Origin: Oscillospiraceae bacterium
GTDB taxonomy: Bacteria > Bacillota > Clostridia > Oscillospirales > Oscillospiraceae
Direction: 5' to 3'
NCBI GenBank assembly: GCA_017506735.1
Contig: JAFVMW010000013.1
Location: 1 to 41,207, forward strand
Length of the DNA: 41,207 bases
The first letter of the stretch is position 1. Every line of letters begins with the position of its first letter. Below the pieces are notes generated by a model that saw nothing but the letters and a program-made list of their open reading frames with translations, did no database searches and was not told the DNA's origin. A program made the translations under genes and the position numbers. Positions 1-41,207 of the stretch are shown one piece after another.

Positions 1-1
1 G

Positions 2-145
2 AGCAGATGGCGAGAGATTTTGGCCCAAATTGAAGTTTGGAAAACGGAGGAATACTTTGTGTATTTCCCGGTTTTCAAACGGATAAGTTGGGTCAAAAGA
101 TCCGTCAGCTGCCGCAGACGATTTATTCAGAGGTTCCCTAGGTAG
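2..145 (+). other. Possible 3' end of a gene running in from the left edge
   Basis: One plus-strand frame is open from the window edge to a TAG stop and would encode about 47 residues. The stop runs straight into the rho-independent hairpin at 145-175, which suggests some plus-strand transcript ends here. The translation is rich in aromatic and basic residues and matches no family I recognise. A second frame is open over part of the same stretch (about 34-141), so the reading frame is uncertain. It may equally be an untranslated 3' tail. Function unknown. Confidence 0.22.
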
Positions 146-175
146 GCCGGCAAGCATCTCGCTTGCCGGCCTTTT
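145..175 (+). terminator. Rho-independent terminator (plus strand)
   Basis: An 11-bp perfect stem (GGCCGGCAAGC at 145-155 with its complement at 161-171) has a 5-base loop and is followed by TTTT. The minus-strand side has no T-run, so it should act on a transcript entering from the left of the window. It also separates that unit from the convergent larA gene. Confidence 0.8.
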
Positions 176-198
176 GAAATCGGATATTCTGTAAACGC

Positions 199-1467
199 TC
201 AGCGGATAATGGTGGAAATGCCCTCGGGGATCACGGTAACGCTTCCCTTGCGGCCCAGTAGCTCCTCCGCAAGGGCAATTGCCTGGGAAAGATCCTGTGC
301 CGGGTGCATTTTCATGGAGCGAACCAGCTCCGGATCTGCCTCGGAAATCAGCACCACCCGGAACCGGGAGAGAATCCGGGCCAGGATCTGGCTTTCCCAC
401 TGATCCGGCACGGTGTGTTCCCTGGGCGTGGCCTGGATTTCTTCCAGAATCTGGGCTGGGGACTTGTCCGCGGCCATGGTTTTCCGGAAGGACTCGCCGC
501 CGTGGCCGTCGTTGCAGGCGGCTGCCATGATGATCACGCCCCCTTCTGCGCAGGTGGCTTCACCGGCGGTCATGCCCTTGACAGCCTGGTAGATGTTCTG
601 ATCCAGGGGATAGCCGTTGTTGGTGGTGATGACGATATCCGCTGGCACGGCTTCGGACTGACACAGGCCCTTGAGGAACTCTGTGCCTGCGATGTGAGCC
701 TGCTCGCAGTCACCGGCAAAGGCTCCCACAACCTGGTGCTTCGCGTTGATGACCACATTGCAGATGAAGGCCAGCTTCGCTGTTCTTGCGGCGTAGATCA
801 TATCAGCGTGGATGGGATTGCCCTCCAGAATGCCGGTACGGGCAAAGTCGGAGGCGATGAACTGGGCGTTGTGATTCCAGTACACCGTCTCCCGGGCGGC
901 GATGCCGGGCAGGACGCTTTTCCGCCCCCCGGAGAAGCCTGCGAAGAAGTGGGGCTCAATGAAGCCTTCGCTGATCAGCAGATCCGCTTCCGCGGCCACC
1001 CGGTTGATCCGAAGCTCACCGCCGGAGGGCAGGGTGCCGATGGTGACCATATCTTCTTCAGCGGCGCAGTCGTGGATGACGATGTGCTCTTTCGCCACGA
1101 TCTCCGGGCCGAATTTTTCCACCAGCTCCTCCGTCGTGGTGCCCCGGTGACAGCCGGTGGCGATGAGGATGGTGAGCTTTGCGTCGGGATTGCCCCTGCG
1201 GAGGGCCTCCAGCATGGGCGGTACCAGCACCTTGCTGGGCACCGGACGGGTGTGGTCACTGGCAATAAGGACGATGTTCTCCTTTCCCTTCGCCAGTTCT
1301 TCCAGGGTGGGACTGCCGATGGGGGCACGCAGGGCGGCTTCCACCAGCTCCCGCTCTCCCAGGGCAGGGACATAGGCTTCCAGACGGCTGGTCAGTACGG
1401 CGGCGATCCGGTTATCCGCCAGCTCGGCGGTGAGCCGGGTGCGGCCATAGGGCAGGGAAATCAGCAT
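199..1467 (-). CDS. larA: Nickel-pincer lactate racemase (LarA family)
   Basis: A 422-residue protein that interconverts D- and L-lactate in the cytoplasm using the nickel pincer nucleotide cofactor. The LarA catalytic set is visible at almost the positions known from Lactiplantibacillus LarA: D71-H72-T73-R74, H107 in GCHR, H173 in EPHFF, K183 in GGRKSVLPGI (the residue that tethers the cofactor in the family) and H199 (nickel ligand). The start was set at 1467 because AGGAGG lies just upstream; an upstream in-frame extension would cover the end of the dehydrogenase gene. It is the last gene of the etfB-etfA-dehydrogenase operon, the same partnership as lctF in acetogen lactate operons. It should supply whichever lactate isomer the dehydrogenase oxidises. 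The cofactor genes larB, larC and larE are not in the window. A LarA homologue acting on another 2-hydroxyacid is possible. Confidence 0.87.
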   Translation of the reverse strand: MLISLPYGRTRLTAELADNRIAAVLTSRLEAYVPALGERELVEAALRAPIGSPTLEELAKGKENIVLIASDHTRPVPSKVLVPPMLEALRRGNPDAKLTILIATGCHRGTTTEELVEKFGPEIVAKEHIVIHDCAAEEDMVTIGTLPSGGELRINRVAAEADLLISEGFIEPHFFAGFSGGRKSVLPGIAARETVYWNHNAQFIASDFARTGILEGNPIHADMIYAARTAKLAFICNVVINAKHQVVGAFAGDCEQAHIAGTEFLKGLCQSEAVPADIVITTNNGYPLDQNIYQAVKGMTAGEATCAEGGVIIMAAACNDGHGGESFRKTMAADKSPAQILEEIQATPREHTVPDQWESQILARILSRFRVVLISEADPELVRSMKMHPAQDLSQAIALAEELLGRKGSVTVIPEGISTIIR

Positions 1468-1486
1468 AAAATGCCCTCCTTTCCGG

Positions 1487-2881
1487 TCAGAAGCAGACCT
1501 TGCCGGGATTGAGGATGCACTTGGGATCAAAGACCTGCTTGATGCCCTGCATCAGAGCGATGGGCGTTTCGCCGTACTGCCGCTTCAGGAATTCCTTCTT
1601 GGCGTAGCCGATGCCATGCTCGCCGGACACCAGACCGCCCAGCTCCACGGACTTTTCGTACATCCGGTCAAAGATGGCATTCAGGGTGCGCTCCCAGTCC
1701 TCGTCATTCAGTTCGTCCCGGCAGATGTAGACATGGAGATTGCCGTCACCGGCATGGCCGAAGCTGGGGATGCGGACGTTGAACTCCGCCGCCAGCTCGT
1801 GGGTAAATTTAATAAAGGTATCCACCTGGTTGCCGGGAACCACAACGTCGCACTCGTCCATCTCGGTGGTGGAAGCCTTGATGGCCTCCAGGAAGGCACC
1901 ACGGGCAGACCAGACGGACTTCTTCCGCTCCTCGGTGTCCACAATGTAGGCATCCAGCGCGCCGATGCTCAGACACAGCTCGGCAACGGTGGACATATCC
2001 TGCTCCACCTGGGCATCAGTGTTGCCGTCGAAGGTCAGCAGAATGTAGGCGTCGTTCTTGGTATCCGGGAACCGCTTGCCCAGATAGCTTTCCGAGAACA
2101 GGATGGTGTCCCGGGACATATATTCGATGGCGGTGGGCGTCACCTTGGAACGGATGATGTGGGGAACCGCCTCAATGGCGGTCTTCATATCCGGGAAGGG
2201 CACCAGCAGGCTGATGGACACCTTGGGCAGGGGCACCAGCTTCAGCACGGCCTCGCAGATGATGGCCAGGGTGCCCTCGGAGCCGATGATCAAATCCTTC
2301 AGGCTGTAGCCGGAGGAGTTCTTCGCCACGGCGGCACCAAAGGTCTGGATTTCGCCGTTGGGCAGAACCACCGTCAGGGCCCGGACATAGTCCCGGGTCA
2401 CGCCGTATTTCACCGCCCGCATACCGCCGGCGTTGGTGGAGATGTTGCCGCCGATGGTGGCGGATTTCTCACCGGGGTCCGGGGGATAGAGGAAGTCATT
2501 TTCTTCCGCGAAGGCCGCCAGCTCCATCAGAAGAACGCCGGGCTGGACGGTGACGGTCAGATTGTTGGAATCCAGAGCGAGGATCTTGTTCATCCGGGTG
2601 GTTTCCAGCAGAATGCCCCCGTGGATGGGAACGGCCGCACCCACCAGGCCCGTGCCGCTGCCCCGGACGGTGACGGGGATGCTCCGGTCATAGGCCAGCT
2701 TCATCACAGCGGATACTTCCTCTGTGGTATGTACCCGGACCAAAACCTCGGGCATCCGGGAGATGCCGCCCAGCTCGTCGTGGGCGTAGTCGGGATTGAT
2801 GGCTTCGCCGGTCAGCACGTCGGCCTGACCTACGATGGCCTGTAAAGCGGCAATGTCAGCCGCGCATACCTTGTTATACAT
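1487..2881 (-). CDS. lctD: FAD-linked lactate/glycolate dehydrogenase (GlcD/LctD type)
   Basis: A 464-residue flavoprotein of the GlcD/D-lactate dehydrogenase family. The N-terminal half carries the PCMH-type FAD-binding motifs: [14 protein letters not shown] near residue 70, [12 protein letters not shown] followed by NAGG near 140, and YGVTRDYV. The C-terminal half has the FAD-oxidase signatures [12 protein letters not shown] and [11 protein letters not shown], which hold active-site histidines. ATG overlaps the stop of etfA (ATGA), so translation is coupled. Next to etfA and etfB it most likely forms the lactate dehydrogenase-Etf complex. In acetogens that complex drives NAD-dependent lactate oxidation by electron confurcation with reduced ferredoxin. 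Glycolate or another 2-hydroxyacid cannot be excluded as substrate; the racemase next door argues for lactate. Confidence 0.85.
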
Positions 2882-4065
2882 CAGGACACCCCCTTGATCC
2901 GCTGGATCAGATTCGGAACGATGAGATTCACGTCACCCACAACGCAGTAATGTGCCACATCGAAGATGGGCGCGCTGGGATCGGAGTTGACAGCAACGAT
3001 GCAGTCAGAGGACTTCATACCGGCGGCGAACTGCACCGCACCGGAAATGCCCAGGGTGATGATCAGCTTGGGCTTGACGGTTCTGCCGGACAGGCCGATC
3101 TGGTGCTTGGCGTCGAATACATTGCCCTCCACCAGGGGACGGGTGCAGGCCACCACGCCGCCCAGAAGGTCCGCAAGCTCCTTTGCCAGCTCCAGCATAC
3201 CGGCGCTGGAAGCGCCACGGCCCACAGCAACAATGACCTCGGCTTCGGCGATGTCAATGTCCTTGGGCTTTTCCACGGTTTTCAGCACCTGAACACCGGA
3301 GTGGAGCATTTCCGGGGTGATCTCCATGGGGACGATCTCGCCGGAGGGCAGGGGCGTGGGCTTGGGCTCCGCGAACACCTTGTAACGGGCGGTGCAGAAC
3401 TGGGGACGGGTGTTGGGGGTGACGATCTGGGCCATGATGTTGCCGCCGAAGGCCGGACGGATCTGAACCAGGTCGGTGTTTTCCTTCATTTCGAGAACGG
3501 TGCAGTCGGCAGTCAGACCGGTGCGGCACCGGGCAGCCACACGGGGGGCCAGCTGACGGCCCAGATTGGTGGCACCCACCAGAATGGAGGAGGGCTTTTC
3601 CTTCTCAATAAAGTCACAGAAGGCGGCGGTGTAGGGTTCAATGCGGAAATCCGCCAGCTCGGGATGATCGTAGACAAAGACCTTGTCCACGCCGTAATGG
3701 CGAAGGGTTTCGGCGCAGGCTGCGGTGCCGCTGCCGATCACCAGGGCATACACCGGATGACCGGTGACGGCGGCCAGCTCCTTTGCCTTGCCGCAAAGCT
3801 CAAAGGTGACCCGGTGGATGGTGCCTCCGGAGCAGTCGGCGTAGACGCAGATGCCCTTCCACTGAGATTTGTCGATCTGGGTGACTTCCTCCACGAAGTC
3901 CACCAGGCCCTGGCCCTTCCGGACGCACATTTTACACATTTTGCAGCCGGAGGAAATGTCCAGCTTGCCGTCCTCCCAGGAAATGGCGCCGAAGGGACAC
4001 AGCTCCACCAGCGCCTCGGCTTTTTCCGGGGTGACCAGATTGTGGTTGATGACCAATTTGCCCAT
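2881..4065 (-). CDS. etfA: Electron-transfer flavoprotein alpha subunit with N-terminal ferredoxin domain
   Basis: A 394-residue EtfA. Residues 1-60 form a small ferredoxin-like extension with C23 (in CPFGAI) and C41, C44 and C47 (in CKMCKMC), enough for one [4Fe-4S] cluster; plain EtfA proteins lack it. The C-terminal FAD domain is intact, with [29 protein letters not shown] and NSDPSAPIF. This architecture is characteristic of the LctC subunit of the bifurcating/confurcating lactate dehydrogenase complex. GGAGGG lies upstream of the ATG. The gene is 12 bp downstream of etfB and overlaps the dehydrogenase gene. Inferred role: receives electrons from the dehydrogenase and, through the EtfB FAD, splits or joins them between ferredoxin and NAD. 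Confidence 0.9.
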
Positions 4066-4077
4066 AACAGTCCCTCC

Positions 4078-4866
4078 TTACAGCATTTTCTTGTCCAGCA
4101 GAAGCTGGTACAGCGCCTGGGCCTGGGTCTCCGCGTCACCCTCGATGGAGTGCTTCTGGGATACCTTCTCCGGGGGGAAGATCCGCTCCACCTGGGTGGC
4201 GGAGCCGGACAGGCCGTAGTGATCCGGATTCTGGTCGGCGAAGTCCGCAAAGGTCAGGAAGGCGCAGCTGTCGTCGGTCAGGGTCTTGCGGATCTTGTAG
4301 GAGGGCAGCCGGGGCGTGTTGATGTCGCCGTCCATGCTGATCAGACAGGGCAGGGAAACGCTGAGGGATACCACCTTCTCATCCAGGCTGGCGGTGAGGT
4401 ACAGCCTGCCATCCCGGAGGTCATCCACGGACAGCACATTGGATACGTTGGGAAGGCCCAGATATTCCGCCACCTCCGCGCCCACCTGGGCGGTGTCGCC
4501 GTCGGTGGTCTGCTTGCCGCAGATGATCAGATCGTAGTCGCCGCACTTGGCAATGCCTTGGGACAGGGTGTAGGCGGTGGCCAGAACGTCCGCGCCGGCG
4601 AACTTCCGGTCAGTGAGGACGGTGCCCTTCCGGACACCCATGCAGACCGTTTCCTGGATGACAGCCTTGGCCTGGGGAGGCCCCATGGTCAGGCTGTCCA
4701 CGGTGCCGCCGAACCGCTCTGCCAGGGAAAGGGCGGTTTCGATGCCGTATAGATCATAGGGGTTGATTTTGCTGGGGATGCCGCTTCGCTTCAGTACGCC
4801 GGTAACAGGGTCCACTTCCACATTGTTGGAGCCGGGAACCTGCTTGACGCAGACAAGAATTTTCAT
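4078..4866 (-). CDS. etfB: Electron-transfer flavoprotein beta subunit
   Basis: A 262-residue EtfB, first gene of the lactate operon. It opens with MKILVCVKQVP and continues with the INPYDLYGIETAL segment typical of EtfB. The nucleotide-binding stretch CGKQTTDGDTAQVGAEVAEYLG (near residues 118-140) is the family hallmark, where bifurcating Etfs hold the second FAD or NAD. GGAGGTGG lies 5 bases before the ATG. It pairs with the downstream etfA to form the Etf heterodimer; together with the dehydrogenase the set matches LctBCD. No lactate permease gene, which acetogen operons usually carry, is present in this cluster. Confidence 0.92.
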   Translation of the reverse strand: MKILVCVKQVPGSNNVEVDPVTGVLKRSGIPSKINPYDLYGIETALSLAERFGGTVDSLTMGPPQAKAVIQETVCMGVRKGTVLTDRKFAGADVLATAYTLSQGIAKCGDYDLIICGKQTTDGDTAQVGAEVAEYLGLPNVSNVLSVDDLRDGRLYLTASLDEKVVSLSVSLPCLISMDGDINTPRLPSYKIRKTLTDDSCAFLTFADFADQNPDHYGLSGSATQVERIFPPEKVSQKHSIEGDAETQAQALYQLLLDKKML

Positions 4867-4913
4867 AATCCACCTCCATGGAAAATTGACAGGGTGTAAA
4901 AATGTCTATGTAT

Positions 4914-4942
4914 ATAATAATCTGAATTATCCTTGAATACAA
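4914..4942 (-). promoter_or_regulatory. Promoter of the lactate (etfB-larA) operon
   Basis: Read on the minus strand, TTGTAT (4937-4942) and TATTAT (4914-4919) are separated by 17 bases, upstream of etfB in an AT-rich stretch unlike the surrounding GC-rich genes. Spacing and the -10 box fit a housekeeping sigma-70-type promoter. Confidence 0.6.
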
Positions 4943-4977
4943 GAGGAAATTTGGATATTTTTAACAATCCGGTGGGT

Positions 4978-5016
4978 AAAAAAACGCCGGTTCCCGGCTT
5001 TGCGGTGGGAACCGGC
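4978..5016 (-). terminator. Terminator of the AOR-moaD-thiF transcript
   Basis: On the minus strand a 10-bp perfect stem (4986-4995 with 5007-5016, GCCGGTTCCC) is followed by a base and seven T residues. It lies 22 bases past the stop of the E1-like gene and just before the etfB promoter, so it insulates the two minus-strand operons. Confidence 0.85.
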
Positions 5017-5038
5017 AGGAACTGCTGTATGGATGAAA

Positions 5039-5710
5039 TCAGGCCAGGGGAATCTGCTCATACTCCTGGTGGAGCAGATCAAAATAGAATACCGTTCCCG
5101 TTTCCACCGGGCGGCCCACAAGCAGCTTCACCCCCAGGGATACCTGCATGGCGGCGCACAGGGCAGGGGTAAAGCTGAGGACGCTCTTGTCCGTAATTTC
5201 GATTTCCTCCGGGAACAGGCGTTCCAGGAGTCCGTCTCCCGGCAGGGAAATTCCAGCCTGGGCCACCCAGCCCTGGATGGCGCCGTAGACATAGGGAATC
5301 CCGGCTTCGGCGCAGGCCCGGGAAAGCCGCTTCCGGCTGGGGATGTTGTCCAGGGCATCGAGAACCAGGTCACAGCCGTGGATCAGGGACCGGACATTCT
5401 CTTCCGTCATAAAGGCTTCCACCGCGTCCACCGGAAGCTCCGGATTCACCCGGGCGAGGTGGTCAGCGGCGGCCTTTGCCTTGGAGGTTCCCAGCAGGGG
5501 AACCTGGGACAGAAGCTGGCGGTTCAGATTGGTGGCTTCAAACACATCGCCGTCCGCCACCCGAAGGGCGCCAATGCCGATCCGGGCAAGCTGATCGATG
5601 ATGTGGCCCCCCAGTCCGCCGCAGCCCACCACCAGCACCCGTTTCCGGGCAAGCCGCCGGCATTCTTCCTCCGTCAGGGCAGGGAGGTTCCGGACGTAAC
5701 GGGGCTCCAT
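5039..5710 (-). CDS. ThiF/MoeB/HesA-family adenylyltransferase (E1-like)
   Basis: A 223-residue Rossmann-fold protein of the ThiF/MoeB family, which activates the C-terminal Gly-Gly of MoaD/ThiS-type carriers by adenylation. The nucleotide loop GCGGLGG is at residues 29-35, followed by the D53-containing VADGDVF and the N-x-NRQ motif at 61-65. The DALDN loop follows, and K/R residues expected near the ATP phosphates are present. The CxxC zinc pairs found in many MoeB and ThiF proteins are not visible, as in shorter HesA-like members. ATG starts one base after the stop of the MoaD-like gene, so the two are translationally coupled and almost certainly partners. Position downstream of the aldehyde oxidoreductase suggests dedication to pterin dithiolene synthesis for tungsten cofactor. 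A role in thiamin or thiocarboxylate chemistry is the alternative. Confidence 0.8.
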   Translation of the reverse strand: MEPRYVRNLPALTEEECRRLARKRVLVVGCGGLGGHIIDQLARIGIGALRVADGDVFEATNLNRQLLSQVPLLGTSKAKAAADHLARVNPELPVDAVEAFMTEENVRSLIHGCDLVLDALDNIPSRKRLSRACAEAGIPYVYGAIQGWVAQAGISLPGDGLLERLFPEEIEITDKSVLSFTPALCAAMQVSLGVKLLVGRPVETGTVFYFDLLHQEYEQIPLA

Positions 5711-5711
5711 A

Positions 5712-5933
5712 TCAGCCGCCTCCCACCGCAGGGAACAAGGACACAATGTCGCCGTCCCTGACTTCGGTTTCCGGCTTCTGGTGGAATCCGTTGATCAGCA
5801 GGATGTTGACTTCCTTCCGCTGGATGCCCAGCCTGTCCATGATGTCCTGGACATTGCAGATGGAACCCTTTTCCCAATGATAGATCTTCTCCCGTCCCTG
5901 CCGCAGACCGGCAAACAAACGCACTTCGATCAT
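5712..5933 (-). CDS. MoaD/ThiS-like sulfur carrier protein
   Basis: A 73-residue ubiquitin-fold carrier ending in AVGGG, the Gly-Gly tail that is adenylated and thiocarboxylated in MoaD, ThiS and related proteins. The segment INGFHQKPETEVRDGDIVSLFPAVGGG has the usual pattern for this family: an N near residue 48, then DGD-V before the tail. Start is supported by GGAGGT 6 bases before the ATG. It lies between the aldehyde oxidoreductase and the E1-like gene. This trio is a common arrangement around tungsten oxidoreductases, so the likely role is sulfur donor for molybdopterin of the tungsten cofactor. Its catalytic partner MoaE may be the protein at 16868-17263. Confidence 0.82.
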   Translation of the reverse strand: MIEVRLFAGLRQGREKIYHWEKGSICNVQDIMDRLGIQRKEVNILLINGFHQKPETEVRDGDIVSLFPAVGGG

Positions 5934-5961
5934 AAGCTACCTCCCCGGTTGTGTGTAATGG

Positions 5962-5992
5962 AAAAGGGAGGGGTTCGGCCAGAACCCCTCCC
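5962..5992 (-). terminator. Intra-operon terminator/attenuator after AOR
   Basis: On the minus strand an 11-bp perfect GC-rich stem (5966-5976 with 5982-5992) has a 5-base loop and is followed by TTTT. It sits between the AOR stop and moaD, so most transcripts probably end here and the abundant enzyme is made in excess over the two downstream cofactor genes. Confidence 0.75.
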
Positions 5993-6006
5993 CAGGATTA
6001 TTTTAC

Positions 6007-7827
6007 TTACTTACCCACGCACTCGTCAAGACCCAGTCTCTTCAGAGTCTCATCAGTGGGGAAGGCAGCCTCCCAGCCGCGGACCTTATAGTACTCGGGC
6101 AGGGTGATGGGCAGCTTGGAAACCAGACCCTTGGAGGGACCGTCGGGGATGGGCTCCTCCAGCAGACGCTTGGGCAGGCGGTCATCCTCGGGCTTCATGC
6201 CGGCAGCCTTGTTGAACATACGCTCGATGTTGTAGATACGCTCGCCGATCTCCAGAACCTGCTCGGGAGTGTACTCGGTGCCGCAGGCAGCGTTCAGCAG
6301 CTTGGTGTACTCGGGAGCACCCAGAGCGAAGGAGGTGAACAGGCACAGACCCATGGAGTCGATGACTGCGGTCAGATCCTGGAAGGTCTTGGACCAGAAG
6401 GCCTTCTCGTTGGTGACGGTACGGTCCAGCTGGACGGGCAGACCCACGACCTCGGGAGCGATGGTGTAGCCACGGACATGGCAGCCGCCGCGGTTGGAGG
6501 TGGCGTAAGTAATGCCGATACCCTGAACGCCACGGGCGTCGTAAGCAGGCATCTCCTGCTTCTTGACGGCCATGGAAACCTCGGGCATACCGTAGTGCTC
6601 ACACAGACGGGCGGAGCCGGAGCTCATCAGCCAATCCAGCTCGGTCTTGGGATCGCCCATGCGCTTGGTCCACTCGATGGCGGAAGCGGCATTGCCCCAC
6701 TCCAGGGGAGCGCCGGCGCAGTCCTCTTCCTTGATGGCGCCGCGCTGGTACAGCTCCATAGCGGCAGCGATGGTGCAGGGAACAGAGATGGCATCCAGGC
6801 CGTACTCGTTGCACCACATATTGGCTTCGTTGATGGAAGCCAGGTCGCTGTTGGCCATGTTGGCACCGTAGGCCCACAGAGGCTCGTACTCGGGACCGCC
6901 GACCACCTTGTCGCCGACCTTGACGATACGGCCGCAGGCGATGGGGCAGCGGTGGCAGGCACCGGCCTTGACCAGATACTTCTCGGCCAGAGCTTCGCCG
7001 GAAACGTCCTCAGCCTGATCGTAGTAAGACTCCTGCCAGTTCTTGGTGGGCAGGGAGCCGACGCCGTTGATGACGTTGACCAGGGATGCGGTGCCCAGAG
7101 CCCGCAGACCGCCGCCGGTCAGACCGTTCTCACGGATGTTGACCATGACGTCCTTGTTTGCAGCCTTCAGAGCCTCGGCAGAGGCCAGAACCTCGTCAGC
7201 GTTCTTCTTGGAAGCGGTGACGACGATGCCCTTCAGCTTCTTGGAACCCATGACAGCGCCGACGCCGGAACGGCCGGCAGCACGGTCCTTATCGTTCATG
7301 ATGGCGGCGAGCAGAACCTTCTTCTCACCGGCGATGCCGATGGTCAGAACGGAGGAATCCTTGCCGTGCTTCTCCTTCAGCTTCTCGTCGCACTCCTCGG
7401 AGAACAGGCCCAGGTATTCACGGGCATCCAGCAGCTCGATCTTGTCGTCCACGATGTTGATGTAGGTCCACTCGGGAGCCTCGCCCTCAACGATCAGAGC
7501 GTCCCAGCCGGCGTACTTCAGCTTGGCACCCCAGATGCCGCCGGAGTTGGAGCAGGCGATCATGCCGGTCAGGGGGGACTTGGTGACGACCATGTAACGG
7601 CCGGAGGAGGGAGCGCCGGCGCCGGTCAGAGGACCGGTGATGTAAACCAGCTTGTTGTCAGGACCCAGGGGATCCACGGTTGCACAGCCCTCGTCGTAGA
7701 CGATCTTGGTGCCCAGACCGCGGCCGCCGATGAACTTCTTGGCCAGATCGGTATCCAGCTTTTCAACGGTGACGGTGCCGGTGGTCAGGTTGATGCGGGC
7801 TATTTTTTCATAGTATGCGTATGCCAT
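6007..7827 (-). CDS. aor: Aldehyde:ferredoxin oxidoreductase (tungsten bis-pterin enzyme)
   Basis: A 606-residue member of the AOR family, which oxidises aldehydes to acids with a tungsten bis-pyranopterin cofactor and passes electrons to ferredoxin. The [4Fe-4S] cysteines are clear: C291, C294, C298 (CHRCPIAC) and C495 (in DSMGLC). These match the spacing and nearly the numbering of Pyrococcus AOR. The N-terminal IARINLTTG...FIGGRGLG block and the central GPEYEPLWAYGANM block, which contact the pterins in the family, are intact. Start was chosen at 7827 because GGGAGG lies 8 bases upstream. No signal peptide is seen, so it is cytoplasmic. Codon use is strongly biased to CTG, GGC and AAG, consistent with high expression. 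The uptake, pterin and maturase genes in the window support tungsten rather than molybdenum. The substrate is unknown. Confidence 0.92.
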   Translation of the reverse strand: MAYAYYEKIARINLTTGTVTVEKLDTDLAKKFIGGRGLGTKIVYDEGCATVDPLGPDNKLVYITGPLTGAGAPSSGRYMVVTKSPLTGMIACSNSGGIWGAKLKYAGWDALIVEGEAPEWTYINIVDDKIELLDAREYLGLFSEECDEKLKEKHGKDSSVLTIGIAGEKKVLLAAIMNDKDRAAGRSGVGAVMGSKKLKGIVVTASKKNADEVLASAEALKAANKDVMVNIRENGLTGGGLRALGTASLVNVINGVGSLPTKNWQESYYDQAEDVSGEALAEKYLVKAGACHRCPIACGRIVKVGDKVVGGPEYEPLWAYGANMANSDLASINEANMWCNEYGLDAISVPCTIAAAMELYQRGAIKEEDCAGAPLEWGNAASAIEWTKRMGDPKTELDWLMSSGSARLCEHYGMPEVSMAVKKQEMPAYDARGVQGIGITYATSNRGGCHVRGYTIAPEVVGLPVQLDRTVTNEKAFWSKTFQDLTAVIDSMGLCLFTSFALGAPEYTKLLNAACGTEYTPEQVLEIGERIYNIERMFNKAAGMKPEDDRLPKRLLEEPIPDGPSKGLVSKLPITLPEYYKVRGWEAAFPTDETLKRLGLDECVGK

Positions 7828-7880
7828 AACAATGCCTCCCAAAGTTTTGAAATAGTCACGTTTTTTCCTTGGATACCTTA

Positions 7881-7908
7881 ATTATATTTGAAAATAAGTC
7901 TTGCGCAA
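7881..7908 (-). promoter_or_regulatory. Promoter of AOR
   Basis: On the minus strand TTGCGC (7903-7908) and TATAAT (7881-7886) are 16 bases apart, about 55 bases before the AOR start codon. The -35 box lies inside the palindrome CTTGCGCAAG (7900-7909), itself bracketed by the inverted repeat AAATAAGTC (7892-7900) / GACTTATTT (7916-7924), a probable operator. Confidence 0.7.
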
Positions 7909-7926
7909 GCCATTGGACTTATTTCC

Positions 7927-8030
7927 GTGCGAAACAGTACGAAACCATCTCAACTTGCATGAATGAAATCCGGATTGCATAAGAAATCCTGTACGAAATA
8001 ATACGAAAATCTATGAATTGACACGAACTT
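7927..8030. promoter_or_regulatory. Array of TACGAAA direct repeats, candidate regulator-binding sites
   Basis: CGAAA occurs at 7930 and 7940, then at 7994 and 8004, with degenerate copies TGAAT at 8014 and CGAAC at 8024. Within each group the repeats are 10 bases apart, one DNA turn, with consensus TACGAAA. The first pair lies upstream of the AOR -35 box and the second group upstream of the regulator -35 box. Phased direct repeats beside two divergent promoters are the expected layout for cooperative binding by a small HTH protein such as the one encoded at 8119. Binding itself is inferred. Confidence 0.55.
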
Positions 8031-8046
8031 CCAGGGACGGTGGGTC

Positions 8047-8075
8047 TTGTACACCATCACAAAAACGAGTATAAT
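8047..8075 (+). promoter_or_regulatory. Promoter of the regulator-moeA-moaA operon
   Basis: TTGTAC (8047-8052), a 17-base spacer and a perfect TATAAT (8070-8075) precede the regulator gene; the predicted transcript start near 8082 leaves a leader of roughly 37 bases. It is divergent to the AOR promoter. Confidence 0.8.
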
Positions 8076-8118
8076 GTAGCTTATGAATCTGTAGAGTTGT
8101 ACCAGTGGAGGAATGGCT

Positions 8119-9054
8119 ATGGCCCAGAACAAATCCCTGTCCACCCAGGAGGTTGCTGACATTCTCCATGTCAGCAAGTCCACCATATATGACCTGATCC
8201 GCAGAGGAGAGATCCACTCCTATAAGATCGGGCGGAAGGTCCGCTTCACCCAGGACGATGTGGATGCCTACATTGCCCGTTCCCGGCATGAGCATTCCAC
8301 CCGGCCTGTAAAGAATATCGACACCCATTCCACCCTTCTGACTCCGGAAAGGAACGAAGAACCGGAGCTGATCATCTCGGGACAGGATGTGGTGCTGGAC
8401 ATTCTTGCCAACTACCTCCAGCAGGAGGGGGTAAACACCGCCCGGACCTATCTGAACAGCTTTGAAGGCCTGCTGTCGCTGTACCAGGACAACATCCAGG
8501 TGGCGGCCTGCCATCTGTTTGACGGCTCTGATTACAACACCTCCTTCGTCCGCAGCCTGATGCCGGGCGTGACCGCGGTGCTGGTGAATGTGAGCTACCG
8601 CACCCAGGGCTTTTATGTTCAGAAGGGAAATCCCAAGGGAATCAAGGGCTGGTCCGACCTGGGCCGGGAGGATATTACGGTGCTGAACCGCCGGGTGGGC
8701 TCCTCCGCCCGGATTCTGATGGACACCCAGCTGAAGCGTCTGGGCATTCCGGCATCCAGGGTCCGGGGCTATGACAGAATTATGAAATCCCATCTGACCA
8801 TGGCGGCAGCCATCGCCGCCGGAGAAGCGGATCTGGCCATCGGCACGGAACGGATCTCCCGGCAGATTGAGAATCTGGATTTCATCCCGCTGCTTGAGGA
8901 GCGGTTCGACTTTGTCATTAAAAAGGAACGGATGGAAACAGAAGCTGTCCGGAAGCTGATGAAGGTTCTGAAGGACCCGGCCTTTGCCCGGGAGATCGCG
9001 CATTTTTCAGGAAATGATTACCGGGATCTGGGAAAGATCATTACGGAGGTTTAA
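8119..9054 (+). CDS. Transcriptional regulator: excisionase-type HTH plus PBP-like sensor domain
   Basis: A 311-residue two-domain protein. Residues 1-50 form an excisionase/MerR-like winged HTH (LSTQEVADILHVSKSTIYD, then GEIHSYKIGRKVRF). Residues about 85-295 form a periplasmic-binding-protein-like domain without signal peptide, of the kind also fused to MoeA proteins: CHLFDGSDYNTSF, QGFYVQKGNP, NRRVGSSARIL and a run ending in LDFIPLLEERFDFVI. ATG at 8119 is preferred because GGAGG (8107-8111) is 7 bases away; the ATG at 8113 is only one base from it. It is the first gene of the pterin operon and divergent from AOR, so it probably controls both. The ligand may be tungstate, molybdate or a pterin; this is inference. 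Either activation or repression is possible. Confidence 0.8.
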   Translation: MAQNKSLSTQEVADILHVSKSTIYDLIRRGEIHSYKIGRKVRFTQDDVDAYIARSRHEHSTRPVKNIDTHSTLLTPERNEEPELIISGQDVVLDILANYLQQEGVNTARTYLNSFEGLLSLYQDNIQVAACHLFDGSDYNTSFVRSLMPGVTAVLVNVSYRTQGFYVQKGNPKGIKGWSDLGREDITVLNRRVGSSARILMDTQLKRLGIPASRVRGYDRIMKSHLTMAAAIAAGEADLAIGTERISRQIENLDFIPLLEERFDFVIKKERMETEAVRKLMKVLKDPAFAREIAHFSGNDYRDLGKIITEV

Positions 9055-9055
9055 G

Positions 9056-10276
9056 ATGTTACATGTAAAAACGCCGGAAGAGGTTCTGGCTTTGATTGAA
9101 CAGGAATTTGATATCACGGCGCAAACGGAGCTGGTTCCCCTGGGTCAGGCCATTGGCAGATGCCTCGCCGAGGACATAGCGGCCACAGAATATGTTCCCG
9201 ATTTCAACCGCTCCACGGTGGACGGCTACGCCCTCCGGGCCAGGGACACCTTCGGCTGCAGCGACGCCATCCCTGCCATGCTGACCCTCCGGGGAGAGGT
9301 GTTCATGGGCGAGGGAGCGGAATTCCGGCTGGAGCCGGAGCAGTGCGCGGCGGTGCCCACCGGCGGCGCCATCCCCGAAGGGGCGGACAGTGTTGTGATG
9401 GTGGAATACTCCGAGGATTACGGCGACGGCACCATCGGCATTTCCAAGCCCACCGCCCCCGGACAGAATATGATCTTCCGGGGCGATGACGTGTGTCCCG
9501 GCAAGGTGATCCTCCGCCGGGGCAGAGTGCTGTCCAGCCAGGACATCGGAGCCCTGGCCGCCATCGGCAGAGTGGAGGTTCCGGTACGGAAAAGGCTGAC
9601 CGTGGGCGTGATTTCCACCGGCGATGAGCTGGTTCCCCCGGAGGCCGTCCCCGGCCCCGGTCAGGTCAGAGATGTGAACAGCCCCATGCTGGAGGCCATG
9701 CTGACCTGCTTCGGCGTGAATGTGATCAACTACGGCATCGTCATCGACAACGAGGCCCTGCTGTCGGAGAAGGTACATAAGGCTGTGGCGGAGTGTGATG
9801 CCGTGCTGCTCTCCGGCGGCAGCAGCGTGGGCGTGAAGGATGCCGCCTGCCGGATCATCGAATCCATGGGCTCCCTGCTGCTCCACGGCATTGCCATCAA
9901 GCCCGGCAAGCCCACCATCCTGGGCAAGGCAGGCCGGAAGCCCCTGGTGGGTCTGCCCGGTCATCCGGTGGCGGCCTACTTTATCACCAGGCTCTTTGTG
10001 CTGCCCCTGCTGTCAAGACTTCTGGGCAGACAGCAGGAAAGCTATACCACCACCGCCAAAATCACCGAAAGCGTGTCCGCCAACCATGGCAGAGCCCAGT
10101 ACCACTGCTGCCGCCTGGAGCGGAGGGACGGCACGCTTTATGCCCACCCCATCCGGGGCAAGTCCGGCCTGATCACCACCCTGGCCGGTGCCGACGGATA
10201 TTTCTGCATCGACCGGGACTGCGAGGGCCTGCCCAAATACGCTGAAATTCAAGTAACAATTTCTCAGGGAGACTGA
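9056..10276 (+). CDS. moeA: Molybdopterin molybdenumtransferase MoeA (first copy)
   Basis: A 406-residue MoeA, which inserts molybdate or tungstate into adenylated molybdopterin. Visible family blocks are DFNRSTVDGYA (residues about 50-60), PTGGAIPEGADSVVMVEY near 101-118, the GVISTGDEL block near 184 and LSGGSSVGVKD near 252, followed by KPGKPTILG and GLPGHPVAA. The start follows the regulator stop by one base, so the genes are coupled. It has no extra C-terminal domain, in contrast to the next gene. Organisms that use tungsten often carry two MoeA proteins; which metal each handles cannot be told from sequence. Confidence 0.92.
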   Translation: MLHVKTPEEVLALIEQEFDITAQTELVPLGQAIGRCLAEDIAATEYVPDFNRSTVDGYALRARDTFGCSDAIPAMLTLRGEVFMGEGAEFRLEPEQCAAVPTGGAIPEGADSVVMVEYSEDYGDGTIGISKPTAPGQNMIFRGDDVCPGKVILRRGRVLSSQDIGALAAIGRVEVPVRKRLTVGVISTGDELVPPEAVPGPGQVRDVNSPMLEAMLTCFGVNVINYGIVIDNEALLSEKVHKAVAECDAVLLSGGSSVGVKDAACRIIESMGSLLLHGIAIKPGKPTILGKAGRKPLVGLPGHPVAAYFITRLFVLPLLSRLLGRQQESYTTTAKITESVSANHGRAQYHCCRLERRDGTLYAHPIRGKSGLITTLAGADGYFCIDRDCEGLPKYAEIQVTISQGD

Positions 10277-10281
10277 TCAAT

Positions 10282-12192
10282 ATGGGTTTTGAATATCTGA
10301 CCAACATTCCCCTTGCCAAGGCAAGGGAAGACTATCTGAAGCTGCTGGAGGCCAACGGCTACGGCCCCCGGACGGAAGTGATCCCCACCTGGGATGCCTG
10401 CGGCCGGGTCACGGCCCACGCGGTCTACGCCCACATCTGCGCCCCCCACTACGCGGCCTCTGCTATGGATGGCGTGGCGGTGAACGCGAAAGACACCTTC
10501 GGTGCCACGGAAACCACCCCCATCACCCTGAAAGCCGGACAGTTTACCGTGCTGGACACCGGCGATCCCATCCCTGAGGCCTGCGACGCGGTGATCATGG
10601 TGGAGGATATTGTGAAAAATGAGGACGGCACCATCACCATCCACGATGCCGCCGCCCCCTGGCAGCACATCCGCCAGATCGGTGAGGACATCTGCGCCGG
10701 TGAAATGATCCTCGGCTCCCACATGACCGTTTCTCCCTCCGCCATCGGCGCCATGATTGCCGGCGGCGTGCTGGAGATTGAAGTCATCCGAAAGCCCCTG
10801 GTGGGCATCATCCCCACCGGCGACGAGATCATTCCTCCCTGCACCGACCCTAAGCCCGGCGACATTCTGGAGTTCAACGGCTCCATCTTCTCCGCCATGG
10901 TGCGCTCCTGGGGTGCCGAGGCAAAGGTGTATCCCATCGTCCCCGACAAATTCGACCAGATCAAGGCCATGGTTGCCAGAGCAGCCGAGGAATGTGACCT
11001 TGTGATCCTGAACGCCGGCTCCTCCGCCGGACGGGAGGATTTCTCTGCCCGGGTCATCCGGGAGCTGGGCCAGGTGCTGTATCACGGCATTGCCATGAAG
11101 CCCGGCAAGCCTGCCATTCTGGGCTGCCAGGGTGCCACACCCATTCTGGGCGTTCCCGGATATCCGGTTTCCGGCATCATTGTCATTGAGCAGCTGCTCA
11201 AGCCCCTGGTTGACCACTGGCTGAAAGCCCCTGCCGAACTCCCCAGATACGCAAAGGCAGTACTGACCCGTCCTGTGGTCAGCGGCCTGAAATACCAGGA
11301 ATTCGTCCGGGTCCGTATGGGCTATGTGGGGGACAGACTGATGGCCAGCCCCCTGAGCCGGGGCAGCGGCGTGGTGTCCTCCTTCATGAAGGCCGACGGC
11401 ATTGTGGAAGTGCCCCAGGGTATGGAGGGCTATGAAGCAGGCGAGGAGGTTTCTGTCCGTCTGCTGTGCAATCCCGACAAGCTGAGCAATACCCTGGTGG
11501 TCATTGGCAGCCATGACCCTCTGCTGGACGAGCTGGCAGATATGATGCACCTGGAAAACGGCTCTGTGTACATGAGCTCTGCCCACGTGGGCTCCATGGG
11601 CGGCATCATGGCCCTGCGCCGGGGCGAAGCCCATGCCGCAGGCTGCCACCTGCTGGATACCGCCACCGGAAAGTATAACCTTTCCTTTATCAAGAAGTAT
11701 TTCCCCAAGGGCGGCGTGAAGCTCATCTCCTGCGTGGGCCGTCAGCAGGGGCTGATGGTTGCCAAAGGCAATCCTCTGGACATTCAGAATTTTGCGGATA
11801 TCGCAAAGCCTGGTGTACGTTATGTCAACCGCCAGAAGGGCTCCGGAACACGGATTCTCACCGATTACCTGTGCAGGCAGGAGAATCTGGACACCGCCGC
11901 CATCTACGGCTATGACCGGGAGGAACTGACCCACACCTCCGTGGCGGCCCAGATCGTCAGCGGCAGCGCCGATGCCGGCATGGGCATCTACTCCGCCGCC
12001 AAGCTGTATGACCTGGACTTTATCCCCATCTGCATTGAAGAATATGATCTGATCATCCCCGATCATGCCTGGGACACCCCCCAGGTGCAGCAGCTGCTGG
12101 CAACCCTCAGAAGCGAAGCCTTCAAGGAAAAAATCAGCAGTCTGGGTGGCTACACCGTGGAAAATCCCGGCGAGCTGATCAGCCTTGACTGA
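10282..12192 (+). CDS. MoeA fused to a C-terminal PBP-like domain (second copy)
   Basis: A 636-residue protein. Residues 1-400 are a divergent MoeA: SAMDGVAVNA, DTGDPIPEACDAVIMVED, GIIPTGDEI, LNAGSSAGREDF, KPGKPAILG and GVPGYPVSG. Residues about 410-630 form a PBP-like domain related to that of the regulator at 8119, sharing CHLLD, SF, QG-V-KGNP, NRQKGSGTRIL, a GSADAGMG turn and LDFIP-CIEEYD. No secretion signal, so the domain is cytoplasmic. SD-like GGGAG precedes the ATG and the gene is 5 bases past moeA. The fusion is known in anaerobes. A sensible role is metal or pterin binding during insertion, but no experiment in this lineage is known to me. The MoeA half could be specialised for tungsten. 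Confidence 0.87.
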   Translation: MGFEYLTNIPLAKAREDYLKLLEANGYGPRTEVIPTWDACGRVTAHAVYAHICAPHYAASAMDGVAVNAKDTFGATETTPITLKAGQFTVLDTGDPIPEACDAVIMVEDIVKNEDGTITIHDAAAPWQHIRQIGEDICAGEMILGSHMTVSPSAIGAMIAGGVLEIEVIRKPLVGIIPTGDEIIPPCTDPKPGDILEFNGSIFSAMVRSWGAEAKVYPIVPDKFDQIKAMVARAAEECDLVILNAGSSAGREDFSARVIRELGQVLYHGIAMKPGKPAILGCQGATPILGVPGYPVSGIIVIEQLLKPLVDHWLKAPAELPRYAKAVLTRPVVSGLKYQEFVRVRMGYVGDRLMASPLSRGSGVVSSFMKADGIVEVPQGMEGYEAGEEVSVRLLCNPDKLSNTLVVIGSHDPLLDELADMMHLENGSVYMSSAHVGSMGGIMALRRGEAHAAGCHLLDTATGKYNLSFIKKYFPKGGVKLISCVGRQQGLMVAKGNPLDIQNFADIAKPGVRYVNRQKGSGTRILTDYLCRQENLDTAAIYGYDREELTHTSVAAQIVSGSADAGMGIYSAAKLYDLDFIPICIEEYDLIIPDHAWDTPQVQQLLATLRSEAFKEKISSLGGYTVENPGELISLD

Positions 12193-12193
12193 T

Positions 12194-13519
12194 ATGAAGC
12201 AGTATGACGCAATTGTCATCGGCGCCGGAATCCTGGGCTGTATGACTGCCCGGAGCCTGCGCCGGTGGAACATTTCCACCCTGCTCCTTGAAAAAGAGGA
12301 GGATGTGTGCCGGGGCATCACCCGTGCAAACTCCGCCATCGTCTACGCCGGCTATGACAACAAGCCCGGCAGCCTGAAGGCGGCGCTCACCGTCCGGGGC
12401 AATGCGGACATGGAAGCGCTGTGCGAAGAATTGGAGGTACCCTTCTCCCGGTGCGGCTCGTTGCTTGTGGCCTATGAACCGGAAGCGGTGCCCAAACTGG
12501 AGAAAAAGCTGTCCAACGGCAGAAAAAACGGTGTTCCCGGACTGAAGCTGCTCTCCGGTCCGGAAGCGGAGGCCATGGAACCCATGCTGAAAAAAGGCGT
12601 GGCGGCGGCGCTGTATGCCCCCTCCACCGGCACGGTGAATCCCTGGCTTCTGGGCATCGCCGCATACGAAAATGCCCTGCAAAACGGTGCGGAAGCAATC
12701 CTTGGCAGGGAAGTGCTGGCAATCCGTCCCTGCCCGGAGGGCTACCAGGTGGAAACCCGGGAGGAGGTCTACCAGACCAGAATGGTATTCAACTGCGCCG
12801 GTGCCTTTGCCGACCGGGTTCAGGGGCTGGCCTTTGCCCCAGAGGTGAAGCTGAAGCTGGACGGCGCGGAGTATCTGGTCTTTGACCGGCTGGCCAAAAA
12901 GCCGGAACGGGTGATCTTTTACCAGACCCAGAGCAGCGGCAAGGGCATCACCGCCATTCCCTGCACGGAAGGGAATCTGCTGATTGCCGGTGTCCGGAAG
13001 GATATGACCATTCCCTATGCCACCAGCCCGGAAGGACTGGTGGAAATGCTGGATCGTGTGAAGGAGCTGCTTCCGGAAACGGATACAGGCCTGGTGATCC
13101 GCTCCTTCGGCGCTGTCCGTCCCAATCCGTACCGGGACAGCGGAGAGAGCATCCCCGATTATGTCATCGAAAATCCTGCTCCGGGCTTTTACAGCCTGAT
13201 CGGCGTGAAAACCCCCGGCCTGACCTGTGCCGAGGGTCTGGGAATGCTGCTGGCCCAAAGGGGCGCGGAGTACCTCTCCGCGGAAGAAAATCCCGATTTT
13301 GACCCAAAACGCCGGGGTATTTCGGAAAAAGACAACGATATTCTCTGCCAGTGTGAGCAAATCTCCCGGGCAGAGATTCTGGAAGCCATCCGCCGGGGGG
13401 CATCCACGGTGGAGGCGGTGAAGCGCCGGGTGGGCAGCGGCATGGGCCGGTGCCAGGGAAGCCGGTGCAGCGGCGAAATTGCCCGGCTGCTGGAGGAATA
13501 CGGCCATGGATCATTATGA
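12194..13519 (+). CDS. FAD-dependent oxidoreductase with C-terminal BFD-like [2Fe-2S] domain
   Basis: A 441-residue DAO/GlpA-like flavoprotein. It has a dinucleotide-binding N-terminus (YDAIVIGAGILGC), a flavin region (ITRANSAIVYAGYD, CAGAFAD) and a C-terminal FAD-closing motif (VKTPGLTCAEGLG). Residues 385-425 hold C385, C387, C420 and C425 in the CxC...CxxxxC pattern of a BFD-like [2Fe-2S] domain. ATG at 12194 is taken as the start; a TTG nine bases earlier overlaps the previous gene. This family includes glycerol-3-phosphate and 2-hydroxyacid dehydrogenases that work with a second flavoprotein, which is exactly what follows. The DUF1667-type third subunit often seen with such pairs is absent. 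Its place in the middle of a pterin operon is odd and suggests a redox role linked to the tungsten enzyme. Substrate unknown. Confidence 0.8.
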   Translation: MKQYDAIVIGAGILGCMTARSLRRWNISTLLLEKEEDVCRGITRANSAIVYAGYDNKPGSLKAALTVRGNADMEALCEELEVPFSRCGSLLVAYEPEAVPKLEKKLSNGRKNGVPGLKLLSGPEAEAMEPMLKKGVAAALYAPSTGTVNPWLLGIAAYENALQNGAEAILGREVLAIRPCPEGYQVETREEVYQTRMVFNCAGAFADRVQGLAFAPEVKLKLDGAEYLVFDRLAKKPERVIFYQTQSSGKGITAIPCTEGNLLIAGVRKDMTIPYATSPEGLVEMLDRVKELLPETDTGLVIRSFGAVRPNPYRDSGESIPDYVIENPAPGFYSLIGVKTPGLTCAEGLGMLLAQRGAEYLSAEENPDFDPKRRGISEKDNDILCQCEQISRAEILEAIRRGASTVEAVKRRVGSGMGRCQGSRCSGEIARLLEEYGHGSL

Positions 13520-14363
13520 CATTCTGATCATCGGCGGCGGTGCCGCCGGAGTTTCCGCCGCCAGAGCAGCTTCCGGCAGACGGGTGCTGCTGGCAGACCG
13601 GGGACCGGCCCTGGGCGGTGTGCTGCTCCAGTGTACCCACCGGGGCTTCGGAAACAATCAGACCGGGCCGGAATATATGGAGCATTTGCTCCGGGATTTC
13701 CCGGAATCCGTGGAGCTGGCGCTGAATACCACGGTGCTGTCCGTTTCTCCGGAGAAAACCGCCCTGCTTTCCGGCAGGGAATTCGGAAGAAGGGAAGTGT
13801 CCTTTGACCATTTGATTCTGGCCGCCGGCTGCCGGGAGATTCCGGCAGGCGCCCTTCCCATCGGCGGCACCCGGCCCGAGGGCGTGTATACCGCCGGACA
13901 GATGCAGGCGCTGATGAACCTCCGGGGCTATGTGCCGGAGGGCCCTGCGGTGATTCTGGGCAGCGGCGATCTGGGCCTGATTATGGCAAAGCATCTGGCG
14001 GAGGCAGGGCTGGAAGTGACCCTTGTGGAAAAAAAGGATAGCTGCGGCGGCATGGCAAGAAACCGGCGGTGCCTTTCAGAGTATCCCATCCGGCTGCTCT
14101 GCGGAGATACCCTGGCAGTGCTCCATGGAGAAAAAAAGCTCTCCGGCTGCACCACGGCAAAAGGCGTGTATCTGCCCTGCAAAAGCCTGCTGATTGCCGT
14201 CGGCCTTCGTCCGGAGCAGGAGCTCATCGCCCACCTGGCTCAGCCGGAATGGCTGACCCTCTGCGGAAACTGCCGCCAGGTGCATCCCATGGTGGAAGCA
14301 GTGGTCCAGGAAGGAAAACAGGCAGGCGCTGCTGTGAAAAAAGCAATCGAGGTGTGTTTATGA
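13506..14363 (+). CDS. NAD(P)/FAD-dependent oxidoreductase, partner of the preceding flavoprotein
   Basis: A 285-residue pyridine-nucleotide-disulfide-type flavoprotein. The first GxGxxG is at residues 9-14 (IIGGGAAG) and the second in VILGSGDLG, followed by LVEKKDSCGG. The QCTHRGFG segment after the FAD motif and LAAGCREIPAGA are typical of the small oxidoreductase that accompanies GlpA-like dehydrogenases. It is shorter than the usual 400-plus residues. ATG lies inside the end of the previous gene (14-base overlap), with GGAGG 9 bases upstream, so the two are coupled. It probably moves electrons between the [2Fe-2S] protein and NAD(P) or ferredoxin. What it does for the tungsten system is unknown. 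Confidence 0.75.
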   Translation: MDHYDILIIGGGAAGVSAARAASGRRVLLADRGPALGGVLLQCTHRGFGNNQTGPEYMEHLLRDFPESVELALNTTVLSVSPEKTALLSGREFGRREVSFDHLILAAGCREIPAGALPIGGTRPEGVYTAGQMQALMNLRGYVPEGPAVILGSGDLGLIMAKHLAEAGLEVTLVEKKDSCGGMARNRRCLSEYPIRLLCGDTLAVLHGEKKLSGCTTAKGVYLPCKSLLIAVGLRPEQELIAHLAQPEWLTLCGNCRQVHPMVEAVVQEGKQAGAAVKKAIEVCL

Positions 14364-15313
14364 TTGACGCAAAGGGCCGTAATATTACATATCTGCGCAT
14401 TTCCGTCACGGACAAGTGCAACCTGCGCTGCCGGTACTGTATGCCGGAGGAAGGCGTGTGCAAAAAGGAACACACGGATATGCTTACCGAGGATGAAATC
14501 ATCCAGGCTGTGGAGGCCGCGGCGGAGCTGGGCATCACCAAGCTGCGCATCACCGGCGGCGAACCCCTGGTGAAGAAAAACATCGTATCCATCTGCCGCC
14601 GGGCCGCGGCGGTGGAGGGAATCAAAGAGGTCTGCCTGACCACCAACGGCCTGCTGCTTCCCCAGCTCGCAAAGCCGCTGAAGGAAGCCGGAGTCAAGCG
14701 GCTGAATCTGAGCCTGGACACCCTGAACCCGGAGAAGTATGCCTACATTACAAGAATCGGAACCCTGGAGGATTTCCGGGCAGGCCTGGACGCGGCCTTT
14801 GAAGCAGGGTTTGAAAAAATCAAGATCAACTCCGTCCTCATCGGCGGCTTCAATGACGATGAGATCGAGGATATGGTCCGTCTGACCCTCCAGTATCCCC
14901 TGGATATGCGGTTCATCGAGCTGATGCCCATGTACGACAGCGGCGACTTCGGCATGGAGGCCTATCTGCCCTATTCCAAAGTGCTGGAAAAACTGCCGGA
15001 AGCCGTCCCGGTTCCCCAGGACGGCGGCGTGGCCAAGCTCTACCGGCTCCCCGGGGCGAAGGGAAACATCGGCCTGATCAGTCCGGTCAGCGCCCATTTC
15101 TGCGGCGAGTGCAACCGGCTCCGGCTCACCGCCGACGGCAAGCTGAAGCCCTGCCTTCACGCCCCGGATGAATACACCATCAAGGGCCTGGACAAAGAGC
15201 GCATCAAAGCCGTGTTCCGGCAGGCCATCTGGAACAAGCCTGCGTGGCATGGCGACCTGGACGCCCTCCATCGCTCCCAGGCAGGCAGAAATATGAATGA
15301 AATCGGAGGATGA
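14360..15313 (+). CDS. moaA: GTP 3',8-cyclase MoaA (radical SAM)
   Basis: A 317-residue radical SAM enzyme that makes 3',8-cyclo-7,8-dihydro-GTP, the first step of molybdopterin synthesis. The SAM cluster cysteines are C20, C24 and C27 (CNLRCRYC), and the second substrate-binding cluster uses C248, C251 and C265. The GGEPL motif (ITGGEPL) is present and the protein ends in Gly-Gly, the C-terminal tail important in MoaA. ATG overlaps the preceding stop (ATGA). With moaC and mogA/moaB downstream it gives the core pterin pathway, feeding the two MoeA proteins encoded upstream. Confidence 0.95.
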   Translation: MIDAKGRNITYLRISVTDKCNLRCRYCMPEEGVCKKEHTDMLTEDEIIQAVEAAAELGITKLRITGGEPLVKKNIVSICRRAAAVEGIKEVCLTTNGLLLPQLAKPLKEAGVKRLNLSLDTLNPEKYAYITRIGTLEDFRAGLDAAFEAGFEKIKINSVLIGGFNDDEIEDMVRLTLQYPLDMRFIELMPMYDSGDFGMEAYLPYSKVLEKLPEAVPVPQDGGVAKLYRLPGAKGNIGLISPVSAHFCGECNRLRLTADGKLKPCLHAPDEYTIKGLDKERIKAVFRQAIWNKPAWHGDLDALHRSQAGRNMNEIGG

Positions 15314-15316
15314 AAA

Positions 15317-15796
15317 ATGTCCGACTTTACCCATTTTAATGAACAGGGCCGGGCCAAAATGGTGGATGTGGGCGAAAAGCCCATCTCCCAACGTGTGGCA
15401 GTAGCCGCCGCCCGGGTTCTGGTGAACGAAAAGACCTTCGGTCTGATCCGCTCCGGCGGTATGAAAAAGGGCGATGTGCTCACCGTGGCCCAGATCGCCG
15501 GCGTCATGGGCGCCAAGCGTACCCCGGATCTGATCCCCATGTGCCACCCCATTCTGATGGACGGCATCAATCTGGACCTTTCCCTGGACGAAGTCCGGCT
15601 GTCTGTGGAGATCAGGGCAACCGTGTCCTGCGACGGCCGTACCGGCGTGGAGATGGAGGCCCTCACAGCCGTATCCACTGCCGCACTGACGGTGTACGAT
15701 ATGTGCAAGGCCGTCCAGAAGGATATGGTCATCACTGACATCCGCCTGCTGAGCAAGACCGGCGGTGTCCACGGCGATTACAAACGGGAGGAATAA
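15317..15796 (+). CDS. moaC: Cyclic pyranopterin monophosphate synthase MoaC
   Basis: A 159-residue MoaC, which acts after MoaA to make cyclic pyranopterin monophosphate. Near the N-terminus is MVDVGEKPISQRVAVA. The catalytic PMCHPI block follows and the C-terminal part has GVEMEALTAVSTAALTVYDMCKA and DIRLLSKTGG, all diagnostic. GGAGG lies 9 bases before the ATG, overlapping the end of moaA. Length is normal for the family. Confidence 0.96.
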   Translation: MSDFTHFNEQGRAKMVDVGEKPISQRVAVAAARVLVNEKTFGLIRSGGMKKGDVLTVAQIAGVMGAKRTPDLIPMCHPILMDGINLDLSLDEVRLSVEIRATVSCDGRTGVEMEALTAVSTAALTVYDMCKAVQKDMVITDIRLLSKTGGVHGDYKREE

Positions 15797-15798
15797 AT

Positions 15799-16290
15799 AT
15801 GTATACAGCAGCAGTCATTACCATCAGCGATAAGGGCTACCGTGGGGAGCGTGTGGATACCAGCGGCCCCAATCTGGTGGAAATTCTGAAGGAAAAGGGC
15901 TTTGATGTGACCTATACCTCCATCATTCCCGACGAAAAGGACATGATCAAAGCAGAGCTGTGCAAATGCGCCGACGAGCTTCAAATCGCCCTGGTGCTGA
16001 CCACCGGCGGCACCGGCTTCTCTCCCCGGGACATCACCCCTGAGGCCACCATGGAGGTCATTGAGCGCCCCACCCCCGGCATTCCCGAGGCCATGCGCTA
16101 CGAATCCCTGAAGATCACCCCCAAGGGCTGTCTGAGCCGCTCCGCAGCAGGCATCCGGGGCAGAAGCCTGATCATCAACCTGCCCGGCAGCAAGAAGGCC
16201 AGCCAGGAAAACATTCTGGCAGTCATCGACCCCGTGGCCCACGGCCTGGATATGCTCTACTCCGAAGGCAGCGCCGACTGCGCCAAATAA
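15799..16290 (+). CDS. Molybdopterin adenylyltransferase, MogA/MoaB family
   Basis: A 163-residue protein that adenylates molybdopterin before MoeA inserts the metal. Key family motifs are TISDKGYRGERVDTSGP, TTGGTGFSPRDITPEAT with the catalytic aspartates, IERPTPGIPEAMR, and LSRSAAGIRGRSLIINLPGSKKA. It starts 2 bases after moaC with GGGAGG upstream, and is the last gene of the pterin operon. MogA and MoaB share these motifs, so the exact symbol is left open. It completes a moeA, moeA-PBP, moaA, moaC, mogA set; MoaD and MoaE functions lie elsewhere in the window. Confidence 0.94.
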   Translation: MYTAAVITISDKGYRGERVDTSGPNLVEILKEKGFDVTYTSIIPDEKDMIKAELCKCADELQIALVLTTGGTGFSPRDITPEATMEVIERPTPGIPEAMRYESLKITPKGCLSRSAAGIRGRSLIINLPGSKKASQENILAVIDPVAHGLDMLYSEGSADCAK

Positions 16291-16362
16291 AAACAGGGCA
16301 GAAGGGTGCCTTGCGTGCAGTAAGTGCCGATACAACCAACACAAACGTAAGAAGGTATTCCT

Positions 16363-16797
16363 ATGATTCGAAAAGCGACAAAGGATGATAGCTTTGTTTT
16401 GGCACAGATGGCTGTTCAAATGTGGGATAGTCATACCGCAGATGAATTAGAAATAGAGTTTTCAGAAACGCAGAATAACGGACAATCGGTTTTTTTCATC
16501 AAGTATCTCGGTGAAATCCCCATTGGTTTCGCGCAGTGTGGCTTGCGAAAAGACTATGTTGAAGGAACAGAAAGTTCTCCCGTGGGTTACTTGGAGGGTA
16601 TTTTCGTAAAGGAAAAATATCGAAAGAACGGGTATGCAAAAGAGTTGCTGTGTGCTTGCGAAATGTGGGCAAAAGAAGCTGGATGCAGTGAGTTTGCAAG
16701 TGACTGCGAGATAGACAACATGGACAGCTTCAGATTCCACATGTCGGTGGGCTTTGATGAAGCAAATCGTATCATCTGTTTCAAGAAAAAATTGTAA
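16363..16797 (+). CDS. GNAT-family N-acetyltransferase
   Basis: A 144-residue GNAT protein. It begins IRKATKDDSFVLAQMAVQMW and has the central beta-strand block VGYLEGIFVKEKYRKNGYAKELL, whose RKNGYAKEL part is the acetyl-CoA-binding loop. The C-terminus ends VGFDEANRIICFKKKL. The pattern resembles aminoglycoside 6'-N-acetyltransferase-like members, but the substrate cannot be assigned. Its base composition is clearly richer in A and T than the flanking genes, with codons such as AAA, GAA and TTT favoured. It is 72 bases past the pterin operon and has no functional link to it, so recent acquisition is likely. Confidence 0.85.
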   Translation: MIRKATKDDSFVLAQMAVQMWDSHTADELEIEFSETQNNGQSVFFIKYLGEIPIGFAQCGLRKDYVEGTESSPVGYLEGIFVKEKYRKNGYAKELLCACEMWAKEAGCSEFASDCEIDNMDSFRFHMSVGFDEANRIICFKKKL

Positions 16798-16826
16798 ACC
16801 CTTTGAAAAACCAATATCCAGAACAG

Positions 16827-16866
16827 AAAACCGCAGCACCCACTTCAACGGGGTGCTGCGGTGTTG
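16827..16866 (-). terminator. Terminator between convergent genes
   Basis: An 11-bp stem (16831-16841 with 16851-16861, CCGCAGCACCC) has a 9-base loop. On the minus strand it is followed by TTTTC, which would stop the MoaE-like transcript. On the plus strand the tail TGTTGTTT is weaker but could stop the acetyltransferase transcript. Confidence 0.75.
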
Positions 16867-16867
16867 T

Positions 16868-17263
16868 TTATGCATAAAGCTCCGTTTCCACAACGCATTC
16901 ATTTTTGATCCGGCCAACCAGATAGTTCAGGGCATCAACCACTCTGGGCCGGATGTCGCCGCCGATGAGCACATACATAATATCGTCGCCCATCTTCAGC
17001 GCACCCTCGTTGAGCCAGACACGGATGTAATAGATGCCGTCGAGTTTATAGGCATCGCGGATGACGGCGTTGACCTTCGCTTCGTCATAGGAAAAAATCA
17101 TGCCGGTGACTTCCTTGGTGTTTTCTTCGCCGTAGCGGACCTTTGCCTTGGCGCTCTGCCGGACGGTGCCGTTGTGGGTCAGATACATTCCGCACAGGGG
17201 GGCGGATTCGTGGGCCTTGGCTTCCATCAGCCAGGCATCAATGGAAGGGGTGGGCTTCGCCAT
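16868..17263 (-). CDS. MoaE-like molybdopterin synthase large subunit (divergent)
   Basis: A 131-residue protein. The middle part has CGMYLTHNGTVR, equivalent to the G-V-R region of MoaE. The end has EGALKMGDDIMYVLIGGDIRPRVVDALNYLVGRIKNECVVETE, matching the GD-V-V...R...F...L...IK pattern of the family, including the late lysine. It is closer to the short clostridial MoaE-like proteins than to E. coli MoaE. Role inferred: pairs with a MoaD-type carrier to turn precursor Z into molybdopterin, filling the one step missing from the pterin operon. Its start is set by GGAGGT, which lies inside the last codons of the upstream gene. It is placed outside the main operon and on the opposite strand. 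Confidence 0.65.
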   Translation of the reverse strand: MAKPTPSIDAWLMEAKAHESAPLCGMYLTHNGTVRQSAKAKVRYGEENTKEVTGMIFSYDEAKVNAVIRDAYKLDGIYYIRVWLNEGALKMGDDIMYVLIGGDIRPRVVDALNYLVGRIKNECVVETELYA

Positions 17264-17266
17264 GAC

Positions 17267-17521
17267 TTAACCTCCGGTAGAAAGAAATTGGATGAAATAG
17301 CGGTGATAAATGGCTTCCACATCGGCATCCTCACCCTCCATGCGAACCTTGATCCGCTTGGCGGCCCAGACGCCCATGCCCTTTGGCTTCAGCTCGGTCA
17401 GGGAAATGCGGCAGGAGCCGAAGGAATAATGGTCGGCGTTTTCTTCGGTTACATCGCTCTGCTCCCGGAAAAAGGCCCGGGCACGCTGGATGGAAACGCT
17501 CCAGGTTTCTTCTTTGATCAT
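17267..17521 (-). CDS. Small conserved-looking protein with C-terminal Gly-Gly, upstream of MoaE-like gene
   Basis: An 84-residue protein of no family I can name. It starts at 17521 with a good GGAGGTGA 6 bases upstream. The sequence is charged, with the core SFGSCRISLTELKPKGMGVWAAKRIKV, and ends STGG. Length and the Gly-Gly end would suit a sulfur carrier pairing with MoaE, but the rest does not look like a MoaD ubiquitin fold. The Gly-Gly codons GGA GGT are also the Shine-Dalgarno site of the next gene, so the tail may be coincidental. Close spacing shows the two are co-transcribed. Confidence 0.6.
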   Translation of the reverse strand: MIKEETWSVSIQRARAFFREQSDVTEENADHYSFGSCRISLTELKPKGMGVWAAKRIKVRMEGEDADVEAIYHRYFIQFLSTGG

Positions 17522-17580
17522 GGAAATCACCTCCTCCATATCATACAGCAACTTGCAGAAAAAAGAAAGATGAAATCCTA

Positions 17581-17609
17581 TTGAAATTGACATTTTTGTG
17601 TGCTATACT
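17581..17609 (+). promoter_or_regulatory. Promoter of tupA
   Basis: TTGAAA (17581-17586), a 17-base spacer and TATACT (17604-17609) give a good sigma-70-type promoter. The predicted start near 17616 leaves a leader of about 155 bases before tupA. Confidence 0.7.
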
Positions 17610-17615
17610 CAGTGC

Positions 17616-17744
17616 GTGAAATGACAAGCCCCGGCAAATGGGGGATACAGCGTTTTGCGAAGCGGTGGACGAGCCTCTTTTCGAAAGCACATCAGGGATA
17701 CAGAGATGGTATACCCTTTTTGCGTCGGAAGGCTCGTCTTTTTT
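17616..17744 (+). ncRNA. Structured tupA leader, candidate riboswitch/attenuator
   Basis: The leader can fold into several hairpins: CCCC at 17629-17632 with GGGG at 17641-17644, a stem at 17651-17664, CTTTTCGAAAG at 17677-17687, and AGGGATA (17694-17700) with TATACCCT (17710-17717). A closing 9-bp stem, GACGAGCCT (17668-17676) with AGGCTCGTC (17730-17738), is followed by six T residues at 17739-17744. That is the shape of a ligand-controlled terminator. Upstream of a tungstate-binding gene, a Moco/Tuco-type or tungstate-responsive RNA is the natural guess. I could not confirm a match to the published Moco RNA consensus from memory. Confidence 0.55.
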
Positions 17745-17770
17745 ATGCAATTATAATTGGAGGAACGAAA

Positions 17771-18820
17771 ATGAAAAAGATCATCTCCCTGCTGCTGGCG
17801 CTGACCATGGTCATGACCCTGGCTGCCTGCGGCACCACCCCCCCGGAAACCACCGCCCCCCCTGCAACCGATCCTGTCCCCGAGACCACTGCTCCTGCTC
17901 CCGAAACCACCGTCCCCATGGAAACTGAGCCTGCTCTGGTTGTGGACACCTGCATCCTGAAGGAAGCAGATGACAAGATGCTCAACACTTACTCCGCCAT
18001 TGCGGTGAACCCCGAGGCTCCCTTCGTGGACGCTGACGGCAACGCCGTTTCCGATGTCTATGTGAACACCGCCGGTGCCGATGCCCTGGTTCAGTGGCTG
18101 CTGACCGCTGAGGCTCTGGACATGGCTGCAAACTACGGCTTCGCTGAGTACGGCGAGTACCTGTTCTATGTTCTGGAGAACGCTCCCGTTTACACCGGTG
18201 AGATCGCCGCTGCCACCGAGGAGACCAAGACCATCCGCCTGTCCACCACCACCTCCGTCAAGGACTCCGGCCTGCTTGGCTACCTGCTGCCTGCCTTTGA
18301 GGCCGCCTACGGCTACACTGTGGAGGTTCAGTCCGCCGGTACCGGCAAGGCCATCGCTGCCGCCAAGGCCGGCAACGCCGACCTGATCCTGGTCCACTCC
18401 AAGAGCCAGGAGGAGACCTTCGTTGCTGACGGCTTCGGCCGCACCGTTTCCGGCTTCGAGGCCGAGCGTGTTTCCTTCATCTACAACTACTTCGTCCTGT
18501 GCGGTCCCTCCGCTGACCCTGCCGGCGCAGCCGCTGCCGCTTCCGTTCTGGATGCCTTTGCGGCCATCGCTGAGGGCAAGCATACCTTCATCTCCCGTGG
18601 TGACGGCTCCGGCACCCACACCAAGGAGCTGGCCCTGTGGCCTGCTGAGCTGGGCATTGCCAAGGAAGCTGAGTCCTTCGCAGCCTACACCGAATGGTAT
18701 GTGTCCGCCAACACCGGCATGGGCGCCTGCCTGGTCATGGCTGAGGAGATGGGCGGCTACATCCTCACCGATAAGGCCACCTTCCTGACCTTTGTCGCCA
18801 ACGACGGCGTTATGGGTTGA
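17771..18820 (+). CDS. tupA: Tungstate-binding lipoprotein, TupA family, with permuted domain order
   Basis: A 349-residue ABC-transporter binding lipoprotein that captures tungstate outside the cell. Residues 1-20 are a lipoprotein signal (MKKIISLLLALTMVMTLAAC, lipid on C20), followed by a Thr/Pro-rich linker to about 55. The TupA signature STTTS is at 158-162, followed by DSGLL, GTGKAIA, SRGDGSGTH and LTDKATFL (332-339), after which the protein stops. The segment that normally ends TupA (NPYSVIAVNP..., WL..., YG..LF) is instead at 68-135, before STTTS. So the order is circularly permuted relative to usual TupA. Start has GGAGG 8 bases upstream. tupB and tupC follow, so tungstate is a better guess than molybdate or phosphate. 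Confidence 0.88.
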   Translation: MKKIISLLLALTMVMTLAACGTTPPETTAPPATDPVPETTAPAPETTVPMETEPALVVDTCILKEADDKMLNTYSAIAVNPEAPFVDADGNAVSDVYVNTAGADALVQWLLTAEALDMAANYGFAEYGEYLFYVLENAPVYTGEIAAATEETKTIRLSTTTSVKDSGLLGYLLPAFEAAYGYTVEVQSAGTGKAIAAAKAGNADLILVHSKSQEETFVADGFGRTVSGFEAERVSFIYNYFVLCGPSADPAGAAAAASVLDAFAAIAEGKHTFISRGDGSGTHTKELALWPAELGIAKEAESFAAYTEWYVSANTGMGACLVMAEEMGGYILTDKATFLTFVANDGVMG

Positions 18821-18848
18821 TTTTCCATCAAAATTAAAGTAAAATGAA

Positions 18849-18876
18849 TCCCGTGGGGCAACCCACGGGATTTTTT
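18849..18876 (+). terminator. Terminator after tupA
   Basis: A 9-bp perfect stem TCCCGTGGG (18849-18857) with its complement at 18862-18870 has a GCAA tetraloop and is followed by six T residues. It would make most tupA transcripts monocistronic, giving more binding protein than transporter. Confidence 0.88.
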
Positions 18877-18885
18877 GGAATTATA

Positions 18886-19037
18886 CTAATTTCCAATAAG
18901 AACCTTTAATACCTCGTCGAGGATAAATTGCGTCAGAAAAGGCCGAGGACGACGGTGGGCTGTCGCCCACCTAGGACGAGAACGCATTATGACGGAATTT
19001 AGACCGACGAGGGTTAAAGGATTCTATTAGAAATTAG
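18886..19037. mobile_element. MITE-like palindromic element with TA target duplication
   Basis: About 152 bases begin with CTAATTTCCAATAAG and end with the near-perfect complement (CTATTAGAAATTAG at the right). The roughly 24-base terminal inverted repeats continue inward as imperfect pairing (CCTCGTCG / CGACGAGG). A central stem GGTGGGC / GCCCACC completes a long hairpin. The dinucleotide TA flanks both ends (18884-18885 and 19038-19039), as expected for IS630/Tc1-type transposition. No coding capacity. It separates tupA from tupB. Confidence 0.65.
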
Positions 19038-19056
19038 TAAAACGGGGGGAAACGGT

Positions 19057-19743
19057 GTGAAAACCTCTCTGATCAAAGCAATCGAGCTGATTCTCTCCGC
19101 CGACGCGGAGCTTCTGAATATTCTGTCCGTTACCGCGGAAATGAGCCTGAAAAGCTCCGTGCTGGCCCTGCTCATCGGTCTGCCCATCGGCATCTGGCTG
19201 GGTGCCTGCCGGTTCCCGGGCAGGGGAATGGTGCTGGTTGTCAACCGCACCTTGCAGGGAATGCCCCCTGTGGTCTGCGGACTGCTGTTTTATATGCTGT
19301 TTTCCGGTGTTGGCCCCTTCCGGCATCTGAAGCTGTTGTTTACCGTGAAGATCATGGTCATGGCCCAGGTGGTGCTGATCACCCCCATCGTGGTGAACGC
19401 CATGGAGAGCTATGTGGCAGGGGTTGCGCCCTCCGTCCGGGAAACTGCCCGGGGCTTGGGGCTGGGCGGCGTGAAAACCTTCGGCCTTCTCTGCAACGAG
19501 TGTGTGTATCAGATCATCTCCGCCTATCTGCTGGCCTTTGCCCGGTCCATCGCCGAGGTGGGCGCGGTGTCCATGGTGGGCGGCGCCATCAGCTGGAAAA
19601 CCAACGTGATGACCACCGCCATCATGCAGCACACCAACCGGGGCAGCTTCTCCCTGGGCATCGCTCTGGGACTGATCCTGCTGACCATTTCCCTGATCGT
19701 CAATACCGTCATTTCTCTGCTGCAAAGGAGGCTGAGCCGATGA
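19057..19743 (+). CDS. tupB: Tungstate ABC transporter permease TupB
   Basis: A 228-residue membrane permease with about five or six hydrophobic segments. The cytoplasmic coupling loop VAPSVRETARGLGLGGVKTFGLL contains the EA/G-x-LG-type motif contacting the ATPase. The C-terminal block FARSIAEVGAVSMVGGAI is typical of TupB. It starts with GTG, supported by GGGGGGA 7 bases upstream. It overlaps tupC by ATGA and carries tungstate, delivered by TupA, across the membrane. Confidence 0.88.
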   Translation: MKTSLIKAIELILSADAELLNILSVTAEMSLKSSVLALLIGLPIGIWLGACRFPGRGMVLVVNRTLQGMPPVVCGLLFYMLFSGVGPFRHLKLLFTVKIMVMAQVVLITPIVVNAMESYVAGVAPSVRETARGLGLGGVKTFGLLCNECVYQIISAYLLAFARSIAEVGAVSMVGGAISWKTNVMTTAIMQHTNRGSFSLGIALGLILLTISLIVNTVISLLQRRLSR

Positions 19744-20393
19744 AGCTGTCCCCCTTCACCAAAACCTATGAGGGCAGGCAGGTGCTGGATTTTCCCGGCA
19801 TGGAACTGAAAAAAGGAACCATTTACGCCGTCATCGGTGCCAACGGCAGCGGAAAATCCACCTTCGCCAAAATTGTCTCCGGGATTCTGAAGGCCGACCG
19901 GGGCGGCTGCCCCGTATCCGGCGGAACCGTGGGATACCTGCCCCAGAAGCATTACGCCTTTCGGATGACCACCAAAGCAAACCTTCTGCTCAACGGCAAA
20001 TCGGAAGCCCGGGCCTGTGAGCTGATGGACGCCCTGCAGCTCCGGCATCTGGAAGCCAAACGGGCAGACCGGCTCTCCGGCGGCGAAACCGCCCGGATGG
20101 CCCTGGCCCGGCTGATGATGAACCGCTATGACCTGGTGCTGCTGGACGAACCCACTGCCGCCATGGATATGGAAACCACCCTGCTGTCAGAACAGCGGAT
20201 CGCCCGGTATGTACAGGAAACCGGCTGCACCCTGATTCTTGTGACCCACAGCCTCCAGCAGGCCCGTCGGCTGGCAGGGGAGGTCTGGTATTTCCACAGG
20301 GGAAAGCTGCTGGAGTCCGGTGCCGCGGACCAGGTTCTTTCCCACCCGGAACAGCCCCAGACCCGGCAGTTTCTGGATTTTTACGGCATTTAA
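19740..20393 (+). CDS. tupC: Tungstate ABC transporter ATPase TupC
   Basis: A 217-residue ABC ATPase. Walker A is GANGSGKST (residues 33-41), the signature is LSGGE, Walker B is LVLLDEPTAAMD and the switch histidine is in LVTHS. No C-terminal regulatory domain of the ModC/MopI type is present, as usual for TupC. It is coupled to tupB by an ATGA overlap and is followed 12 bases later by the radical SAM maturase, so all three are one transcript. Confidence 0.9.
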   Translation: MKLSPFTKTYEGRQVLDFPGMELKKGTIYAVIGANGSGKSTFAKIVSGILKADRGGCPVSGGTVGYLPQKHYAFRMTTKANLLLNGKSEARACELMDALQLRHLEAKRADRLSGGETARMALARLMMNRYDLVLLDEPTAAMDMETTLLSEQRIARYVQETGCTLILVTHSLQQARRLAGEVWYFHRGKLLESGAADQVLSHPEQPQTRQFLDFYGI

Positions 20394-20405
20394 CGGAGGT
20401 GTCCC

Positions 20406-21536
20406 ATGCTGAGAAAACTGTACATCGAGCCCACCGCAAAATGCAACCTCAACTGCAAAATGTGCTTTCGGCACACCTGGTTTGATGAGCCCATCTGCGA
20501 TCTGAGCCTGGAGGATTTCCGCCGGGTTCTGGAAACCATGCCCCGGTCTGTGGAAACGATTTTCTTCGGCGGCATGGGTGAGCCTCTGTTCCACAAGGAG
20601 ATTCTGACCATGATCCGCCTGGCGGCGGAAACCGGCGCGGAGGTGGAGCTGCTGACCAACGGAACGCTGCTCTCCGAAGCCATGATCTGCGGTCTGCTGG
20701 ATGCCGGCCTGTCCCGGCTGTGGATCTCCATTGACGATCTGGAAACCGATTCCTCCATCAACGCAAGCTCTGACCATGGGGCCCTGGATCACTCCGGCCA
20801 CAACCACTCCGGCCTGGTGCTGAGCAATATCCGCCTGCTCAACAAGCTCCGGCAGAAGCATCTGAGCAGCATCTCCCTGGGTATCACCTTTGTGGCCATG
20901 AAGAGCAACGTCCACCAGCTGGCGAAGCTGCCCTTCTTCATCGCCCAGCATCTGGTGGACGAGGTGAACGTGTCCAACATTTCGCCCACCGATGAATCCT
21001 CCCAGGAGGAGCTGCTGTACACAGGCCTTGTGAATATGTACACCGGCCCCGGCAAGGGAAGCGTGCTGCCCACCGTCCGGCTGCCCTTTTTTGACATGAA
21101 CATCCCCGAAGCCGCCGACGGCATCCGGAGCCTGATGCGCAAGCAGAATTTCAACCTCTATTTCAATGACCAGCCGGTGCTGCGGAAAACCGGCTACTGT
21201 AAATTCGTCCGGGAGGGCATGACCTTCGTCCGGGCCGACGGCGAGGTGTGCCCCTGCATGGCTCTGCTCCACAACGGCTACACCTGGATGAACGGCATCC
21301 GCCGGAAGATCACTCACTGCTCCTTCGGAAACGCGAAGCGGCAGTCCCTGGCAGAAATCTGGAACAGCCGGGAGTATCAAGCGTTCCGCAGAAAGTTTGA
21401 TGATTTTGACTTTGCCTCCTGTCTGTACTGCGGCCATTGCGAGCTGTTTTCCGAGAACCGGGAGGACTGCATCGGCAACACCCACCCCACCTGCGGCGGC
21501 TGCCTGTGGGCCGAGGGCGTGCTGAGCTGCCCGTAA
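20406..21536 (+). CDS. Tungsten-cofactor oxidoreductase radical SAM maturase
   Basis: A 376-residue radical SAM/SPASM protein. The SAM cluster motif is CNLNCKMC (C13, C17, C20), with GGMGEPL for SAM binding. The C-terminal third is cysteine-rich (YCKFVREG near 265, GEVCPCM, CLYCGHC and the final CGGC...CP), as in SPASM domains that hold auxiliary clusters. It matches the maturase subfamily that accompanies tungsten aldehyde oxidoreductases, and the AOR and tup genes here fit this. A His-rich stretch near residues 120-138 (DHGALDHSGHNHSG) is unusual and might bind a metal. GGAGG precedes the ATG. The modification it performs is not known. Confidence 0.85.
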   Translation: MLRKLYIEPTAKCNLNCKMCFRHTWFDEPICDLSLEDFRRVLETMPRSVETIFFGGMGEPLFHKEILTMIRLAAETGAEVELLTNGTLLSEAMICGLLDAGLSRLWISIDDLETDSSINASSDHGALDHSGHNHSGLVLSNIRLLNKLRQKHLSSISLGITFVAMKSNVHQLAKLPFFIAQHLVDEVNVSNISPTDESSQEELLYTGLVNMYTGPGKGSVLPTVRLPFFDMNIPEAADGIRSLMRKQNFNLYFNDQPVLRKTGYCKFVREGMTFVRADGEVCPCMALLHNGYTWMNGIRRKITHCSFGNAKRQSLAEIWNSREYQAFRRKFDDFDFASCLYCGHCELFSENREDCIGNTHPTCGGCLWAEGVLSCP

Positions 21537-21542
21537 ATGAGA

Positions 21543-21584
21543 ATCCAAGCCGGGAAGGTCCGCCTTTCCGGTTTGATTCTTTGA
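21543..21584 (+). terminator. Terminator of tupBC-maturase transcript
   Basis: A long imperfect stem (21543-21560 with 21565-21581, around AAGCCGGGAAGG / CCTTTCCGGTTT) has a 4-base loop and is followed by TTT. It lies just past the maturase stop. Confidence 0.7.
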
Positions 21585-21670
21585 GTTGAAAATGATATAC
21601 AATATATCCAAAATGAGAAATGCTCTTTTGGCGCAACTGTAGAATTGCGCAGATACAGGAAAAATTTGGT

Positions 21671-21698
21671 TGCAAATCCCTCCCCCTGCGGTATAGTG
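21671..21698 (+). promoter_or_regulatory. Possible promoter of malQ
   Basis: TTGCAA (21671-21676), a 16-base spacer and TATAGT (21693-21698) lie 57 bases before the malQ start, in an AT-rich intergenic stretch. Confidence 0.45.
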
Positions 21699-21754
21699 AA
21701 AGGGATCATTACGCAACCGGTTTCTCAGTGAGAAACCTTTCGGGAGATACTATT

Positions 21755-23227
21755 ATGAGAACAAGCGGTATTTTGATGCACATTTCCTCCCTGCCCGGTG
21801 CCTACGGCATCGGCTCCATGGGAAAGGAAGCCTATGATTTTGTGGACTTTCTGAGCCGGGCAGGCCAGGCGTACTGGCAGATTCTGCCCCTGAGTCCCAC
21901 GGGCTACGGAGATTCTCCTTACCAGTCCACCTCCACCTTTGCAGGCAATCCCTATCTGATCGACCTGGAAACCCTGACCCGGGAGGGTCTGCTCCTGCCC
22001 GGCGAGGCGGAGGAATTTTTCTGGGGCAGCGACCCGGGACGGGTGGATTACGGCAGTCTGTACAACAGCCGTTTTACCCTTCTGCGCAAAGCCTTTGCCC
22101 GGTTCCGGCCGGAACAGAATTACTGGGACTTTGTTGCGGACAATGCCGGCTGGCTGGAGGATTACAGCCTTTTCATGGTCCTTAAGGAGAAATACGAAGG
22201 GGCGCCCTGGCAGAATTGGCCCGAGCCCCTGCGCACCCGGGACCCGGAAGCCCTTGGGCAGTACCGCAGCGCTCTGGACGCGGAGCTTCGGTTCCGGTAC
22301 TTTGTGCAGTATCAGTTTTTCCGCCAGTGGCAGGCTCTGCGGCGCTATGCCAATGACCGGGGCATCCGGATCATCGGCGACGTGCCCATCTATGTCCCTC
22401 TGGACTCTGCCGATGTGTGGAGCAGCCCGGAGCTGTTCCGGCTGGATGGGGAGGGCCGCCCGGAGGCGGTGGCAGGCTGTCCCCCCGATTCCTTCTCCGC
22501 CGACGGTCAGCTCTGGGGAAATCCCCTGTATGACTGGGCGAAGATGAAGGAAACCGGCTACGCCTGGTGGATTCGCCGTCTGGCCGCGGCGGCAAAGATG
22601 TACGATGTGGTTCGCCTGGATCATTTCCGGGGCTTTGAAAGCTACTGGGCCGTTCCTGCCGGGGATACCACCGCCGCGGGAGGGCGCTGGGAGCCGGGCC
22701 CGGGGATGGATTTTATCGGCGCGGTTCAGCAGGCTCTGCCGGAGCTTGCCTTCATCGCTGAGGATCTGGGCTATGTGACAGCCGAAGTCCGGAAGCTCCA
22801 GGAGGATTCCGGCTATCCCGGCATGAAGGTGCTGCAGTTTGCCTTCGATTCCCGGGAAACGGCGGACTATCTGCCCCATACCTACCCCGTGAATTCTGTG
22901 TGCTATTCCGGCACCCATGACAATCTGACCCTGGGCCAGTGGTTTGACGAGGCTGCCCCGGAGGACATCGCCATGGCAAAGGCCTACCTGGGACTGAATC
23001 AGGAGGAGGGGCTGATCAAGGGCATGATCCGGGGCTGCATGGGCTCTGTGAGCCGGCTCTGCGTGATCCAGATGCAGGACTGGCTGGAGCTGGACGGCCA
23101 GGCCCGGATGAATTTCCCCGGCACCCTGACAGACCGGAACTGGACCTGGAGAGCGGCCCCCGGCTTTGCATCAGACGCTCTGGCAGACCGGATCCGGGAA
23201 GTCACCGGCCGGTACGGAAGACTGTAA
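21755..23227 (+). CDS. malQ: 4-alpha-glucanotransferase (amylomaltase)
   Basis: A 490-residue GH77 enzyme that transfers alpha-1,4-glucan chains in glycogen, starch and maltodextrin metabolism. The N-terminus RTSGILMHISSLPG...GIGSMG is diagnostic. It is followed by YWQILPLSPTGYGDSPYQS, GDVPIYVPLDSADVW, VRLDHFRGFESYWAVP with the catalytic aspartate, FIAEDLGY with the acid/base glutamate, and SGTHDNLT. Start at 21755 gives the usual MRTSGIL beginning with GGGAG upstream. Length is normal. It stands alone between two terminators and is not linked to the tungsten genes. Confidence 0.95.
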   Translation: MRTSGILMHISSLPGAYGIGSMGKEAYDFVDFLSRAGQAYWQILPLSPTGYGDSPYQSTSTFAGNPYLIDLETLTREGLLLPGEAEEFFWGSDPGRVDYGSLYNSRFTLLRKAFARFRPEQNYWDFVADNAGWLEDYSLFMVLKEKYEGAPWQNWPEPLRTRDPEALGQYRSALDAELRFRYFVQYQFFRQWQALRRYANDRGIRIIGDVPIYVPLDSADVWSSPELFRLDGEGRPEAVAGCPPDSFSADGQLWGNPLYDWAKMKETGYAWWIRRLAAAAKMYDVVRLDHFRGFESYWAVPAGDTTAAGGRWEPGPGMDFIGAVQQALPELAFIAEDLGYVTAEVRKLQEDSGYPGMKVLQFAFDSRETADYLPHTYPVNSVCYSGTHDNLTLGQWFDEAAPEDIAMAKAYLGLNQEEGLIKGMIRGCMGSVSRLCVIQMQDWLELDGQARMNFPGTLTDRNWTWRAAPGFASDALADRIREVTGRYGRL

Positions 23228-23233
23228 TCATGT

Positions 23234-23259
23234 AAGGCCGCCTGTCTGGGCGGCCTTTT
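23234..23259 (+). terminator. Terminator of malQ
   Basis: A 9-bp stem AAGGCCGCC (23234-23242) with its complement at 23249-23257 is followed by a T-run, beginning 7 bases past the stop. Confidence 0.85.
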
Positions 23260-23325
23260 CCACATTCTGCATGGAAAAAACGCCCTTCTTCCGGGAATAC
23301 TGTCGAAGGGAAGGAGGGAAGAAGG

Positions 23326-23565
23326 ATGATCGGATTGATTTTAAGCACCCTGGAGCCGGAACGGGCCGCACCGGGCTGGCAGGGCCAGCCCTGGGTGCTG
23401 GTCCGGGGCCAGGGAGAAACCGTGGAAGCGGTGGATCTGGTGGGTTGCCGGATCGGGGAACGGGTGCTGGTTGTGTCCGGGCAGGCGGCAGGAAAGCTGT
23501 CCATGGGCTGTGCCGCGGACCATGCCGTGGCGGCGGTTTTGAAGGACCCGGGAAATAATGGTTGA
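23326..23565 (+). CDS. Small EutN/CcmL-like (microcompartment vertex-type) protein
   Basis: A 79-residue protein. The middle QGQPWVLVRG...VEAVDLVGCRIGERVLVVSGQAAG and the end ADHAVAAVLKD match the EutN/CcmL pattern: G-k-LLLV, AvD-vGaG-GE-VLv-sG-aA, and D-aivgIvD. These proteins form the pentameric vertices of bacterial microcompartments. It is shorter than usual (about 90). No shell protein, aldehyde dehydrogenase or other microcompartment gene lies nearby, so its role may differ. Start has AAGGAGG 9 bases upstream. Its stop overlaps the -35 box of the metG T-box promoter. Confidence 0.58.
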   Translation: MIGLILSTLEPERAAPGWQGQPWVLVRGQGETVEAVDLVGCRIGERVLVVSGQAAGKLSMGCAADHAVAAVLKDPGNNG

Positions 23566-23590
23566 CAAAACCGCCTGAATGGGGCATAAT
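23562..23590 (+). promoter_or_regulatory. Promoter of T-box-metG
   Basis: A perfect TTGACA (23562-23567), a 17-base spacer and CATAAT (23585-23590). The -35 box overlaps the last codon of the EutN-like gene. Confidence 0.8.
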
Positions 23591-23596
23591 ATCTCT

Positions 23597-23847
23597 ACAA
23601 TTCCACACCAAAAGCGTTGAAGAGAAGAGTAACCGCAGGAAAACGGACAGAGAACCCCGGCAGCTGAGAAGGGGAGCGTAAAAAGCGCGGCGAACATGGC
23701 CTCGGAGCTTCGGAGCTGAATGATGATTAGGCTTCGACGGATCACGCCCGTTACAGCGTCTGAAGGCATACCGTCCGGTATGCGAAACAAGGTGGTACCG
23801 CGTCAATTTTTGTCGCCCTTGAGCATTCAGGGGCGACTTTATTTTTT
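23597..23847 (+). ncRNA. T-box leader, methionine specific
   Basis: The T-box sequence AAGGTGGTACCGCG lies at 23790-23803 and pairs with the free acceptor end of uncharged tRNA. It is followed by the terminator stem GTCGCCC / GGGGCGAC (23812-23837) and a T-rich tail to 23847. The upstream Stem I region contains GCGAACATGG (23691-23700). ATG at 23697-23699, directly after GAAC, sits where the specifier codon is expected and fits methionine. The downstream gene is metG, so uncharged tRNA-Met should promote antitermination. Stem boundaries were read by eye. Confidence 0.92.
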
Positions 23848-23849
23848 AT

Positions 23850-23958
23850 GTAATAAGGAAGAGTGAATAGTGAAGAGGTATGGTATCGCTTCGCGATGAA
23901 TCTGAATCGTCCCGAAGGGACACCACACTTATTCACTATTCACTATTACCTCTTACTT
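23850..23958. repeat. Palindromic repeat element in the metG leader
   Basis: GAGTGAATAGTGAAGAGGTA near 23861-23880 is answered by an inverted copy, ATTCACTATTCACTATTACCTCTT, near 23932-23955. Between them lie smaller palindromes TCGCTTCGCGA and GTCCCGAAGGGAC. The element sits between the T-box terminator and the metG Shine-Dalgarno and has no coding sense. It looks like a short mobile palindromic repeat. Confidence 0.6.
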
Positions 23959-23978
23959 CAAACCAAGGAGGATCAGAA

Positions 23979-25940
23979 ATGAGCAACAAGAAACCCTATT
24001 ATATCTCTACAGCCATTGCCTATACTTCCGCCAAGCCTCACATCGGCAATACCTATGAGATTGTTCTGGCAGATGCCATCGCCCGCTACAAGCGTCAGGC
24101 AGGCTTTGATGTCTACTTCCAGACCGGCACCGACGAGCACGGTCAGAAGATTCAGGAAAAGGCTGAGGCCGCAGGCGTGACGCCTCAGGAGTATGTGGAC
24201 AATGTGGCCGCAGAAATCAAGCGGATCTGGGATCTGATGAACACCACCTACGACCGCTTCGTCCGCACCACCGATCCCGAGCACAAGACCAAGGTGCAGA
24301 AGATCTTTGAGCGGATGTATGAGAAGGGCGACATCTACAAGGGCAAGTACGTGGGCAAGTACTGCACTCCCTGTGAGTCCTTCTGGACCGAGAGCCAGCT
24401 GGTGGACGGCAAGTGCCCTGACTGTGGCCGGGAATGCAAGGATGCCGAGGAAGAGGCCTACTTCTTCAAGATGAGTAAGTACGCAGACCGCCTTCTGGAG
24501 CACATCGAAACCCATCCCGACTTTATCCAGCCCGAGAGCCGGAAGAATGAGATGATCAACAACTTCCTGAAGCCCGGTCTGCAGGATCTGTGCGTTTCCC
24601 GCTCCAGCTTCACCTGGGGTGTGCCTCTGACCTTCGCTCCCGGTCATGTCAGCTACGTGTGGCTGGACGCACTGTCCAACTACATCACCTTCTGCGGCTA
24701 CGATCCCGACGGAAACCACGACGAGCATTACAAGAAGTTCTGGCCTGCTGACCTGCACCTGATCGGCAAGGACATCGTCCGGTTCCACACCATCTACTGG
24801 CCCATCTTCCTGATGAGCATGGGCGAGGAACTGCCCAAGCAGGTCTTTGGTCATCCCTGGCTGCTGGTCAAGGGCGACAAGATGTCCAAGTCCAAGGGCA
24901 ACATGATCTATGCAGACGACCTGGTAGAGCTGTTCGGCGTGGACGCTGTCCGCTACTTCGTGCTGCATGAGATGCCCTTCGCTTCCGACGGTATTATGAC
25001 CTACGACCTGATCATTGAGCGTGTCAACTCCGAGCTTGCTAACATTCTGGGCAACCTGGTCAACCGCACCATCGCCATGGATCACAAGTATTTCGACGGC
25101 AAGGTTATGCCTTCCGATGTCTGCGAGCCCATCGACGAGGAGCTGAAGGCTGTGGCTCTGGCCATGCCCGGCAAGGTGGAGGCCAAGATGAACGAGCTGA
25201 AGGTGGCAGATGCCATCGACGAGATCTTCGTCCTGCTGCGCCGCGCCAACAAGTATATCGACGAGACTGCTCCCTGGGCACTGGCCAAGGACGAGGCAAA
25301 CCATCCCCGTCTGGGTACCGTACTGTACAACCTGCTGGAGTCCATCCGTTTCGCCGCCATTGCCCTGGAACCATTCCTGCCTGATACCTCCAAGCGTATT
25401 CTGTCCCAGATCAACATGGAGAACGGCGGCCTGGAGAGCCTGAATGCCTTCGGCGCAATGCCTGTGGGCGGCGATGTGGGTACCGGCGAGATCCTGTTTG
25501 CCCGTCTGGATATGGCAAAGAAGCTGGCTGAGATCGAGGAATTCAACGCCGCCAAGGCCAAGGCCGCTCTGCCTGCGCTGGAGATCGAGCCCTACACCGA
25601 GGAGAAGGTGGATTTCGACACCTTCTGCAAGTCTGACCTCCGTGCTGTGAAGGTTGTGGACTGCAAGAACGTGAAGAAGTCTGACAAGCTGCTCCAGTTC
25701 ACTCTGGACGACGGCTCCGGCACCCCCCGTCAGATTCTCTCCGGCATTGCCAAGTTCTACAAGCCCGAGGAGCTGATAGGCAAGACTCTGGTGGCCATCA
25801 CCAACCTGCCTCCCAGAAAGATGATGAGCCGGGAGTCCAACGGTATGCTCCTGTCCGCTGTTCACACCGAAAAGGGTGAGGAGAAGCTGAATCTGATCAT
25901 GCTCGACGACGCGATTCCCGCAGGCGCAAAGCTTTGTTGA
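23979..25940 (+). CDS. metG: Methionyl-tRNA synthetase
   Basis: A 653-residue class I synthetase charging tRNA-Met. The HIGH-type motif is PHIGN (residues 20-24) and the KMSKS loop is at 301-305. The connective zinc knuckle has CTPC and CPDC near 127-149. Residues about 545-653 form the C-terminal tRNA-binding/dimerisation domain (DLRAVKVVDCKNVKKSDKL...ILSGIAKFY). Start follows AAGGAGG by 8 bases. It is preceded by a methionine T-box. Confidence 0.97.
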   Translation: MSNKKPYYISTAIAYTSAKPHIGNTYEIVLADAIARYKRQAGFDVYFQTGTDEHGQKIQEKAEAAGVTPQEYVDNVAAEIKRIWDLMNTTYDRFVRTTDPEHKTKVQKIFERMYEKGDIYKGKYVGKYCTPCESFWTESQLVDGKCPDCGRECKDAEEEAYFFKMSKYADRLLEHIETHPDFIQPESRKNEMINNFLKPGLQDLCVSRSSFTWGVPLTFAPGHVSYVWLDALSNYITFCGYDPDGNHDEHYKKFWPADLHLIGKDIVRFHTIYWPIFLMSMGEELPKQVFGHPWLLVKGDKMSKSKGNMIYADDLVELFGVDAVRYFVLHEMPFASDGIMTYDLIIERVNSELANILGNLVNRTIAMDHKYFDGKVMPSDVCEPIDEELKAVALAMPGKVEAKMNELKVADAIDEIFVLLRRANKYIDETAPWALAKDEANHPRLGTVLYNLLESIRFAAIALEPFLPDTSKRILSQINMENGGLESLNAFGAMPVGGDVGTGEILFARLDMAKKLAEIEEFNAAKAKAALPALEIEPYTEEKVDFDTFCKSDLRAVKVVDCKNVKKSDKLLQFTLDDGSGTPRQILSGIAKFYKPEELIGKTLVAITNLPPRKMMSRESNGMLLSAVHTEKGEEKLNLIMLDDAIPAGAKLC

Positions 25941-25950
25941 TATGATCACC

Positions 25951-26045
25951 GTCATTGCGAGCCAGTGCGCACACTGGCGTGGCAATCCCGTGAAGGGGTC
26001 AGAAGCCTTACGGGATTGCCACGGGCCTTCGGCCTTCGCAATGAC
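25951..26045. repeat. Palindromic intergenic repeat, copy A
   Basis: It begins GTCATTGCGAGCCAGTGCGC and ends CGCAATGAC, so the termini are inverted repeats. Inside are GTGCGCAC, GGCAATCCCGT / ACGGGATTGCC and GGCCTTCGGCC palindromes. The first 39 or so bases are identical to copy B at 30931. It lies between metG and the amidohydrolase. Confidence 0.75.
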
Positions 26046-26079
26046 GTTTTTTTTACTTTCTGACTACGGAGGAATGAAA

Positions 26080-26934
26080 ATGCTCGCCGACTGCCACATT
26101 CATATGCTTCTGGACGGGGAATACTGGCGTGCTGCCATCGATACCCATCGGCAAAGCCCCGCTATTGCCCTGATCCGGGAAAGACTCGCGTCCTATGCCC
26201 AAAATGGCTTTACCTACCTCCGGGACGGCGGCGACCGCTGGGGCGTGGGCAGGGCCGCCCGGGATCTGGCCCCGGAATACGGCATCCGATACCGCACCCC
26301 ACTGGCTCCACTGTGCCGGGAGGGAAATTACGGTGCCTTCATCGGCAGCACCTACCGGGATCTGGGGGAGTATCGAACCCTGGTGCGTCAGATCCGAAGG
26401 GACGGAGGCGACTTCATCAAGATTATGATCTCCGGGCTGATGGATTTTGACCGCTTCGGCGTTCTGACCCAGCCAGGTTATCCCCGGGAGCTGATCCGGG
26501 ATCTGATCGCTGTGGCCCACGACGAGGGCTTTTCCGTCATGGCCCACGCCAACGGCGCCCGGACGGTGGAATACGCCGCGGAAGCCGGGGTGGACTCCGT
26601 GGAGCACGGTGCGTATCTGGACAGCGATGCCCTCCGTGCCATGGCGGAAAACGGAACCGTCTGGTGTCCTACATTGTCCACCGTGGGAAACCTGCGGGGC
26701 AGGGGACGGTTCGATGAACAGGCGGTGGCGGCGATTTATGACAGCGCCCTGGCCAATGTCCGCTGCTTTGCGGCCATGGGCGGACGGATCGCCCCCGGCA
26801 GTGACGCAGGTGCCTGGGCTGTGCCCCATGTGGAGGGAAGCCTGGACGAATATGAACATCTCCGGGCTGCTTTGGGAGGGGATTTCGCTGCCTGTGTAAC
26901 CCTTGGAGTACAGGCGATTCGGGATAAGTTCTGA
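26080..26934 (+). CDS. Metal-dependent amidohydrolase-family hydrolase
   Basis: A 284-residue TIM-barrel hydrolase. Metal-binding motifs are visible: HIH near residues 6-8, the bridging lysine candidate in FIKIMISG, then MAHANG, VDSVEHGAY and the late aspartate in PGSDAGAW. This order fits the amidohydrolase/imidazolonepropionase-like group. The substrate cannot be told. ATG at 26080 is preferred because GGAGG is 7 bases away; the ATG at 26074 is too close. It is flanked upstream by repeat copy A and downstream by the purine operon promoter and shares no obvious pathway with either. Confidence 0.8.
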   Translation: MLADCHIHMLLDGEYWRAAIDTHRQSPAIALIRERLASYAQNGFTYLRDGGDRWGVGRAARDLAPEYGIRYRTPLAPLCREGNYGAFIGSTYRDLGEYRTLVRQIRRDGGDFIKIMISGLMDFDRFGVLTQPGYPRELIRDLIAVAHDEGFSVMAHANGARTVEYAAEAGVDSVEHGAYLDSDALRAMAENGTVWCPTLSTVGNLRGRGRFDEQAVAAIYDSALANVRCFAAMGGRIAPGSDAGAWAVPHVEGSLDEYEHLRAALGGDFAACVTLGVQAIRDKF

Positions 26935-27017
26935 ATCTGATTTTTTGCTTTGTGTGATTTTGACAGATTAACCGACGAAGATATGCCAAAATTATACAAG
27001 AAAAATCAGAACAGGAT

Positions 27018-27046
27018 TTGACGAACGGAATCATTTGTGATAAAAT
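27018..27046 (+). promoter_or_regulatory. Promoter of the purine operon
   Basis: TTGACG (27018-27023), 17 bases, TAAAAT (27041-27046), about 17 bases before the riboswitch aptamer. Confidence 0.8.
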
Positions 27047-27062
27047 ATGGTCGTTGAATAAA

Positions 27063-27176
27063 GCGCCCGGCTACTGACGGAATCAGGTGGAATACCACCG
27101 GGGAACCGGGCGTCTGAACAGCCGACCGTCTGGGCGTACTTGTCTTTTTGGACGGGTGCGCCCTTTTGTGTTTTTT
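27063..27176 (+). ncRNA. ZTP/ZMP riboswitch (pfl motif) with terminator
   Basis: P1 is CGCCCGG (27064-27070) with CCGGGCG (27106-27112). The internal loop has CTACTGACGG and the hairpin GGTGGAATACCACC followed by GGGGA. After a short linker comes GCCGACCGTCTGGGCG (27121-27136), close to the conserved 3' block of this riboswitch. That block overlaps a terminator stem (GGGCG at 27132 with GCGCCC to 27163) followed by TTTTGTGTTTTTT. ZMP/ZTP accumulates when one-carbon supply for the AICAR transformylase step is low. Binding should block the terminator and turn on the pur genes, including that transformylase. Confidence 0.9.
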
Positions 27177-27186
27177 AGGAGGAGCT

Positions 27187-27681
27187 ATGAAAAAAGTTGG
27201 CATTATCATGGGCAGTGATTCTGATCTGCCTGTCGTTCGCAAGGCCATTGACACCCTTGCGTCCTTTGACGTACCCTACGAGGTACACATTTACTCCGCC
27301 CACCGGACCCCTGTGCAGGCTCAGAGCTTTACTGCCTCTGCCCGTGAAAATGGGTTCGGTGTTTTGATTTGCGCTGCCGGCATGGCCGCCCATCTGGCCG
27401 GTGCCGTTGCCGCCAACACCACCCTGCCCGTTATCGGCATCCCCATGTCCTCTTCCAACCTGGGCGGCATGGAGGCACTGCTGTCCACCGTGCAGATGCC
27501 CAGCGGCATCCCTGTTGCCACCGTGGCCATCGGCGGCGCTGTGAACGCCGCGTTGCTGGCTATGGAAATGCTGGCCATCTCCGACGAGGCACTGGCTGAA
27601 AAGCTGGCCGCCAAGCGTGCTTCTGACACTGCCGCCGTTCTTGCCAAGAACGCCGCCGTGGAAGCCGAATTCAATAAGTAA
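27187..27681 (+). CDS. purE: N5-carboxyaminoimidazole ribonucleotide mutase PurE
   Basis: A 164-residue PurE. The class signature [12 protein letters not shown] is at the N-terminus, followed by [10 protein letters not shown] and [10 protein letters not shown], and later [21 protein letters not shown]. First gene after the ZTP riboswitch, with AGGAGG upstream. Whether it is class I (needing PurK) or class II cannot be settled here; no purK is in the window. Confidence 0.95.
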
Positions 27682-27741
27682 TCCCCTAGATATTCATCTT
27701 TTCAACATACAATTTCTATTTTCAGAAAGAGGTAATCAATT

Positions 27742-28431
27742 ATGGAAAACCTGAAGCTGCTGTACACCGGCAAGACCAAGAATGTTTATGAGCTGCCCAA
27801 TGGCAACTGCCTGCTGCTGTTCAAGGACGACTGCACCGGCAAGGACGGCGTGTTCGATCCCGGCGAGAACTCCGTGGGCCTGACCATCGAGGGCGTGGGC
27901 GATGTGAACCTGCGCATGAGCATCTACTTCTTCGAGAAGATCAATGCCGCCGGCATCAAGACCCACTACGTTTCCGCCGACCTGGCAAACACCACCATGG
28001 AAGTTCTGCCTGCCAAGGTCTTTGGCAAGGGCCTGGAAGTCATCTGCCGCCGCAAGGCTGTTGGCTCCTTCTTCCGCCGCTACAACGACTACTGCACCGA
28101 GGGCCAGGACCTGCCCTACTACGTGGAGACCACCTTCAAGAACGACGCTCTGGGCGATCCCCTGGTGACCAAGGACGGCCTGGTTGACCTGGGCGTTATG
28201 ACCGCTGAGCAGTATGAGTCCCTGAAGGCTCAGACCCAGGCTATCACCAAGATCGTTGCTGACGATCTGGCTGAGAAGGGCATGGAGCTGTACGACATCA
28301 AGTTCGAGTTCGGCTACGCTCCCGACGGCCAGGTTATGCTGATCGACGAGGTCGCTTCCGGCAATATGCGCGTTTACAAGAACGGCGAGTACATCGATCC
28401 CATGACCCTGAACGGTCTGTTCTTTGCCTGA
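27742..28431 (+). CDS. purC: SAICAR synthetase PurC
   Basis: A 229-residue ATP-dependent ligase joining CAIR and aspartate. It opens [13 protein letters not shown] and has the [13 protein letters not shown] block, a [21 protein letters not shown] block and the final RVYKNGEY. It is 60 bases past purE, with AAAGAGG upstream of the ATG. Normal length for this family. Confidence 0.95.
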
Positions 28432-28448
28432 TTTTCTGTGATTTGCAA

Positions 28449-28478
28449 CCCTTGCCCCCGGAATCCCGGGGGTGAGGG
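28449..28478 (+). other. Strong hairpin in the purC-purM gap
   Basis: A 13-base arm CCCTTGCCCCCGG pairs with CCGGGGGTGAGGG across a small loop; a T-rich stretch follows only 10 bases later. It may be a weak attenuator or an RNA-processing site. purF, which commonly occupies this place in pur operons, is absent. Confidence 0.5.
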
Positions 28479-28557
28479 CTGTCGCTGTTTTATTGCGGAT
28501 TCCCCAAAAACACAACTGTCCGCCTCTGCGGAACCAATAATCTGAAGGAGTAACGAA

Positions 28558-29607
28558 ATGGATCACAAGAATTCCTATTCCGCCAGCTACGCCGCTGCCG
28601 GTGTTGACATCACCGCCGGCTACCGTGCAGTGGAGCTGATGAAGAAGCACGTTGCCCGTACCCGGAACGAGGGCTGCCTGGACGACGTGGGCGGCTTCGG
28701 CGGCTGCTTCGGCCTGCCCATCGCCGGTATGGAGGAGCCTGTTCTGGTTTCCGGCACCGACGGCTGCGGCACCAAGGTCAAGCTGGCCATTCTGATGGAC
28801 AAGCACGACACCATCGGCATCGATGCCGTTGCCATGTGCGTCAACGATATCATCTGCTGCGGCGCAAAGCCTCTGTTCTTCCTGGACTACATCGCCTGCG
28901 GCAAGAACATCCCCGAGAAGATCGCTGAGATTGTCGGCGGCGTTGCGGAGGGCTGCGTCCAGTCCGGTGCCGCGCTGATCGGCGGCGAGACTGCCGAGCA
29001 TCCCGGCATGATGCCTGTGGAGGACTACGACCTGGCAGGCTTCGCTGTGGGCATCGTGGACAAGAAGAAGATCATCGACAATACCCGTATGGCAGCCGGC
29101 GATGTGGTCATCGCCCTGGCCTCCACCGGCATCCATTCCAACGGCTTCTCCCTGTGCCGGAAGGTTTTCGACATCGACAACAACAACCCCGAGCTGTACG
29201 TTGCCCGTGAGGAGCTGGGCGGCAAGAGCGTTGCCGAGGCTCTGCTGGTGCCCACCCGGATTTACGTCAAGTCCGTCCTGGCCCTGCTGGAGCAGGTGGA
29301 CGTGAAGGGCATCTCCCACATCACCGGCGGCGGCTTCTACGAGAACATTCCCCGTTCCATCCCCGATGGCCTGTGCGCAAAGATCGACAAGTCCGCCATC
29401 AAGGTTCTGCCTATCTTCGATGTCATCGCCAAGACCGGCAATATCCCCGAGCGTGATATGTTCAACACCTACAATATGGGTGTGGGCATGAGCATCGTGG
29501 TTCCTGCCGACCAAGTGGAGAAGGCTCTGGAGATTCTGAAGGCCAACGGCGAGGATGCCTACGTCATCGGCCAGATCATCGAGGGCGAGGAGAAGGTGAT
29601 CCTGTGA
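28558..29607 (+). CDS. purM: AIR synthetase PurM
   Basis: A 349-residue PurM (phosphoribosylaminoimidazole synthetase). It begins [24 protein letters not shown]. The conserved [35 protein letters not shown] and [13 protein letters not shown] blocks are present. GAAGGAG lies upstream of the ATG. Its stop is overlapped by the GTG start of purN. Confidence 0.97.
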
Positions 29608-30191
29608 AAAAGATCGCTGTCCTCGTTTCCGGCGGCGGCACCAATTTGCAGGCGCTGATCGATGCCCAGGGCTCCGTCCTCAACAGCGGCAGAATTGCCC
29701 TTGTTGTGGCAAACAATGCCAATGCCTATGCCCTGGAGCGTGCAAAGAAGGCCGGTATTGCCACCGCTGTGGTTCTGAAAAAGGAATGCGGCTCACAGAA
29801 AGCCTTTGAAGAAAAGCTGAAGGAAGTCCTTGCGGAGCATGAGATCGACCTGATCGTGCTGGCAGGCTTTATGACCATCCTCACCGAGTCCTTTACCTCC
29901 GCTTACCCCAAGCGGATTCTGAATGTCCATCCCAGCCTGATCCCCAGCTTCTGCGGCGAGGGCTTCTACGGACTCCGTGTCCACGAGGAGGCCCTGCGCT
30001 ACGGCGTAAAGGTCACCGGTGCCACGGTTCACTTTGTCAACGAGATTCCCGACGGCGGTGAGATCATCGCCCAGAAGGCTGTGTACATCGAAGAAGGGGA
30101 CACCCCCGAAATTCTGCAGCGCAGAGTCATGGAGCAGGCCGAATGGCTTCTGCTGCCCATGGCCGCCGAAAAGGTCTGCGCTTCCATGTAA
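29604..30191 (+). CDS. purN: GAR transformylase PurN
   Basis: A 195-residue 10-formyltetrahydrofolate-dependent enzyme making formyl-GAR. Motifs: [38 protein letters not shown] and [15 protein letters not shown] with the catalytic Asn, His and Asp set. Starts with GTG inside the end of purM, so translation is coupled. Confidence 0.95.
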
Positions 30192-30204
30192 GGAGATAAT
30201 TACA

Positions 30205-30918
30205 ATGAACGTTTACGAAACCAAGACCATGCGTGAGCGCCTGGACGGCAACACCTACCCCGGCCGGGGCATCGTGCTGGGCGTGACCCCCGACGGCACC
30301 AAGGCTGTCGCCGCCTACTTCATCATGGGCCGCTCCGTCAACTCCCGGAACCGTGTGTTCTGCCTGGAGCCCGACGGCATCCGCACCCAGGCTCACGATC
30401 CTGCTCTGATGAAGGACCCCCACCTGATCATCTACCATCCCGTCCGGGAGCTGGGCCGGGGCCTGATCGTCACCAACGGCGACCAGACCGACACCATCTG
30501 GGAGTTCGCCGCCCGGGGCGAATCCTGGGAAGCTGCCCTGCGGACCCGTCAGTTCGAGGACGACGGCCCCAACTGGACCCCCAGAATCTCCGGCATTCAG
30601 GCAAACGACGGCTCCTACAAGATGTCCATTCTGAAGGCCGCTGATCCCGAGGGCAATGCCTGCGCCCGGTTCTTCTGGGAGTACCCCGCAACCGCCGGTC
30701 TGGGCCATTTCCTGCACACCTATGTCTGCGACGGCAACCCTGTGATTCCCACCTTCCAGGGCGAGCCTGAGCGTGTGGAGATCCCTGCCGACATCGACGT
30801 TTTCACCACCGAGCTGTGGGAGAATCTGGACGAGAACAACAAGATCTCCCTGTTCGTCCGCTACACCGACATCGAGTCCGGTAAGTTCGAGCAGAGAATC
30901 ATCAACAAGCACAACTAA
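30205..30918 (+). CDS. IMP cyclohydrolase, PurO-like family
   Basis: A 237-residue protein of the archaeal-type IMP cyclohydrolase family. It has YPGRGIVLGVTPDG, YFIMGRSVNSRNRVF, VTNGDQTDTIWE, FEDDGPNWTPRISGI, and FFWEYPATAGLGHFLHTYVCDGNP. It should close the final ring of IMP, the step usually done by the N-terminal domain of bifunctional PurH. The next gene carries only the transformylase domain, which fits. AGGAGA lies 9 bases before the ATG. Confidence 0.85.
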   Translation: MNVYETKTMRERLDGNTYPGRGIVLGVTPDGTKAVAAYFIMGRSVNSRNRVFCLEPDGIRTQAHDPALMKDPHLIIYHPVRELGRGLIVTNGDQTDTIWEFAARGESWEAALRTRQFEDDGPNWTPRISGIQANDGSYKMSILKAADPEGNACARFFWEYPATAGLGHFLHTYVCDGNPVIPTFQGEPERVEIPADIDVFTTELWENLDENNKISLFVRYTDIESGKFEQRIINKHN

Positions 30919-30930
30919 AAACCTACCCGT

Positions 30931-31027
30931 GTCATTGCGAGCCAGTGCGCACACTGGCGTGGCAATCCCCTCCGGATTTCCGGAGTGTTGATGGGGATTG
31001 CCACGTCGCTCCGCTCCTCGCAATGAC
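30931..31027. repeat. Palindromic intergenic repeat, copy B
   Basis: Begins GTCATTGCGAGCCAGTGCGC and ends CGCAATGAC. Internal pairs include GGCAATCCCC / GGGGATTGCC and TCCGGATTTCCGGA. The left part is identical to copy A. It lies between the IMP cyclohydrolase gene and the transformylase gene, leaving the downstream Shine-Dalgarno intact. Confidence 0.78.
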
Positions 31028-31055
31028 GTGGAATATTGGATGGAGGATATATAAA

Positions 31056-32240
31056 ATGAAAGAATTTGCCCTGAAGTACGGCTGCAACCCCAACCAGAAG
31101 CCTGCTTCCCTGTATATGCACGACGGCAGCGAGCTGCCCATCGAGATTCTGAACGGCCGCCCCGGCTACATCAACTTCATGGACGCCCTGAACTCCTGGC
31201 AGCTGGTCAAGGAGCTGAAGGAAGCCACCGGCATGGCCTGTGCCACCTCCTTCAAGCACGTTTCTCCCACCTCCGCCGCCGTGGGCAAGGTGCTGCCTAT
31301 TGAGCTGAAGAAGGCCTGCTTCGTTGAGGACGTGGAGGGTCTGGACGAGAATCCTCTGGCCTGCGCTTACGTCCGTGCCCGTGGTGCTGACCGTCTGTGT
31401 TCCTTTGGCGACTGGGTCGCCCTGTCCGATGTCTGCGACGAGATGACCGCAAAGCTGATTGCTCCCGAGGTTTCCGACGGCGTCATCGCCCCCGGCTACA
31501 CCGACGAAGCTCTGGCCATTCTGAAGGCCAAGCGCAAGGGCAGCTACAACGTGGTCAAGATTGACCCCAACTATGTCCCCGACGCTCAGGAGCGGAAGCA
31601 GATCTTCGGCATCACCTTCGAGCAGGGCCGGAACAACTTCAAGATCGGCGAGCACCTGCTGGAGAACATCGTCACCGCCAACAAGGAGCTGCCCGAGTCC
31701 GCAAAGATCGACCTGATCGTGTCCCTGATCACCCTGAAGTACACCCAGTCCAACTCCGTCTGCTTTGCTTATGACGGCCAGGCTATCGGTGTCGGTGCCG
31801 GTCAGCAGTCCAGAGTCCACTGTGTCCGTCTGGCAGGCTCCAAGGCCGATACCTGGTTCCTGCGTCAGCATCCCAAGACCCTGAACCTGCCCTTCCGTCC
31901 CGACCTGGGCCGCCCCGGCCGTGACAACGTCATCGACGGCTACATCAACGGCAATGAGGAGGATGTCTGCGCTGAGGGCATCTGGCAGAACTACTTCACC
32001 GTCCGTCCCGAGCCTCTGACCGCAGAGGAGAAGCGTGCATGGCTGGACAGCCGTGATGCCGTGGCTCTGGGCTCCGACGCATTCTTCCCATTCCCCGACT
32101 CCGTCAAGCGCGGCGTTGCCTCCGGTGTCAAGTACATCGCCGAGCCCGGCGGCTCCATCCGTGACGACCTGGTCATCGCCGAGTGCGACAAGAACGACAT
32201 CGTCATGGCCTTCACCGGCATGAGACTGTTCCACCACTAA
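31056..32240 (+). CDS. AICAR transformylase (PurH transformylase domain only)
   Basis: A 394-residue protein equivalent to the C-terminal domain of PurH, without the N-terminal MGS-like cyclohydrolase domain. Motifs: LKYGCNPNQKPA, the catalytic FKHVSPTSAAVG, KYTQSNSVCFA, and SDAFFPFPDSV...GVKYIAEPGGSIRDD followed by TGMRLFHH. It formylates AICAR with 10-formyltetrahydrofolate; the cyclisation is done by the preceding gene product. GGAGG lies upstream of the ATG. The gene is flanked by inverted copies of the same palindromic repeat. Confidence 0.93.
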   Translation: MKEFALKYGCNPNQKPASLYMHDGSELPIEILNGRPGYINFMDALNSWQLVKELKEATGMACATSFKHVSPTSAAVGKVLPIELKKACFVEDVEGLDENPLACAYVRARGADRLCSFGDWVALSDVCDEMTAKLIAPEVSDGVIAPGYTDEALAILKAKRKGSYNVVKIDPNYVPDAQERKQIFGITFEQGRNNFKIGEHLLENIVTANKELPESAKIDLIVSLITLKYTQSNSVCFAYDGQAIGVGAGQQSRVHCVRLAGSKADTWFLRQHPKTLNLPFRPDLGRPGRDNVIDGYINGNEEDVCAEGIWQNYFTVRPEPLTAEEKRAWLDSRDAVALGSDAFFPFPDSVKRGVASGVKYIAEPGGSIRDDLVIAECDKNDIVMAFTGMRLFHH

Positions 32241-32252
32241 TCAACACCCCGC

Positions 32253-32353
32253 ATCATTGCGAGGAGGGCGAAGCCCGACGCGGCAATCCCCATGGGATTT
32301 CCAGAAGATTGCAGAGGATTGCCACGCCAGTGTGCGCACTGGCTCGCAATGAC
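32253..32353. repeat. Palindromic intergenic repeat, copy C (inverted)
   Basis: The right end, GCCAGTGTGCGCACTGGCTC then GCAATGAC, is the reverse complement of the left end of copies A and B, so this copy lies in the opposite orientation. Left end ATCATTGCGAGG; GGCAATCCCC near 32282. It lies between the transformylase gene and purD. Confidence 0.75.
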
Positions 32354-32376
32354 GTGGATCATTAGGGAGAATATTT

Positions 32377-33636
32377 ATGAACATTATGCTTATCGGCGGT
32401 GGTGGCCGTGAACACGCCATTCTCCGCTCTCTGAAAAAGAATCCCAGCGTGGAAATCGTCTGGATGCTGCCCGGCAACGGCGGCATGGCGGACGAGGCCA
32501 TCTGCACCGGTATTTCTGCCACCGACCTGGATGCCATCGAGGCTTTCGCCAAGGAGCATCCCGTGGACTACGCCGTGGTGGCACCTGACGATCCTCTGGT
32601 TCTGGGCTGCGTGGACCGGCTGAACGCTCTGGGCATTCCCTGCTTCGGCCCCAAGGCCAACGCCGCCATCATCGAAGGCTCCAAGGCCTTCTCCAAGAAC
32701 CTGATGAAAAAGTACGGCATCCCCACCGCTGCCTACGAGATCTTCACCGAGCTCCCTAAAGCTCTGGAGTATCTGAAAACCGCCCCCATCCCCACCGTGG
32801 TCAAGGCTGACGGCCTGGCACTGGGCAAGGGCGTCATCATCGCAATGACCCGAGAAGAAGCTGTTGAGGCTGTCACCGACATGATGGCCGGCGGCAAGTT
32901 CGGCAAGAGCGGCACCACCGTGGTCATCGAGGAATTCCTGGAAGGCCCCGAGGTTTCCGTGCTGTCCTTCACCGACGGCAAGACCGTTAAGCCCATGATC
33001 TCCTCCATGGATCACAAGCGTGCTAAGGATAACGACGAGGGCCTGAACACCGGCGGCATGGGTACCATCGCCCCCAACCCCTACTACACCGACGCTGTGG
33101 CAGAGCGGTGCATGAAGGAAATCTTCCTGCCCACCATCAACGCCATGGCTTCCGAGGGCCGTCCCTTCTCCGGCTGCCTGTACTTCGGCCTGATGATTAC
33201 CAAGGATGGCCCCAAGGTCATCGAGTACAACTGCCGCTTCGGCGATCCCGAGACCCAGGTGGTTCTGCCCCTGCTGGAAAGCGACCTGCTGACCGTGATG
33301 CAGGCTTGCACCAACGGCACTCTGGCAGAAACCGAGGTCAAGTTCGCTGACAAGCACGCCTGCTGCGTCATCACCGCCTCCGCCGGCTACCCCGAGGCCT
33401 ACAAGAAGGGCTACCCCCTGGTCATGACCGAGGAAGCCGCTGCTGCCACCTATGTGGCAGGCGCCAAGATTGCCGACGGCGTTCTCGTCACCAACGGCGG
33501 CCGTGTCACCGGCACCACCGCCATCGCCGCGTCCCTCCCCGAAGCCATCCGTGAAGCCTACCGTCTGGCCGACGGCGTTCAGTTCGAGAACGCTTACCGC
33601 AGATCCGACATCGGCCAGCGGGCACTGAAAGCGTAA
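32377..33636 (+). CDS. purD: Phosphoribosylamine-glycine ligase PurD
   Basis: A 419-residue ATP-grasp ligase. It begins NIMLIGGGGREHAI and has VVKADGLALGKGV, EEFLEGPEVSVLSF, DHKRAKDNDEGLNTGGMG and EYNCRFGDPETQ. It makes GAR from phosphoribosylamine and glycine, supplying purN. GGGAG lies 9 bases before the ATG. Confidence 0.97.
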   Translation: MNIMLIGGGGREHAILRSLKKNPSVEIVWMLPGNGGMADEAICTGISATDLDAIEAFAKEHPVDYAVVAPDDPLVLGCVDRLNALGIPCFGPKANAAIIEGSKAFSKNLMKKYGIPTAAYEIFTELPKALEYLKTAPIPTVVKADGLALGKGVIIAMTREEAVEAVTDMMAGGKFGKSGTTVVIEEFLEGPEVSVLSFTDGKTVKPMISSMDHKRAKDNDEGLNTGGMGTIAPNPYYTDAVAERCMKEIFLPTINAMASEGRPFSGCLYFGLMITKDGPKVIEYNCRFGDPETQVVLPLLESDLLTVMQACTNGTLAETEVKFADKHACCVITASAGYPEAYKKGYPLVMTEEAAAATYVAGAKIADGVLVTNGGRVTGTTAIAASLPEAIREAYRLADGVQFENAYRRSDIGQRALKA

Positions 33637-33653
33637 ACAGGAGAGAAAAATCT

Positions 33654-36600
33654 ATGGTTTATCGTATTTTTGTTGAAAAGAAGCCCGGCCAGACCCATGA
33701 GGCAGACAACCTGTTCCGTGATGTCCGGGAGTTCCTGCAGATCCAGTCCCTGGAGTCTGTCCGCGTCATCAACCGCTACGATGTGGAAAACATCGACGAG
33801 GCGCTGTTTCGGAATGCTGTTCGCAACGTGTTCTCCGAGCCCCAGGTGGACAATGTCTACGAGGAGCTGAACGCTGAGGGCATCGTGTTCGCCGTGGAGC
33901 CCCTGCCCGGTCAGTTCGATCAGAGAGCAGACTCTGCCGCCCAGTGCATCCAGATCATCTCCCAGGGCGAGCGTCCCCTGGTCCGCACCGCAAAGGTCTA
34001 CGTTCTGACCGGCGCGCTGACCGAGGAAGAGATCACCGCCATCCGGAAGTATGTCATCAACCCCGTGGAGTGCCGCGAAGCTGACCTTGCAAAGCCCGAG
34101 ACTCTGGTGATGCAGTATGAGATCCCCGAGAAGGTGGCCACCGTGGAAGGCTTCCTGGAGCTGGACCGTGCCGGTCTGGAGGCAATGGCAAAGAACCTGG
34201 GCCTGGCCATGGACGCAGGCGATCTGGAGTTCTGCCAGGGCTACTTCAAGACTGAGGGCCGGAACCCCACCATCACCGAGATCCGCATGATCGACACCTA
34301 CTGGTCCGATCACTGCCGTCATACCACCTTCAATACCATTATTGACAATGTGACCTTCGCAGACCCTCTGCTGCAGAGCGCCTACGATGAGTACATCGCC
34401 ACCCGTGCCGAGCTGGGCCGCACCAAGCCCATCACCCTGATGGACATCGGCACCCTGGCCGGCAAGTGGCTGCGCAAGAACGGTATGCTGGAAAAGCTCT
34501 ACGAGTCCGAGGAGATCAACGCCTGCACCGTCCGCATGACCGTGAACGTGGACGGCGAGGATCAGCCCTGGCTGCTGCTGTTCAAGAACGAGACCCATAA
34601 CCATCCCACTGAGATCGAGCCCTTCGGCGGTGCAGCAACCTGCATCGGCGGCGCCATCCGTGACCCCCTGGCAAGCCGTGCCTATGTTTACGGCGCCATG
34701 CGTGTCACCGGTGCCGCTGACCCTCTGAAGCCCGTGGGCGAGACCATGCCCGGCAAGCTGCCCCAGCGCAAGATCGTCACCACCGCCGCCGCAGGCTATT
34801 CCTCCTACGGCAACCAGATCGGTCTGGCCACCGGTATGGTCGATGAGATTTACCATCCCGGCTATGCCGCAAAGCGTATGGAGATCGGCGCGGTTGTGGG
34901 TGCTGTCCATGAGGACCACTCCAAGCCTGACTTCCCTGCACCCGGCGACAAGGTCATCCTGCTGGGCGGCCGTACCGGCCGTGACGGCGTTGGCGGTGCC
35001 ACCGGCTCCTCCAAGGCCCATGACATGAAGTCCGTGGAAACCTGCGGCTCCGAAGTTCAGAAGGGCAACGCCCCCGAGGAGCGCAAGCTCCAGCGTCTGT
35101 TCCGCAACGGCGAGGCCGCTGTGATGATCAAGCGCTGCAACGACTTCGGCGCAGGCGGCGTGTCCGTTGCCATCGGCGAGCTGGCCGACGGTCTGGACAT
35201 CGACCTGAACAAGGTTCCCAAGAAGTACGAAGGCCTGGACGGCACTGAGCTGGCCATTGCAGAGTCTCAGGAGCGTATGGCCATCGTGGTCGCCGCTGAG
35301 AATGTGGAGCGTTTCCTGGAAATCGCCGCCACCGAGAACCTGGAGGCCACTGTGGTCGCCACCGTCACTGACACCAACCGTCTGGTGATGCACTGGAACG
35401 GCGCAACCATCTGCGACGTAAGCCGTGATTTCCTGAACTCCAACGGTGCTGAAAAGCACATTGACATTGAACTGGCTCCTGCCAGTGAATATGAGGTGGA
35501 GGTCACCGGCACCTTCTCCGAGAATATGAAGCGTGTCGCCACCGACCTGAACACCTGTTCCAAGCGCGGCCTGTCTGAGCGCTTCGACGCCACCATCGGC
35601 GCAGGCACCGTCCTGATGCCCTTCGGCGGCAAGCTGCAGCACACTCCCATCCAGGCCATGGTTCACAAGGTCAGCCTGGAGAAGGGTCACACCGATGACT
35701 GCTCCGTTATGAGCTGGGGCTACAACCCCTTCATCACCTCCCACAGCCCCTACCACGGCGCATACCTAGCTGTCGTCGAGTCTGCCGCCAAGCTGGTTGC
35801 CACCGGCGCGAAGTATGAGGATGTGTACCTGACCTTCCAGGAGTACTTCCAGAGAGTGGGCCACGATCCCAAGCGCTGGGGCCAGCCCATGGCCGCATTG
35901 CTCGGTGCCTTCAAGGCCCAGAAGGATCTGAAGATCGCAGCCATCGGCGGCAAGGACTCCATGTCCGGCACCTTTGAGGATCTGGACGTTCCTCCCACCC
36001 TGGTTTCCTTCGCTGTCACCACGGAGAAGGTGCAGAATATCATCTCCAACGAGTTCAAGAAGGCTGGCAGCAAGGTGATCTGCCTGGCTCCCAAGTATGA
36101 CGAGAACAACCTGCCCAAGGCAGATTCTCTGCTGGAGGTATTCAACAAGGTTACTGAGCTGATGCGTGCAGGCAAGGTTCTGTCCTGCTACACCCCCGGC
36201 ATGGGCGGCATCGGTGAAGCCGTGATGAAGATGTGCTTCGGCAACGGCCTGGGCTTTGATTTCGGTCCCGAGATGTGCGAAAGAGCCATCTTCAGCTACT
36301 GCTACGGTGCGTTCCTGCTGGAAGTCACTGAGGATGTGGAAGGCGCACTGCTGGTCGGCACGGTCACCGATAACGGCACGATTACCGGCTGCGGTGAGTC
36401 TGTCTGCCTGACTGCTCTGCTGAAAGACTACGAGGACAAGCTGGAATCCGTCTACCCCTGCAACATTGCAGACGCCAAGACACCCATCGAAACCGTGTCC
36501 TTCTCCGTTGACACCCGTGTGGCTCCTGCCGTCAAGGCTGCCAAGCCCAAGGTTCTGATTCCCGTATTCCCCGGCACCAACTGCGAGTACGATTCCGCCA

Positions 36601-37343
36601 AGGCCATGACCGATGCCGGTGCCGAGGCTGAGATCTTCGTCATCCGGAACCTGACTGCCGATGCCATTGCGTCCTCCGTTGAGGAGTTCTCCAAGAAGCT
36701 GGCCCAGAGCCAGATGGTGTTCATCCCCGGCGGCTTCTCCGGCGGCGACGAACCCGACGGCTCCGGTAAGTTCATCACCGCCTTCTTCCGCAACGCCGCA
36801 GTCAAGGAGGAGGTCACCCGTCTGCTGAACGACCGTGACGGCCTGATGCTGGGTATTTGCAACGGCTTCCAGGCACTGGTCAAGCTGGGTCTGGTGCCCT
36901 ATGGCAAAATCATGGACTCCGACTGCGATATGCCCACTCTGACCTTCAACAACATCGGCCGTCACCAGTCCCGTCTGGTCCGTACCCGTGTTGCATCCAA
37001 CATGAGCCCCTGGCTGTCTGCCACCAATGTGGGCGACGTGTTCACCGTGCCCATCTCCCACGGCGAGGGCCGCTTCTTCGCTGACGAGGCCACTGTCCGT
37101 GACCTGGCTGCCAAGGGTCAGATCGCTACCCAGTATGTGGATCTGTGCGGCAATGCTTCCGCCGATGTCCACTTCAACCCCAACGGCTCCATCTTCGCCA
37201 TCGAGGGCATCACCTCCCCCGACGGCAGAGTCCTGGGCAAGATGGGTCACTCCGAGCGTAAGGGCTTCGGCCTGTACAAGAATGTCCCCGGCGAGTTCGA
37301 CATGAAGCTGTTCGAGTCCGCTGTGAAGTATTTCAAGGGCTGA
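33654..37343 (+). CDS. purL: FGAM synthase, single-chain (PurL with fused glutaminase)
   Basis: A 1229-residue single-chain enzyme converting FGAR to FGAM, of the clostridial long type. An N-terminal PurS-like part is followed by two ATP-binding halves (IDTYWSDHCRHTTF, NETHNHPTEIEPFGGAATCIGG, MPFGGKLQHTP, GGKDSMSGTF). From about residue 965 comes a class I glutaminase domain with VFPGTNCEYD and the nucleophile C1069 in LGICNGFQ; the FIPGGFSGGDE loop is also intact. GGAGAG lies upstream of the ATG. It is the last gene of the purine operon. Confidence 0.97.
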   Translation: MVYRIFVEKKPGQTHEADNLFRDVREFLQIQSLESVRVINRYDVENIDEALFRNAVRNVFSEPQVDNVYEELNAEGIVFAVEPLPGQFDQRADSAAQCIQIISQGERPLVRTAKVYVLTGALTEEEITAIRKYVINPVECREADLAKPETLVMQYEIPEKVATVEGFLELDRAGLEAMAKNLGLAMDAGDLEFCQGYFKTEGRNPTITEIRMIDTYWSDHCRHTTFNTIIDNVTFADPLLQSAYDEYIATRAELGRTKPITLMDIGTLAGKWLRKNGMLEKLYESEEINACTVRMTVNVDGEDQPWLLLFKNETHNHPTEIEPFGGAATCIGGAIRDPLASRAYVYGAMRVTGAADPLKPVGETMPGKLPQRKIVTTAAAGYSSYGNQIGLATGMVDEIYHPGYAAKRMEIGAVVGAVHEDHSKPDFPAPGDKVILLGGRTGRDGVGGATGSSKAHDMKSVETCGSEVQKGNAPEERKLQRLFRNGEAAVMIKRCNDFGAGGVSVAIGELADGLDIDLNKVPKKYEGLDGTELAIAESQERMAIVVAAENVERFLEIAATENLEATVVATVTDTNRLVMHWNGATICDVSRDFLNSNGAEKHIDIELAPASEYEVEVTGTFSENMKRVATDLNTCSKRGLSERFDATIGAGTVLMPFGGKLQHTPIQAMVHKVSLEKGHTDDCSVMSWGYNPFITSHSPYHGAYLAVVESAAKLVATGAKYEDVYLTFQEYFQRVGHDPKRWGQPMAALLGAFKAQKDLKIAAIGGKDSMSGTFEDLDVPPTLVSFAVTTEKVQNIISNEFKKAGSKVICLAPKYDENNLPKADSLLEVFNKVTELMRAGKVLSCYTPGMGGIGEAVMKMCFGNGLGFDFGPEMCERAIFSYCYGAFLLEVTEDVEGALLVGTVTDNGTITGCGESVCLTALLKDYEDKLESVYPCNIADAKTPIETVSFSVDTRVAPAVKAAKPKVLIPVFPGTNCEYDSAKAMTDAGAEAEIFVIRNLTADAIASSVEEFSKKLAQSQMVFIPGGFSGGDEPDGSGKFITAFFRNAAVKEEVTRLLNDRDGLMLGICNGFQALVKLGLVPYGKIMDSDCDMPTLTFNNIGRHQSRLVRTRVASNMSPWLSATNVGDVFTVPISHGEGRFFADEATVRDLAAKGQIATQYVDLCGNASADVHFNPNGSIFAIEGITSPDGRVLGKMGHSERKGFGLYKNVPGEFDMKLFESAVKYFKG

Positions 37344-37358
37344 TCCAGAATAAACCCA

Positions 37359-37386
37359 CGAGGGGCGTGCGAAAGCACGCCCCTCG
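37359..37386. terminator. Bidirectional terminator between purL and bofA
   Basis: A 12-bp perfect stem CGAGGGGCGTGC (37359-37370) with its complement at 37375-37386 has a GAAA loop. T-runs are short on both sides, but the position between convergent stops supports use in both directions. Confidence 0.75.
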
Positions 37387-37392
37387 TTCCGT

Positions 37393-37647
37393 TTATAACA
37401 GATACTGCACCAGCCACAGCAGAATGATTCCCGGAATCCCCAGAAAGCCAGCGATGGATGCGGTCACCAGGTTGATGGGAAAGAAAATTCCGGTGTAGCC
37501 CGAGATCAGATTCAGAAGCCAGAGGCATGCAAAGCCGCACAGGGAATTGAGCCCCAGCTTCCAGAACCACTTCAGCGGCACCAGACAAAGCCGAAGAAAC
37601 CCGAAAAACAGTACCACCGGAATGAAAATGTTCAGAAAGTCCTCCAT
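37393..37647 (-). CDS. bofA: BofA-family protein (pro-sigma-K processing inhibitor type)
   Basis: An 84-residue membrane protein with two or three hydrophobic segments. The C-terminal GIFFPINLVTASIAGFLGIPGIILL is the hallmark of BofA, which restrains the sigma-K processing protease during sporulation in Bacillus. The start is supported by AAGGAGG 5 bases upstream. It stands alone and convergent to the purine operon. It implies a spore-forming lineage; whether the sigma-K checkpoint works the same way in Clostridia is uncertain. Confidence 0.82.
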   Translation of the reverse strand: MEDFLNIFIPVVLFFGFLRLCLVPLKWFWKLGLNSLCGFACLWLLNLISGYTGIFFPINLVTASIAGFLGIPGIILLWLVQYLL

Positions 37648-37832
37648 AGTTCCTCCTTGCGTAAAAAGTTCCGATATCATCATACCACGCCCTTTCCCCG
37701 AAACCCGTCGAAACCCGGTCACTGTCAATCTGATCTGTTCCATTTGGGTGTGTATCTGACCGTACCCACAACATCCTGTAGTCTGCCAAAAACCGACAGT
37801 CTTTTTCTCAAAATCTTCCCACGCTTTTGCCC

Positions 37833-37861
37833 TTGAGAAGGGGGGAAAGCTGTGATATAAT
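37833..37861 (+). promoter_or_regulatory. Promoter of the dnaD-like operon
   Basis: TTGAGA (37833-37838), 17 bases, then a perfect TATAAT (37856-37861), 32 bases before the proposed start codon. The rest of the 37648-37893 gap shows no gene. Confidence 0.8.
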
Positions 37862-37893
37862 AACCCAACTTGACGAAAAGTGGGTGAAGTGTT

Positions 37894-38769
37894 TTGAATG
37901 TAACGGAAGTGAATATTCCCCGGGAGGATGTGCGCAAGCTCCTGGGCACCATGAACGGAGATCCGGCCATCCTTTATTTGTACATACAGTGCGGCAATGA
38001 CCCTGCCGATGCCGCCGCGGCTCTGAATTTCAGCACCGGCCGGCTGGACTGCGCCGCCGCGACCCTGCGCCAGCTGGGCCTGTGGCCGGAGCCGAAAAAG
38101 AGCATGATCCCCATGGGGGAGCGTCCCAATTACAACGAACGGGATGTGATGGAGGCCATGAATTCCGATCAGTCCTTCCGTTCCCTCTACGGCGAGGTCC
38201 AGCGTGTGCTGGGCAAGACCCTGAATGTGGAGGAGCTGAAGATTCTGCTGTCCTTCACCCGGTATCTGGGTATGAGTCCCGATGTGATTGCTGTGCTGGT
38301 GTATTACTGCAAGGACCGGGCCCGTCAGAAGGGCGGCAGAGCCCCGGCCCTGCGGACCATCGAGAAGGAGGCCTACGCCTGGGCGGAAATGGGCATCGAC
38401 ACCATGGAAGAGGCCGCCGCCTATATCCAGCGGAAAAATGCCCAGAACACCCGTGTGGAGCATGTCAAGCACCTGCTCCAGATCCATGGCCGGAAGCTGA
38501 CCCCGGCAGAGGAGCGCTACGCCGCCGCCTGGGCGGAGATGGGGTTTGAGGACGGTGCCATCACCCACGCCTACGAACGGACCTGCATCAACACCGGCGG
38601 TCTGAAGTGGCCTTATATGAACAGCATCCTCAAACGCTGGCACGAAGCCGGACTCCACACCCTGGAGCAGATCCGCACCGGCGACCAGAAGAATACCCCC
38701 AGAACCGAACGCCGGGATCTGGATGCCGACGAACTGGCGGCAATCACGAGAATGATGCAGGAGGACTGA
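37894..38769 (+). CDS. DnaD-domain replication protein
   Basis: A 291-residue protein. The N-terminal half is a winged-helix-like part (DPAILYLYIQCGNDPADAAAALN). The second half has a DnaD-type helical domain (LYGEVQRVLGKTLNVEELKILLSFTRYLGMSPDVIAVLVYYC) and a second related segment ending WPYMNSILKRWHEAG, the YIxxILxxW-like motif of DnaB/DnaD proteins. These load the helicase with the DnaC/DnaI ATPase encoded 4 bases downstream. Start is proposed at a TTG (37894) because it gives the longest sensible frame after the promoter; the SD is weak and a GTG a few codons later is possible. Confidence 0.85.
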   Translation: MNVTEVNIPREDVRKLLGTMNGDPAILYLYIQCGNDPADAAAALNFSTGRLDCAAATLRQLGLWPEPKKSMIPMGERPNYNERDVMEAMNSDQSFRSLYGEVQRVLGKTLNVEELKILLSFTRYLGMSPDVIAVLVYYCKDRARQKGGRAPALRTIEKEAYAWAEMGIDTMEEAAAYIQRKNAQNTRVEHVKHLLQIHGRKLTPAEERYAAAWAEMGFEDGAITHAYERTCINTGGLKWPYMNSILKRWHEAGLHTLEQIRTGDQKNTPRTERRDLDADELAAITRMMQED

Positions 38770-38773
38770 AGTA

Positions 38774-39760
38774 ATGGCATACAGCAGCGAAGTGGTACGC
38801 CGCGCCCGGGCGCGGCTGGCCGAAGCCAGGGCAGACCGGGAACGGGAAAACCGGGAGCATCTGCGCATTGCCTATGAGCAGGTTCCCCGACTCCGGGAGA
38901 TCGACCGTCAGCTTCAGCGCACCATGGCCAAGGCGGCCATGTCCGTCTTTTCCGGCGGCGACGCAAAAACGCTGATGGAAGAAGCGAAAAAAGAAAACAA
39001 GGCCCTCCAGCAGGAACGGGAGTGGCTTCTGGATGCCAGCTTTGAGGAGGGCTTTCTGGATGAAACGCCCATCTGCCCCATCTGCTCCGGCTCCGGCTAT
39101 GTGGGAAGCACCATGTGCGAATGCCTGCAGGAGCTGTGCCGCCAGGAGCAGAAGAAGGAGCTGACCTTCCTCTCCGCCGGACGGGAGAGCTTTGACCAGT
39201 TCCGGCTGGAATACTATCCGGCAGCCGTCGATCCCAAAACCGGCTATTCCCCCCGGGCAATCATGGAGCGAACCTTCCAGGTCTGCAAGCGGTATGCCTT
39301 CGGCTTCCATATGAAATCCGGCAACCTGCTGTTCTCCGGCAATACGGGCCTGGGCAAGACCTTCCTGTCCGCCTGCATTGCCCGGACGGTGGCCGATTCG
39401 GGTTACAGCGTGGTTTATGAAAGCGCCGGACACCTGTTCCAGACCCTGGAACGGGCCAGATTTGAATCCAATGAAGAAAACCGCCAGGCCGCGGCGAAAT
39501 ACAGTGCCTGCGACCTGCTGATCATGGACGACCTGGGCACCGAGCTGCCGGGTCAGTTCATCAATGCCGCCCTGTACAGCCTGGTCAATGACCGTCTGCT
39601 GGAGGGTAAGCCCACCATTATCTCTACCAACCTGTCCGAGGAGGAGCTGGTGCGCCGGTACGGCCCCCAGATTTCTTCCAGACTCCGGGGCAGCTACCGG
39701 AGAGTGGCCTTTGTGGGCGAGGACATCCGTCTGCTGAAGAATCGGGGTGTTGTGCTGTGA
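38774..39760 (+). CDS. DnaC/DnaI-like helicase-loader ATPase
   Basis: A 328-residue AAA+ protein. A coiled, charged N-terminal region (1-100) leads into a cysteine-rich knuckle near 108-130 (CPICSGSGYVGSTMCECLQELC), which could bind zinc as in DnaI. The ATPase domain has Walker A GNTGLGKT, Walker B LLIMDDLG and a sensor-like TIISTNLS segment followed by SRLRGSYRRV. It is coupled to the dnaD-like gene and overlaps the HAD gene by GTGA. Likely loads the replicative helicase at origins or stalled forks. Confidence 0.88.
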   Translation: MAYSSEVVRRARARLAEARADRERENREHLRIAYEQVPRLREIDRQLQRTMAKAAMSVFSGGDAKTLMEEAKKENKALQQEREWLLDASFEEGFLDETPICPICSGSGYVGSTMCECLQELCRQEQKKELTFLSAGRESFDQFRLEYYPAAVDPKTGYSPRAIMERTFQVCKRYAFGFHMKSGNLLFSGNTGLGKTFLSACIARTVADSGYSVVYESAGHLFQTLERARFESNEENRQAAAKYSACDLLIMDDLGTELPGQFINAALYSLVNDRLLEGKPTIISTNLSEEELVRRYGPQISSRLRGSYRRVAFVGEDIRLLKNRGVVL

Positions 39761-40425
39761 AGGATGTGGGCATTCTGTTTGACCTGGACGGCACCCTGCT
39801 GGACACCCTGGAGGATCTGGCGGATGCTACCAATTTCGTGATGGATACCTTCGGCTTTCCCCGGCGCACCATTGAGGAGGTCCGGCGGTTTGTGGGCAAC
39901 GGTGCCATGGGCCTGATCCGACTGGCGGTTCCCGAGGGCACGGCCCCGGACCGGGCAGAGGAGGCCTTCCGTGCCTTCCAGACCCATTACCGGGCAAACT
40001 GCCAGAAGAAAACCCGTGCCTACGACGGCATCCCCCAGGTGCTGGCGTGGCTGAAAGACCAGGGCTATCCCGTTGCCATTGTGTCCAACAAACCCGACGC
40101 GGCGGTAAAGGTGCTGTGCGCCGATTATTTTCCCGGACTCTACGCCCGGGGCGAAGCGCCGGACTGTCCCCGAAAGCCTGCTCCGGATATGGCCTGGAAG
40201 GCGGCGGAATACCTGGGGGTCAAGCCGGAGCGGTGCATCTATGTGGGCGACAGCGATGTGGATGTCCGCACCGCCCGGAACGCCGGAATGGAGCCTCTGA
40301 GCGTCCTCTGGGGCTTCCGGGATGAACAGGAGATCCGGGCAGCCGGCGGCATTCATTTCTGCCGCACCCCGGCAGAGCTTCCGGAAATCGTGATAGAACT
40401 GGAGAAGCAGATCAATGGCTTATGA
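39757..40425 (+). CDS. HAD-family phosphatase (phosphoglycolate phosphatase/PpaX-like)
   Basis: A 222-residue HAD hydrolase. Motif I is FDLDGTLLDT, the cap follows, motif II is in VAIVSNKP, and motif III/IV is KPAPDMAWKAAEYLGVKPERCIYVGDSDVDVRTARNAGM. Family members hydrolyse phosphoglycolate or pyrophosphate; the true substrate is not evident. It starts with GTG overlapping the ATPase stop, and overlaps the next gene by 11 bases. Confidence 0.88.
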   Translation: MKDVGILFDLDGTLLDTLEDLADATNFVMDTFGFPRRTIEEVRRFVGNGAMGLIRLAVPEGTAPDRAEEAFRAFQTHYRANCQKKTRAYDGIPQVLAWLKDQGYPVAIVSNKPDAAVKVLCADYFPGLYARGEAPDCPRKPAPDMAWKAAEYLGVKPERCIYVGDSDVDVRTARNAGMEPLSVLWGFRDEQEIRAAGGIHFCRTPAELPEIVIELEKQINGL

Positions 40426-40993
40426 GTTTTACGCCCTGCTGGGCAGAATGCGCTACATCACCCGCTGGGGACTGATGCGCAATACCTTTTCTGAAAATGT
40501 CCAGGAGCACAGCCACCAGGTGGCAGTGCTGGCCCATGCCCTGGCCCTAATCCGCAGGGATATCCTGCACCTTCCCGGCCCGGACCCGGACCGGTGCGCC
40601 GTTGCGGCATTGTATCACGATGCCTCCGAGATTCTCACCGGCGATCTGCCCACGCCCATCAAGTATTTCAATCCGGAGATCCGGAAGGCCTACAAGCAGG
40701 TGGAACGGATCTACGGTGAAAAGCTGCTGGATCTGCTGCCCCCGGAGCTTCGTGCCAGCTATGAGCATCTGGTGCTGGAGGATGACGAGGAGCTGAATCC
40801 CATCGTCAAGGCCGCTGACAAGCTCTCCGCCTACATCAAATGCGTGGTGGAGCAGAAATCCGGCAACACGGAGTTTGACGCAGCCGCGAAAATGACCATG
40901 GAGGCCATGCATGAAATGGACCGGCCGGAGCTGGAATGGTTCCTCCGGGAATGCCTGCCGGCCTACAGCCTGAGTCTGGATGAACTGAAATAA
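40415..40993 (+). CDS. HD-domain 5'-deoxynucleotidase (YfbR-like)
   Basis: A 192-residue HD-domain protein. Metal ligands are visible in EHSHQVAVLAHAL, YHDASEILTGDLPTP and the later KAADKLSAYIKC. The start RMRYITRWGLMRNTFSENVQEHS is typical of YfbR, which dephosphorylates deoxyribonucleoside 5'-monophosphates. It is translationally overlapped with the HAD phosphatase gene, and both sit behind replication genes, so a link to nucleotide-pool balance is plausible. Confidence 0.88.
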   Translation: MAYEFYALLGRMRYITRWGLMRNTFSENVQEHSHQVAVLAHALALIRRDILHLPGPDPDRCAVAALYHDASEILTGDLPTPIKYFNPEIRKAYKQVERIYGEKLLDLLPPELRASYEHLVLEDDEELNPIVKAADKLSAYIKCVVEQKSGNTEFDAAAKMTMEAMHEMDRPELEWFLRECLPAYSLSLDELK

Positions 40994-40999
40994 TCAGAA

Positions 41000-41023
41000 A
41001 GCCTGCCAACCCGGCAGGCTTTT
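41000..41023 (+). terminator. Terminator of the dnaD-YfbR operon
   Basis: An 8-bp stem AGCCTGCC (41000-41007) with GGCAGGCT (41013-41020) is followed by TTT, 7 bases past the stop. Confidence 0.85.
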
Positions 41024-41052
41024 ACAGTTTGCGGAGGTGTTTCGATGATACC

Positions 41053-41182
41053 GTAGGGGACGGCGTCCTCGACGTCCCGACCCAAAATCCGACCTCGATG
41101 GGCGGATTTTGGGAAATACGGTGTGGTTACGAGGCGGCAATCGGAGATTGCCGAACGGGTCGTCGAGGACACCGACCCCTAC
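41053..41182. mobile_element. MITE-like element with terminal inverted repeats
   Basis: GTAGGGGACGGCGTCCTCG at the left (41053-41071) is answered at 41161-41182 by CGTCGAGGACACCGACCCC and CTAC, an inverted repeat of about 22 bases with two mismatches. Inside are AAAATCCG / CGGATTTT and GGCAATCGGAGATTGCC palindromes. There is no coding potential. A 7-base repeat TGATACC lies at 41046-41052 and again near 41189-41195. Confidence 0.6.
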
Positions 41183-41207
41183 AATGGGTGATACCAAACT
41201 GCCCTAC

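Follow-up and report, generated by a model that had tools for sequence, protein, structure and literature searches.

A circularly permuted TupA-type binding lipoprotein shared by a clade of Clostridia

The window analysed here is the whole 41,207-nt stretch spanning positions 1–41,207 (forward strand) of contig JAFVMW010000013.1, from the Oscillospiraceae bacterium assembly GCA_017506735.1. It holds a gene for an unusual TupA relative, followed by genes for an ABC permease and ATPase and accompanied by molybdenum/tungsten-related genes (Table 1), with moeA-like genes also present. The sequence GGAGG lies immediately 5′ of the start of the tupA signal peptide.

Table 1. Positions of the permuted tupA gene, its parts and neighbouring features in the window.
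Feature	Position	Strand	Basis
Permuted tupA gene, 349 aa	17771..18820	+	
Signal peptide of lipoprotein type, lipobox Cys20 (LAAC)	17771..17830	+	sequence
Tether rich in Thr/Pro/Ala/Glu, residues 21–56, low pLDDT	17831..17938	+	sequence and model
Moved segment, canonical TupA C-terminus (profile 188–252), residues 59–134	17945..18172	+	profile matches
Insert region PFVDADGNAVSDVY, clade-specific, residues 84–97	18020..18061	+	alignment
New joint, residues 134–153, old C-terminus to old N-terminus	18170..18229	+	conserved; block-mean pLDDT 96–98
TupA core (profile 4–184), TTTS 159–162, H209, R276, T282, D334	18218..18796	+	profile and alignment
New C-terminal tail, residues 343–349	18797..18817	+	
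Terminator-like hairpin and T run, tupA–tupB gap	18850..18876	+	by eye
tupB, ABC permease of tungstate type	19057..19743	+	profile searches
tupC, ABC ATPase	19740..20393	+	start codon picked by eye; searched from 19734
Radical SAM protein, best match TIGR04317 (tungsten cofactor oxidoreductase maturase)	20406..21536	+	258.7 bits, cut-off 380
moaA	14357..15313	+	
moaC	15317..15796	+	
Molybdopterin-binding protein, mog/moaB-type	15799..16290	+	
Aldehyde ferredoxin oxidoreductase family gene (tungsten enzyme family)	6007..7842	-	

A profile built from 38 canonical TupA proteins matches the window protein in two pieces whose order is swapped, profile positions 188–252 falling on residues 59–134 and positions 4–184 on residues 147–342. 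Once re-ordered, the protein scores 268.0 bits against this profile, as opposed to 222.7 bits for the core alone and 221.4–224.0 bits for 20 shuffled controls. Pfam and NCBIfam matches likewise identify a binding-protein core in the ORF, with the TupA model NF041772 spanning residues 150–344 (profile positions 12–192 of 266) at 130 bits, short of its curated equivalog cut-off of 400. The best phmmer matches in the PDB are TupA structures, among which 3muq_A is matched twice in swapped order (residues 153–341 to 5–178, residues 59–105 to 183–231; the second matched stretches in 3lr1 and 5my5 are weaker). Profile order, the split in the core tree, the secondary-structure order of predicted models and the lack of any ORF carrying the segment on both sides of the core (0 of 122 ORFs at the collected loci) together support the reading that the tupA ORF is a circularly permuted TupA relative and not a duplication. 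The earlier note on this DNA had proposed that a lipoprotein signal and Thr/Pro linker precede the new N-terminus, that the C-terminal segment of TupA stands before the STTTS core and that each part is present once, all of which the lipobox and tether, the two-piece match and the re-ordered score, and the ORF survey bear out; its placing of the segment at residues ~68–135 was right about the segment itself and wrong about its start, which lies near residue 59. Homologues with the segment at the C-terminus, which it had named as counting against permutation, occur only as unpermuted canonical relatives, as expected.

The swapped order is widely shared. All of the best 120 of 4047 homologues (the window's own counted in) have the segment before the core, and the 122 ORFs, a set with some duplicate entries in which the window's own gene occurs three times, comprise 83 segment–core, 38 core–segment and one core-only reading frames (two distant relatives, L091 and L092, are counted among the 83 despite weak segment scores of 12 and 15 bits). 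An assembly or sequencing artefact might be entertained for a draft genome of 117 contigs, but it is hardly credible given an identical order in those 120 homologues and in loci from many separate assemblies. Among 300 Oscillospiraceae genomes, 245 gave some match to the window protein; of the matches listed, 34 genomes carry the permuted form (30 verified by locus, four by match range) and eight the canonical one, and no genome has both (up to six candidates scored per genome). Apart from L091 (genome G041) and L092 (G249), the remaining matches listed in the family are short ones to the signal peptide and linker, and were disregarded. At class level 47 of 391 genomes match, four in permuted form (the window's own and three, G665, G500 and G339, from outside its family) and 43 with a match range that covers just the core; reading the loci of 26 of the latter gave 25 core–segment genes and one truncated core. 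Within the phylum 186 of 398 genomes match, and among the matches listed only the window's own begins before query position 50.

All 62 permuted rows of our alignment share the same breakpoint, and a core-only tree of 105 rows (quick method; L092 excluded) places the 66 permuted rows on one side of one branch with SH-aLRT support of 100, which, for an unrooted tree, fits a single origin; the very long branch of L091 makes its placement untrustworthy. The permuted order thus holds throughout a clade of Clostridia, for which 22 of 46 record titles name Oscillospiraceae; this answers affirmatively the question posed in the earlier note of whether a shared order defines a clade. Permuted rows from other families sit among Oscillospiraceae rows, which suggests horizontal spread of the permuted form to those families. 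In a tree of TupB, the 65 rows from permuted loci again fall on one side of one branch with SH-aLRT 100; two TupB genes from genome G050 join them with a support of only 62, flagged as a meeting of long branches. The same flag applies in the core tree to L083, the canonical TupA of G050, which branches off first among the canonical rows (support for the remainder, 85).

L083 (positions 3794–4723 of its locus, minus strand) is an orphan canonical TupA placed beside the permuted rows in the core-only tree. Of the canonical rows it aligns with the highest score over the core (98 of 195 residues identical to the window protein, and 25 of 74 in the moved segment), and it shares NTYS and EYGE.LF with the window protein while retaining the canonical order. 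No TupB or TupC gene was found within ~4 kb of it; elsewhere G050 has two TupB-like genes (L124, L126) with TupC, with no TupA in the stretches examined.

We considered whether the N-terminal segment might be a captured fragment of another binding protein, placed before a truncated TupA and resembling its lost end by structural convergence. The segment does resemble canonical TupA less closely than the core does: median identities for 539 permuted–canonical pairs are 0.31 for the segment (a figure lowered by a 10-residue insert) and 0.45 for the core, a ratio of 0.69, against 0.44, 0.53 and 0.83 for 163 canonical pairs. The segment-only tree, in which a branch with support 79 again separates the permuted rows from the rest, has 83 columns and is poorly resolved, and a similar option was raised for the permuted lipoprotein TpMglB-2 (PMC4990184). 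Against capture, the segment matches canonical profile positions 188–252, directly past the end of the core, in 62 of 62 rows, and the segment of L083 is equally like permuted (median identity 0.365) and canonical (0.373) counterparts. On these grounds capture is a distinctly improbable account; by identity the segment has diverged a little further than the core, in part owing to the insert, yet is not foreign. The permuted form would have arisen in one ancestral event, most simply if the gene was duplicated in tandem, the copies fused in frame and the outer piece at either end was lost, which is a standard model for circular permutation. None of the ORFs examined is an intermediate in which the segment is duplicated. 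Adjacent canonical tupA copies on the same strand, one of them strongly diverged, occur in L102 (G461:C11) and at G361:C1:1986586-1989111, the sort of layout that could give rise to a permutation.

Profiles, the predicted model and structure matches agree that the window protein combines homology to the TupA core with a periplasmic-binding-protein-type (PBP-type) fold, the best structure matches of the model being TupA entries followed by 3cvg, 4h1x, and ModA-type and LysR-type effector domains. In confident models of the permuted protein and of a canonical relative, the last five secondary-structure elements of the latter stand at the front of the former. The order of the secondary-structure elements, the model confidence and the profile order together indicate that residues 59–140 probably fill the canonical C-terminal place in space. 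A domain-swapped dimer, in which the segment would complete a neighbouring molecule, is compatible with a monomer prediction, but it is very improbable given a monomer model that is confident across segment and joint (block-mean pLDDT 89–99 over residues 61–160) and a conserved joint, predicted to be ordered, in which P139, I145, A148, T149, E151 and T152 each occur in 57 or more of the 62 rows. The insert carries a DxDG-type motif (PFVDADGN) in 62 of 65 permuted proteins and 0 of 39 others, which by resemblance could be a calcium loop.

In DaG20 TupA (PMC5517513), lobe A comprises residues 2–76 and 201–251 and lobe B residues 91–200. Mapped by hand through PDB alignments, lobe A of the window protein covers residues ~74–233 and lobe B residues ~57–73 and 248–349. 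The fold and its two hinge crossings would be kept while the lobe order along the chain would go from A-B-A to B-A-B, and since both termini map to lobe B rather than lobe A, the lipid anchor would pull on lobe B. The idea that permutation could change attachment to the membrane is consistent with this mapping to published lobe limits. Measured from the lipobox Cys up to where the domain begins, the tether has a median length of 36 residues in 56 permuted proteins compared with 22 in 27 canonical ones, counting proteins with a recognised lipobox (none was recognised in 11 permuted proteins, 11 canonical ones and the core-only row).

We next consider function. By alignment, T159–S162, H209, R276, T282 and D334 are the counterparts of DaG20 TupA residues T9–S12, H59, R118, T124 and D170, and these positions are at least 90% conserved in alignment A1. 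Where permuted loci retain their flanks, TupB lies downstream in 46 of 46 and TupC in 45 of 46, the sequence of the exception (L028) ending 460 bases past tupA. Of the family's genomes, 33 of 34 permuted and 8 of 8 canonical ones encode the aldehyde oxidoreductase domain AFOR_N, as against 33 of 258 with neither form (permuted versus neither, p = 5e-24 with relatedness ignored); in 21 of the 34 it lies within 15 kb of tupA. Its absence from one permuted genome (G130) and presence in all canonical ones make it independent of the permutation, so that it speaks for tungsten use and not for permutation. The conserved binding residues, TupB/TupC and tungsten-enzyme genes point to tungstate uptake, and the permuted protein very probably works as a tungstate-binding lipoprotein. 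Preference for another oxyanion such as molybdate, suggested by scores below the curated TupA, TupB (144.5, cut-off 320) and TupC (89, cut-off 400) cut-offs and by moa/mog genes that serve molybdenum too, is improbable in view of the retained binding residues, the AOR and maturase-like genes nearby and the AOR of nearly all permuted genomes; the low TupB and TupC scores are not explained by permutation. We are fairly confident in assigning the window protein as the circularly permuted substrate-binding lipoprotein of a TupABC-type tungstate importer. Tungstate would bind in the usual cleft, with TTTS contributed by lobe A and Arg276, Thr282 and Asp334 by lobe B, and would be handed to TupB for AOR-type tungsten enzymes. 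A bolder proposal, which we regard as unlikely though worth stating, is that re-anchoring through the opposite lobe was fixed together with a TupB/TupC lineage of its own, giving importers that accept only the permuted form and a second, lobe-reversed presentation to the homodimeric permease.

Canonical TupA (DaG20 TupA, 5my5; GsTupA, 3lr1; NF041772) and the window protein share a homologous core and C-terminal segment, the binding-residue counterparts and adjoining TupB and TupC genes (both below curated cut-offs here); they differ in segment order, the missed 400-bit cut-off, the DxDG insert, the new joint and, by the lobe mapping, a putative anchor on lobe B. By curated score and segment order the window protein lies outside the canonical TupA equivalog, as a permuted sister form.

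A natural permuted binding protein is already known in another fold class. The glucose-binding lipoprotein TpMglB-2 (Tp0684) is likewise a natural permutation of a tethered ABC binding protein, and its authors (PMC4990184) offer tethering as a possible reason; the window protein has in common with the TpMglB-2-like “Type Ic” binding proteins that it is a lipoprotein permuted in nature. As described there, TpMglB-2 has a Type I (Cluster B) sugar-binding fold with N-terminal strands moved to the C-terminus and gained a fourth crossover, whereas the window protein probably has a TupA/ModA-type fold with its C-terminal part moved to the N-terminus and would keep the two crossings of canonical TupA. 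Work on the Thermotoga ribose-binding protein (PMC9815098) reportedly concerns permuted halves of a sugar-binding protein rather than a natural intact permuted one, and bears on permutation and duplication in shaping such proteins. Our literature searches found no paper on a permuted TupA. The case presented here seems to be one of natural circular permutation in a TupA-type binding protein, and the clade that carries it consists, judging by record titles, mostly of bacteria from the gut and rumen; with unpermuted relatives at hand for comparison, the case makes testable why lipid-tethered binding proteins tolerate or select permutation, a question raised for TpMglB-2. Permutation may also contribute to the failure of these proteins to reach the curated TupA cut-off, and tungsten uptake in such bacteria could consequently be undercounted.

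Several further features were observed. The distant relatives of permuted order, L091:3725-4825 and the short L092:3968-4573, have no TTTS or SRGD in their translations and no TupB/TupC nearby, and are possibly repurposed or decaying copies; the neighbours of L092 we take to resemble a glycyl-radical enzyme and its activator. In the tupA–tupB gap, the hairpin and T run could raise tupA abundance over tupBC, and the gap is widened by a MITE-like repeat, an imperfect palindromic 162-bp element (18881–19042; 29-nt arms, 83% complementary) that, whole or in parts, has 43 matches in its own draft genome (own site included; 40 candidates scored), many at contig ends. An AAC(6')-type acetyltransferase gene (16363–16797; NF043067, 191.2 bits, cut-off 140) lies between mog and a gene for a short MoaE-like protein (16868–17263, minus strand) running opposite to the operon. 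The products of 8113–9054, an excisionase-type HTH domain fused to a part matching NF011068 positions 408–646, and of 10282–12192, MoeA fused to a PBP-like domain (PF12727), are candidate molybdate/tungstate sensing parts.
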